Part shown: positions 1-43,049 of the stretch, one piece after another
Position numbering within the stretch: the first letter of the stretch is position 1
Layout: every line of letters starts with the position of its first letter
From: Clostridiales bacterium
Lineage (GTDB): Bacteria; Bacillota; Clostridia; Oscillospirales; Feifaniaceae
Length of the DNA stretch: 43,049 nucleotides
Reading direction: 5' to 3'
NCBI GenBank assembly: GCA_012719075.1
Contig: JAAYBB010000038.1
Location: 1-43,049 of the forward strand
The notes under the pieces: generated by a model
Database searches by the model: none
The model's input: the letters and a program-made list of their open reading frames with translations, nothing else
What the model was told of the DNA's origin: nothing
Program-made: the position numbers and the translations under genes

Positions 1-975
1 AGCTTTTTAGAAGCCCATCCGAACCTCAGAGGCGTTCTTTCGGTTGACAAGCTCATATACAGCGGTTTCGATACCGAGGAACATCTTATCTTCTCTGTGG
101 TAACCGAGGATGGAACAGAAATTGATAATGACATGGTTAACCGAATCATGGAGCTTCCTGCAAAAATTATCGGTGAAGCGGGTGTAGATGCCTTTGAATT
201 ATATGCCCTGCGGCAAGCAAATACATGGATTGTAGAAAGTGATGTTGATTTTTCTAGAACTAGTCTATTGGCACCAATCTATCAAGATTTTTTCTTTTTG
301 AGCTTAGTTTCAGATGGAAGTGTCTGGATTAATCGATACACACCTGGATCGACAATAAGAATGGATTATACGAGTTTTATGATTGGGTATCCATCTATCC
401 ATAAAATACAGGTGGCTAATAATAAGATATATTGTTTTGCCGGAAATACAGGCGAAGCCGTTGCCATTATGGAATATATGCCAACCGTCAGCCCTTGGTT
501 AAGCCAATACTCCCCAGAATATAGCAATGCATACGGCGGTTTTGTTCAATTAGGTAACTATTTTTACTCCGTTGGTGGATATGGTTGTGCATATGATAGC
601 GAATGGGGAATTTCGTCGGATTTTCATATTTTTAAAACTCTTTCTGCTCAAGACCTTACACATGGCTATTGGATACACCTACAGGATATGCCGACCGCTC
701 GAATGAAGATCGCGGCTGCTGCAGCCGGAGGTAAACTCTACGTAATTGGTGGGGACATTAACAATAGCGGTAGTGCAACAAATAAGGTGGAAGCTTACGA
801 TCCTGGAACCAACACCTGGACTGCAAAAAAGGCGTATCCTTACGCACTTCACAGTATGACAGCTGTGACCTATAACGATAAAATCTATGACCGAGAATCA
901 ACGGTATCTTCTCCTGATAAGAATCTATGCCTTTGCAGGAGATATGCGACCCTTAGAGGTTTATGGTGTGTTTGA
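1..975 (+). CDS. Kelch-repeat ORF, 5' partial, with a helicase-like N-terminal segment
   Basis: The frame is open from base 1, so the true start lies outside the window. The first ~60 residues (through LPAKIIGEA, near base 180) resemble the tail seen after the motor domains of some bacterial SNF2-type helicases (motif LIYSGFDTEEHLIF); this is recalled similarity only. After that the protein changes character and shows beta-propeller Kelch features: paired glycines and aromatic residues spaced ~50 residues apart (YSVGGYG, LYVIGGD, YDPGTNTW). The last blade is broken: after NDKIY the frame enters a short unrelated tail and stops at 975, while another frame continues. Base use is AT-richer than in the rest of the window. 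It is best read as a fused or decayed remnant in a former mobile island. No function is assigned. Confidence 0.45.
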   Translation, partial: SFLEAHPNLRGVLSVDKLIYSGFDTEEHLIFSVVTEDGTEIDNDMVNRIMELPAKIIGEAGVDAFELYALRQANTWIVESDVDFSRTSLLAPIYQDFFFLSLVSDGSVWINRYTPGSTIRMDYTSFMIGYPSIHKIQVANNKIYCFAGNTGEAVAIMEYMPTVSPWLSQYSPEYSNAYGGFVQLGNYFYSVGGYGCAYDSEWGISSDFHIFKTLSAQDLTHGYWIHLQDMPTARMKIAAAAAGGKLYVIGGDINNSGSATNKVEAYDPGTNTWTAKKAYPYALHSMTAVTYNDKIYDRESTVSSPDKNLCLCRRYATLRGLWCV

Positions 976-1207
976 TTGCCACCTCTTCCTGCGGGATAAA
1001 ACGTATCCTTTTGAACTCGCCGCCGTCTCGTGGATGTACACAAGTGGGGGAATCGATAATTATAGGTTCCAGCAAACCACCATCACGCCCGAGGTATTTG
1101 AGGACCTTTACAGCAGAACGGATACAAAGGGGTTGAGCCGCCGCCAGGCAGCCAGGGTGCTCGGCGACAAGTGGATGGAGGAGACCGGTTATGTGAAAGA
1201 GCCATAG
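887..1207 (+). CDS. Hypothetical protein, probably only a C-terminal remnant
   Basis: An open frame of 106 codons overlaps the broken end of the Kelch ORF. It ends in a plausible charged C-terminus (LSRRQAARVLGDKWMEETG) and is followed 38 bp later by a strong hairpin-plus-U-tract terminator, which suggests the 3' end is a real gene end. The ATG at 887 has no convincing ribosome binding site and lies inside the degraded Kelch blade, so the N-terminus is probably missing. I do not recognise the family. It sits in the AT-richer remnant island between the Kelch ORF and the broken integrase. Confidence 0.35.
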   Translation: MTENQRYLLLIRIYAFAGDMRPLEVYGVFDCHLFLRDKTYPFELAAVSWMYTSGGIDNYRFQQTTITPEVFEDLYSRTDTKGLSRRQAARVLGDKWMEETGYVKEP

Positions 1208-1244
1208 CCGGAAGTTTATGCACAGAAACTGATGGGAGAATTGA

Positions 1245-1287
1245 ACGGAGAGGGCGGAATTTCTCCCGCCCTCTCCGTTTCTTTTTT
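1245..1287 (+). terminator. Rho-independent terminator
   Basis: A perfect 13-bp stem (1245-1257 with 1266-1278) and an 8-nt loop are followed by a T-rich run. It closes the unknown ORF ending at 1207. Confidence 0.8.
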
Positions 1288-1313
1288 ACGATTGTTGGGC
1301 TACAGCGGAGGAG

Positions 1314-1672
1314 GTGTTGTGTTATCACTCGTGTACTGCGGAACGGTTGGGAGAAAAGAACTTCTCTGGCCTTGATACTGTATGTGTGTGGCCTGATGGC
1401 AGACCCTTTTCTCCCGATTTGGTTTCATCCCGCTTTAAGATGATTCTAAAAAAGCATGGCCTACCGATTGTTCGATTTCATGACCTCAGACACACCGCGG
1501 GAAGTTTGCTCATCCGTCAGGGCATGAATATCAAGTAGGTACAGAAGTTTCTTGGACATAAAAATCCTCCACCACGCTCGATATTTATGCGCATATCAAT
1601 AGTCAGGCAAAAAAAGAAACCGCCGTCGCAATGGGCAACGCGCTCAACATGGAAGAAGGGGCAAAAGGGTAA
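1314..1672 (+). pseudogene. Tyrosine recombinase (phage-type integrase), C-terminal remnant
   Basis: The catalytic C-terminal half of a tyrosine recombinase can be read across two frames. The first frame carries VCVWPDGRPFSP and the conserved box RFHDLRHTAGSLLIRQGM, then hits TAG at 1536-1538. The same frame continues into QKFLGHK, and after a small frameshift near 1565 the second frame gives TTLDIYAHINSQAKKETA, containing the nucleophile Tyr, ending in TAA at 1670-1672. The N-terminal arm-binding domain and the first catalytic Arg are absent. One in-frame stop plus one frameshift make it non-functional. It lies ~115 bp from the 3' end of tRNA-Leu, the usual place for the integrase of an element inserted into a tRNA gene. 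Confidence 0.85.
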
Positions 1673-1745
1673 GGACTGTTAGAAGATGTGTTAGAAGGCA
1701 CAGGGTTAATCGCCTTTTGACTCTGATGATAAGCTCCAAAAACAG

Positions 1746-1781
1746 AAAACGGCTTCAAATCTTTCAATTTGAAGCCGTTTT
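1746..1781. terminator. Bidirectional terminator between integrase remnant and tRNA-Leu
   Basis: A near-perfect 15-bp stem (1746-1760 with 1767-1781) and a 6-nt loop. T-runs follow it in both directions, so it can end both the integrase-side transcript (+) and the tRNA-Leu transcript (-). Confidence 0.75.
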
Positions 1782-1785
1782 TCTT

Positions 1786-1872
1786 TGGTGCGGATAAGAG
1801 GACTTGAACCTCCACCGAGTTGCCCCGACTAGAACCTGAATCTAGCGCGTCTGCCAATTCCGCCATATCCGC
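1786..1872 (-). tRNA. tRNA-Leu(CAG)
   Basis: On the minus strand there is a 7-bp acceptor stem (GCGGATA with TATCCGC), a D-arm with GCGG and GGCAGA, an anticodon stem CTAGA/TCTAG around loop TTCAGGT (anticodon CAG), a class II variable arm (GTCGGGGCAACTC), a T-arm with GGTTCAAGTCC, discriminator A and an encoded CCA end. The size and long variable arm fit leucine. It has its own promoter on the right and a terminator on the left. Its 3' end faces the remnant integrase. Confidence 0.97.
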
Positions 1873-1890
1873 AAATGGAGTACTTCTCTT

Positions 1891-1918
1891 ATTATAGTGA
1901 TCCAACACGAAATGTCAA
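1891..1918 (-). promoter_or_regulatory. Sigma-A promoter of tRNA-Leu
   Basis: Read on the minus strand: -35 TTGACA (1913-1918), a 16-bp spacer, -10 TATAAT (1891-1896). Both hexamers are consensus. Confidence 0.85.
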
Positions 1919-1946
1919 GGGGTTTACTAAAAAACAGACAAATACC

Positions 1947-1976
1947 AAAAAGCGAGCGCGGGGCACCGCCCCGCGC
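1947..1976 (-). terminator. GC-rich hairpin followed by T5 (minus strand)
   Basis: A perfect 9-bp stem GCGCGGGGC/GCCCCGCGC (1956-1976, loop 3 nt). On the minus strand a T5 tract follows after four bases. It could stop read-through from the small RNA or spoIIR before the tRNA-Leu promoter. Confidence 0.5.
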
Positions 1977-2032
1977 CGCCACAGCCGGTATCCCGTTAGA
2001 TCGAACGTGTACAATCTGCGCATTGTGGGCAC

Positions 2033-2111
2033 AAAAAGGTAGCCGGATTTGCAATCAGGGTTTCAAGGCCCAGACGAACCACAAAGGTCCGCCAATACAA
2101 AATCGGCTACC
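2033..2111 (-). ncRNA. Candidate small RNA of ~79 nt, unknown family
   Basis: Within the 330-bp gap between tRNA-Leu and spoIIR the minus strand holds a complete-looking small transcription unit. A consensus promoter (2118-2146) predicts a start at about 2111, the first base of a 7-bp closing stem GGTAGCC/GGCTACC (2105-2111 with 2038-2044). The stem is extended by GATTTTG/CAAATC with one bulge, and the 3' arm is followed directly by T5 (2033-2037). Inside, GGACC/GGTTC and GGG/CCC can form two smaller hairpins. It is not a canonical tRNA and lacks the SRP RNA tetraloop region. Short open frames cross it, but none has a ribosome binding site. Prediction from sequence only. Confidence 0.4.
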
Positions 2112-2117
2112 ATAATC

Positions 2118-2146
2118 AGCATAACAAAAATGATAAAATATGTCAA
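2118..2146 (-). promoter_or_regulatory. Sigma-A promoter of the candidate small RNA
   Basis: Minus strand: -35 TTGACA (2141-2146), 17-bp spacer, -10 TATGCT (2118-2123). The expected start is 6-7 bp downstream, at the base of the hairpin. Confidence 0.6.
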
Positions 2147-2203
2147 TTACAATCGGGTGGAAAATCAATCAAAAAGGGCAATCCTTGCACTGCGCCGGGC
2201 CGC

Positions 2204-2836
2204 TCAGCCGCCCTCGCCGTCCGAATCGCTCAGCAGTTTTTTGAGCTGGTCGGCCAGGAAGAAGCGGTAGACGGTCTCCTCCTGGCGCAGCACGCGCATG
2301 GCCTCGGGCGAGAGCCGCTCGTCGAAAAAGCGGGCGGCCGCCTCGGCATTTTGAAGCTCCTCGCCGGCGTAGCAGAGCGGCGGATACATCACGCACCACC
2401 AGTTTTGCCCCTGTCCGCCGCCAATGGTCAGCGTGAGCGCGGTGTAGCGCCCGGCCGGGAGCGTGAGCTCGCCGTAGCGCCGCAGCGGGAAGTGCTGCTC
2501 GGCCAGCGCCGCGGCCACCGGCGCCGTGCAGCCCTGGGCCCGCAGCGTGCGCTCGGCCACTGCCTCAATCTCGTCCAGGCGGCCCTCGAGCAGGTGCAGC
2601 GCCTCCTGCTTGGAGGCGGCGGCCGACAGGCCGTCGTTCAGCAGCGCCGACAGGGCGTCCCGCACCAGCAGCTTGAGCCGCTGGTGCTCCTCGGCATCCG
2701 ATTCGGCCCTGATGTGTAAGCGGATCACGCAGCCGGACAGCTCCCGCGCCACCCTGGACGCGCGGGCCAGCGGCTGTACGCAGGCACAGAGCAGTGCGCA
2801 GAGCAGCGCAAATTTCAAGATACGGCCCCTCTTCAT
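2204..2836 (-). CDS. spoIIR: Stage II sporulation protein R (SpoIIR)
   Basis: The 210-residue protein begins with a basic/hydrophobic signal segment (MKRGRILKFALLCALLCA), consistent with export from the forespore. The mature part has family hallmarks: IRLHIRAESDAEEHQRLKL near residue 38, then YGELTLPAGRYTAL and GGGQGQNWWCVMYPPLCY around 120-160. In Bacillus, SpoIIR is made in the forespore under sigma-F and triggers processing of pro-sigma-E in the mother cell through SpoIIGA. The start is ATG at 2836 with a G-rich stretch just upstream. It is transcribed alone; ispE ends ~90 bp upstream on the same strand with a perfect palindrome between them. Confidence 0.93.
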   Translation of the reverse strand: MKRGRILKFALLCALLCACVQPLARASRVARELSGCVIRLHIRAESDAEEHQRLKLLVRDALSALLNDGLSAAASKQEALHLLEGRLDEIEAVAERTLRAQGCTAPVAAALAEQHFPLRRYGELTLPAGRYTALTLTIGGGQGQNWWCVMYPPLCYAGEELQNAEAAARFFDERLSPEAMRVLRQEETVYRFFLADQLKKLLSDSDGEGG

Positions 2837-2870
2837 CCCGGTTTGCCCCCATTTGTCAAGAAGTCGGCCT

Positions 2871-2890
2871 CGGTCGGGTATACCCGACCG
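2871..2890. repeat. Perfect 20-bp palindrome upstream of spoIIR
   Basis: CGGTCGGGTA is followed directly by its exact reverse complement, 34 bp upstream of the spoIIR start and 39 bp past the end of ispE. With no loop and no U-tract it looks more like a protein-binding site than a terminator. Confidence 0.45.
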
Positions 2891-2928
2891 ACTGCCGGTA
2901 AGCCTATGCTTGACCGGGGGACAAAATT

Positions 2929-3837
2929 TTATTCCGGGCGCGGCGCCGTCCGGCGCGAAAAGGCGCCGGCCCGGGTTGGGGCGGCCAGCGAGACAAAGCA
3001 GCCCGGGAAGCGGGCGCGCATGCGCGCGACGCAGCTGCGCGCGGCGCCGTTGCCCGCAAACATGCCGTACACCGCCGAGCCGCTGCCGGTCATGACGGCG
3101 CAGAGGGCGTCCTCACCGGTCAACGCCTCCAGCAGCTCGCCGATCTGGGGCACCTCCCGGATGGCCGCGGACTGCAGCGCGTTGCCGCAGCAGGCGGCCA
3201 GTTTGTGCAGCGGACCGCCCAGCGCGCGGATCAGCGCGCCGGAGTCGGGGCGGGGTTCATCCTGGCCGGCGCGGTCGTAGAGCGCGTACAGCGCGGCCGT
3301 GGACAGGCTCTTGCGCGGCTTGGCCACCACAAAGGTGCAGCGCGGCAGGTCGGGCAGCCTGACCAGTTGGTCGCCCAGGCCGGTGCCCAGACAGGTGCCC
3401 TGCAGGATGCAAAAGGGGACGTCGGCCCCGAGCGGCCGCCCGATGTCGGCCAGCTGTGCCGGCGTGAAGTGGGTCTGGTACAGGCGGTTGAGGCCGATCA
3501 GCGCGCCGGCCGCGTTGGCGCTGCCGCCGCCCAGCCCGGCGCCCACCGGGATGCGCTTTTGAAGGTGGATCTCGAGGCCGAAGTCGCGGATGCCCGCCGC
3601 CTCAAAAAAGGCGAGGGCCGCGCGGTAGGCGAGGTTGCGGTTGTCCAGCGGCAAAAAGGGCAGCGCCGACGAGAGCGTGATGCCGGCCTCGCGGCGCAGC
3701 CGCAGCGTCAGCTCGTCGCAGATGGAGATGGACTGCATCACGGTCTCCACCTCGTGGAAGCCGTCCTCGCGGCGGCCGAGGATGGCCAGCGTCAGATTGA
3801 GCTTTGCGGGCGTCTTGACCCTGATCTGCCGGTCCAA
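2929..3837 (-). CDS. ispE: 4-diphosphocytidyl-2-C-methyl-D-erythritol kinase (IspE)
   Basis: This GHMP-family kinase phosphorylates CDP-methylerythritol in the MEP route to isoprenoid precursors. The N-terminus has VKTPAKLNLTL with the expected Lys, the ATP-binding loop PVGAGLGGGSANAAG lies near residues 97-111, GADVPFCILQGT near 137-149, and a C-terminal GSGSAVYGMF glycine motif follows. I place the start at the TTG at 3837: a GAGGGGGG ribosome binding site lies 6 bp upstream and the protein (302 residues) then has normal family length. A longer in-frame extension to 3987 crosses the promoter at 3878-3906 and is rejected. Confidence 0.93.
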   Translation of the reverse strand: MDRQIRVKTPAKLNLTLAILGRREDGFHEVETVMQSISICDELTLRLRREAGITLSSALPFLPLDNRNLAYRAALAFFEAAGIRDFGLEIHLQKRIPVGAGLGGGSANAAGALIGLNRLYQTHFTPAQLADIGRPLGADVPFCILQGTCLGTGLGDQLVRLPDLPRCTFVVAKPRKSLSTAALYALYDRAGQDEPRPDSGALIRALGGPLHKLAACCGNALQSAAIREVPQIGELLEALTGEDALCAVMTGSGSAVYGMFAGNGAARSCVARMRARFPGCFVSLAAPTRAGAFSRRTAPRPE

Positions 3838-3877
3838 GCAAGTCCCCCCTCGCGTTGACGTCTTTTGTGCAATGCCC

Positions 3878-3906
3878 ATTGTACCATTTGAAGACAGGCT
3901 TGACAA
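3878..3906 (-). promoter_or_regulatory. Sigma-A promoter of ispE
   Basis: Minus strand: -35 TTGTCA (3901-3906), 17-bp spacer, -10 TACAAT (3878-3883). It starts transcription ~35 bp before the TTG start codon. Confidence 0.7.
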
Positions 3907-4071
3907 GAAAGCCCGCGGCCATCGGCCAAACGGGCGGGCACACGATGAAAAAACCGGCATTTTTGCAGGGCGGAACCAACAAAACATTGAATATTGGGGT
4001 CAAAACCGGAAAGGCTAGTAGCATGTCTCATGGCAATCATCTTTGCAAAACAAGGAGAGGAGATCTCAAGC

Positions 4072-4302
4072 ATGGATCAATTTGCATTGTTGCTGGTGAT
4101 CATTGGCGCCATCAACTGGGGCTGTATCGGCATCTTTGGCTTTGACGTTGTGGGTTGGATTTTCGGCGGCCCGGTGTCCACCCTGTCCCGCATCATTTTC
4201 ACGCTGGTGGGACTTGCGGGCATCTGGTGCATATCCCTGTTCTTCCGCGATACCGAGCTGGTTGAAATCGGAAAGCGCCGTGCCGAGGGCGAAAAGTTCT
4301 AA
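4072..4302 (+). CDS. DUF378 family small membrane protein
   Basis: The 76-residue protein starts MDQFALLLVIIGAINWG, the signature of the DUF378 (YuzA-like) family, followed by a second hydrophobic stretch LSRIIFTLVGLAGIWCISLFF. Two membrane helices joined by a short GFDVVGWIFGG loop, with a charged C-terminal tail, are visible. The ATG at 4072 is preceded by AAGGAGAGG at good distance; the longer ORF from 3994 has no such site. The function of the family is not known. It is transcribed away from ispE and followed by a long hairpin. Confidence 0.85.
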   Translation: MDQFALLLVIIGAINWGCIGIFGFDVVGWIFGGPVSTLSRIIFTLVGLAGIWCISLFFRDTELVEIGKRRAEGEKF

Positions 4303-4395
4303 AAGAGCCGGCCCCACCCGCCCAAACGCCCCTGCGTGAGGGCGGCAAAGGCCGTGTCCCTTTCCCGCGGTCAAACGGCCGCGGCACCTCCCAGA

Positions 4396-4428
4396 CAAAG
4401 CCGGAAGAGGATTCCTCTTCCGGCTTTG
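4396..4428 (+). terminator. Hairpin downstream of the DUF378 gene
   Basis: A perfect 15-bp stem (4396-4410 with 4414-4428) with a 3-nt loop. No T-run follows, so termination without Rho is uncertain. Confidence 0.5.
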
Positions 4429-4441
4429 CCGCGCCTGCGCA

Positions 4442-4470
4442 TTGATTTTCGCCCCGGGGGGTGCCATAAT
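4442..4470 (+). promoter_or_regulatory. Probable promoter of the phosphatase-superfamily lipoprotein
   Basis: -35 TTGATT (4442-4447), 17-bp spacer, -10 CATAAT (4465-4470). Confidence 0.5.
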
Positions 4471-4502
4471 GGAGGAACAAAACGCCCGGAAGGGATCACG
4501 AG

Positions 4503-5978
4503 ATGACCGCGATGAAAGACACCAGGCGGTTCGCCCTGCTGGCGGCGCTGCTCCTGCTGGCACAGGTCGGCTGTGCGCCGGTGCGGGGCCCGCTGCCGGA
4601 CGGCTATGTCCCGCCGCTCGCGCTGGTGGGCGATCTGCAGCATCCGACAAGCCTCGACCGCGCGTCGGCCGAGGCCTATCGCTGGGACAGCGTCGAGCTG
4701 GAGGGGCGGACACTGCCCTGCCTTGCGCTGAGCCAGCTGCTCGAGGAGGCGGCGCCCTTTCCGGCCGCCTTCATGCGGCTGCTGCTGGTCGGCGGCGACG
4801 GCCGGGGCCTCGAGCTGCTGGGGGATGCGGTTGCGGAGGTGCGCATCGCCTTCTCGGAGACCGCGGGCTGGGTGGCGCTGGCCGGGACAAACCCGGCGCA
4901 GCCCGCCGCGCAGTCGCTGACGCACATCGTGGTCGAGTGCCAGAGCGGCGACCACGGCCTGCGCTTTTTAACCGGCGATTACCGCAACGGCTCCTTTTTG
5001 ACGGCCGGCGGCCTGCTGGGCGGCAACAGCTGGCCGATGTGGGAGTATGACGGCCCCACCGACCTCGGCGGGCTGCAGGCCGCTGTTTATGAGACCCGTC
5101 TCTGGGCGGCCTCCGAGCTCGAGGCCGGGGCGGAGTACGCCGTTGTGCTGCGGGATGGCGGCCTGCGCAGGCTGCGCCCGCAGCGGGAACCCCACTTTGA
5201 GGCCTCCGGCAACCACGTCGACCTCGCGCTGCCGGGCGAGGGGGTGCTGCAGGACGTGGCCGGCCTAGTGGCAGACCCACCCGCGCGCTGCCTGACCGAC
5301 CTGCCGGGCGATGTGCTGGGCCTGCTCGCACAGGGACAGCCGGTGCTGGTGCTGCTGCTGGACGGCTGGGGCTGGCGCATGGCCGAGCAGGCCGGCGTCT
5401 CGGGCGGGCACCCACACCTCTCCTCGCTGCCGCTGCAGCGGGCGATGGCGGTCTACCCGACCTGCACGCCAGCCGGACTGGCCAGTCTGCTGACCGGCGA
5501 GACGCCCGATGTCCACGGGCTGACGGCCCCGGAGCAGCGCAGCTTTGCGGGGGAGGACCTCTTTGCAAAGGCCGCCGCGCGCGGATTTGTCTGCGCCTAT
5601 GTCGAGGACGAGGGCGCCCCGGTCGACACCTCGCTCGAGGCCCGGCGCGCCGCCGACCAGGGCGGCCCCTTCGGCGCCGACGACGAGGTGTTCGCGCTGG
5701 CGCTGCAGGCCGCCGCCGAGGGCCCCGACCTGCTGGTCGTGCGCTTTGGCGGCATCGGGTCGGTGGCGCTCGAGACCGGGCCCTATTCGCTGCACACACT
5801 CAACCGCATGCGGCAGGTCGACGGCTATGTCGAGGCGCTGAGGGCGGCCTGGCCGGGCGCCGTGGTCGTCACCTCGGGCCACGGCGTGGCCGAGCTGCCG
5901 GTGGGCGGCCGCTGCGGCGAGCTGACGGGCGAGGAGTTCTTTGTGCCCTACTGCCTCCTCGAGGGGCCGGCGCATTGA
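4503..5978 (+). CDS. Lipoprotein with alkaline-phosphatase-superfamily domain
   Basis: The 491-residue protein has a lipoprotein-type signal ending at Cys24 (AQVGC; Gln at -3 is slightly unusual). Residues ~40-250 form an unassigned domain with GDLQHPTSLD and NSWPMWEYDGP, somewhat like a molybdopterin-oxidoreductase-type ligand fold (weak guess). From ~275 on there is an alkaline phosphatase/phosphodiesterase core: LVLLLDGWGW supplies a metal-binding Asp, VYPTCTPAGLASLLTGETP the probable Thr nucleophile, and VVTSGHGVAELPVGG the late metal site (usually a DHG motif, here GHG). It probably acts outside the cell on a phosphoester or as a transferase; the substrate is unknown. The ATG at 4503 has AAGGGA 8 bp upstream. 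Confidence 0.7.
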   Translation: MTAMKDTRRFALLAALLLLAQVGCAPVRGPLPDGYVPPLALVGDLQHPTSLDRASAEAYRWDSVELEGRTLPCLALSQLLEEAAPFPAAFMRLLLVGGDGRGLELLGDAVAEVRIAFSETAGWVALAGTNPAQPAAQSLTHIVVECQSGDHGLRFLTGDYRNGSFLTAGGLLGGNSWPMWEYDGPTDLGGLQAAVYETRLWAASELEAGAEYAVVLRDGGLRRLRPQREPHFEASGNHVDLALPGEGVLQDVAGLVADPPARCLTDLPGDVLGLLAQGQPVLVLLLDGWGWRMAEQAGVSGGHPHLSSLPLQRAMAVYPTCTPAGLASLLTGETPDVHGLTAPEQRSFAGEDLFAKAAARGFVCAYVEDEGAPVDTSLEARRAADQGGPFGADDEVFALALQAAAEGPDLLVVRFGGIGSVALETGPYSLHTLNRMRQVDGYVEALRAAWPGAVVVTSGHGVAELPVGGRCGELTGEEFFVPYCLLEGPAH

Positions 5979-6805
5979 GCCGCCGCGGCAGCGCCCGCAT
6001 GCAGCGGGGGAGAGGGGACTGAGCCATGGACCGGTACGACGTCGCCGTCGTCGGGCTGGGGCCCGCGGGGGCCTTTTTGGCCGGGCATCTGCGCGGCGAC
6101 CTGCGCTTGATTGCGATCGACCGCAAGCGGCCAGGGCAGCAGGCCGGCTTTCACAAGCCCTGCGGCGGCCTGCAGCACCCCGATCTGGTAGTCCCGGTAG
6201 CGGTGCACCCAGAAGCTGACCGCGCCCTCCTCGAGCGATTGCGCCTCGTCGACCACCCGCTCCCGGTCCACGGCGTGCACCTGCCCAAGCCCCTCGCAGG
6301 TGGGGCAGGCCCCCTCCCTGGTGTTGAAGGAGAAGTCGGTGCGGGTCAGCTTGTCCATGCTGCGCCCGCAGACGCAGCAGTCCATAGACACCCGGTAGTG
6401 GTCGCCCACCCGCTCGGTCTGCTCCCGGCAGTCGGCCGAGGAGATGGCGGCGCCGCAGTGCGGACAGCTGCGCACCCCGAGCTTTTCGTAGAGCATGCGC
6501 AGGTCGGTGTAGAGGTCGGTCAGCGTGCCCACGGTTGAGCGCGGGTTTTTGTTGGCGTCCCGCTGGGTGATCAAAACGGCCGGCGAAAGGCCGCGGATGC
6601 GCTCCACCTTTGGCTTTGGGATGCCCTGCAGCGAGAGTGCCTCGAGGTACTGCCGCTGGCACTCGTTGAAGAGGACGTCCACCAGCAGCGTCGACTTGCC
6701 CGAGCCCGAGCGCCCGGTGAAGACGACCAGCTGCTGCTTGGGGATGTCCAGCGAGAGGTTTTTGAGGTTTCCCTCGCAGGCGCCGGTGATGCGGATGTCG
6801 GACAT
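5948..6805 (-). pseudogene. UvrA-like ABC ATPase, 3'-truncated
   Basis: The start ATG 6805 has a strong GGAGGAGGG site. Residues 1-~210 match the N-terminal part of UvrA-type excinuclease paralogues: Walker A GRSGSGKSTL at ~31-40, QRQYLEALSLQGIPKPKVER, SPAVLITQRDANKNPRSTVG, a CPHCGA half-finger, CCVCGRSM and GACPTCEGLGQVHAVD. Family members are typically more than 700 residues. Here similarity stops at YRDYQIGVLQAA (about base 6165); the remaining frame to 5948 is antisense to the oxidoreductase stub and lipoprotein end. The signature motif and second ATPase half are gone, so it cannot be a working UvrA. It has its own promoter (6842-6871). Confidence 0.75.
6026..6175 (+). pseudogene. FAD-dependent oxidoreductase (geranylgeranyl-reductase-like), N-terminal stub
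   Basis: A strong ribosome binding site (GGGGAGAGGGG) precedes ATG 6026. The first ~48 residues are a clear FAD-binding Rossmann start (YDVAVVGLGPAGAFLAGHL) followed by the FHKPCGGL motif typical of geranylgeranyl-reductase-like flavoproteins of Clostridia. Right after GGL the similarity ends: the DNA from about 6165 is the antisense of the neighbouring UvrA-like gene. The frame stays open to 6538 but that part is only the shadow of the minus-strand gene. About nine tenths of the enzyme is missing. It follows the lipoprotein gene by 47 bp. Confidence 0.7.
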
Positions 6806-6841
6806 GGCGTCCCTCCTCCAGGCAAGATAAAATGGGCCCCC

Positions 6842-6871
6842 ATTGTACGGCAGGGCCCCTGTCGCTGTCAA
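6842..6871 (-). promoter_or_regulatory. Sigma-A promoter of the UvrA-like gene
   Basis: Minus strand: -35 TTGACA (6866-6871), 18-bp spacer, -10 TACAAT (6842-6847). Confidence 0.75.
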
Positions 6872-6891
6872 GTGTGGGCGCTCAGTGAACG

Positions 6892-6923
6892 CAAAAGGCC
6901 CCGGACGCCTGGGTCCGGGGCCT
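6892..6923 (-). terminator. Rho-independent terminator of the metallophosphoesterase gene
   Basis: An 11-bp stem AGGCCCCGGAC/GTCCGGGGCCT (6896-6923) is followed on the minus strand by TTTT, just after the stop of the metallophosphoesterase gene. Confidence 0.8.
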
Positions 6924-6931
6924 GTCGGGTG

Positions 6932-8134
6932 TCAGGATTGTTCCCCGCCAAAGGTGAGGCGGATTTTGACGATCTCGGAACGGCTGGCGGTGCGCAGCGG
7001 CGGGCCCCAGGTGCCGACGCCCGAGGTCACGACGCTGTGGCGTCCGCCGAGGTCGAGGTGGCCGTACGCGTTGGCAAAGAGCCGCCTGGTCACCAGCCCG
7101 CCGGGAAAGAGCTGCCCGTTGTGGGTGTGGCCGCAGACGGTCAGGTCGATGCCGGCCTCGGCCTCTTCGCGGATCTCCTCGGGCTGGTGGTCGAGCATGA
7201 AGACCGGCTTTGCGAGGTCGACGTTCTGCATCAGCTCCTGGAGGGGCAGGCGCTTCTCGTGCGGCCCGATCGGGCGAAAGTCCTTCCGGCCGACCACCGT
7301 AAAGCCCTCGAGCTCCGCAGCCTCGTCCCGCAGCAGCGTCACGCCGGCCTGCGCAAAGAACACCTCGATGTCGTCGACCTCGGGGCGGATGCGCAGGTCC
7401 ACGTCGTGGTTGCCGAGGCAGGCAAAGGTGCCGTAGGTGGATTTGAGCCCCGACAGGATTTCGGCGCTGCCGGGCAGGTCCTTGACCCCGGCGATGTCGT
7501 TGTCAAAGAAGTCGCCGGCGATGAAGACCAGGTCGGCCCGCAGGTCGTTGATGCGCGCGACCACCTTCTCAAGCCGCCGCCCCGTGATGGTCTTGCCCAG
7601 GTGCAGGTCCGAAAAGACCGCGATGGTCAGCTGGTCGTGCCCCCTGCAGGGCTTGTCGAGGCGGATGTCGTATTCCTTGGTGGCGATGCACAGCGCCGAG
7701 CCGGCCGCAAGCAGAAAGCTGCCGGCCGCAAAGATCAGCACGAGCCAGCCCGACCGGTACGGGTCCAGCGTGCGAAGGCCCAGCGGCGCGCAGGCCAGCC
7801 GGACGGCGTCGGCCACCAGCATGAAGACGCCGAAAAACAAAAAAAAGCCAAGCCAGCCGTTGGAGAGCGTGGCGGCCACCCGGCTAAACCAGCCGATGCG
7901 GAACACCCTGGCCAGCAGCACCGAGCTGTGCAGCAGGCCGTACAGCACCCAGAACAGGGCGACCGGAATCGCCGGCAGCAGCATCGAGAGCCAGGCAATC
8001 AGGCGGATGCCGACGTAGGCGCAAAAGGCCGCGTAGGTGAGCAGGCAGGCCTTGACAATGCTGCGGACAACCGAGCGCTCCCCCTTTGGAAATGCCGAAA
8101 TTCGGCCCGCCCTGGCGGTGGACAACGGTTCCAT
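6932..8134 (-). CDS. Membrane-anchored metallophosphoesterase (YkuE/YaeI-like)
   Basis: The N-terminal ~160 residues contain four to five hydrophobic helices. The C-terminal ~250 residues are a calcineurin-like phosphoesterase domain with all metal motifs in order: FSDLHLG, AGDFFDND, LGNHDVD, LDHQPE and GHTHNGQLFPGG. Relatives act on lipid-linked or UDP-sugar phosphoesters at the membrane; the substrate cannot be told here. A consensus promoter at 8212-8241 predicts transcription from about 8205, so the longest frame (ATG 8206) would start on the first transcribed bases; the ATG at 8134 (weak GGGA site) is preferred, with 8146 and 8176 as alternatives. It is monocistronic. Confidence 0.88.
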   Translation of the reverse strand: MEPLSTARAGRISAFPKGERSVVRSIVKACLLTYAAFCAYVGIRLIAWLSMLLPAIPVALFWVLYGLLHSSVLLARVFRIGWFSRVAATLSNGWLGFFLFFGVFMLVADAVRLACAPLGLRTLDPYRSGWLVLIFAAGSFLLAAGSALCIATKEYDIRLDKPCRGHDQLTIAVFSDLHLGKTITGRRLEKVVARINDLRADLVFIAGDFFDNDIAGVKDLPGSAEILSGLKSTYGTFACLGNHDVDLRIRPEVDDIEVFFAQAGVTLLRDEAAELEGFTVVGRKDFRPIGPHEKRLPLQELMQNVDLAKPVFMLDHQPEEIREEAEAGIDLTVCGHTHNGQLFPGGLVTRRLFANAYGHLDLGGRHSVVTSGVGTWGPPLRTASRSEIVKIRLTFGGEQS

Positions 8135-8211
8135 GTCGTATCCCATCCCATCGTCAGCGCAAAGCTGATTTTTCATTAAAAAAAGGGCAAACAGTATGCA
8201 GTCCATGAATC

Positions 8212-8241
8212 ATTATATCGCCGGCGGGCACCCGTTGTCAA
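8212..8241 (-). promoter_or_regulatory. Sigma-A promoter of the metallophosphoesterase gene
   Basis: Minus strand: -35 TTGACA (8236-8241), 18-bp spacer, -10 TATAAT (8212-8217). Both hexamers are consensus. Confidence 0.8.
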
Positions 8242-8301
8242 TTGAAGCGGTACCGATCGGGATGGTAAAATATGAAAATTTTAAGACTGGATACCGCAGG
8301 C

Positions 8302-8337
8302 GATCCGCGAGATGCGGCGGACACCGCCGTGCGGATC
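8302..8337 (-). terminator. Hairpin at the end of trmB
   Basis: GATCCGC/GCGGATC (8302-8308 with 8331-8337) encloses GCGGCGG/CCGCCGT. The stem begins within the trmB stop codon. A T-tract is missing, so termination strength is unclear. Confidence 0.45.
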
Positions 8338-9034
8338 ACAGGGGGTCCGCCACCGCGGCCCTTTTGCGCGCCGGCGCCGGTGCGGTCCGGTCGGTCACGG
8401 TGGCGACCAGGCGGTTGATGGGGTAGCCCTTTTCCGACCAGGTGCGCTCGTATTCGGTCACGATGTTGAAGGCCGGGTTTTCGGCGTGCAGGTCGTAGCT
8501 GACCTGCGAGAGCGCAAAGCCGCAGGCCGTGAGCTCCCCGATCGAAAAGTCGAACAGCGGCCGGTTGTCGGTCTTGAAGTGGAGCTCGCCGCCCGGACCC
8601 AGCAGCCGCATATAGGCGGCCAGAAAGCTGCGGTGGGTCAGCCTGCGCTTGGCCTGGCGGCTCTTGGGCCAGGGGTCGCAGAAGTTGAGGTACAGGCGGC
8701 TGACCTCGCCGGGCGCAAAGTAGTTGTCCAAAAAGGCGGCGTCGCCCAGCACAAAGCGCAGGTTCGAAAGCCCCGCCTCCACCGCCTTTTCCAGGGCCAG
8801 CACCAGCACCTCTGGCACCTTGTCAAAGGCGATTAGGCAGCGGCCCTGCTCGCGGCGGGCCAGCTCGCAGATGAAGGCCCCCTTGCCGCAGCCCAGCTCC
8901 AGGTCGAGCGGCGCGTGCGGCGGTGCGCCAAACAGCGCCCGCCAGGCCCCCCGGTGTTGCTCGGGCTGCCCGACCAGCACGGCCGAGGCCGCCTCCATGC
9001 GCGGGTCCAGATTTTTGCGCTTGCGCGGACGCAT
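8336..9034 (-). CDS. trmB: tRNA (guanine-N7-)-methyltransferase (TrmB)
   Basis: The 232-residue SAM-dependent enzyme makes m7G46 in the variable loop of tRNAs. Visible are the basic N-terminus MRPRKRKNLDPR, SAM motif LDLELGCGKGAFI near residue 45, FDKVPEVL, the family motif LYLNFCDPWPKSRQAKRRL near 120-140, HFKTDN, and the C-terminal TEYERTWSEKGYPINRL. The start ATG 9034 has GAGGGGG upstream. Length is normal. Its promoter overlaps back to back with that of the pyr operon. Confidence 0.96.
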   Translation of the reverse strand: MRPRKRKNLDPRMEAASAVLVGQPEQHRGAWRALFGAPPHAPLDLELGCGKGAFICELARREQGRCLIAFDKVPEVLVLALEKAVEAGLSNLRFVLGDAAFLDNYFAPGEVSRLYLNFCDPWPKSRQAKRRLTHRSFLAAYMRLLGPGGELHFKTDNRPLFDFSIGELTACGFALSQVSYDLHAENPAFNIVTEYERTWSEKGYPINRLVATVTDRTAPAPARKRAAVADPL

Positions 9035-9071
9035 GCCACATCCCCCTCTATCAAAATGATTGTCAACGTAC

Positions 9072-9100
9072 AGTATAGACGATCAAAAAGCACTTTACAA
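9072..9100 (-). promoter_or_regulatory. Sigma-A promoter of trmB
   Basis: Minus strand: -35 TTGTAA (9095-9100), 17-bp spacer, -10 TATACT (9072-9077). The -35 region coincides with that of the divergent pyr promoter. Confidence 0.7.
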
Positions 9101-9123
9101 CCGGCGGGTGCTTGTACTATACT
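9094..9123 (+). promoter_or_regulatory. Sigma-A promoter of the pyr operon
   Basis: -35 TTTACA (9094-9099), 18-bp spacer, -10 TATACT (9118-9123). It gives a leader of ~170 nt before the pyrR start codon, which holds the attenuator. Confidence 0.75.
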
Positions 9124-9130
9124 GTGTACA

Positions 9131-9267
9131 GCCTTTAAATCGGTCCCGTGAGGCCGGCAAGGACAATTGTGAGCTGGATGCGTCCCAGTGGGGGCAGGGT
9201 TGACCTGCCGCGCATGCCCAAGGGATCATTGTGCCTGCCGCGCCGTTTTGCGCCGGCAGGTTTTTTT
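9131..9267 (+). promoter_or_regulatory. PyrR-dependent attenuator in the pyr operon leader
   Basis: At 9143-9153 the leader carries TCCCGTGAGGC, close to the PyrR-binding loop consensus, flanked by GGTCC and GGAC able to form the anti-antiterminator stem. A second element, GGCAGG (9193-9198), can pair locally with CCTGCC (9204-9209) or with CCTGCC (9234-9239) of the terminator arm. The terminator at 9234-9267 ends in seven T. As in Bacillus, UMP-bound PyrR should stabilise the first stem and allow the terminator to form, shutting off the operon when pyrimidines are plentiful. Confidence 0.8.
9234..9267 (+). terminator. Attenuator terminator of the pyr leader
   Basis: CCTGCC and CGC pair with GCG and GGCAGG, with a one-base bulge, around a TTTT-containing loop, then T7. 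It lies 35 bp before the pyrR start. Confidence 0.85.
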
Positions 9268-9301
9268 GTGCGCGGCGGGGCCAGGAGCTGGGGGGATTGA
9301 C

Positions 9302-9877
9302 GTGACACAGCCGGTCAAGGCCGTGATCATGGAGGGCGACACGCTGTCGCGCACCATCTCGCGCATCGGCTACGAAATTGCCGAGCGCAACCGCGGGGTC
9401 GACAACCTCTGCCTGATCGGTATTTTGGGCAAGGGGCCGCCGCTGGCCGGCCGCATCGCCGAGCGGCTGGAGCACATGGAGGGCATCCGCCCGCCGGTGG
9501 GGCAGGTGGACACCACCCCCTACCGCGACGACCGCGCGGGGGGGCCGGCCGAGGACCGCAGCGACATCCCCTTTTCGCTGGACGGCCGGCGGGTGGTGCT
9601 GGTGGACGACGTGATGCAGACCGGGCGAACCGTGCGGGCCGCCATCGAGGCCCTGATGGCGCGGGGGCGCCCCGCGCAGGTGCAGCTCTTTGTGCTGGTC
9701 GACCGCGGCCACCGCGAGCTGCCCATCAAGGCCGACTACGTCGGCAAGAACCTGCCCACCTCCCGCGGCGAGCGGGTGCTGGTGCGGCTGCGGGAGCAGG
9801 GCGGGGACGACACGGTCGTAATCGTTGAAAATACGATGGAACATACGATGGAACATACGGGAGGTGAGCCGAGATGA
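9302..9877 (+). CDS. pyrR: Bifunctional pyr operon regulator / uracil phosphoribosyltransferase (PyrR)
   Basis: The 191-residue protein has the type I phosphoribosyltransferase fold: DTLSRTISRIGYEI near residue 13, LIGILGKGPPLA near 38, and the PRPP loop VVLVDDVMQTGRTVRAA at ~98-114. PyrR binds leader mRNA when loaded with UMP and also converts uracil to UMP. The start is GTG 9302, preceded by GGGGGGAT. The C-terminus is slightly longer than in Bacillus; its last codons include a 12-bp tandem duplication giving TMEHTMEH. The stop overlaps the pyrC start (ATGA), showing translational coupling. It is the first gene behind the attenuator it should control. Confidence 0.95.
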   Translation: MTQPVKAVIMEGDTLSRTISRIGYEIAERNRGVDNLCLIGILGKGPPLAGRIAERLEHMEGIRPPVGQVDTTPYRDDRAGGPAEDRSDIPFSLDGRRVVLVDDVMQTGRTVRAAIEALMARGRPAQVQLFVLVDRGHRELPIKADYVGKNLPTSRGERVLVRLREQGGDDTVVIVENTMEHTMEHTGGEPR

Positions 9878-11112
9878 AGGTCCTGATTCGCGGGGCCCTC
9901 TTGCTGGACCCCGGCGCAACGCCGGCCGGGCGGCGCGGAGATTTGTTGATCCGCGAGGGGCGCATTGAAGCGATTGGCGAGCAGCTGCCGCAGGGCGACG
10001 CGCAGGTCATCGAGGCCGGCGGCCTCGTGCTGGCGCCGGGGCTTGTGGACCTGCACGTCCACCTGCGCTACCCCGGCCAGACCCACAAGGAGGACCTGGC
10101 GACGGGGGGCCGTGCCGCCGCGGCGGGCGGCGTGACCACCTTCTGCGCCATGCCCAACACCACGCCGGCCGTGGACAACGTGGACACCCTGCAGGACATC
10201 CGGCTACAGGCGCAGGCGGTCTGTCCGGTCAAACTGCGCCAGGCCGCCGCGATCACGGTGGGCCTGCGCGGCGAGCGGCCCACCGACCTCGCGGCGCTGG
10301 CGGCGGCCGGGGCGGCCGCCTTTACCGACGACGGGCGCCCGGTGCTCAGCAGCGCCCACATGAAGCAGGCGCTGATCGAGGCCGCGCGGCTCGGGCTGCC
10401 GGTGTTCTCGCACAGCGAGGACCTCACGCTGCCGCCCGAGGACCCGGCCAGCGAGGCCATCGCGGTGGCCAGGGAGATCGCGCTGGCCGAGCAGACCGGC
10501 TGTCCGGTGCACATCTGCCACGTCTCGTCGGCCCAGTCGGTACGGCTGCTGCGGGACGCCAGGGCGGCCGGCCTGCCGGTCACGGCCGAGACGGCGCCCC
10601 ACTACCTCACGCTGACCGCGGAGGAGGTGCGCGGCGACCCCAACCGCAAGATGAACCCGCCGCTGCGCGGCGAGCGGGACCGGCAGGCCGTGTGCGCGGC
10701 GTTGTGCGAGGGGGTCATCGACGTCATCGCGACCGACCACGCCCCCCACAGCCCCGCGGAAAAGGCCCTGCCCTATGCCGAGGCCCCGAACGGGGTCGTC
10801 GGGCTCGAGACCTCGCTGGCCGCCGCCATCACGGCGCTGGTGGTCCCGGGGCTGCTCTCGCTGCCCGCGCTGTTCTACCGCATGGCCACGCGCCCGGCCG
10901 AGATCCTGGGGGTCCCGGGCGGCCGGCTGCTGCCCGGCGCCCCGGCCGATCTGGTGCTGCTCGACCCCGTGGCCCGCTGGCGGGTGGAGCCCGACCGGCT
11001 GCACAGCCGGTCAAAAAACACCCCCTTTGCCGGCCGGGAGCTGACCGGCCGCGTCAAGCTGACCCTCGTGGACGGCAGCGTCGTCTACCGGGACGACCGG
11101 GGGGAGACCTGA
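9874..11112 (+). CDS. pyrC: Dihydroorotase (PyrC)
   Basis: This amidohydrolase closes carbamoyl-aspartate to dihydroorotate, the third step of UMP synthesis. The 412 residues contain the metal ligands: LVDLHVHLR (H61, H63, R65), AFTDDGR near 149-154, FSHSED (H180), HICHVSSAQS (H213/H216) and IATDHAPH (D288). This is the long type I form found in Gram-positive pyr operons. Its ATG overlaps pyrR by four bases. A 150-bp gap with alternative hairpins separates it from pyrF. Confidence 0.96.
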   Translation: MKVLIRGALLLDPGATPAGRRGDLLIREGRIEAIGEQLPQGDAQVIEAGGLVLAPGLVDLHVHLRYPGQTHKEDLATGGRAAAAGGVTTFCAMPNTTPAVDNVDTLQDIRLQAQAVCPVKLRQAAAITVGLRGERPTDLAALAAAGAAAFTDDGRPVLSSAHMKQALIEAARLGLPVFSHSEDLTLPPEDPASEAIAVAREIALAEQTGCPVHICHVSSAQSVRLLRDARAAGLPVTAETAPHYLTLTAEEVRGDPNRKMNPPLRGERDRQAVCAALCEGVIDVIATDHAPHSPAEKALPYAEAPNGVVGLETSLAAAITALVVPGLLSLPALFYRMATRPAEILGVPGGRLLPGAPADLVLLDPVARWRVEPDRLHSRSKNTPFAGRELTGRVKLTLVDGSVVYRDDRGET

Positions 11113-11180
11113 TCCAGGCCCTGCCGGCACCTGCCCGAACCGCCCGCCGCAGAGGTCCCAGGCAAGGGGTACAACTTCCC

Positions 11181-11224
11181 TGCGGGCGAACCGAACGAAA
11201 AGACTCCCCCGCAAATTCTGCGGG
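11181..11224 (+). promoter_or_regulatory. Mutually exclusive hairpins between pyrC and pyrF
   Basis: In the 150-bp gap TGCGGG occurs twice (11181-11186 and 11219-11224) around a single CCCGCA (11208-11213), which can pair with either copy but not both. The downstream pairing leaves a 5-nt loop. No T-tract follows. This is the only sizeable gap inside the otherwise overlapping pyr operon, so a role in tuning expression or mRNA processing is possible but unproven. A clean AAAAGGAGG site precedes pyrF. Confidence 0.35.
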
Positions 11225-11262
11225 CGGATTCCGTCTGCACGTTACCTAAAAGGAGGCCTGCC

Positions 11263-12186
11263 ATGTCTGTCGACATCCTGATCGAACGCATCATCCGGCT
11301 GCAGAACCCCAGCGTCATGGGGCTGGACCCGGCGCCGCAGCTGATTCCGCCCCACCTGCTGGAGCAGGCGCAGGGGCAAAACCCCTTCGAGCGGGCCGCA
11401 AACGCGGTGACCCTGTTCAACCGGGGGCTGATCGACGCCGTCTGTGACATCCTGCCGGCCGTCAAGCCCCAGCTGGCCTGCTACGAGCAGCTGCGCCACG
11501 AGGGCATGCGGGCCTACTACGACACGGTGCGCCACGCAACGCAGCGGGGCCTGTTCGTCATTGCCGACGCCAAGCGCGGGGACATCGGCTCGACCTGCGA
11601 CTACTATGCCGCCGCCCACCTCGGCGAGGTGGAGCTGTACGGCGAGCGGCTGCCGGTCTTTGACGCCGACGCGCTCACGGTCAACCCCTACCTCGGCAGC
11701 GACGGCCTGGCCCCCTTCATGAAGACCGGCAAGCTGCTGTTTGTGCTGACCAAGACCAGCAACCCCTCCTCGGGCGAGTTTCAGGACCGCCTGCTCGAGG
11801 GGACGCCGCTCTACCGCGCCGTGGCCGAGCGCCTGGCCGCCCTCGGGCGGGAGGGCGTCGGCCGCTTTGGCTACGACAACCTGGGCGCCGTGGTGGGCGC
11901 CACCTACCCCGAGCAGCTGGCCGAGCTGCGCCGGGCGCTGCCCCACACCTTCTTCCTGGTGCCGGGCTACGGCGCCCAGGGCGGCGGCGGGGCCGAGGCG
12001 GCGGCCGCCTTTGACGGGCGGGGCCTCGGCGCCATCGTCAACTCCTCGCGCGGCATCATCGGCGCCTGGAAAAAGACCGGCGACGGCCGGCACTTTGCCG
12101 AGGCGGCGCGGGAGGCCGCGCTGGCCATGCGTGAGGAGTTGCGCGCTTGCATTGGACACCCCATCGGCGAGGGGGTGCGGGCATGA
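11263..12186 (+). CDS. pyrF: Orotidine 5'-phosphate decarboxylase (PyrF)
   Basis: The enzyme decarboxylates OMP to UMP, the last step of the pathway. The 307-residue length and sequence are those of the longer, type 2 PyrF subfamily. The catalytic Lys/Asp set is in VIADAKRGDIGST (D102, K104, D107), with AVKPQ (K68) earlier and LTVNPYLGSDGL, LVPGYGAQGG and IVNSSRGIIGAW downstream lining the phosphate site. ATG 11263 follows a strong AAAAGGAGG. Its stop overlaps the carA ATG by four bases. Confidence 0.95.
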   Translation: MSVDILIERIIRLQNPSVMGLDPAPQLIPPHLLEQAQGQNPFERAANAVTLFNRGLIDAVCDILPAVKPQLACYEQLRHEGMRAYYDTVRHATQRGLFVIADAKRGDIGSTCDYYAAAHLGEVELYGERLPVFDADALTVNPYLGSDGLAPFMKTGKLLFVLTKTSNPSSGEFQDRLLEGTPLYRAVAERLAALGREGVGRFGYDNLGAVVGATYPEQLAELRRALPHTFFLVPGYGAQGGGGAEAAAAFDGRGLGAIVNSSRGIIGAWKKTGDGRHFAEAAREAALAMREELRACIGHPIGEGVRA

Positions 12187-13256
12187 GCGGACAGGGCGCC
12201 TACCTGCTGCTGGAGGACGGCAGCCGCTTTGAGGGGGAGCCCCTCGGCGCCGCCGGCCTGGCGGTGGGGGAGGCCGTCTTTTCGACGCTGCTGACCGGGC
12301 ACCAGCGGCTGCTGACGAGCCCCGTCACGAGCGGGCAGCTGCTGACGCTGACCTCCCCGCTGATCGGCAACGTCGGCCACAGCCGCCAGGAGATGGAGGG
12401 GGAGCGCGTCTACGCCGCCGGCCTCATCGTGCGGGAGTGCGCCGCCCGGCCGAGCAACTTCCGCGCCGAAGGCCCCTTTGAGGCCTTTTTGACCGAACAG
12501 GGCGTCGTGGGGCTGCAGGGCGTGGACACCCGCGCGCTGACCCGCCACCTGCGGTCGGCCGGCCGGCTGCGCGGGGCCATCGTCTCGGGCGTCGCGGCCG
12601 ACGACGAAGCGCTGCTGGCACAGCTGGGGGCGCTGGAATTCTGTCCCGACCTCTCCGGTGCGCGCTACACGCCCGCCGTCCAGCCCACCGGCTTTCTGGT
12701 GGCGGTGGTCGACTACGGCTGCGGCGACGGCCTGCTGCGCCAGCTGGAGGCGCAAAATTGCCGCGTGCGGCTGCTGCCCCCCGACTTTGCGCCCGAGCAG
12801 GCGGCGGGGGCCGACGGCCTGCTGCTCAGCGACGGGCCGGAGCGGCTCGACCACCCGGTTGAAGCGCTGACGGCGCTGCTGCACAGCGGCCTGCCCATGC
12901 TGGGCATCGGCACCGGACACCTGACGCTGGCCCGCGCGGCCGGCTGCGACCTGCTGCGGCTGCCCTGCGGGCACCGCGGCGCCAACTACCCGGTCACGGT
13001 CCTGGAGCAGGACTGCACCGTCATCACCGAGCAGCACCACGGCTGTGCGGTCTGCCCCGACTCGGCCGCAGCCCATGGCCTGACGGTCAGCCATATCAAC
13101 CGGAACGACGGCAGCGTCGAGGGCCTGCGCTACGGCGCGGCGCCCTGCCTTTCGGTGCAGTTCACGCCGCCCGACGGCCCCTGGCCGCAGGGCGGGGAGA
13201 CGGTGCTGGAGACCTTTTGCGGCCTGATGGCGGAGGGGAGGGGAGCCCATGCCTAA
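12183..13256 (+). CDS. carA: Carbamoyl-phosphate synthase small-subunit homologue lacking the glutaminase triad
   Basis: The 357-residue product has the full CarA architecture: the small-subunit N-domain (YLLLEDGSRFEGEPLG, PLIGNVGH, PSNFRAEGP, GVDTRALTRHLR) and a class I glutamine amidotransferase fold (AVVDYG, HRGANYPV, HINRNDGSVEG). Every catalytic element of the second domain is changed. The nucleophile elbow, normally GICLGHQ, reads GIGTGHL (Gly at residue 243 instead of Cys). The His/Glu motif, normally FHPEA, reads FTPPD (T328, P330). The oxyanion strand reads LSDGPERLD rather than SNGPGDP. It therefore cannot hydrolyse glutamine by the known mechanism; ammonia-dependent synthesis or a structural role is inferred. 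The frame is intact and overlaps pyrF and carB, so it is not a decayed gene. Confidence 0.9.
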   Translation: MSGQGAYLLLEDGSRFEGEPLGAAGLAVGEAVFSTLLTGHQRLLTSPVTSGQLLTLTSPLIGNVGHSRQEMEGERVYAAGLIVRECAARPSNFRAEGPFEAFLTEQGVVGLQGVDTRALTRHLRSAGRLRGAIVSGVAADDEALLAQLGALEFCPDLSGARYTPAVQPTGFLVAVVDYGCGDGLLRQLEAQNCRVRLLPPDFAPEQAAGADGLLLSDGPERLDHPVEALTALLHSGLPMLGIGTGHLTLARAAGCDLLRLPCGHRGANYPVTVLEQDCTVITEQHHGCAVCPDSAAAHGLTVSHINRNDGSVEGLRYGAAPCLSVQFTPPDGPWPQGGETVLETFCGLMAEGRGAHA

Positions 13257-16200
13257 ACGTGCGGACATTCGGCGGGTGCTGGTCATCGGCTCCGGCCCCA
13301 TCATCATCGGACAGGCCGCCGAGTTCGACTACGCCGGCACCCAGGCCTGCGTCGCGCTGCGCGAGGAGGGCTGCGAGGTGGTGCTGGTCAACAGCAACCC
13401 CGCCACCATCATGACCGACACCCACATGGCCGACGCCATCTACGTCGAGCCGCTCAACGCGCGCACGCTCGAGCGCATCATCCTCAAGGAGCGGCCGGAC
13501 AGCCTGCTGCCCACGCTGGGCGGTCAGGTCGGCCTCAACCTGGCCATGGAGCTGGCCGAGAGCGGCTTTCTGGAGCGGCAGGGCGTGCGGCTGCTGGGCT
13601 GCCACCCCGACTCGATCAAAAAGGCCGAGGACCGCGAGGCCTTCCGCGAGGCCATGCTGGCGCTCGGCGAGCCCATCGTGCCCTCGGGCGTCGTGGACAA
13701 CCTAGGGGGGGCGCTAGCGCTGGCCGCCGAGATCGGCTATCCGGTCGTGGTGCGGCCGGCCTACACCATGGGGGGCACCGGCGGCGGCTTTGCGGCCGAC
13801 GAGGCCGAGCTGCGCGAGATCGCGCCGGCCGGCCTTGCGGCCTCCCGCGTGGGACAGGTGCTGATCGAGCGCGGCATCGCGGGCTGGAAGGAGATCGAGT
13901 TCGAGGTCATGCGGGACGAGAGCGGCTGCGCCATCGCGGTCTGCTCGATGGAGAACGTCGACCCGGTCGGCATCCACACCGGCGACTCCATCGTGGTGGC
14001 CCCCACGCAGACGCTGGGCCGCCAGGAGTACGACATGCTGCGCCGCTCGGCGCTGCGCATCATCTCGGCGCTGGGCATCAACGGCGGCTGCAACGTGCAG
14101 TTCGCGCTGCACCCGGACTCCGAGGAGTACGCGCTGATCGAGGTCAACCCGAGGCTCTCCCGCTCCTCGGCGCTGGCCAGCAAGGCCACAGGCTTTCCGA
14201 TTGCGCGGGTGGCCTCCAAGCTGGCGCTGGGCTACCGGCTGGACGAGATCGTCAACACCGTGACCGGGCGCACCTACGCCAGCTTTGAGCCGGCCGTCGA
14301 CTACGTGGTGCTCAAGTTCCCGCGCTTTCCGTTCGACAAGTTCGTCTACGCGCAGCGCAGGCTCGGCACCCAGATGAAGGCGACCGGCGAGGTCATGGCC
14401 ATCGCGGCCGGCTTTGAGGCCGCGCTGATGAAGGCCGTTCGCTCGGCCGAGATCGGCTGCGACCGGCTCTGGATGAAGGCGCTGGACGGCCTGCCGGTCG
14501 AGCAGCTGCAGGCGCGCCTCGACCGCTGCGACGACACCCGCCTGTTTGTGCTGGCCGAGCTGCTGCGCCGGGGCTGCACGGTCGAAGAGCTGTGTGAACG
14601 CACCGGCATCGACCGCTGGTTTTTGGACAGGCTGGTCAATCTTCTGGACGTGGAGCAGGCGCTTGCGCAGGGACCCCTCGACGCCGCGCTCTACAGGCGG
14701 GCCAAGCGCATGGGCTTTTTGGACGCCGTGATTGAGCGGCTGTCGGGGCAGCCCGTGGTCCGCAGCCGCCGCGCCAGCTTTAAGACCGTCGACACCTGCG
14801 CCGCCGAGTTCGAGGCCAAGACCCCCTACTTTTACTCGACTTGGGACGAGGCCTGCGAGGTGGAGCCGCTCGAGGGGGACAAGGTGCTGGTCTTCGGCTC
14901 GGGGCCCATCCGCATCGGGCAGGGCATCGAGTTTGACTACTGCTCGGTGCACTGCGTCTGGGCGCTGCGCAAGTACGGCTACAAGGCCATCATCGTCAAC
15001 AACAACCCCGAGACCGTCTCGACCGACTTCGACACGGCCGACCGCCTCTACTTCGAGCCGCTGACGCCCGAGGACGTGCGCAGCATCGTCGAGGCCGAGG
15101 GCGCCACCAAGGCGGTGGTGCAGTTCGGCGGGCAGACCGCCATCAACCTGGCCGGCCACCTGGCCGACATGGGGGTGGAGATCCTGGGCACCTCGGCCGA
15201 CAGCATCGACGCGGCCGAGGACCGCGAGCGCTTCGACGCACTGCTGACCGCGTGCGGCATCCCGCGGCCGGCCGGCGCGACGGTCTTCACGGCCGAGCAG
15301 GCGGTCAGGGCGGCCGGCGAACTCGGGTACCCGGTGCTGGTGCGCCCCTCCTACGTGCTGGGCGGGCAGGGCATGGCCATCGCCTTCACGCCGGCCGAGG
15401 TCGTCGAGTATATGGAGATCATCAACCGCACGCACCAGGAGCACCCGATTCTGGTCGACAAGTACCTGATGGGCAAGGAGGTCGAGGTCGACGCCATCTG
15501 CGACGGCGAACAGATTCTGATCCCCGGCATCATGGAGCACGTCGAGCGGGCGGGCGTCCACTCGGGCGACTCCATCTCGGTCTACCCCACGCGCAGCATC
15601 CCGGCCAGGGCCAAGTTCAAGATGGTGCAGTACACCGAGCGCATCGCCAAGGCGCTGTCGGTCGTGGGGCTGGTCAACATCCAGTTTGTGCTGTACAATG
15701 ACGAGGTCTATATCATCGAGGTCAACCCCCGCTCCAGCCGCACGGTGCCCTACATCTCCAAGGTGACTGGCGTGCCGATGGTGGAGCTGGCCACCCGTTG
15801 CGTGCTGGGCGAGCGGCTGCGGGACATGGGCTACGGCACCGGCCTCTACCCCGAGGGCAGCTACTACGCCGTCAAGGTGCCGGTCTTCTCGTTCGAGAAG
15901 CTGCACGACCTCGACACCCAGCTCGGCCCCGAGATGAAGTCGACCGGTGAGGTGCTGGGCATCGCGTCCGAGTACCGGCAGGCGCTGTTCAAGGGGGTGC
16001 TAGCGGCCGGCTACCGCAACCGCAGGGGGGACTGCGGCGTGCTGCTGACCGTGCGGGACACCGACAAACAGGAGCTGATCCCCATCGCCGACCGCATCGC
16101 CTCGCTCGGGTACGAGCTCTACGCCACGGCCGGCACCGCCCGCACGCTCAACCAAAACATGATCGCCGCCAACGCGGTCAACAAGATTGGGGAGGGCAAG

Positions 16201-16425
16201 CCCGACATCCTCGACCTGCTGGACAGCGGGCGCATCGGCTATGTGGTCTCGACCGACAGCAAGGGGCGCATCCCGACGCTGGACAGCGTCAAAATCCGCC
16301 GCAAGGCGGTGGAGCGCGCCATTCCCTGCTTTACCGCCATCGACACGGCCGACGCCTTTGTGAGCTGTCTCGAGCTCGACATCGGAGAGGACGACCTGGA
16401 ACTGATCGACATCACAACGCTGTGA
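13249..16425 (+). CDS. carB: Carbamoyl-phosphate synthase large subunit (CarB)
   Basis: The 1058-residue synthase has two tandem ATP-grasp halves. The first starts VLVIGSGPIIIGQAAEFDYAG, with VVRPAYTMGGTGGG and EVNPRLSRSSALASKATG. The second starts VLVFGSGPIRIGQGIEFDYC, with LVRPSYVLGGQGM and EVNPRSSRTVPYISKVTG. A C-terminal MGS-like allosteric domain (LLTVRDTDKQELIPIADRI to ~1050) follows. These catalyse bicarbonate activation and carbamate phosphorylation. All recognisable motifs are kept, in contrast to CarA. The ATG 13249 overlaps carA by eight bases; the stop is 11 bases before pyrK. Confidence 0.97.
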   Translation: MPKRADIRRVLVIGSGPIIIGQAAEFDYAGTQACVALREEGCEVVLVNSNPATIMTDTHMADAIYVEPLNARTLERIILKERPDSLLPTLGGQVGLNLAMELAESGFLERQGVRLLGCHPDSIKKAEDREAFREAMLALGEPIVPSGVVDNLGGALALAAEIGYPVVVRPAYTMGGTGGGFAADEAELREIAPAGLAASRVGQVLIERGIAGWKEIEFEVMRDESGCAIAVCSMENVDPVGIHTGDSIVVAPTQTLGRQEYDMLRRSALRIISALGINGGCNVQFALHPDSEEYALIEVNPRLSRSSALASKATGFPIARVASKLALGYRLDEIVNTVTGRTYASFEPAVDYVVLKFPRFPFDKFVYAQRRLGTQMKATGEVMAIAAGFEAALMKAVRSAEIGCDRLWMKALDGLPVEQLQARLDRCDDTRLFVLAELLRRGCTVEELCERTGIDRWFLDRLVNLLDVEQALAQGPLDAALYRRAKRMGFLDAVIERLSGQPVVRSRRASFKTVDTCAAEFEAKTPYFYSTWDEACEVEPLEGDKVLVFGSGPIRIGQGIEFDYCSVHCVWALRKYGYKAIIVNNNPETVSTDFDTADRLYFEPLTPEDVRSIVEAEGATKAVVQFGGQTAINLAGHLADMGVEILGTSADSIDAAEDRERFDALLTACGIPRPAGATVFTAEQAVRAAGELGYPVLVRPSYVLGGQGMAIAFTPAEVVEYMEIINRTHQEHPILVDKYLMGKEVEVDAICDGEQILIPGIMEHVERAGVHSGDSISVYPTRSIPARAKFKMVQYTERIAKALSVVGLVNIQFVLYNDEVYIIEVNPRSSRTVPYISKVTGVPMVELATRCVLGERLRDMGYGTGLYPEGSYYAVKVPVFSFEKLHDLDTQLGPEMKSTGEVLGIASEYRQALFKGVLAAGYRNRRGDCGVLLTVRDTDKQELIPIADRIASLGYELYATAGTARTLNQNMIAANAVNKIGEGKPDILDLLDSGRIGYVVSTDSKGRIPTLDSVKIRRKAVERAIPCFTAIDTADAFVSCLELDIGEDDLELIDITTL

Positions 16426-16436
16426 GGAGGAACGCC

Positions 16437-17219
16437 ATGCCCCCCATCCTGGAGCAGGGAACCATCAGGCGGGCCGAAAGGCTGTGCCACAACGTAATCG
16501 ACCTGCGCATTGAAAGTCCGCGCATTGCACGAGAGGTGCAGCCCGGCCAGTTCGTGCACATCAAGTGCGCCGACGACCTGCTGCTGCGCCGCCCCATCAG
16601 CGTCTGCGACGTCGAGGACGGGCAGCTGCGGCTGATCGTCGAGGTGGCCGGCGCCGGCACCCGCTGGCTGTACGGGCGGCGGGCGGGCGAGGTGCTCGAC
16701 CTGCTAGGCCCGCTGGGCGACCGCGGCTTCCCCACGCCCGATGCGCGCGGGGGACCCGTGCTGCTGCTGGGCGGCGGCTGCGGCGTGGCGCCGCTGCTGC
16801 TGGCGGCCAAGTGCTCGCCGGTGGCCGTTGACATGGTCATGGGCTTTACAGAGAAGTGCCGCGTCATCATGGAGCAGGACTTCAAGAGCTGCTGCCGCAG
16901 CCTGACCGTCTGCACCGACGACGGCAGCTACGGCACCGCCGGCTTTGTCTCGCAGGCGGCCCTGCGCCTGCTGGAGCAGGAGGACTACCAGGCCGTCTTC
17001 TCCTGCGGCAGCATGGCCATGCTGAAGAGCGTGGTGCAGGCTGTCGAGCGGGCGGACATCCCCTGCTACCTCTCGCTCGACGAGCGCATGGGCTGCGGGC
17101 TCGGGGCCTGCCTCGGCTGCGCCGTCAAGCTGCGCGGCGAAGGCGGGGCGGAGCACTACGGGCACGTCTGCAAGCAGGGCCCGGTCTTTGAGCTGAGGGA
17201 GGTGGTCTGGGATGTCTGA
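16437..17219 (+). CDS. pyrK: Dihydroorotate dehydrogenase B, electron transfer subunit (PyrK)
   Basis: The 260-residue FAD/[2Fe-2S] protein passes electrons from PyrD to NAD+. The flavin motif is RRPIS (51-55), the nucleotide-binding glycines are LLLGGGCGVAPLLLA near 110-124, and the cluster cysteines are C220, C225, C228 and C245 (CGLGACLGC and HVC). The ATG at 16437 has GAGGAGG seven bases upstream; an in-frame GTG at 16422 overlaps the carB stop and is rejected. It overlaps pyrD by eight bases, as expected for a two-subunit enzyme. Confidence 0.95.
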   Translation: MPPILEQGTIRRAERLCHNVIDLRIESPRIAREVQPGQFVHIKCADDLLLRRPISVCDVEDGQLRLIVEVAGAGTRWLYGRRAGEVLDLLGPLGDRGFPTPDARGGPVLLLGGGCGVAPLLLAAKCSPVAVDMVMGFTEKCRVIMEQDFKSCCRSLTVCTDDGSYGTAGFVSQAALRLLEQEDYQAVFSCGSMAMLKSVVQAVERADIPCYLSLDERMGCGLGACLGCAVKLRGEGGAEHYGHVCKQGPVFELREVVWDV

Positions 17220-18120
17220 GCTGTCGGTCCGCTTTGCCGGAATCCCCTTTAAAAACCCCGTCACGGTGGCCTCGGGCACCTTTGCCTTTGGGCGCGAGTA
17301 TGTCGACTTTTTCGACCTCTCCCGCCTGGGCGGCATCGCCGTAAAGGGGCTGACCTATACAGAGCGGCAGGGCAACAGGCCGCCGCGCATCGCCGAGACC
17401 CCGATGGGCATGCTCAACAGCATCGGGCTGCAAAACCCCGGCTACCGGGCCTTCATCGAGACCGAGCTGCCCTGGCTGCGCCGCTTTGACACGGTGCTGA
17501 TCGCCAACATCACCGGCGCCACGCCGCGCGAGTACGCCGAGATGGCCGAGGCCCTCGGCGGCGCGGGGCTGGATTTGATCGAGATCAACGTCTCCTGTCC
17601 CAACGTCAAGGAGGGGGGCGCGCTGTTCGGCGCCTCGGCCGGCGGCATCACCGAGGTCGTGACGGCCTGCCGCCGGGCGACCGACGCCAAGCTGATGGTC
17701 AAGCTCTCCCCCAACGTGACCGACATCGCCGAGATGGCCAAGGCGGCCGAGGCGGCCGGCGCCGACGCGCTGTCGCTGATCAACACGCTGCTGGGCATGC
17801 GCATCGACATTGCCACCCGCCGCCCCATTCTGGGCAACAACCTGGGCGGGCTTTCGGGCCCAGCCGTCAGGCCGGTGGCGGTGCGCATGGTCTACCAGGT
17901 GGCGCAGGCCGTGCGGCTGCCGATCCTGGGCATGGGCGGCATTGCGACGGCCGACGACGCGCTGGAGTTTTTGCTGGCCGGCGCCACGGCCGTCGCGGTC
18001 GGGACCGCCACCATCGTCGACCCGCTGGCCCCCATCCGGGTGCTCGAGGGGCTGGAGCGGCATTTGCACTCGACAGGCGAATCGGTCGGTGATATAATTG
18101 GTGCCGTGCAGATGAATTAA
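17212..18120 (+). CDS. pyrD: Dihydroorotate dehydrogenase B, catalytic subunit (PyrD)
   Basis: This FMN enzyme oxidises dihydroorotate to orotate with PyrK and NAD+. The 302 residues show NPVTVASGTFAFG, GIAVKGLT (K45), ETPMGMLNSIGLQNPG, the catalytic Cys in EINVSCPNVKEGG (C129, the class 1 signature), and MGGIATADDALEFLLAGA with VGTA for FMN phosphate. It is the last gene of the pyr operon. A promoter for the next two genes lies within its last 50 bases. Confidence 0.96.
   Translation: MSELSVRFAGIPFKNPVTVASGTFAFGREYVDFFDLSRLGGIAVKGLTYTERQGNRPPRIAETPMGMLNSIGLQNPGYRAFIETELPWLRRFDTVLIANITGATPREYAEMAEALGGAGLDLIEINVSCPNVKEGGALFGASAGGITEVVTACRRATDAKLMVKLSPNVTDIAEMAKAAEAAGADALSLINTLLGMRIDIATRRPILGNNLGGLSGPAVRPVAVRMVYQVAQAVRLPILGMGGIATADDALEFLLAGATAVAVGTATIVDPLAPIRVLEGLERHLHSTGESVGDIIGAVQMN
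18070..18098 (+). promoter_or_regulatory. Probable internal promoter at the end of pyrD
   Basis: -35 TCGACA (18070-18075), 17-bp spacer, -10 TATAAT (18093-18098). It would allow the histidine phosphatase and DUF1292 genes to be expressed independently of pyrimidine control. Confidence 0.55.
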
Positions 18121-18149
18121 TTGCGGCATTTTGGAGGAGGATATTGTTG

Positions 18150-18800
18150 GTGACCACGGTGTACCTGGTGCGTCACTGCGAGTCGCTCGGCAACATCGGG
18201 CGGCGCATGCAGGGGCGCACCGACTGCGACATTTCGGAAAACGGCGCGCTGCAGCTTGAGCATTTGAAGCGGCGCATGGCCGGAGAGCCCATTGACGTGA
18301 TTTACTCGAGTCCGCTGCGCCGCGCCTACAAGACGGCCGAGGCCATCCGTGGCGACCGCGACATCGACATCCACGTGCGGGAGGACCTGCAGGAGATGTC
18401 GTTTGGCGACTGGGAGGACAAGGACTGGGCCACCTTGAACGCCACCTATCCGGGCGAGTCGGAAAAGTGGCGCAGCAGGCCCTACGAGATCAACTTTGCA
18501 AACGGCGAGACCTTTCAGCAGGTGGAGGACCGCTTTTTCCGCGCGGTCGAAGAGATTGTCAAACAGCACCCCGGCCAGCGCATCGCCATCGCCACCCACG
18601 CCACCCCGATTCGGGTCTATGCGCGGCGGGTGCAAAACGCCGACTACGACCTGCAGACGGTGGACTGGGCGCGCAACACCTCCATCTCGACCTTTGAGTA
18701 CGACGAGCTGGGCAACGTGTTCCTGGTGTCCTACGGCGACATCGCCCACCAGCCCGAAGACCTGTTGTTCCACTTTAAAGAGACCAGGGCCTCGAAATAG
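18150..18800 (+). CDS. Histidine phosphatase family protein (phosphoglycerate-mutase-like)
   Basis: The 216-residue protein has the catalytic His motif VYLVRHCESLGN near the N-terminus (RHC variant of RHG), the phosphate-binding Arg in SSPLRRAYKTAEAI, the acidic motif MSFGDWEDKDW and the second His in IATHATPIRVYARR. Members dephosphorylate various sugar phosphates or nucleotide-linked substrates; which one cannot be told. Three consecutive non-ATG starts are possible (TTG 18144, TTG 18147, GTG 18150); GTG 18150 has the best distance to GGAGGAGG at 18133-18140. It is followed by the DUF1292 gene. Confidence 0.88.
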   Translation: MTTVYLVRHCESLGNIGRRMQGRTDCDISENGALQLEHLKRRMAGEPIDVIYSSPLRRAYKTAEAIRGDRDIDIHVREDLQEMSFGDWEDKDWATLNATYPGESEKWRSRPYEINFANGETFQQVEDRFFRAVEEIVKQHPGQRIAIATHATPIRVYARRVQNADYDLQTVDWARNTSISTFEYDELGNVFLVSYGDIAHQPEDLLFHFKETRASK

Positions 18801-18826
18801 CAGAGGGCCGTCAAGGAGGAATTGCA

Positions 18827-19150
18827 ATGCCTGAAGAAAAAAAGCCGGAGTACGAGGGCGCACTGTTGACGCTGGAGGGCGAGGACGGCCAGGAGGAGAT
18901 CTTTGAGCACCTCGACACGCTGGAGTACGAGGGGGCGCTCTACTTCGCGCTGATGCCGGTGCACGACGCGGCCGAGGACTACCTCGACGCCGACGGCGAG
19001 CTGGTCTTTATGAAGGTCTACGAGGAGGACGGCGAGGAGATGCTCTGCGGCCTCGAGCCCGGCGACGAGGCCTTTGAGGAGGTCCGCGCCCGCTTTGTCG
19101 AGCGGCTGTCGGAGGAGTTTGAGATCATCGAGGACGACGAAGAGCTGTAG
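18827..19150 (+). CDS. DUF1292 family protein
   Basis: The 107-residue, very acidic protein fits the DUF1292 family of Firmicutes: LTLEGEDGQEEIFEHLDTLEYEGALYFALMPV and FMKVYEEDGEEMLCGLEPGDEAFEEVRARF with a C-terminal acidic tail. It has no signal or membrane segment. The function of the family is not known. AAGGAGG lies nine bases before the ATG. It is probably co-transcribed with the histidine phosphatase 26 bp upstream. Confidence 0.85.
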   Translation: MPEEKKPEYEGALLTLEGEDGQEEIFEHLDTLEYEGALYFALMPVHDAAEDYLDADGELVFMKVYEEDGEEMLCGLEPGDEAFEEVRARFVERLSEEFEIIEDDEEL

Positions 19151-19208
19151 GCGCCGTTTTGGTTGTTTTGTTGCAATGACAGGCCCTATATTTATAAAAA
19201 ATTTCCTA

Positions 19209-19236
19209 TTGTTTCGAAATTCTGCTGTGGTATAAT
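19209..19236 (+). promoter_or_regulatory. Strong sigma-A promoter of the candidate RNA at 19243
   Basis: -35 TTGTTT (19209-19214), 16-bp spacer, consensus -10 TATAAT (19231-19236) with an extended TG one base before it. No credible coding start follows for 1 kb. Confidence 0.7.
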
Positions 19237-19242
19237 AGAGTT

Positions 19243-19500
19243 GACCTCGGCGGAAGCCCTGACGACAGGGCGCATGGTTGTCTTTTTAAATCCGACACTT
19301 ATCATAAGGGAGCAGCCTCTCTGATGGCGGGATGCCAGCCTGCCCGTGCTTGCACGGATGTGGGACGCGCGAAACCATCCGGTGCGCACCCACCTGCATA
19401 TAAGCAGGGGTTATGATTGGCAGCCATATCCCCGGGGCATACGAAAGACTGCTTTTGGCAGCCGTATAAAAGAGGACGGAGCTTGTGCTCCGCCCTCTTT
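19243..19500 (+). ncRNA. Candidate structured non-coding RNA, family not identified
   Basis: The 1.1-kb gap 19151-20257 has no convincing protein gene. From a strong promoter at 19209-19236 to a terminator at 19472-19500 the sequence can form an ordered set of hairpins: GCCCTG/CAGGGC (19256-19271), TGGC/GCCA (19325-19337), CCGTGC/GCACGG (19344-19357), CCTGC/GCAGG (19393-19408), and a long-range helix joining GCATGGTT (19272-19279) to AACCA and TGC (19373-19385). Length (~260 nt) and isolation would suit a housekeeping or regulatory RNA such as the raiA or 6S type, but I cannot confirm either. The 3' part is repeated 540 bp downstream. Confidence 0.5.
19472..19500 (+). terminator. Terminator of the candidate RNA (copy 1 of repeated module)
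   Basis: GAGG-A-CGGAGC pairs with GCTCCG-C-CCTC around TTGT, followed by TTT. One A/C mismatch is present; the downstream copy has a G at that position and pairs fully. Confidence 0.75.
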
Positions 19501-19719
19501 GCCTGTGTGTGTGGGTAAGGGGCCCTGTGACGAGCGGCATGGACACTGAGGCAATGGATCCCGTGAACCAAACACACAGCGTCTCTTCCCGCGCCGATTT
19601 TGATGCTCAGCTTGCTGTCCATTAAAATTGCACCCACGCAAGACCTGTGCGCCCACTTGGATGGCGCGTTCTCTCGCCATCCGCACTTCCAGCATTATTC
19701 ATGATTTCAAAATACTTCC

Positions 19720-19748
19720 TTGACGTTTATTCTCGAAAATGGTATTAT
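19720..19748 (+). promoter_or_regulatory. Sigma-A promoter in the 19.2-20.2 kb gap
   Basis: -35 TTGACG (19720-19725), 17-bp spacer, -10 TATTAT (19743-19748) with an extended TG. It would start a ~310-nt transcript ending at the second terminator copy (20034-20063). Only a ~32-codon ORF without a ribosome binding site lies inside. Confidence 0.5.
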
Positions 19749-20000
19749 TTGATTAACTCAATGGTTTATTTAAGACTGATTAAATCGTTGCGTATGGCCC
19801 TTTTAGTGTCGTCGCTATTTACCCGGAAAATGAACGATGGGTGTGGCAGGGGGAGTTAAGTGGGATATTTAGTCGTCAGTTTTGATATTGCATATCGGGG
19901 TCTTCAGGTGGCCTGTTTGATTTTAGTGTGCCGTGCCATGGTCAAATACTTGCGTCAGGGATAGCAGATCCCTTGTTTGCCAAGGCAAAAACTTCAGATC

Positions 20001-20063
20001 AGCAGGGGTTATAATTGGCAGCCGTATACTAAAGAGGGCGGAGCATGTGCTCCGCCCTCTTTG
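20001..20063 (+). repeat. Second copy of the repeated 3' module with terminator
   Basis: AGCAGGGGTTATAATTGGCA (20001-20020) and the following bases match 19403-19425 with one change, then GCCGTATA and the terminator match 19461-19500. The terminator stem here (20034-20044 with 20049-20059) is perfect. Relative to copy 1, about 40 bp between two GGCAGCC repeats is absent. Confidence 0.75.
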
Positions 20064-20183
20064 CCTGTGGTCGGGGAGGCGGCCTTGCCCCCGACCGGTC
20101 CCGAGAGCCGCCATGATGCCGGCGGGGCAGCAGGGCGCGGATGCACAGCCGCGCCGGCCAAAAATCCGGTGGCGCTTGGTTGG

Positions 20184-20212
20184 TTGAAGCCCCGGCGCAG
20201 CTGTGGTAGACT
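20184..20212 (+). promoter_or_regulatory. Probable promoter of the uridine phosphorylase gene
   Basis: -35 TTGAAG (20184-20189), 17-bp spacer, -10 TAGACT (20207-20212) preceded by TGG. Confidence 0.55.
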
Positions 20213-20257
20213 AAACCAAGATGATCCATGGCCACAAAACCACGGGAGGGAACTGAA

Positions 20258-21028
20258 ATGGGCGAAAAATTGTACCACATCCAGCTGTGCCGGGAGGACC
20301 TGCAGGGCGCCAGGTACGCCATCCTGCCGGGGGACCCCGGCCGCGTGCCGCTGATTGCCGCACAGCTGTCGGGGGCCGTCCCGCTTGCGCAAAACCGCGA
20401 GTACACCTCCTGGCTCGGGGAACTTGAAGGGGAGCGGGTGGCGGTGGTCTCCACCGGCATCGGCGGCCCCTCGGCCGCCATCTGCATCGAGGAGCTGGCC
20501 CAGCTGGGCGTGGACACGCTGGTGCGGGTGGGCACCTGCGGCGGCATGCAGCTCGAGGTCAAGGCCGGCGACGTCATTGTCGCTTCCGCCGCCATCCGCA
20601 TGGAGGGCACCAGCCGGGAGTACCTGCCCATCGAGTTCCCGGCCGTCGCGGACTTCGCGGTGACGGCGGCGCTCAAGCGGGAGGCCGAGGCGCTGGGCAT
20701 CGACCACCACGTCGGCGTGGTGCAGTGCAAGGACAGCTTTTACGGCCAGCACAGCCCCGCGCGCATGCCGGTGAGCTACGAGCTGCAAAATAAGTGGGCG
20801 GCCTGGGTGCGGGGCGGCGCGCTGGGCAGCGAGATGGAGACGGCGGCGCTCTTTACGGTCTGCAGCGCGCTGCGGCTGCGGGCCGGCGCCGTGCTGATGA
20901 GCATCTGGAACCAGGAGCGGGAGCGGGCCGGCCTGCCGCAGGAGCACCACCACGACACCGAGCGGGCGGTGCGGGTGGCGGTCGGCGCCGTCGCGCGGCT
21001 GATCCGCGCCGCCCGGGAGGGTGTGTGA
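20258..21028 (+). CDS. udp: Uridine phosphorylase / nucleoside phosphorylase (Udp)
   Basis: The 256-residue member of the PNP/UDP family splits uridine with phosphate into uracil and ribose-1-phosphate; uracil can then feed the PyrR UPRT activity. Motifs: AILPGDPGRVPLIA near 20-33, NREYTSWLGELEGERVAVVSTGIGGPSAAICIEEL, VGTCGGMQ, QCKDSFYGQHSP (uridine specificity region) and GSEMETAALFTV (ribose-binding Glu-Met-Glu). The ATG at 20258 follows GGGAGGG; an in-frame ATG at 20228 has no site. The stop overlaps the next ATG, so it is coupled to the SLH-protein gene. Confidence 0.92.
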   Translation: MGEKLYHIQLCREDLQGARYAILPGDPGRVPLIAAQLSGAVPLAQNREYTSWLGELEGERVAVVSTGIGGPSAAICIEELAQLGVDTLVRVGTCGGMQLEVKAGDVIVASAAIRMEGTSREYLPIEFPAVADFAVTAALKREAEALGIDHHVGVVQCKDSFYGQHSPARMPVSYELQNKWAAWVRGGALGSEMETAALFTVCSALRLRAGAVLMSIWNQERERAGLPQEHHHDTERAVRVAVGAVARLIRAAREGV

Positions 21029-22518
21029 TGGGCCGCCTGAAAGGGCTGCTGGCGCTGCTGTCTGCGCTGGTCCTGCTGCCGGCGCTCGCAGTGCTGCCGG
21101 CCGCGGCCGACGACCTGGTCGGCCACTGGGCCGAGCCGACGCTGCGCCGCTGGAGCGACATGGGCTGGTTTGTCGGGGATGGCGGCGGGGTCTACCGCCC
21201 GGACGACACCATCTCGCGGGCCGAGTTCATCACGCTGATCAACAAGACCAAGGGCTTTTACGAGTTCAATCCCGAGTTGCTGGGCCGGATGACGGCCGGG
21301 CTTGAGGGCAAGTGGTACTACCCCGAGATCGGCAAGGCGCTGCGGGCCGGCTACTTCGGCACCGGCGAGATCGAGACCTACCAGCGCATGGAGGCGGCCA
21401 TCCAGCGGCAGGAGGCTATCGCGATGATCGCGCGGGTCGAGGGGCTGGACATCGCGGGGGCCAACCCGATGATCCTCAACGGGGCGCGGGACGCCGACCT
21501 GATCGACCGCTGGGCCGAGCCCTATGTGACCGCGGCGGTCGGGGCCGGCCTCGTGACCGGCGAGGGCGGCTATCTGAACCCCGTCCACCGCATGACGAGG
21601 GCCGAGGCCGTGACGCTGCTCGACCGCATCCACGCGGGGCTGCGCATCTACGCCTTCCCCGGCCGCTACGGGCCGGAGCAGGGGAGCTGGGATGCCGACG
21701 AGGTGCTGGTGACGGCCGAGGGGGTCTCGATCCGCAACCTCAACGTGCGCGGGGACCTGCGCGTGGCAGCCTCGGTCGGTGCCGGCGACCTCTCCTTCGA
21801 GCAGGTGAGCGTCTTCGGTGCGCTGCGGCTGGACGGCGGCGGCCGGGCGCTCCACATCGCGGGCTGCCGGCTGTCGTCGCTCGAGCTCAACCGCCCCGGG
21901 ACCGAGGCACTCATCGACAGCGACAGCACGGTCGGCGACCTGCTGCTGTCGGGCGAGGACTGCCGGTTGGAGCTGGGCGGCAGGGTGCAGATCACGGCGC
22001 TGACCGTCACGGGGGCGGCCGAGCTGCGGCTGGAGGAGGGCGCCGACATCGGTCTGCTGACGCTGCGCGCCCCGGCCGACGTGCTCGGCGGGGGGCTGCC
22101 GCGGGCGACGCGGGTGGAGTGCGGCGGCGTGCGCTTTGCCGAGCGGCCAAAGCAGCTGACCGTCGCGCCTGGGTTTACGGTCGGCGACTACTATCCGCCA
22201 AACCCCTCGCTGGACGAGGAGGGCAACCCCATCCGCGAGGAGGAGGGGGAGCAGGATGAGGGGCCGGCCGTACCGGCCACCGCGGTCGCGCTCGACCGCA
22301 GGGCCGCCACGCTGGGGCTCGGGGAGCAGCTGATCCTGGTCAAGACCCTCAAGCCCCAGGGCGCCACCGACAAGTCGGTGACCTGGTCGAGCAGCGACGA
22401 GGCGGTCTGCACCGTCACCGGCGGCGGCCGCGTGTGGGCGGTCGGCCGCGGCGAGGCCGTCGTCACCGTCAAGATCGCGAGCGGCATGACGGCAACCTGC
22501 ACAGTTACGGTGGAGTGA
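21028..22518 (+). CDS. S-layer homology (SLH) domain protein with C-terminal Ig-like domain
   Basis: The 496-residue exported protein starts with a signal peptide (GLLALLSALVLLPALAVLPAAA). Three SLH-type segments follow: GHWAEPTLRRWSDMGWFVG to AEFITLINKTKGF, WYYPEIGKALRAGYFG to AIAMIARVEGL, and RWAEPYVTAAVGAGLVTGEG to AEAVTLLDRIHAG. These should hold it to secondary cell-wall polymers. Residues ~215-385 are a beta-rich repeat region (short strands such as LSFEQVSVFGALRL) and ~415-496 a BIG2-like domain (VTWSSSDEAVCTVTGGGRVWAVGRGEAVVTV). Coupling to udp is unusual. The target is unknown. Confidence 0.85.
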   Translation: MGRLKGLLALLSALVLLPALAVLPAAADDLVGHWAEPTLRRWSDMGWFVGDGGGVYRPDDTISRAEFITLINKTKGFYEFNPELLGRMTAGLEGKWYYPEIGKALRAGYFGTGEIETYQRMEAAIQRQEAIAMIARVEGLDIAGANPMILNGARDADLIDRWAEPYVTAAVGAGLVTGEGGYLNPVHRMTRAEAVTLLDRIHAGLRIYAFPGRYGPEQGSWDADEVLVTAEGVSIRNLNVRGDLRVAASVGAGDLSFEQVSVFGALRLDGGGRALHIAGCRLSSLELNRPGTEALIDSDSTVGDLLLSGEDCRLELGGRVQITALTVTGAAELRLEEGADIGLLTLRAPADVLGGGLPRATRVECGGVRFAERPKQLTVAPGFTVGDYYPPNPSLDEEGNPIREEEGEQDEGPAVPATAVALDRRAATLGLGEQLILVKTLKPQGATDKSVTWSSSDEAVCTVTGGGRVWAVGRGEAVVTVKIASGMTATCTVTVE

Positions 22519-22703
22519 GAAAGCAAAATTCCCGGACCTGTTTTTAGAGGCGCGCGGCCGTCCCTTCGCGGCACCTTCAGCCCCTGTAAAGGGTCGAGAC
22601 AACAGGGGGGGGGGAGCGCCGGGCAGGGCTGCCGGCAGGCGGCGCGGATGCCGCGTCCGTCGCCGTAAGCGGCACAATTCATAAACAGTATCGAGGTGTA
22701 AAA

Positions 22704-23405
22704 ATGGGTCGAAAGGCGATCGCCAACATCATGGCGGTCCTCGTCCTTGTCGGGCTGACCGGCTGCCTGCGGCAGGCGCCCGGTCAGGAACAGCGCCCCC
22801 AATCGCCCGGGAACGCCCCGGCGGACGACGTCTTTGTCTGGGCGTTGGACGAGCAGGACGCCTGGGACGACGAGGGGATCGGGCGCTGCGTGTATGACAT
22901 CCGCATTCCCCACCTGGCCGCCGACACGCCGTCGGCGGGCAGCCTCAATGCGCAAATCGACTTCCTGTTCACGGACGAGGCGCGCCGCTGCCTCGAGCAT
23001 CCGCGCGACACCAGCTACACGGTCACGGCCACGCTCAGCACGGCGAACGGGATTGCCTCGATCCACCTGCACCAGCAGAGCGCCCCGAGCTACGGGACCG
23101 ACGGACGCGCCTATGCCGTCGCCTACTCGATTGCGGAGGACTGCATCCTGACGCCGGGCTACATGCTGAACGCCCGCGGGCAGGACCGTGCCGAGCTGCT
23201 GGACGCGCTTTGGCGGCGGCTGCAGCAGGGCGGGCTGACCGGGCTGGAGTACCTGGACATCGGAGGCGCCGCCCTTTCCGGCGACGGCGAGCTGATTTTG
23301 CTGCTGAACGGCCTGATCCATCCCGAGGGCGCCGACGCATGGAAGACCATTCGGTACTACAATGTCGACACGGACGAGCTGCTCAGCGCCTTTCCGGCCG
23401 GGTGA
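22704..23405 (+). CDS. Lipoprotein of unknown function, DUF3298/DUF4163-like
   Basis: The 233-residue protein has a lipoprotein signal with lipobox LTGC (Cys21), followed by a proline/glutamine linker. The body (YDIRIPHLAADTPSAGSLNAQIDFLF, SYTVTATLSTANGIASIHL, YAVAYSIAEDCIL, ILLLNGLIHPEGADAWKTIRYYN) vaguely resembles the extracellular DUF4163/DUF3298 region of anti-sigma RsiV and PdaC proteins; this is a weak resemblance only. GAGG lies nine bases before the ATG. The 185 bp upstream contain a run of ten G at 22605-22614 but no clear promoter. Confidence 0.65.
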   Translation: MGRKAIANIMAVLVLVGLTGCLRQAPGQEQRPQSPGNAPADDVFVWALDEQDAWDDEGIGRCVYDIRIPHLAADTPSAGSLNAQIDFLFTDEARRCLEHPRDTSYTVTATLSTANGIASIHLHQQSAPSYGTDGRAYAVAYSIAEDCILTPGYMLNARGQDRAELLDALWRRLQQGGLTGLEYLDIGGAALSGDGELILLLNGLIHPEGADAWKTIRYYNVDTDELLSAFPAG

Positions 23406-23408
23406 TCC

Positions 23409-23425
23409 GGGGGCCGGGAGCCCCC
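23409..23425 (+). terminator. Hairpin after the lipoprotein gene
   Basis: GGGGGC/GCCCCC with a 5-nt loop directly after the stop codon. It has no T-tract, so it is a weak candidate. Confidence 0.35.
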
Positions 23426-23477
23426 TGATGTAAATTGGACGGCATGTTTACGACAAGAATGAAATGAGGGAGGATAG

Positions 23478-23792
23478 GTGTTATTCTTTGTTTCGTTATT
23501 TTTCATCGAATTACTGCTTATTGTAGGTGTTGCTTCAATTGGTGCTGCGCTCATGTCTTTTCAACGGGTTCTTGTAGTTCTTGTTTTCAGTTTCTGCGGG
23601 TTTAATCTTGCCGTTCGGCATTTTTATAAAAAGACGGGTTCGGCTTCAATCTACGATGCTGTTGTAATTGCATATGCCTTGTTATTTGCGTTGGTTTGGA
23701 CGGGCATTGACTATTCCGGATCCTTGTTTTGTCTCCCTTTTAGCTATTTCTTCGTTGCGTTGATGATAAAAATTTTCGGGAAAAAGACATGA
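23478..23792 (+). CDS. Small membrane protein, unknown
   Basis: The 104-residue ORF starts at GTG 23478 behind GGGAGGA. It is almost entirely hydrophobic with three to four predicted helices (SLFFIELLLIVGVASIGAAL, VLVVLVFSFCGF, IAYALLFALVWTGI, FSYFFVALMIKIF) and a basic C-terminus. Codon use is markedly AT-rich (many TTT, TTA, ATT) compared with the GC-rich genes on both sides, which suggests later acquisition. I do not recognise a family. Confidence 0.6.
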   Translation: MLFFVSLFFIELLLIVGVASIGAALMSFQRVLVVLVFSFCGFNLAVRHFYKKTGSASIYDAVVIAYALLFALVWTGIDYSGSLFCLPFSYFFVALMIKIFGKKT

Positions 23793-23861
23793 GTACATAA
23801 AACGGGCTGATCGGGCTTTAAATTTCTAACATATATGTTTGAGCAGAGGGGAGAGGATTTT

Positions 23862-24104
23862 ATGGACACCGTCTCTGCGATTCGAAACCGCATTCTGCAG
23901 CTGTGTGCACAGCACGATCTGTCGATCAACCAGCTCGCCACCCTCTCCGGGCTGCCGCCCTCCTCGGTCAAGAACATCCTCTACGGCAAGAGCCAAAACC
24001 CCAAGATCCTCACGATCAAGCTGATCTGCGACGGGCTCGGCATGACGCTGGGGGCGTTTTTCAGCGCGCCCGAGTTCGACCGGCTGGAGCAGGAGCTGAA
24101 ATAG
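23862..24104 (+). CDS. XRE-family helix-turn-helix regulator
   Basis: The 80-residue protein is a single Cro/C1-type DNA-binding domain: RNRILQLCAQHDLSINQLATLSGLPPSSVKNILYG with the helix-turn-helix at ~22-45, and SQNPKILTIKLICDGLGMTLGAFF completing the fold. There is no sensor domain. ATG 23862 follows GGGGAGAGG at five bases. Its targets are unknown; the upstream AT-rich membrane protein gene could be a partner. A terminator follows. Confidence 0.88.
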   Translation: MDTVSAIRNRILQLCAQHDLSINQLATLSGLPPSSVKNILYGKSQNPKILTIKLICDGLGMTLGAFFSAPEFDRLEQELK

Positions 24105-24141
24105 GGGCCTGCGCCTCCCCGAAGAGTTTCGAGGGCACAAT

Positions 24142-24179
24142 AAATAACTCAGGGGCCACCAAATAACTCAGGGGCCACC
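24142..24179 (+). repeat. 19-bp perfect tandem duplication
   Basis: AAATAACTCAGGGGCCACC occurs twice in a row (24142-24160, 24161-24179). The second copy supplies the left arm of the downstream terminator; the first could compete for the same right arm. Confidence 0.8.
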
Positions 24180-24202
24180 GTCCAAGCGGTGGCCCCTCTT
24201 TG
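24170..24202 (+). terminator. Rho-independent terminator of the XRE gene
   Basis: An 11-bp stem AGGGGCCACCG/CGGTGGCCCCT (24170-24180 with 24187-24197) is followed by CTTTG. Confidence 0.65.
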
Positions 24203-24250
24203 ATTGCCTTGGGGACATTCTTTTAGAATATTTTCGGGCGGGGCCTACCC

Positions 24251-25669
24251 TCACCCCTCGGCCTCGCGGCAGGCGGCCTCGCCGCCGTCCGGCACCGTAA
24301 AGGAGACGCAGGTGCCCTCGCCGAGGGTGCTCTCGATGCCGTAGGGACAGCCCAGCAGCTCAAAGATGCTCTTGACGATGTGCATGCCCAGCCCCGAGCC
24401 GCTGTCCTTGCCGGCGCGGCTGTGCGGCGACTTGTAAAAGCGCTCCCAGATCAGCGGCAGGTCGTCGGGGTGGATGCCCTCGCCGTCGTCGGCCACCGAG
24501 ACGGCGACACCGCCGCCCGCCGGGCGCAGCGAGATCTCCACCTGCCCGCCCGGGTCGCAGTGGGCCACGGCGTTGGACAGCAGATTGCCGACCACGGTGG
24601 CCAGCTTTTCGCGGTCGCTGCACACCCGCCGGAGGCCCTCCTGTGCCCGCGTCTCGATGGAGACGCCCCTGCGCCCGGCGATGCCGGCGTGGGCGTCGGC
24701 CACCTGCCGGCAGAGGGCCTCGAGGTCGACCAAGTCCAGCTGCACCGGCTCGCTGCCGGTCTGGATCTTGGAGAGCAGGATCAGCGACTTGACCATCTCC
24801 TCGAGCGTCCGCGCCCGCGCCGCGATGATGCCGACAAAGGCCTGCCGCTGCTCGCGCGGCAGGTCGTCGTTGTCGGCCAGCAGCTCGGCGTAGGTCAAAA
24901 TGGCGGCGATGGGGGTCTTGAGGTTGTGCGAGACGTTGGAGATGATCTCGTTTTTAAAGCTGTCCGACTTTTTGAGCTGTGCGCTCATGGCGTTGATGGA
25001 GCTGGCCAGCGAGGCCAGCTCGTCGCTGCCCCCGGCCTCGATGTGGACGTCGAAGTTGCCGGTGGCAATCTGCCGCGAGGCGGCGTCGATGTCCTGGATC
25101 GGGCGCAGGATGGCGCCGGCCAGCAGGTAGGAGAGCAGCGTGGTGGGGATGATGGACAGCAGGATCAGCATGACCAGCGTGCGCGACTGCCCGAAGATGA
25201 CGTTCATCAGCGTGGCGGTGCGGCTGATGACCAGCAGGTAGCGCCCGTCGGGCATGTTGCGGCCGTAGAGCAGCAGGTGGGTGTTTTTGCCCAGCTGGCT
25301 GCGCACCCGCAGCGTGAGCGGCGTGCCCGAGGCCGCCTGCAGCTCGTAGAGCTCGGGCCGGGCCTCCACCTCGCTCTGCACGGCGGCCGAGGTGTAGACG
25401 ATGAAGGAGTTCTCGGGCCGGGCCCTGTCAAACAGCACCACCGAGGTGCCCTGCAGGTTGCACAGGCGCTCGGTGCTCTCGACAAAGTTTTTCCACGGGG
25501 TGCCCGAGTCGATCATGTTGGAGATCGTGGCCGACTGCTGCTCCAGCACGCCGTACTGGTTGTCCATCTGGGTGTTGTAGAGCAGGTAGGCGTAGACCAG
25601 AAAGACCAGCAGCAGCACCGCGGTCGTGACGCAGACGATCGAGACCCAGAACTTTTGAAACAGCTTCAC
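24251..25669 (-). CDS. Sensor histidine kinase with HAMP domain
   Basis: The 472-residue membrane kinase has a first helix at ~9-31, an extracytoplasmic sensor region of ~130 residues, a second helix at ~165-190, HAMP (LRPIQDIDAASRQIATGNF), the dimerisation/phosphorylation helix SNVSHNLKTPIAA with H248, an N box GNLLSNAVAHCD, a G1 box DDGEGI and a G2 box GSGLGMHI. All catalytic parts are present. The start is GTG 25669 behind AAGGGAGG. It follows its partner response regulator with a 104-bp gap containing a GC-rich hairpin. The signal sensed is unknown. Confidence 0.92.
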   Translation of the reverse strand: MKLFQKFWVSIVCVTTAVLLLVFLVYAYLLYNTQMDNQYGVLEQQSATISNMIDSGTPWKNFVESTERLCNLQGTSVVLFDRARPENSFIVYTSAAVQSEVEARPELYELQAASGTPLTLRVRSQLGKNTHLLLYGRNMPDGRYLLVISRTATLMNVIFGQSRTLVMLILLSIIPTTLLSYLLAGAILRPIQDIDAASRQIATGNFDVHIEAGGSDELASLASSINAMSAQLKKSDSFKNEIISNVSHNLKTPIAAILTYAELLADNDDLPREQRQAFVGIIAARARTLEEMVKSLILLSKIQTGSEPVQLDLVDLEALCRQVADAHAGIAGRRGVSIETRAQEGLRRVCSDREKLATVVGNLLSNAVAHCDPGGQVEISLRPAGGGVAVSVADDGEGIHPDDLPLIWERFYKSPHSRAGKDSGSGLGMHIVKSIFELLGCPYGIESTLGEGTCVSFTVPDGGEAACREAEG

Positions 25670-25773
25670 CGGCCGCCTCCCTTACCGTCAACGCGCGTTC
25701 AAGGGGGCCTGTCCAGGGCAGTCCCTGCACAGGGGATCCCGGCGGCCCCGGCCCATCTGCCGGGGCCCTTGAT

Positions 25774-26478
25774 TCACTGGGGGCGCTCGACCTCGCTGAG
25801 CGCCAGCTTGTAGCCCATGCCCCAGACGGTCTGGATGTAGTTTCCGTGCCGGCCCAGCAGCTTGCGCAGCCGCTTGACGTGGCTGTCCACCGTGCGGTAG
25901 TCGTTGATGTCGGAGTCGGCCCAGACCTTCTCGATCAGGGCCTCCCGCGAGAAGGCGCGGTTGGGGTTGCACAGCAGGAAGTAGAGCAGCTCGTACTCCT
26001 TGCGCTTGAGCACCAGCGGCTTGCCGTTCAGCGAGATCTCGCGCAGGTCGGAGTTGGCCGACAGCGCGCCGAAGACCAGGTCGTTGACCACCTTTTTCTC
26101 GGGCTGATAGGTGCGCGTGATCAGCGCCTGCACACGGGCCTCGAGCTCCTTGAGGCTGAAGGGCTTGCTCAGGTAGTCGTCGCAGCCGCCCGAGAAGGCG
26201 TCCAGCTTGTCGCGCTCCTCCGAGAGGGCGGTCAGCATGATGATGGGCACCTTGGAGTGGGAGCGCAGGCTCCGTAGCACCTCGTGGCCGTCCATGACCG
26301 GCATCATGACGTCCAGAATCACCAGGTTGACGCTGTTGTTCTCAAACAGCTCCAGCGCCTGCCGGCCGTCGTAGGCCTGCAGACACTTGTAGCCCTGGGA
26401 TTTAAAGTAAAAGGCGATGCCGTTGTTGAGGTCCACGTCGTCCTCCACGATCAGGATGCGCCAGGCGTTTTGCTCCAA
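25774..26478 (-). CDS. OmpR-family response regulator
   Basis: The 234-residue regulator has a receiver domain with acidic pocket E12/D13/D14, phospho-acceptor D56 (LVILDVMMPVMDG), T83 and K105 (SKPFS), and a winged-helix DNA-binding domain at ~135-228 (LVLKRKEYELLYFLL, RTVDSHVKRLRKLLG, IQTVWGMGYKL). The start is TTG 26478 with GAGGGG upstream. It is the first gene of the two-component operon; the partner kinase is downstream on the same strand. Confidence 0.93.
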   Translation of the reverse strand: MEQNAWRILIVEDDVDLNNGIAFYFKSQGYKCLQAYDGRQALELFENNSVNLVILDVMMPVMDGHEVLRSLRSHSKVPIIMLTALSEERDKLDAFSGGCDDYLSKPFSLKELEARVQALITRTYQPEKKVVNDLVFGALSANSDLREISLNGKPLVLKRKEYELLYFLLCNPNRAFSREALIEKVWADSDINDYRTVDSHVKRLRKLLGRHGNYIQTVWGMGYKLALSEVERPQ

Positions 26479-26588
26479 GGTTGTCCCCTCTCTTCCGCGG
26501 CAAATTTCACAGGTCCCGCCCGGGCCATTCGACGGGCGGCGCCCGCGGCCGGGGCGCCCGGCCGCGCAATGTAATTAAGATAGTATAT

Positions 26589-26617
26589 AGTATACCAGCG
26601 CCTTTTGGCGAAAACAA
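26589..26617 (-). promoter_or_regulatory. Promoter of the two-component operon
   Basis: Minus strand: -35 TTGTTT (26612-26617), 17-bp spacer, extended -10 TGG-TATACT (26589-26594). The 110-bp leader before the regulator is very GC-rich. Confidence 0.55.
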
Positions 26618-26642
26618 GGCGCGCGGCGAGATCGGTGCGGCT

Positions 26643-26942
26643 TCAGACCGAAAACCGCTTGCTCCGGGTGCGGCCGGAGCGGGCGGGGGCGCCGAAGCGC
26701 TGTTCGGGCATCTGCACGCTGACCAAGATGATGTCCTCGCCGATCTTCTCGATCTCGTCCCAGTCGATGATGTACTCCTCGCGGCTGCCGAGCAGCCCAA
26801 AGAGGGTCCGGGGCCCCGGCACCACAATGCCCACGAGGCGCCCCTCCACCGGGTCGATTTCCAGGTCGTACACATAGCCAAGCCGCACCCCGTCACGGAT
26901 GTTGATGACCTCCTTGCGGCGCAGCTCGCCAAATCTCCACAT
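26643..26942 (-). CDS. YlmC/YmxH family PRC-barrel protein
   Basis: The 99-residue protein is a single PRC-barrel-like domain: MWRFGELRRKEVINIRDGVRLGYVYDLEID, PVEGRLVGIVVPG and IIDWDEIEKIGEDIILVSV are typical of the YlmC/YmxH group, members of which are often linked to sporulation in Firmicutes. The C-terminal ~15 basic residues are an extension. The ATG at 26942 is chosen because family members begin here; the GGGAGG site is 12 bases upstream and in-frame GTG codons at 26945 and 26951 are alternatives. It lies upstream of, but is separated from, the two-component operon by the latter's own promoter. Confidence 0.8.
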   Translation of the reverse strand: MWRFGELRRKEVINIRDGVRLGYVYDLEIDPVEGRLVGIVVPGPRTLFGLLGSREEYIIDWDEIEKIGEDIILVSVQMPEQRFGAPARSGRTRSKRFSV

Positions 26943-27094
26943 CACAGGCACCAACCTCCCCGCGTCTTCCCAGAGACAATATATGCCCAGCAGCGGAAAA
27001 AAAGAGCTTTGGGCGGACAGGTGATCCACCCCGCCGCCCGGGCGGGGTGTCGAATTTTTGCGCGCGCGAGCTTCTCAGCGGCGGCCAAGTGTGG

Positions 27095-27100
27095 TATACT
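27095..27100 (+). promoter_or_regulatory. Extended -10 element upstream of rlmB
   Basis: TGG-TATACT (27092-27100). No good -35 is visible at the right distance, but extended -10 promoters can do without one. rlmB starts 54 bp downstream. Confidence 0.4.
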
Positions 27101-27153
27101 GGAGCATATTCGGCGCAAGGGCGCCAAAAAAGTGACGAGGGGCGGCAGCGACG

Positions 27154-27921
27154 GTGGAACGCGAAGACGGCGGAGTGGCGCGGCAGAACGAGGGCGTGGC
27201 GGTGGGCCGAAACGCCGTGCTGGAGGCGCTGAAGAGCGGCGCCCAGGTCGAGAAGATCTACATCGCCCGCGGCGAGCGCCAGGGCTCGGTGGTCCGCCTG
27301 CTGGCCATGGCCAGGGAGCAGAAGATCCCGGTCTCGGAGGCCGACCGCGTCAAGCTCAACCACCTGGCGGGCAGCGAGGCCCACCAGGGCGTGGTGGCGG
27401 TGCTGCGGCCGGTGGAATACGCCACCATTGAACAGATCCTGGACATCGCGCGGCAGCGGGGCGAGCCGCCCTTTGTCATCCTCTGCGACCGGCTCGAGGA
27501 CCCCCACAACCTGGGGGCCATTTTGCGCACGGCCGAAGTTGCGGGCGCCCACGGCGTCATCATCACCAAGCACCAGAGCGTCGGGCTGACGCCGGCCGTG
27601 ACCAAGGCCTCGGCCGGGGCGGTCTTCCACCTCGCGGTGGCGCGGGAGACCAACCTCGTGCGGGCGATGGAGCAGCTCAAGCAGGCCGGCGTCTGGCTCT
27701 ACGGCACCGACATGGCCGGCGCCGACAGCCTGTTTGAGACCGCCTTCGAGGGCGGCGTCGGGCTGGTGGTGGGCAGCGAGGGCGAGGGCATGTCGCGCCT
27801 GGTGCGCGAGCACTGCGACTTCCTGGTCCGCATCCCCATGCGGGGGCGGGTGGGCTCGCTCAACGCCTCGGTGGCGGCCGGCATCGCCATGTTCGAGGTG
27901 CTGCGCCGCCGGGGCCTCTGA
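27154..27921 (+). CDS. rlmB: 23S rRNA (guanosine-2'-O-)-methyltransferase RlmB / TrmH family
   Basis: The 255-residue SPOUT enzyme has the N-terminal substrate-binding domain (AVGRNAVLEALKSGAQVEKIYIARG, LNHLAGSEAHQGVVAVL) and the knotted catalytic domain with motif 1 DPHNLGAILRTAEVAGAHGV, motif 2 GLVVGSEGEGMSRLVREHCD and motif 3 IPMRGRVGSLNASVAAGIAMFE. It methylates a ribose 2'-OH in rRNA (G2251 in the best-studied case), but TrmH-type members are not separable by sequence alone. The start is GTG 27154. Confidence 0.9.
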   Translation: MEREDGGVARQNEGVAVGRNAVLEALKSGAQVEKIYIARGERQGSVVRLLAMAREQKIPVSEADRVKLNHLAGSEAHQGVVAVLRPVEYATIEQILDIARQRGEPPFVILCDRLEDPHNLGAILRTAEVAGAHGVIITKHQSVGLTPAVTKASAGAVFHLAVARETNLVRAMEQLKQAGVWLYGTDMAGADSLFETAFEGGVGLVVGSEGEGMSRLVREHCDFLVRIPMRGRVGSLNASVAAGIAMFEVLRRRGL

Positions 27922-27980
27922 TTGGCCCTGCCCGGCGGCGCGGAGGTCCGGAGAGATCTAGTGATGAGGGGAGTCGGCGG

Positions 27981-30524
27981 ATGGCACAGGAGCATGAGGA
28001 GAAGCTGGAGGCATCGCTGGGGCAGACCAGGCCCTTCGAGGCCCAGCGCCTTTCGACGGAATCGGCGGACCCAATCGAGGGGCCGCCTGCAATAGAGACG
28101 GACAAACCTGAAGCAGAGATGGACACGGGAGACTGGGCGCCGGAGGCGGCCGCGCAGCGGCCGCAGGCACAGCGGCCCCGGCCGGCCAGGATCACGCCGG
28201 TGCGGTCCTTTGTACAGACCTCCTTTGAGGAGCTGGGCAGCGATCCAAAGCCGCCCGCCGAAGGGGAGCGCAAGTTTGTGGTCTCGCTGCCCGAGGAGAT
28301 CTACCAGATCGGCATGCCCAAGGGGCAGGGCGCTCCAAAGCCGGCCGAGGCCGAACGGCCAACGCCGCCCGAGGGGGCGCTGAGCTACGAGGACTTTGTC
28401 CGTCAGTATGACGAGGCCGACGCGGCCGAGGCCGAGCAGCTGTTCGGACAGGCCTTTGAACAGTTTCAGGAGACTTACCAGCACAGCCTGACCGAGCCGC
28501 CCGACGAGCGGCGGTCCTGGACACAGCGCCTGTTTGGACGGCGTCGCGAGGCGGTGCCGGGCCATGGCGACGAGGACTTTGCACCGGTCGACCGCGAGGC
28601 CGATTGGCTGGAGGAGGGACAGGCCGAGCAGGCACAGCTCCGGCTGCAGGAGGTCTTTGAGATGGCGCAGGCGCCCGCCGGGGCGCCCGCGGAGGGGGAC
28701 GGGGCAGCTGGGGCGCCGCAGGATGCGGCGCCGGACGTCGACGACGGGGAGGGCCCGGAGGACGAATTTGACGAGGCCGCCGACGCGCTCGAACAGCGCG
28801 TGCGCCTCTTTGCCCGGCCGGCCGGGGACCGGCCGCCGCAGCACAGCCGGCTGGACGATGTGGCGCCGGACAAGCTGCCCGAGGTTTTGGCCGCGCGGGC
28901 CAAAGCGGCCGACCGGGGCGGACGGCAGGGCCTTGTGCTGATGCTGCTGCAGTTTCTGCCGCTGTTCTGGACGGTGGGGCCGCTGGAGGCCCCCGCCTTT
29001 GTGACGCCCGGCCTGCTGGGCGTCGCCGGGGCGTTGCTGCTGGCGCTGCAGCTGTTGGCCGGGCGGGAGCTGTTCCGCATGGCGGCCGAGGAGCTCGAGG
29101 CGCGCCGCCCCGGCTTTGCCTGTATGGGATTGCTCATCGCCGGGTTGGCCATGCTGCAGGCGCTGTTCTACGGGCGGAACGGCGCACCGGTCTACACGGC
29201 CTACCCGGCCCTGCTCTGCGCCCGCCTGCAGCAAAACCGCCGGGCCGCGCTGCGCAAGGCCCGCATCGACAGCAAGCTGGTCTGCTCCCCGCAGGTCAAG
29301 CGTCTGCCGAGGCAGGCGCTGCAGCGCCAGCAGGGCAGGCGGCAGGAGGCCGAGCTGCGCATCCTCTTCACCGAGCGGCGCGGCGACCTCGAGGGCTTCT
29401 TCACGCAGTCGCTGGCCCCCTCGCCGGCCGCCCGGCTGGCCCCCTTTCTGCTGGGCGCATCCCCCGCGGTCTTTGTGCTGTTCGCACTGCTGAACCGCCG
29501 CGCCCAAACGCCGCTCCCACTGCTGACCGTGGCGCTCGCGGCGCTGTGCGCACTGCTGCCGATCGGGCTGCTCGAGGCCTTTGACAAGCCCTTTTACGCG
29601 CTGTCCGACCAGCTGCGCCGCCGGGGCAGCACGCTGGCCGGCGCGCCGGGCGCCCTCGCGCTCGCCCGCACCGACGAGGTCTTGCTGTCCGACGCCGACC
29701 TCTTTGGGGGCCGGCCGCCGGTGGTGGCCGGGCTTAAGCTCTTCAACGGCTGTTCGGTCGAGGACGCCATGCTGATCACGACCAGTCTTGCGCAGATGCT
29801 GGACCTGCCGCTGCAAAAGGGGCTGCTGGCCATGATTGACCACCGCGACGACCGCCTGATGACGCTGACCGAGGTCAAGCACCTCGAGGGGGCCGGCGTG
29901 CAGGCCTTCATCAACGGCGAGATCGCAGTGCTGGGCACACAGGACTTCCTGCGGCAGCAGGCGATCATCGTCCGCCGCGAAGAGGCTCAGCCGCACGGGC
30001 CGGAGGGGGGCCGGGTGCCGCTCTACCTCGCGGTGGGCGGGCGCCTGGCGGCCTGCTTTACGGTTGATTACGGCATCCCGGCCGCAACCGCCGGGCTGCT
30101 CAAAAAGCTGTGCGGGGCCGGCGTCGGCCTGCTGCTCTGCACGATGGACCCGCTGCTGACCGGGCCGCTGGTCGAACGGCTGGCCGGCCTTGCGCCGGGC
30201 AGCGTGCGCACGCTGACCTTCCGGGCGAGGCAGGAGCTCGAGGCCGCGGCCGAGGCCGGGCAGCCGCTCATGGGCGCCGCGGGCAGCGCCAACCCGCTCT
30301 GCCTGGCCCGGCTGGTGCTGGGCGCGCTCTGCCTGCAGAGCGCCTCGCGGCTGGGCATTGCGGTCTCGCTGCTGGCGGTTGCGGCCGGCACCGCGGCGGC
30401 CGCCGTGCTGATCGGCGTGGGGGTCTTTGCGGTGGGCAGCCTGACCTCGCTTCTGCTGTTTCAACTGGCCTGGCTGCTGCCGGTCTGGTGCGTCGGCTTT
30501 GCGGCCGGCCGGATTTTTCAGTAG
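27981..30524 (+). CDS. P-type-ATPase-like membrane pseudoenzyme
   Basis: The 847-residue protein starts with a ~310-residue acidic, Pro/Ala/Glu-rich cytoplasmic region of low complexity, then has paired membrane helices at ~315-400, ~490-535 and at the C-terminus (~775-845). Between the last two lies a region laid out like a P-type ATPase soluble core: GALALARTDEVLLSDADLF where DKTGT is expected, GAGVQAFINGEIAVLGTQDFL like the nucleotide-domain entry, LLCTMDPLLTGPLVERLAGL where TGDN is expected, and MGAAGSANPLCLARL where GDGxND is expected. The phosphorylated Asp and the hinge Asp residues are gone, so ion pumping is not expected. The function is unknown. It precedes spoIID by 78 bp. Confidence 0.7.
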   Translation: MAQEHEEKLEASLGQTRPFEAQRLSTESADPIEGPPAIETDKPEAEMDTGDWAPEAAAQRPQAQRPRPARITPVRSFVQTSFEELGSDPKPPAEGERKFVVSLPEEIYQIGMPKGQGAPKPAEAERPTPPEGALSYEDFVRQYDEADAAEAEQLFGQAFEQFQETYQHSLTEPPDERRSWTQRLFGRRREAVPGHGDEDFAPVDREADWLEEGQAEQAQLRLQEVFEMAQAPAGAPAEGDGAAGAPQDAAPDVDDGEGPEDEFDEAADALEQRVRLFARPAGDRPPQHSRLDDVAPDKLPEVLAARAKAADRGGRQGLVLMLLQFLPLFWTVGPLEAPAFVTPGLLGVAGALLLALQLLAGRELFRMAAEELEARRPGFACMGLLIAGLAMLQALFYGRNGAPVYTAYPALLCARLQQNRRAALRKARIDSKLVCSPQVKRLPRQALQRQQGRRQEAELRILFTERRGDLEGFFTQSLAPSPAARLAPFLLGASPAVFVLFALLNRRAQTPLPLLTVALAALCALLPIGLLEAFDKPFYALSDQLRRRGSTLAGAPGALALARTDEVLLSDADLFGGRPPVVAGLKLFNGCSVEDAMLITTSLAQMLDLPLQKGLLAMIDHRDDRLMTLTEVKHLEGAGVQAFINGEIAVLGTQDFLRQQAIIVRREEAQPHGPEGGRVPLYLAVGGRLAACFTVDYGIPAATAGLLKKLCGAGVGLLLCTMDPLLTGPLVERLAGLAPGSVRTLTFRARQELEAAAEAGQPLMGAAGSANPLCLARLVLGALCLQSASRLGIAVSLLAVAAGTAAAAVLIGVGVFAVGSLTSLLLFQLAWLLPVWCVGFAAGRIFQ

Positions 30525-30602
30525 GGATTTGCCTGTTTACAGGTGTGGAGCAAGAGATAGAGATAGATAGCACATCCATCAAGGCTTGAGGGGTGAAGGT
30601 CA

Positions 30603-32237
30603 ATGATCAAACGGGCGGCCGCCGCCATGGGCTCGGCGCTGTTGATAGGTCTGTGCGCCCTGCAGGCACAGGCGGCCCACAGGACCGACGATGCACTGAT
30701 CCGCGTGGGGCTGTCCTACGGCAGCGGCCCGGTGGCGGCCGTCAACGCGCTGGCCGACGCCGGCTATGAGCTCGGCTACTATGACGGGGAGAACTTTGTC
30801 GCCGTGGGGCAGATTGCCAACCGCTACGTGAGCTTCTGCAAGGACGCGCTGCTGTCTGTCGACGGCCGCACGGTCAGCGAAGGCGGGGCAGGGCAGCCCA
30901 TCAAGCCCTATCACCTCGAGGTGGACTGCGCCTTCGCCACACAGCAGGAGGCCGAGGACTTCATCGCGCAGCTGCGCGCCGGGGGCTACGTGGGCGAGGC
31001 CTTCCCGGCCAGCATCGACGGCGTCCACCGCGTGCGCATCGAGATGTACTCCCAGTCCGGCTACGCGGCGGACGACGCCGCGCGCATCGAGCAGTACACG
31101 CAGGGCCACGCCGTCCGAGTGGTGGGCGAAGATGCTGCCACCATCACGGTCATCGACCTGAACAACCTCGCGATCGCCTACGAGCTCCGCCCGCCCGACG
31201 GCCTCTGGCCGGCCGCGCGCGCGGCGGACGGCGGCGCCGTCAAAAACGGGCTGTACTACTACAACGGGGCCTTTGAGCTGCGCAGGCTGAGCGGCGGCGA
31301 CATCACCTTCATCAACGTCGTGACCCTCTTTGACTACCTCAAGGGGGTGCTGCCCTACGAGATGGACGGCGCCTGGCCGCTTGAGGCCCTCAAGGCGCAG
31401 GCCGTCTGCGCCCGCTCCTATGTGCTGTTCAACCTCGGCAAGCACAGGGACTACGACATCTGCAACGCGGTGCACTGCCAGGTCTATTACGGCACCGAGA
31501 AGGAGAACGAAGCGGTGCGCAGCGCGGTAGAGGAGACCCGCAACCAGGTCCTCTGCTACGACGGCAAGCTGATCAGCACCTTTTACTTCTCCTCCTCGGG
31601 CGGCTACACCGAGTCGAGCGAAAACGCCTGGGGCGGCGCCGGCTACCCCTACTACGCGGCGGTGCCCGACCCCTACGAGGACCCCGCGGCCATCACCACC
31701 TTCAGCAAGACGCTGACGGCCGGCGAGCTGACCGCGCTGCTGAACGGCATGGGGGTCGACATCGGGCCGGTGACCGACTGCTACGTCTCAAAATACACCG
31801 AGCCGGCCGGCAACGTCTACGAGGTGACCTTTGTGGGGAGCGCCGGCAGGACCCACAGCATTGCAAGGACCGACAACGTGCGCATCAAGCTGAACAGCCT
31901 TGTCAGAAGCCCGCGGTTTCAGATCACCTCGGGGCAGCTCCGCCTTGTGGCCAACAGCGGCGAGGCGCTGGGCGGCGACCTGCGGGCCATCGACGGCGAG
32001 GGCCGCGTCTCGCGGCTGCCCGCGCTGCCCAAGATCCTCACGGCCGCCGGGCTGACCGAGCCCGAACCGGTTGAATCCGACGGCACCTTCACTTTTGCGG
32101 GCGCCGGATTTGGGCACAATGTCGGCATGAGCCAGTATGGCGCCAAGGGCATGGCCGAGGCCGGCAAGACCTGCCGCGAAATCCTCTTGCACTACTTCAC
32201 GGGCGTGGAGATCCACCGCACCGACGAGATGGGGTAA
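30603..32237 (+). CDS. spoIID: Stage II sporulation protein D (SpoIID)
   Basis: The 544-residue exported protein has an N-terminal signal (ALLIGLCALQAQA), an extra ~200-residue N-terminal region with a SPOR-like stretch (YHLEVDCAFATQQEAEDFIAQLRAGG cut here to its core EDFIAQL), and a C-terminal SpoIID/LytB lytic transglycosylase domain: YLKGVLPYEMDGAWPLEAL with the catalytic Glu, AQAVCARSY, YFSSSGGYTESSENAWGG and GFGHNVGMSQYGAKGMA. In engulfment SpoIID cuts denuded glycan strands with SpoIIP and SpoIIM. It is longer than the Bacillus protein (~340). Its stop is one base before the queA start. Confidence 0.9.
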   Translation: MIKRAAAAMGSALLIGLCALQAQAAHRTDDALIRVGLSYGSGPVAAVNALADAGYELGYYDGENFVAVGQIANRYVSFCKDALLSVDGRTVSEGGAGQPIKPYHLEVDCAFATQQEAEDFIAQLRAGGYVGEAFPASIDGVHRVRIEMYSQSGYAADDAARIEQYTQGHAVRVVGEDAATITVIDLNNLAIAYELRPPDGLWPAARAADGGAVKNGLYYYNGAFELRRLSGGDITFINVVTLFDYLKGVLPYEMDGAWPLEALKAQAVCARSYVLFNLGKHRDYDICNAVHCQVYYGTEKENEAVRSAVEETRNQVLCYDGKLISTFYFSSSGGYTESSENAWGGAGYPYYAAVPDPYEDPAAITTFSKTLTAGELTALLNGMGVDIGPVTDCYVSKYTEPAGNVYEVTFVGSAGRTHSIARTDNVRIKLNSLVRSPRFQITSGQLRLVANSGEALGGDLRAIDGEGRVSRLPALPKILTAAGLTEPEPVESDGTFTFAGAGFGHNVGMSQYGAKGMAEAGKTCREILLHYFTGVEIHRTDEMG

Positions 32238-32238
32238 T

Positions 32239-33261
32239 ATGCTGAAGACGAGCGATTTCTTTTACGAGCTCCCCGAGGAGCTCATCGCCCAGACGCCGCT
32301 GCCGCAGCGCGACGCCTCGCGGCTGCTGGTGCTGGACCGGGCGGCGGACACCCTGCGGCACCGGCGCTTTCCAGACGTGCTCGAGGAGCTCTCGCCCGGC
32401 GACCTGCTGGTACTCAACAACTCCCGCGTGATCCCGGCCCGCCTGTTCGGCCGCCGAGAGGGCGCCGGCGCCGCGATTGAGGTGCTGCTGCTGCGGGCGC
32501 GGGAGCCCCTGCTGTGGGAGGTGCTGGTCCGCCCCGGGCGCAGGGCGGGCCCCGGCGCCGAGCTCTGGTTTGAGGAGGGCCTGCGCTGCCGCATCGAGCA
32601 GAGCCTCGAGGACGGGGTGCGGCTGGCCCGCTTTTGCTGCGAGGGGGACTTCCTTGCGCTGCTCGACCGCATCGGCCGCATGCCGCTGCCCCCCTATATC
32701 AGGCAGGAGCTGCGCGAAAACGAGCGCTACCAGACCGTCTACGCCACCGAGACCGGCTCGGCCGCGGCCCCGACGGCCGGCCTGCACTTCACGCCCGCGC
32801 TGCTGGAGCAGGCGCAGGCGCGGGGCATCGGCGTGGCAACCCTGACGCTGCACGTGGGGCTGGGCACCTTCCGGCCGGTCAGGGAGCGGGAGGTCGCGGC
32901 CCACCACATGCACAGCGAGTGGTGCTCGGTCCCCGAACAGACGGCCCAGGCCGTCAACGAGACTAGGCGTCGTGGCGGCCGCGTCGTGGCGGTCGGCACC
33001 ACGAGCTGCCGCACGCTCGAGTCCATGTGCGAGGGCGGCCGGCTGCTGGCCGGCAGCCGCGACACCGGCATCTTCATCTACCCGCCCTACACGTTTCAAC
33101 TGGTGGACGCGCTGATCACCAACTTCCACCTGCCCGAGTCGACGCTGCTGATGCTGGTGTCGGCGCTGGCCGGGCGGGAGCGCATCCTCGCGGCCTACCG
33201 CGAGGCGGTGGCGCAGCGCTACCGGTTTTTCTCGTTTGGGGACGCCATGCTGATCCTGTAA
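32239..33261 (+). CDS. queA: S-adenosylmethionine:tRNA ribosyltransferase-isomerase (QueA)
   Basis: The 340-residue enzyme transfers and rearranges the ribose of SAM onto preQ1 in tRNA to give epoxyqueuosine. Motifs: FFYELPEELIAQTPLPQRDASRL at the N-terminus, LLVLNNSRVIPARLFG, GRMPLPPYI, YATETGSAAAPTAGLHFT, LHVGLGTFRPV, HHMHSEW and TNFHLPESTLLML. Length is normal. ATG 32239 begins one base after the spoIID stop; the ribosome binding site would lie in the end of spoIID. It is directly followed by tgt, its pathway partner. Confidence 0.96.
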   Translation: MLKTSDFFYELPEELIAQTPLPQRDASRLLVLDRAADTLRHRRFPDVLEELSPGDLLVLNNSRVIPARLFGRREGAGAAIEVLLLRAREPLLWEVLVRPGRRAGPGAELWFEEGLRCRIEQSLEDGVRLARFCCEGDFLALLDRIGRMPLPPYIRQELRENERYQTVYATETGSAAAPTAGLHFTPALLEQAQARGIGVATLTLHVGLGTFRPVREREVAAHHMHSEWCSVPEQTAQAVNETRRRGGRVVAVGTTSCRTLESMCEGGRLLAGSRDTGIFIYPPYTFQLVDALITNFHLPESTLLMLVSALAGRERILAAYREAVAQRYRFFSFGDAMLIL

Positions 33262-33283
33262 ATTGCCAGTATCCGGAGGGGCC

Positions 33284-34405
33284 ATGTTTACGCTGCAAAG
33301 CCGGCAGGGCACCGCCCGCCGGGGCCGCCTTGAGACGGTCCACGGCCGGGTGGAGACGCCCGCCTTTATGAACGTCGCCACCGCCGCCGCGATCAAGGGG
33401 GCGGTGTCGGCCGACGACCTTACGCACATCGGCTGTCAGGTGGCGCTGTGCAACACCTACCACCTGCACCTGCGCCCCGGCGAGCAGGTGGTCGAGGCGA
33501 TGGGCGGCCTGCGTACCTTCATGGGCTGGCCGGGCCCCACGCTGACCGACAGCGGCGGCTTTCAGGTCTTTTCGCTGGCCAAGCTGCGCCGCATCGAGGA
33601 GCAGGGGGTGACCTTTGCCTCCCACATCGACGGGCGCCGCATCTTCATGGGTCCCGAACAGAGCATGCAGATTCAGGCGGCGCTGGGCTCGACCATCGCC
33701 ATGGCCTTTGACGAGTGCGTTGAAAACCCCTCGCCGCGCGACTACGTGCTGGCCTCCTGCGCCCGCACCACGCGCTGGGCCGAGCGCAGCCGGGCCGAGC
33801 TGGACCGCCAGAACGCGCAGCGGGGCGCCGGACAGCTGCTGTTCGGCATCAACCAGGGCGGCACCTATGCCGACATCCGCGTCGACCACATGAGGCGCCT
33901 GGCCGAGCTGCCCTTTGACGGCTATGCCATCGGCGGGCTGGCGGTCGGGGAGCCGGCCGAGGTCATGTACGAGATCATCGAGGCCGTGGAGCCCCACATG
34001 CCGCAGGCGCTGCCCCGCTACCTGATGGGGGTGGGGACGCCGGACAACCTCCTCGAGGCGGTGCGCCGCGGCGTCGACCTGTTTGACTGCGTCATGCCCA
34101 GCCGCAACGCGCGGCACGGGCACCTGCACACGCGGGCCGGCGTCATCAACCTCAACAACGAGAAGTACGCCACCGACCGGGACCCCATCGAGCCGACCTG
34201 CGCCTGCCCAACCTGCCGGCGCTACTCGCGGGGCTACCTGCGGCACCTGTTCAAGGCCGGCGAGCTGCTGGCCATGCGCCTTTCGGTGCTGCACAACCTG
34301 TGGTTTTACAACCAGCTGATGGCCGAGATCCGGCAGGCCATCGAGCAGGGCGACTTTGAAGACTACTACCGGCGGCACGTACAGGTGCTCAGCCGGCGCA
34401 TCTGA
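33284..34405 (+). CDS. tgt: tRNA-guanine transglycosylase (Tgt)
   Basis: The 373-residue enzyme exchanges guanine-34 for preQ1 in tRNAs with GUN anticodons. Visible are VATPAFMNVATAAA-like start (ETPAFMNVATAA), NTYHLHLRPG, the catalytic Asp region LTDSGGFQVFSL, GSTIAMAFDEC, GGLAVGEP, MGVGTPDNLLEAV, the second Asp in GVDLFDCVMPSRNARHG, and the zinc site CACPTCRRYSRGYLRHL with a later His. ATG 33284 follows GGAGGGG. It follows queA by 22 bp. Confidence 0.97.
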   Translation: MFTLQSRQGTARRGRLETVHGRVETPAFMNVATAAAIKGAVSADDLTHIGCQVALCNTYHLHLRPGEQVVEAMGGLRTFMGWPGPTLTDSGGFQVFSLAKLRRIEEQGVTFASHIDGRRIFMGPEQSMQIQAALGSTIAMAFDECVENPSPRDYVLASCARTTRWAERSRAELDRQNAQRGAGQLLFGINQGGTYADIRVDHMRRLAELPFDGYAIGGLAVGEPAEVMYEIIEAVEPHMPQALPRYLMGVGTPDNLLEAVRRGVDLFDCVMPSRNARHGHLHTRAGVINLNNEKYATDRDPIEPTCACPTCRRYSRGYLRHLFKAGELLAMRLSVLHNLWFYNQLMAEIRQAIEQGDFEDYYRRHVQVLSRRI

Positions 34406-34424
34406 GCCGAAAGGGGGAGGCGGG

Positions 34425-35165
34425 ATGGAGTACGACGTGCTGTCGGCCTTTTACGACCGGCTGGTCAACGCCGACTATGCGGCGCTCTACGCCTATTATC
34501 GGGCCATTTGGGCGCGCTACGGCTGCAGCCCCGAGGTCGTGCTGGACCTCGGCTGCGGCACCGGCAACCTGCTGCCCCACCTCGAGCAGGCACACCAGGT
34601 CATCGGCGTGGACATCTCGGCCGAGATGCTGAGCGCCGCGCGCGAGAAGGCCGCGCCCGAAACCCTGCTGCTGCAGCAGGACATGCGGGCGCTCGACCTC
34701 TACGGCACCGTGGACGCCGCAGTCTGCGCACTGGACGGCATCAACGCGCTCGAGGACGGGCAGGCCGTGCTCGAGACCCTCTCGCGGGTCAACCTGTTTT
34801 TGTCAAAGGGCGGGCTGTTTGTCTTTGACGTCAACACGCCCTACAAGTTTAGGCAGGTGCTGGACGGCGCCGCCTTTGTCTACGACACCGAGGAGGTCTA
34901 CTGCGTCTGGCAGAGTGCGCTGCAGGGCAAAAGCTGCGCCTTTTGGCTCGACTTCTTTGTGCCGGATGGCCGCGGCCGCTACGAGCGGCGGCAGGAGGCG
35001 CTGGAGCAGCGGGTCTACGAGCTCGAAGAGCTCGAGCAGTTGGTGGCGCGCAGCGGGCTGGAGCTGCTGGCGGTGCTGGGCGATCACAGCCTGGAGCCGC
35101 CCGGCCCGCAGGAGCAGCGGGTGTTCTTTGTGACCCGCAAGGGCAGGGACGCGCCGAACCAGTAA
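34425..35165 (+). CDS. Class I SAM-dependent methyltransferase
   Basis: The 246-residue protein has a Rossmann methyltransferase core with motif I VVLDLGCGTGNLLPHL near residue 37, the acidic loop VIGVDISAEML, LLLQQDMRALDL, and a C-terminal beta-rich part (VYCVWQSALQGKSCAFWLDFF). The N-terminus YDVLSAFYDRLV is common in a Firmicutes group of unknown substrate. A GGGGGAGG site precedes ATG 34425. It ends the spoIID-queA-tgt cluster; downstream is the hairpin array. The acceptor is unknown. Confidence 0.85.
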   Translation: MEYDVLSAFYDRLVNADYAALYAYYRAIWARYGCSPEVVLDLGCGTGNLLPHLEQAHQVIGVDISAEMLSAAREKAAPETLLLQQDMRALDLYGTVDAAVCALDGINALEDGQAVLETLSRVNLFLSKGGLFVFDVNTPYKFRQVLDGAAFVYDTEEVYCVWQSALQGKSCAFWLDFFVPDGRGRYERRQEALEQRVYELEELEQLVARSGLELLAVLGDHSLEPPGPQEQRVFFVTRKGRDAPNQ

Positions 35166-35170
35166 ACAGA

Positions 35171-35755
35171 GTTTAGGGGGGATTCCATCCCCCCGAAATA
35201 CGAGCATCGAACCCTGCCGGGTTCTCGCTCGATACCCCCCTCGCGTGCGCACGGCGCACGCGGTCGCCGGCGAACTGCGCCGGCGGGCCCTGGGTGCCCT
35301 TCGGCGAAGTGAATTCGCCTTCGGGCGGATTGAGGTCTAGGGGGTACCCGTACCCCCTAGATACGCGGCTTGCGCCGCGATACCCCCGGCAAACGAGCCA
35401 AGGTTTTGGCTCGTTTGGGCACCCGCCATCAGGCGGGATGCCTTAGTGGTGTCCTTCAAATAAGTGCGCTTATTTGAAGGACGGATTTAGGTCCAGGGGG
35501 GATTCCATCCCCCCTAAATACGAGCATCGAACCCGGCAGGGTTCTCGCTCGATACCCCCCTCGCGTTCGCACGGCGCACGCGGTCGCCGGCGAACTGCGC
35601 CGGCGGGTCGAGGTGCCCTTCGGCGAAGTGAATTCGCCTTCGGGCGGATTTATATTCCCCCTGGATACGGGCGCTAACGCGCCCGATACCCCCGGCAAAC
35701 GAGCCAGGGTTTTGGCTCGTTTGGGCACCCGCCATCAGGCGGGATGCCTCGGCCG
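35171..35755. repeat. Duplicated array of perfect hairpins, non-coding
   Basis: A block of about 300 bp is present twice (offset 320 bp at the left end, 306 bp at the right). Each block is a chain of palindromes with almost no spacer. Copy 1 holds: GGGGGGAT/ATCCCCCC (35176-35194); CGAGC and GAACCC with GGGTTC and GCTCG (35201-35231); GCGTGCGC/GCGCACGC (35243-35261); CGCCGGCG/CGCCGGCG (35265-35285); GGCGAA/TTCGCC inside GCCC/GGGC; TCTAGGGGGTAC/GTACCCCCTAGA (35336-35361); CGCGGC/GCCGCG; AACGAGCCAA/TTGGCTCGTT (35391-35414); CCCGCC/GGCGGG; and a 14-bp stem at 35451-35482. Linkers such as GATACCCCC recur. No credible ORF is present. Confidence 0.85.
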
Positions 35756-35930
35756 GGCTGCAGCCTTGCTATTTCAATGAATTTCGGGAAAACTTCTACG
35801 ATGCCGGCCGCCTGAGGAGCCTGGGCGACGGCCTGGACAAGTACGACTTTAACGCGGATCAATTTCCCCATGCCCTTGAGCCTGAAGGCCACGGTCTACA
35901 ACGGCTGAGGCAGGGGATCGAAAAACAGGA
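35756..35930 (+). other. Spacer between hairpin array and hslO, possible gene remnant
   Basis: One forward frame is open through this stretch (YFNEFRENFYDAGRLRSLGD, then DGLDKYDFNADQFPHALEPE) and reads like protein, but it has no start or ribosome binding site and merges into the hslO shadow. It may be the 3' remnant of a gene disrupted by the array. I recognise no family. Confidence 0.25.
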
Positions 35931-35947
35931 AGGTGCGATTTTCTCCC

Positions 35948-36847
35948 ATGGACAACTTTGTCAAGCTGCTCTCCGCCAACGGCTTTGTGCACGCCATGGC
36001 GCTGGACTCCACGGCCATTTGCGAGCAGGCGCGGCGCATCCACGACACCACGCCGGTCATGTCGGCGGCGCTGGGGCGCACGCTGACCGCCGCCTCGCTG
36101 CTGGGCTGCCGGCTCAAGGAGGCGCAGCACACGCTGACGCTGCAGATCAAGGGCGACGGGCCGGCCGGGCTGCTGCTGGCCGTGTCGGACGCCGCCGGAC
36201 AGGTGCGCGGCGCCCTGCACAACCCGCATGTCGAGCTGCCGCTGAACGCCGCGGGCAAGCTCGACGTGGGCGGCGCCGTCGGCAGGGAGGGCTACGTCAG
36301 CGTCATCAAGGACCTGCGGCTCAAGGAGCCCTATATCGGGCGCACCCCCATCGTGTCGGGCGAGATCGCGCAGGACATCACCCACTACCTCGCGGTCAGC
36401 GAGCAGACGCCGGCCGCCGTGGCGCTCGGGGTGCTGGTCGACCGCGACTGGAGCGTCAGGCGGGCGGGCGGCTTTCTCGTGGAGCTGCTGCCGGGGGCCG
36501 ACGAGGAGACCGTCGCGGCGCTGGAGCGCGCGCTTGCGGACATCCGGCCGGTGACCGAACTGCTGGAGGCGGGGGACACGCCCGAGGACATCCTGCGCCG
36601 GCTGCTGGCGGAGTTTGAGGTCACGGTGCTGGAGCGCGGCGAAAAGCGCTATGTCTGCCCCTGCTCAAAGGCGCGGGTGGAGCAGGTGCTGCTCTCGCTC
36701 GGGCACAGCGAGCTGGCCCGCCTGGCCGCCGAGCAGCCGGTCACCGAGGTGGGCTGCCAGTTCTGCACCAACAAGTATACTTTTACGGACGAGGAGCTGC
36801 GGGCACTGCTGCACTCGGCGACTGAGCCGGCACAGGACGACGATTGA
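35948..36847 (+). CDS. hslO: Hsp33 redox-regulated chaperone (HslO)
   Basis: The 299-residue holdase is activated when oxidation releases zinc from four C-terminal cysteines. The N-terminal domain shows MDNFVKLLSANGFVHAMAL, TAASLLGCRLKEAQHTLTLQIKGDGPAG-like core (LQIKGDGPAG) and GYVSVIKDLRLKEPYIG. The switch motif is complete: VCPCSKARVEQVL and VGCQFCTNKYTF (CxC and CxxC). ATG 35948 fits the family start, though the GGAAGG site is far (15 bases); an in-frame GTG at 35933 is the alternative. The last codons overlap the first 49-bp tandem repeat. Confidence 0.94.
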   Translation: MDNFVKLLSANGFVHAMALDSTAICEQARRIHDTTPVMSAALGRTLTAASLLGCRLKEAQHTLTLQIKGDGPAGLLLAVSDAAGQVRGALHNPHVELPLNAAGKLDVGGAVGREGYVSVIKDLRLKEPYIGRTPIVSGEIAQDITHYLAVSEQTPAAVALGVLVDRDWSVRRAGGFLVELLPGADEETVAALERALADIRPVTELLEAGDTPEDILRRLLAEFEVTVLERGEKRYVCPCSKARVEQVLLSLGHSELARLAAEQPVTEVGCQFCTNKYTFTDEELRALLHSATEPAQDDD

Positions 36848-36980
36848 GACCGCCCCCCGCGGCTGCGGGATACCGGATAGACAGGATGACGATTAAGACC
36901 GGCCCCCATGGTTGCGGGGCACCGGATAGACAGGATGACGATGGAGACCGACCCCCGCGGCTGCGGGGCACTGGATAAAA
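36839..36980 (+). repeat. 49-bp tandem repeat, nearly three copies
   Basis: Units at 36839-36887, 36888-36936 and 36937-~36980 share GACGAT-GAGACCG-CCCCC-GCTGCGGG-ACCGGATAGACAGGAT in interrupted form. The first unit begins inside the last codons of hslO and includes its stop codon. Each unit can fold CCCCC with CGGGG-type arms. It fills the gap to the aldolase gene. Confidence 0.85.
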
Positions 36981-37003
36981 CCGGATAAAGAGGAGGGGAT
37001 TTT

Positions 37004-37669
37004 ATGCTGTTACAGCATGAGCGGGAGCTGGTGGTGGCCTACGGCAAGAAGCTCATCGAGGCGGGGCTGACCCAGGGCACCGGCGGCAACGTCAGCGTAC
37101 TGAACCGGGAGCTGGGGCTGTTTGCGCTCTCGCCCTCCGGCATGGACTACTTTGCCATCGCCCCCGAACAGGTGGCGGTGCTGGCGCTGGACGGCCGCGT
37201 GGTGGATGCGCCCTGCAAGCCCTCGACCGAGCTCGAGCTGCACCGTGCGCTGTACAACCAAAAGCCCGAGGTCGGCGGCGTGGTGCACGCCCATTCACCC
37301 TATGCCACGGCCCTCTCCTGCATGCGGCGGGAGCTGCCGCCGCTGCACTATCTCGTGGCGCTGGCCGGCCGGCGGGTGCTCTGCGCGCCCTACGCCACCT
37401 TCGGCACCCCCGAGCTGGCCGAGGCGGTGACCTCGGTCATGGGGGACTGCCGCGCCGCGCTGATGGCCAACCACGGCATGATCGCGGCGGCCGAGACGCT
37501 GGCCGCGGCCTTCAAGATCGCCGAGGAAATTGAGTTCTGCGCCAGGCTGTACTGCACGGTGCTCTCGACCGGCGCACAGCCGGTGCTGCTGCCGGACGAG
37601 GAGATGGAGCGCCACTTTGCGCTGTTTCGCACTTATGGGCAGCCCGCAGGGGGGAGGGGTTCCACGTGA
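37004..37669 (+). CDS. Class II aldolase (L-fuculose-phosphate-aldolase-like)
   Basis: The 221-residue protein belongs to the FucA/AraD class II aldolase/adducin family: GLTQGTGGNVSVLNRE near the N-terminus, LSPSGMDYFAIAPEQV, PSTELELHRALY with the catalytic Glu, zinc ligands in GGVVHAHSPYATAL (HxH) and ANHGMIA. Such enzymes split sugar phosphates such as fuculose-1-phosphate to dihydroxyacetone phosphate and lactaldehyde; the actual substrate here is not clear, since no fucose genes are nearby. GAGGAGGGG precedes ATG 37004. The stop overlaps the next gene (GTGA). Confidence 0.85.
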   Translation: MLLQHERELVVAYGKKLIEAGLTQGTGGNVSVLNRELGLFALSPSGMDYFAIAPEQVAVLALDGRVVDAPCKPSTELELHRALYNQKPEVGGVVHAHSPYATALSCMRRELPPLHYLVALAGRRVLCAPYATFGTPELAEAVTSVMGDCRAALMANHGMIAAAETLAAAFKIAEEIEFCARLYCTVLSTGAQPVLLPDEEMERHFALFRTYGQPAGGRGST

Positions 37670-39507
37670 CCTTTGACCAGATGTTACAGCAGGTACAAAA
37701 GCCCTCCCACTACACCGGCGGGGAGCTGGGCAGCGTCGTCAAAGAAAGGCGCCCCGGCCTGCTGCGCTATGCCTTCTGCTTTCCCGACACTTACGACATC
37801 GGCATGTCCTACCTGGGCGGAAAGATCCTCTACGGGCTGCTCAACGAGCAGCCGGACGTCTGGTGCGAGCGGGTCTTCTCGCCGGCCGACGACATGGAGG
37901 CGCTGATGCGGGCGAACGGCCTGCCCCTCTACGGGCTGGAGAGCCGCGATCCCATCCGGGACTTCCACCTGGTCGGCTTCACGCTGCAGACCGAGCTCAA
38001 CTTCACCAACATCCTCAACATGCTGGATCTGGCCGGCATCCCGCTGCGCGCCGAGGACCGGACCGAGCTGTTTCCGCTGGTCCACGCCGGCGGGCCCTGT
38101 GCCTTCAACCCCGAGCCGCTGGCCGACTTCATCGACTTCTTTGTGATCGGCGAGGGCGAGGAGGTGCAGCTCGAGCTGGTGGAGGCGGTGCGGCGCTACC
38201 TCGGGCAGGGCGGTGGCGACCGCCGCGAGCTGCTGCGCCGCCTGGCCGGCATCGAGGGCGTCTATGTGCCCTCGCTCTACGACGTGACCTACCATGACGA
38301 CGGCACCCTCGCCTCCTTTGCGCCAAACGACGCGGCGGCGCCGGCTAGGGTCACCAAGCGGCTGGTGCGGGACATCGACAGCATCTACTACCCCACGCAG
38401 GTGGTGGTGCCCTTTTCGCAGGTGGTGCACGACCGCGTGATGCTCGAGGTCTTTCGCGGCTGCATCCGGGGCTGCCGCTTTTGCCAGGCCGGCACCATCT
38501 ACCGGCCGGTGCGCGAGAAGAGCCCCGAAGTGCTGGACGCCTGCGCCAAAAGGCTGATCGCCGGCACCGGCTACGACGAGATCTCGCTGACCTCGCTCTC
38601 GACCAGCGACCACACCCGCCTGATGGAGACCACCGGCCGTCTGCTGGACTGGTGCGACGACAGCCACATCAGCCTCTCGCTGCCCTCGCTGCGGGTGGAC
38701 AACTTCTCGATGGCGCTGATGGACAAGGTGCAGCGGGTGCGCAGGGGCGGCCTGACCTTTGCGCCCGAGGCCGGTAGCCAGCGGCTGCGCGACGTCATCA
38801 ACAAGCAGGTGACCGAGGCCGAGCTGCACCGCACCTGCTCCATCGCCTTTGAGGGGGGCTGGCACAGCATCAAGCTCTACTTCATGATCGGCCTGCCCAC
38901 CGAGACCATGGAGGACGTGGCCGGCATCGCCGACCTGGCCCAGAGCGTGGTGGACCTCTACTACGCCCGGCCGGATCGCCAAAAGGGCAAGGGCTGCAAG
39001 GTGACGGTCAGCGTGGCCACCTTCATTCCAAAGCCCTTCACCCCCTTCCAGTGGAGCGGGCAGGACGCGGGGGCGCTGATTGACGAGAAGATCGCGCTGC
39101 TGCGCAAAAGCATCCGCTCCAACAAGATTCAGTTCAACTACCACGACCGAAAGATGAGCTACTTCGAGGCGGTGCTCGCGCGCGGCGATCGGCGGCTGGG
39201 CCCTGCGATTTTGCGGGCTTTTGAGCTCGGGGCCAAGTTCGACGGCTGGGAGACCCACTTTGACCTCGACCGCTGGCTGCGGGCCTTCCGCGAGACCGGC
39301 ATCGACCCCGACTTCTACGCGCTGCGCGAGAAGTCCTACGACGAGCTGCTGCCCTGGGACTTCATCGACTGCGGCGTGGACAAGGACTACCTGTGGCGCG
39401 AGAACCAGCGGGCGCTGGCCGGCCTGGTGACGCCAAACTGCCGTGAGGCCTGCTCGGGCTGCGGCGCCGACCGACTGACGGAGGGGTATTGCCATGCAAA
39501 AGGTTAG
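37666..39507 (+). CDS. B12-binding radical SAM protein (TIGR03960 family)
   Basis: The 613-residue protein has an N-terminal cobalamin-binding-like region (CFPDTYDIGMSYLGGKILYG, YGLESRDPIRDFHLVGFTLQ) and a radical SAM core with the iron-sulfur motif FRGCIRGCRFCQAG and GYDEISLTSLSTSDH, LPSLRVDNFS, FAPEAGSQRLRDVINK. The C-terminal ~100 residues include a Cys-rich end (ACSGCGAD). The family pairs with TIGR03936/DUF2344 proteins, as here; some genomes fuse the two. The reaction is unknown. Start GTG 37666 with GGGGGAGGGG upstream; overlaps fucA-like stop and DUF2344 start. Confidence 0.92.
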   Translation: MTFDQMLQQVQKPSHYTGGELGSVVKERRPGLLRYAFCFPDTYDIGMSYLGGKILYGLLNEQPDVWCERVFSPADDMEALMRANGLPLYGLESRDPIRDFHLVGFTLQTELNFTNILNMLDLAGIPLRAEDRTELFPLVHAGGPCAFNPEPLADFIDFFVIGEGEEVQLELVEAVRRYLGQGGGDRRELLRRLAGIEGVYVPSLYDVTYHDDGTLASFAPNDAAAPARVTKRLVRDIDSIYYPTQVVVPFSQVVHDRVMLEVFRGCIRGCRFCQAGTIYRPVREKSPEVLDACAKRLIAGTGYDEISLTSLSTSDHTRLMETTGRLLDWCDDSHISLSLPSLRVDNFSMALMDKVQRVRRGGLTFAPEAGSQRLRDVINKQVTEAELHRTCSIAFEGGWHSIKLYFMIGLPTETMEDVAGIADLAQSVVDLYYARPDRQKGKGCKVTVSVATFIPKPFTPFQWSGQDAGALIDEKIALLRKSIRSNKIQFNYHDRKMSYFEAVLARGDRRLGPAILRAFELGAKFDGWETHFDLDRWLRAFRETGIDPDFYALREKSYDELLPWDFIDCGVDKDYLWRENQRALAGLVTPNCREACSGCGADRLTEGYCHAKG

Positions 39508-40159
39508 ACTGACCTTTGTCAAGCAGGGGACGGCCGTCTTTATCTCCCACCTCGACGTGCTGCGCAGCTACGCCAGGGGCCTGTCAAGGGCCGGCCTGCG
39601 GGTGCGCTACACCGAGGGCTTCAACCCCCAGCCCTACCTGGTCTTCAGCCCGCCGCTGTCGTTGGGCTACGCGAGCCTGTGCGAGCTCTGCGACTTTGAC
39701 CTCGAACAGGACCTGCCGGTGGAGCAGGTGGCCCCCAGGCTGGCCGCCGTGATGCCCGAGGGCCTGCGCCCGGTGGCCAGCGCCGTGCCGGTCCGCCGGC
39801 TGGGCGAGCTGGCGGCGGCCGCCTACCGGCTGGAGCTGCAGCTTCTGCCGCAGGCCGCGCCGGGGGCAGAGGGGGCGGTTCTGGCCTGCCTGAGCCGCCC
39901 CGAGATCCCGCTGTCCAAAAAGAGCAAGCGCGGCCAGCGCGAGGTCAATCTGGCGGCACTGGTCAAGGGGCTTGCGGTCGCGCAGCTAAGCGGCGGCCGG
40001 CTGCGGCTTGACTGCCGGCTGCCGGTGGCGGGGGAGGAGGCCGTCAACCCGCGCTGCCTGCTCGAGGTGCTGGCGCGGGACCTGCCCGAGCGGCCGGTGG
40101 CGGAGGCCGGCATCACGCGCACGGGGTTTTACCTGCGCGACGGGACCGCCTTTTCGTAA
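39494..40159 (+). CDS. DUF2344 domain protein (TIGR03936 family)
   Basis: The 221-residue protein shows the family start VRLTFVKQGTAVFISHLDVL, then RAGLRVRYTEGFNPQPYLVF and PPLSLGYASLCELCDFDL. It overlaps the radical SAM gene by 14 bases and is its usual partner, often found next to the rng/rne ribonuclease gene in other Firmicutes; that gene is not here. A role in RNA or ribosome modification has been suspected from context only. A tRNA-Pro gene on the opposite strand follows. Confidence 0.88.
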   Translation: MQKVRLTFVKQGTAVFISHLDVLRSYARGLSRAGLRVRYTEGFNPQPYLVFSPPLSLGYASLCELCDFDLEQDLPVEQVAPRLAAVMPEGLRPVASAVPVRRLGELAAAAYRLELQLLPQAAPGAEGAVLACLSRPEIPLSKKSKRGQREVNLAALVKGLAVAQLSGGRLRLDCRLPVAGEEAVNPRCLLEVLARDLPERPVAEAGITRTGFYLRDGTAFS

Positions 40160-40264
40160 GTGGGCGGGGCGGCTCTTCACGTGAGGGTTAATGCTTCGAG
40201 CGCTGTACCGACATCAGGCTGTTTCCCATTTTGCGCCGCGCATCCCCGTTTCGCCGAAATGCAA

Positions 40265-40307
40265 AAAGACCCGCAACGCCTACAAAGTACAGGCATTTCG
40301 GGTCTTT
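40265..40307 (-). terminator. Rho-independent terminator of tRNA-Pro
   Basis: Stem AAAGACCCG/CGGGTCTTT (40265-40273 with 40299-40307), with inner GCCT/AGGC, followed on the minus strand by a T-tract continuing from the stem. Confidence 0.75.
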
Positions 40308-40311
40308 CTAG

Positions 40312-40388
40312 TGGTCTGGGTGAGAGGACTTGAACCTCCGGCCTCTTGAACCCCATTCAAGCACGCTACCAAACTGCGCCACACCCAG
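40312..40388 (-). tRNA. tRNA-Pro(GGG)
   Basis: Minus strand: acceptor CTGGGTG/CACCCAG starting with the C1 seen in proline tRNAs, D-arm GCGC-AGTTTGGTA-GCGT, anticodon stem CTTGA/TCAAG around ATGGGGT (anticodon GGG), T-arm GGAGGTTCAAGTCCTC, discriminator A and encoded CCA. It is 77 nt long, with its own promoter and terminator. Confidence 0.97.
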
Positions 40389-40404
40389 GGATGTACCGAT
40401 AGTC

Positions 40405-40433
40405 AATATACCACAATCGCGCAGGGGTTGCAA
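40405..40433 (-). promoter_or_regulatory. Sigma-A promoter of tRNA-Pro
   Basis: Minus strand: -35 TTGCAA (40428-40433), 17-bp spacer, extended -10 TGG-TATATT (40405-40410). Confidence 0.7.
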
Positions 40434-40594
40434 GGGTTTTTTAAACCAAGCGGGGAAATCCCTGCGCCGTCCCCTTTTTATGGGACTCCTTTTATGGGAC
40501 CGCCCTTGTCTGACAACTGCCCCCTGCAAGCCATCTTGCCCTCCCCGACAAGAGGGGGTCACCTGTATCAAAATAGGGGGCGCCACCACCTGAG

Positions 40595-40623
40595 AGCCTT
40601 AAAAACGCCTCGTTTTCAAGGCT
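40595..40623 (+). terminator. Hairpin in the tRNA-Pro/nrdG gap
   Basis: AGCCTT-A-AAAACG pairs with CGTTTT-C-AAGGCT around CCT, followed by GTTGTTTTG on the plus strand. No plus-strand gene ends just before it, so its role is open. The rest of 40434-40736 shows no gene. Confidence 0.4.
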
Positions 40624-40736
40624 GTTGTTTTGAACCATCTCGAAACCTAAAAGGCCCGTCCGCAGGACAGCCACCCTCAAGCGATCGGCCGAAGCCGGCG
40701 CCGGCTGCAGGGTTCACCACAGGGCGGCGCATCCGC

Positions 40737-40765
40737 TTGAAAAGCGGCAGAAAACCCGTTATCAT
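40737..40765 (+). promoter_or_regulatory. Promoter of nrdG
   Basis: -35 TTGAAA (40737-40742), 17-bp spacer, -10 TATCAT (40760-40765). The leader to the ATG at 40787 is ~15 nt. Confidence 0.6.
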
Positions 40766-40786
40766 GAACCAAAAGGGAGTGGTGAA

Positions 40787-41479
40787 ATGCAGATCGGCGG
40801 CATGCAAAGGCTCTCTCTGCTGGATTACCCGGACAGGACCTGCTGCACCATTTTTACGGTGGGCTGCAATTATCGATGCCCCTTCTGCCACAACGCCTCG
40901 CTGGCGCTGGGGGAGCCGTCCGGGCCCGGCCTGTCGGAGGAGCAGATTCTGGCCTTTTTAAAGAGGCGGCAGGGGCTTTTGGACGGCGTGTGCATCACCG
41001 GCGGCGAGCCGCTGCTGCAGCAGGGACTGGAGGGGTTCATCGACCAAATCAAGGCCCTCGGCTTCTCGGTCAAGCTGGACACCAACGGGAGCTACCCCGA
41101 GCGGCTGCGGCAGCTGATCGACAGCGGACGGGTGGACTATGTGGCCATGGATGTCAAAAACACGCCGGACAAATACGGGCGCACCATCGGGGTGGACAAC
41201 CCTGACCTTACCCCTGTGCGGGACAGCATTTCGCTGTTGCTCTCGGGTGCCGTGCCCTGCGAGTTTCGCACCACCGTGGTGCGCGAGCTCCACACCGTGG
41301 AAGACCTGCTCGCCATTGCCCGCTGGATCAGGGGGGCGCCTCGGTACTATCTGCAAAATTACGTGGATTCCGACGACGTTTTGGTGGGCGGGCTCAGCGG
41401 CTACTCAAGGGAGGAGCTGCAGGCCCTTCTTGACCTGGTCCGCCCCACTCTCCCCGGCGCAGCGCTAAGGGGTGTGTAG
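40787..41479 (+). CDS. nrdG: Anaerobic ribonucleoside-triphosphate reductase activating protein (NrdG)
   Basis: The 230-residue radical SAM enzyme makes the glycyl radical on NrdD. The cluster motif is GCNYRCPFCHN (C27, C31, C34), with VCITGGEPLLQQGLEGFI, LDTNGSYPERL and YVAMDVKNTPDKY (glycine-rich and SAM-binding strands) downstream. It is the longer form annotated as pyruvate-formate-lyase-activase-like NrdG. GGGAG lies nine bases before the ATG. Unusually for many Firmicutes it precedes nrdD, and nrdD has its own promoter 58 bp later. Confidence 0.93.
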   Translation: MQIGGMQRLSLLDYPDRTCCTIFTVGCNYRCPFCHNASLALGEPSGPGLSEEQILAFLKRRQGLLDGVCITGGEPLLQQGLEGFIDQIKALGFSVKLDTNGSYPERLRQLIDSGRVDYVAMDVKNTPDKYGRTIGVDNPDLTPVRDSISLLLSGAVPCEFRTTVVRELHTVEDLLAIARWIRGAPRYYLQNYVDSDDVLVGGLSGYSREELQALLDLVRPTLPGAALRGV

Positions 41480-41481
41480 GA

Positions 41482-41529
41482 AGCCCATATATAGTATAAT
41501 TGTTTTTAAAACCCTACAAGATAAAGTAT
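41482..41529 (+). promoter_or_regulatory. Two NrdR-box-like sites upstream of nrdD
   Basis: Site 1 AGCCCATATATAGTAT (41482-41497) and site 2 CTACAAGATAAAGTAT (41514-41529) each match about 12 of 16 positions of the NrdR box consensus. Their start-to-start distance of 32 bp is the three-helical-turn spacing known for NrdR operators, and they lie just upstream of the nrdD -35. Confidence 0.6.
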
Positions 41530-41536
41530 AAATTCG

Positions 41537-41565
41537 TTGACTTCTCCCTGGCCTCAAGATATAAT
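41537..41565 (+). promoter_or_regulatory. Sigma-A promoter of nrdD
   Basis: -35 TTGACT (41537-41542), 17-bp spacer, -10 TATAAT (41560-41565). A small hairpin CAAGCC/GGCTTG (41579-41594) lies in the ~40-nt leader. Confidence 0.8.
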
Positions 41566-41612
41566 TGGGGATACTTAGCAAGCCCGAGGGCTTGAGGGTG
41601 GGAGATGAGCCG

Positions 41613-43049
41613 ATGGATCAAGTCGTAAAACGAGACAACCACATCACCGAGTTTGACTTGTCAAAGATCAGCAAGGCGATCACAAAGGCCTTTGTGGCCC
41701 AGAACAAGCAGTATCATCCGCAGACCATCGACTTTCTGGCCCTGAAGGTGACGGCCGATTTTGAGCCCAAAATCACCGACGGCAAAATTTCGGTCGAGGA
41801 TATCCAGGACAGCGTCGAGGTCGTGCTCATCAAGAGCGGATACGCCGATGTGGCAAAGGCCTTTATTTTATACCGAAAGCAGCACGAAAAGATGCGCAAC
41901 ATGAAGTCCACCATCCTGGACTTCAAGGACACCGTCAACAGCTACCTGAACATCACCGACTGGCGGGTAAAGGAAAACTCCACCGTGACCTATTCTGTCG
42001 GCGGGTTGATTTTGAGCAACTCCGGCACCATCACGGCCAATTACTGGCTCAGTGAAATTTACGATGCCGAAATTGCGCAGGCCCACCGCGACGCCGACCT
42101 CCACCTGCACGATTTGTCCATGCTGACCGGATACTGCGCCGGCTGGAGCTTAAAGCAGCTCATCCAGGAGGGGCTGGGCGGCATCCCCGGCAAAATCACC
42201 TCGTCGCCGGCCAGCCACCTGGCAACGCTGTGCAATCAGATGGTGAACTTCCTCGGCATCATGCAGAATGAGTGGGCGGGCGCACAGGCCTTTTCCTCCT
42301 ATGACACCTATCTTGCGCCCTTTGTCAAAGTGGACAATTTGCCCTATGACGCCGTTAAAAAGTGTGTCGAGAGCTTTATTTACGGCGTCAACACCCCCTC
42401 CCGCTGGGGCACGCAGGCGCCCTTCTCCAACATCACGCTGGATTGGGTCGTGCCAGGCGACCTGGCGGAGCTGCCGGCCATTGTCGGCGGCAAAGAGATG
42501 GACTTTACCTATCGGGACTGCCAAAGAGAAATGGACATGGTCAACAAGGCCTTCATCGAGATCATGATCGAGGGCGACGCCAACGGCCGCGGCTTCCAAT
42601 ACCCGATTCCGACCTATTCGATCACGCGGGATTTTGACTGGAGCGACACCGAGAACAACCGGCTCTTGTTTGAGATGACCGCCAAATACGGCACGCCTTA
42701 TTTCTCCAATTACATCAACAGCGACATGGAGCCCTCGGATGTGCGCAGCATGTGCTGCCGTCTCCGGCTGGATCTGCGCGAGCTGCGCAAAAAGGCCGGC
42801 GGCTTCTTTGGCAGCGGCGAGAGCACCGGCTCCATCGGCGTGGTGACCATCAACCTGCCCCGGATCGCATACCTTGCCAAGGACGAGGCGGATTTCTACG
42901 CAAGACTGGATAAGCTGATGGACATTTCCGCCCGCAGCCTGAAGGTCAAGCGTACCGTCATCACCCAGCTGCTGGATTCCGGCCTGTACCCCTACACCAA
43001 GCGCTACCTGGGTACTTTCAACAACCACTTCTCCACCATCGGCCTGATC
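41613..43049 (+). CDS. nrdD: Anaerobic ribonucleoside-triphosphate reductase (NrdD), 3' partial
   Basis: The first 479 codons are present; the frame runs off the window. Residues 1-~100 form an ATP-cone allosteric domain (VVKRDNHITEFDLSKISKAI, SVEDIQDSVEVVLIKSGYADV cut to DIQDSVEVVLI). The catalytic barrel follows: HRDADLHLHDL, FIYGVNTPSRWGTQAPFSN, PIPTYSI, and the active-site region SMCCRLRLDL with GGFFGSGESTGSIGVVTINL. The C-terminal zinc site and glycyl-radical loop lie beyond the window. The enzyme reduces NTPs to dNTPs without oxygen, using formate or a thiol system. ATG 41613 has GGGAGA upstream. Confidence 0.95.
   Translation, partial: MDQVVKRDNHITEFDLSKISKAITKAFVAQNKQYHPQTIDFLALKVTADFEPKITDGKISVEDIQDSVEVVLIKSGYADVAKAFILYRKQHEKMRNMKSTILDFKDTVNSYLNITDWRVKENSTVTYSVGGLILSNSGTITANYWLSEIYDAEIAQAHRDADLHLHDLSMLTGYCAGWSLKQLIQEGLGGIPGKITSSPASHLATLCNQMVNFLGIMQNEWAGAQAFSSYDTYLAPFVKVDNLPYDAVKKCVESFIYGVNTPSRWGTQAPFSNITLDWVVPGDLAELPAIVGGKEMDFTYRDCQREMDMVNKAFIEIMIEGDANGRGFQYPIPTYSITRDFDWSDTENNRLLFEMTAKYGTPYFSNYINSDMEPSDVRSMCCRLRLDLRELRKKAGGFFGSGESTGSIGVVTINLPRIAYLAKDEADFYARLDKLMDISARSLKVKRTVITQLLDSGLYPYTKRYLGTFNNHFSTIGLI

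Follow-up and report, generated by a model that had tools for sequence, protein, structure and literature searches.

Introduction

Repetitive hairpins are known from several genomic settings. REP, BIME and REPIN elements are dispersed intergenic palindromes, many of which lie just 3' of genes; REP and REPIN carry a GTAG or CGTC tag and are linked to RAYT, a Y1 transposase. In a survey of the REP type, stems showed alternative complementary residues and G-U pairs were often seen, and the phyla listed for GTAG and CGTC REPs do not include Firmicutes (PMC3733652). The pneumococcal BOX element (boxA-boxB-boxC) is a modular composite intergenic repeat of a Firmicute with a variable number of modules, for which co-transcription is possible and whose mobilisation, if any, is in trans (PMC3049150). 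In sponge mitochondria, dense families of short, mobile-looking tandem hairpins have conserved stems and variable loops (PMC2800124). Compensated stem changes are usually taken as proof of a functional RNA. Template switching also creates and maintains hairpins, a process demonstrated chiefly for rRNA and microRNA genes; a compensated change combined with a loop inversion, named as its strongest sign, was extremely rare there (Monttinen and Loytynoja 2022, PMC8794818).

Here, we describe a block of hairpins at positions 35171-35755 of the window, the whole 43,049-nt stretch of DNA that was analysed, from a Clostridiales bacterium of the Feifaniaceae. Its element resembles REP, BIME and REPIN in being dispersed, palindromic and intergenic, but its multi-hairpin units are larger, from 70 to over 250 nt, and G-U pairs are rare in them, as opposed to often seen in the REP survey. 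Like BOX it is a modular composite Firmicute repeat with a variable number of modules, and it is set apart from BOX as described by its host order, its modules and its nearly sequence-free stems between constant linkers. It shares dense tandem hairpins with the sponge repeats and reverses their pattern, its loops being kept on differing stems. We consider it probable that the block consists of two tandem mosaic copies of a non-autonomous REP/BOX-like element, and that DNA-level processes, namely hairpin-templated copying and the exchange of hairpins among copies, renew the stems of this element. This repeat family of common gut bacteria appears not to have been described before; literature searches for such a repeat in these genera returned no relevant account.

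Results

Two mosaic copies of a multi-hairpin unit

The block starts a few bases 3' of the stop codon of a methyltransferase gene (34356-35165) and is followed by an Hsp33 gene (35933-36847). That it is a duplicated hairpin block, as an earlier note on this DNA had claimed, is confirmed by reading the sequence and by repeat alignment: copy 1 (35171-35443) and copy 2 (35490-35749) are about 96% identical, with common ungapped segments of 113 nt at 96%, 39 nt at 100% and 66 nt at 98%. Its folding energy is -367.6 kcal/mol, as against -264 +/- 7.9 in 100 shuffles (z = -13.1). The block makes up 1.4% of the window's length and holds 9 of its 34 non-overlapping perfect hairpins of at least 8 bp, while shuffled windows contain 3-11 such hairpins in total each.

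Each copy comprises two concatenated core units plus additional hairpins, a composition that the earlier note had missed. The core unit runs hairpin 1, ATA, hairpin 2 and ATACCCCC; the consensus is YAGGGGG..CCCCCTR for hairpin 1 and CG-variable stem-CG for hairpin 2, and the conserved linkers of the element are CCTRGATA and ATACCCCC. A covariance model of the core has four matches in the block, one per unit (35169-35239, 35333-35387, 35489-35559 and 35636-35693), all features given here being on the forward strand.

In copy 1, the first unit opens with hairpin 1, TTTAGGGGGGAT-TCC-ATCCCCCCGAAA (35172-35198), and hairpin 2, CGAGCATCGAACCC-TGCC-GGGTTCTCGCTCG (35201-35231), closed by the constant linker ATACCCCC (35232-35239). 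There follow hairpin 3, CGCGTGCG-CACGG-CGCACGCG (35242-35262), whose loop CACGG also occurs in other genera, hairpin 3b, CGCCGGCG-AACTG-CGCCGGCG (35265-35285), and hairpin 4 (35296-35326), whose apex GAAGTGAATTC sits on other stems in other genera. The second unit has hairpin 1, TCTAGGGGGTA-CCCG-TACCCCCTAGA (35336-35361), hairpin 2, CGCGGC-TTGC-GCCGCG (35364-35379), the same linker (35380-35387), and two more hairpins, CAAACGAGCCAA-GGTT-TTGGCTCGTTTG (35390-35417) and CCCGCC-ATCA-GGCGGG (35422-35437). A private 32-nt hairpin, GTCCTTCAAATAAG-TGCG-CTTATTTGAAGGAC (35451-35482), separates the copies; other genomic copies of it have compensated stems and the inverted loop CGCA.

Copy 2 repeats this order with hairpin 1 (35493-35515), hairpin 2 with the inverted loop GGCA (35521-35551), hairpin 3 with one mismatch (35562-35582), hairpin 3b (35585-35605) and a hairpin 4 with apex GAAGTGAATTC identical to that of copy 1 (35615-35645). 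In its second unit, a remnant of hairpin 1 (35651-35665) precedes hairpin 2, CGGGCGC-TAAC-GCGCCCG (35668-35685), and the last two hairpins, CAAACGAGCCAG..TTGGCTCGTTTG and CCCGCCATCAGGCGGG (35696-35743).

Readings of the block as a CRISPR array, terminator, riboswitch or known small RNA were rejected. The earlier note had rightly dismissed a CRISPR array, there being no equal repeats with unique spacers; no Rfam covariance model scored above its gathering threshold for the element, and no intrinsic terminator (a GC stem followed by a T run) lies within the block.

Arms change together, and one loop is inverted

As the earlier note had reported, one hairpin is changed on both arms, CG-CGGC-TTGC-GCCG-CG in copy 1 (35364-35379) against CG-GGCGC-TAAC-GCGCC-CG in copy 2 (35668-35685), and is flanked by GATA and ATACCCCC in either copy. 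Elsewhere in the window's genome (G000:C29:44559-44595), an identical copy of this copy-2 stem and its linkers (CCCCCTGGATACGGGCGCTAACGCGCCCGATACCCCC) is present, so the two-arm change is most simply an exchanged hairpin. Hairpin 2 of the first unit has an inverted loop, which the earlier note had missed: GAACCC-TGCC-GGGTTC (35209-35224, copy 1) is the exact reverse complement of GAACCC-GGCA-GGGTTC (35529-35544, copy 2), and its flanks keep their place in both copies.

Pairing is not always kept. It was correctly seen before to be lost in one other stem, GCGTGCGC in copy 1 (35242-35262) versus GCGTTCGC in copy 2 (35562-35582). The accompanying statement that neither arm alone had been lost around the changed stem does not hold, since immediately 5' of it copy 2 lacks the entire 5' arm of the hairpin TCTAGGGGG/CCCCCTAGA (35336-35361 versus 35651-35665).

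The element is a dispersed family of Oscillospirales-type hosts

A search for the linkers in the genome and its relatives, as the earlier note had proposed, revealed that the block is far from unique. The window's genome (1.88 Mb in 92 contigs) gave 28 BLAST matches, several of them at contig ends. A pattern in which only the linkers are fixed and the stem is free, CCCCCTRGATACG-N4..34-CGATACCCCC, has 20 matches in this genome and none in the reversed-pattern control, and it occurs in at least 108 stretches of the GTDB collection. Among the matches listed, all hosts are of Oscillospirales type: Flavonifractor, Pseudoflavonifractor, Angelakisella, Butyricicoccus, Oscillibacter, Sporobacter, Agathobaculum and metagenome bins, the first two, Angelakisella and Butyricicoccus being represented by isolates. 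The spread is patchy: the covariance model is matched in 14 of 245 relatives (5 genera in 3 families) and in none of seven other genomes of the window's own family, while in one related genus all 25 genomes carry 1-27 copies apiece. The isolate of Angelakisella massiliensis has dozens of elements, some in tandem arrays with a period of about 150 bp.

Could the block be an assembly artefact, or a set of chance palindromes of a GC-rich genome? That the window is one of 92 contigs in a draft assembly, with several matches at contig ends, would fit an artefact. The two window copies differ, however, and elements are present in the isolates Angelakisella massiliensis and Flavonifractor plautii ATCC 29863 and in a single-contig genome (G335); shuffles and reversed-pattern controls yielded none of these elements. 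An artefact or a chance origin is thus scarcely credible.

Two further arrangements were observed. Head-to-tail arrays with a period of about 149-150 bp and up to 10 near-identical copies occur in Angelakisella massiliensis (L102:5009-5824) and at L138:562-1982. In the window's genome, a mosaic repeat of about 475 bp, 89% identical among three loci (L009, L011 and L019), extends the hairpin block on both sides, and its extra hairpins also differ on both arms (AAAAATCAG/CTGATTTTT versus AAAAACCGG/CCGGTTTTT).

Elements favour gene ends. By a purpose-written codon-model gene caller, which replaced a naive longest-ORF call that had placed 61 of 112 elements in ORFs, the upstream neighbour gene lies on the same strand for 65 elements and on the opposite strand for 31, and 21 of 99 elements begin within -6 to +6 nt of a stop codon. 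This position relative to genes resembles that of REP and BOX elements (PMC3733652, PMC3049150). A REP/REPIN mobilised by RAYT would likewise be palindromic, intergenic, dispersed and often placed after stop codons. The conserved linkers of the present element, however, lack the GTAG or CGTC tag, and the REP-associated transposase that the earlier note had suggested looking for is absent: a search for Y1_Tnp (PF01797) gave no match in the window's genome (92.8% complete) or in 10 of 18 other carriers, including carriers with 13-25 copies. RAYT is therefore a highly improbable mover of this element.

Stem sequence is nearly free and pairing is kept

Between the constant linkers, stems vary almost without limit and remain paired. 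Hairpins are formed by 70 of 72 distinct linker-to-linker gaps. In 137 different versions of hairpin 2, Watson-Crick pairs fill 96% of the lower-stem cells, despite a near-free stem sequence. Across 88 gaps, the Watson-Crick fraction of the four outer free pairs is 0.96, compared with 0.38 (maximum 46%) when the arms are re-dealt, and these outer-four positions hold 32 distinct 4-bp arms. In a wider set of hairpin 2, 96.8% of cells are paired versus 32-53% with partners slid by 1-3 columns, the covariation score is 0.578 versus 0.146 in shuffles, and many columns use all four Watson-Crick pair types. Hairpin 1 has at least 10 different inner triplets, mostly matched. In the downstream hairpins, it is loops such as CACGG, GAAGTGAATTC and AGGCRCATGTCCT that are kept on differing stems. 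At the position of hairpin 4 (for example L087 versus L105), the apex loops GAAGTGAATTC, AGGCRCATGTCCT, GAGGCAAAGCCCC and GGCGTACACGCC are interchangeable.

Mismatches and coupled changes point to the DNA level

Such covariation would ordinarily suggest a structured RNA, located in a 3'-UTR or acting as a small RNA, with stems that covary through selected folding and copies that spread as useful or parasitic RNA. Constant loops and linkers on variable stems, the strong covariation and the bias to same-strand gene ends with starts close to stop codons all accord with it. Selected RNA stems, however, tolerate G-U more than A-C, and on the element strand no such excess is seen. Among 685 lower-stem cells of hairpin 2 there are 4 G-U and 12 A-C, whereas the acceptor and T stems of tRNAs from the same set of loci, used as a control, have 30 and 3. 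Hairpin 1 has 21 G-U and 48 A-C; one recurrent pair (CCAG..CTAG) accounts for some twenty of the latter, and the remainder is near equal. The weak minus-strand wobble excess of hairpin 1 comes largely from that one pair. The CCAG..CTAG pair recurs at many loci and in many genera, as a C-A mismatch that would be a G-U wobble on the opposite strand only.

Orthologous elements were compared as 24 independent pairs whose flanks are 90% identical; there are 45 two-sided compensated changes and 40 one-sided ones, the latter being 11 G-U, 14 A-C and 15 other. From the per-site ortholog change rate, we estimate that about two two-sided changes would be expected by chance. The 45 observed include runs of 3-5 adjacent pairs. 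As read from ortholog pairs rather than from observed mutations, these coupled changes would have arisen in one step, and their direction is likewise provisional. Flank-matched pairs of the same stem include five loop inversions, against 0.66 expected given the number of differences, and the TGCC/GGCA difference between the window copies is one of the five. This count is small, and exchange between paralogs could be another source of inverted loops.

The mismatch spectrum and the ortholog changes, together with the absence of an Rfam family, speak against ordinary selection for RNA folding of the element strand; a weak minus-strand wobble signal is conceivable. Moreover, hairpin 4 and similar stems swap A-rich and T-rich arms between genera, which shows that a terminator role is not kept. 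We therefore regard a structured RNA as unlikely. Of the three mechanisms that the earlier note had listed, it is the one that the data do not support, given the missing Rfam match, the lack of the G-U excess that tRNA shows and the lack of any terminator-like site. Cassette exchange gains from the identical copy-2 stem at another locus of the genome, and template-switch-type renewal gains from the loop inversions and the coupled two-arm ortholog changes.

Hairpins are exchanged and elements turn over at fixed sites

Elements at the groES-groEL junction were compared among species: hairpin 3b is common to them, whereas hairpins 2, 3 and 4 are entirely different. The purH-purD junction records turnover within one genus (g46). 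Three genomes (G060, G138 and G294) have one type of element there and G213 has another; G408 has a truncated element and G088, G404 and G405 a 12-14-nt remnant, all of the G213 type, and G399 has none. Comparison of filled and reduced sites gave no obvious target duplication, the short sites retaining a remnant of one element type. Among the three genomes that share an element type, hairpin 1 shows the symmetric loss of one pair (TAT/ATA to AT/AT) and hairpin 4 a change of TCT/AGA to GTT/AAC. The window's genome, of another family, likewise carries a purH-purD element (L004). This junction is a recurrent insertion site across species and families (L004, L266, L267 and L270-L272).

Exchange of whole hairpins, sequence-free stems, constant linkers, few loop types and a symmetric mismatch spectrum, as DNA would give, would also be expected of a DNA site recognised by its structure, in which a protein binds extruded hairpins, selection keeps the pairing and linker recombination swaps hairpin cassettes. 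Integron integrases bind attC hairpins in a comparable manner. No recombinase is known to be associated with the element (the search covered Y1), no defined cleavage site is apparent and loop inversions require no protein, which makes this reading improbable. We consider it distinctly unlikely, too, that the hairpins form a sequence-independent cassette system, in which folded single-stranded DNA would be recognised by a putative recombinase or replication protein through linkers and loops only, while stems are exchanged and renewed.

Discussion

The reading that we favour is of a dispersed repeat renewed by its own hairpins. During replication, a single strand could fold back and the polymerase could copy one arm from the other, by template switching or cruciform-type recombination, which would make or restore perfect arms in one step and occasionally invert the loop. 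Because hairpin-templated copying would restore both arms at once, it would produce 'covariation' without RNA selection. The constant linkers may act as short homologies for hairpin swaps between paralogs. Template-switch mutations are predicted to give perfect stems, loop inversions and compensated changes made in one step, and the element matches this pattern; it differs from the cases of Monttinen and Loytynoja in that it is a repeat dispersed in bacterial genomes and shows no sign of being selected as an RNA.

Several features would suit more than one explanation. One-sided variants could also be removed by selection for a DNA hairpin. The conserved apex loops and linkers would equally fit protein recognition of RNA or of DNA structure, and a transcribed element, too, might show the same-strand bias to gene 3' ends (65:31). 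The comparisons suggest that template switching is the agent and that no RNA is under selection, and mobilisation in trans is presumed in a like manner.

The element combines very strong covariation with a mismatch spectrum unlike that of RNA, and calls for caution when RNAs are sought by covariation among the intergenic repeats of bacteria. It also lends itself well to testing the idea that hairpins arise and persist through template switching.

How the copies travel can be outlined in part. Phage or recombination would spread them, as would a putative factor acting in trans. The analysis detected no transposition event, no target duplication and no gene that mobilises the element, and searches of plasmid and phage collections by DNA similarity gave no match to the block. 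Matches of a relaxed linker pattern in viral contigs were mostly due to chance, few being retained by the covariance model. An IMG/VR contig of 9461 bp has one copy between late phage genes (L309:4814-4990), which makes phage a plausible vehicle. The genes on this contig include those for a terminase large subunit, tail-fibre assembly and an endolysin, and a terminal fragment of methionyl-tRNA synthetase suggests the edge of a prophage.
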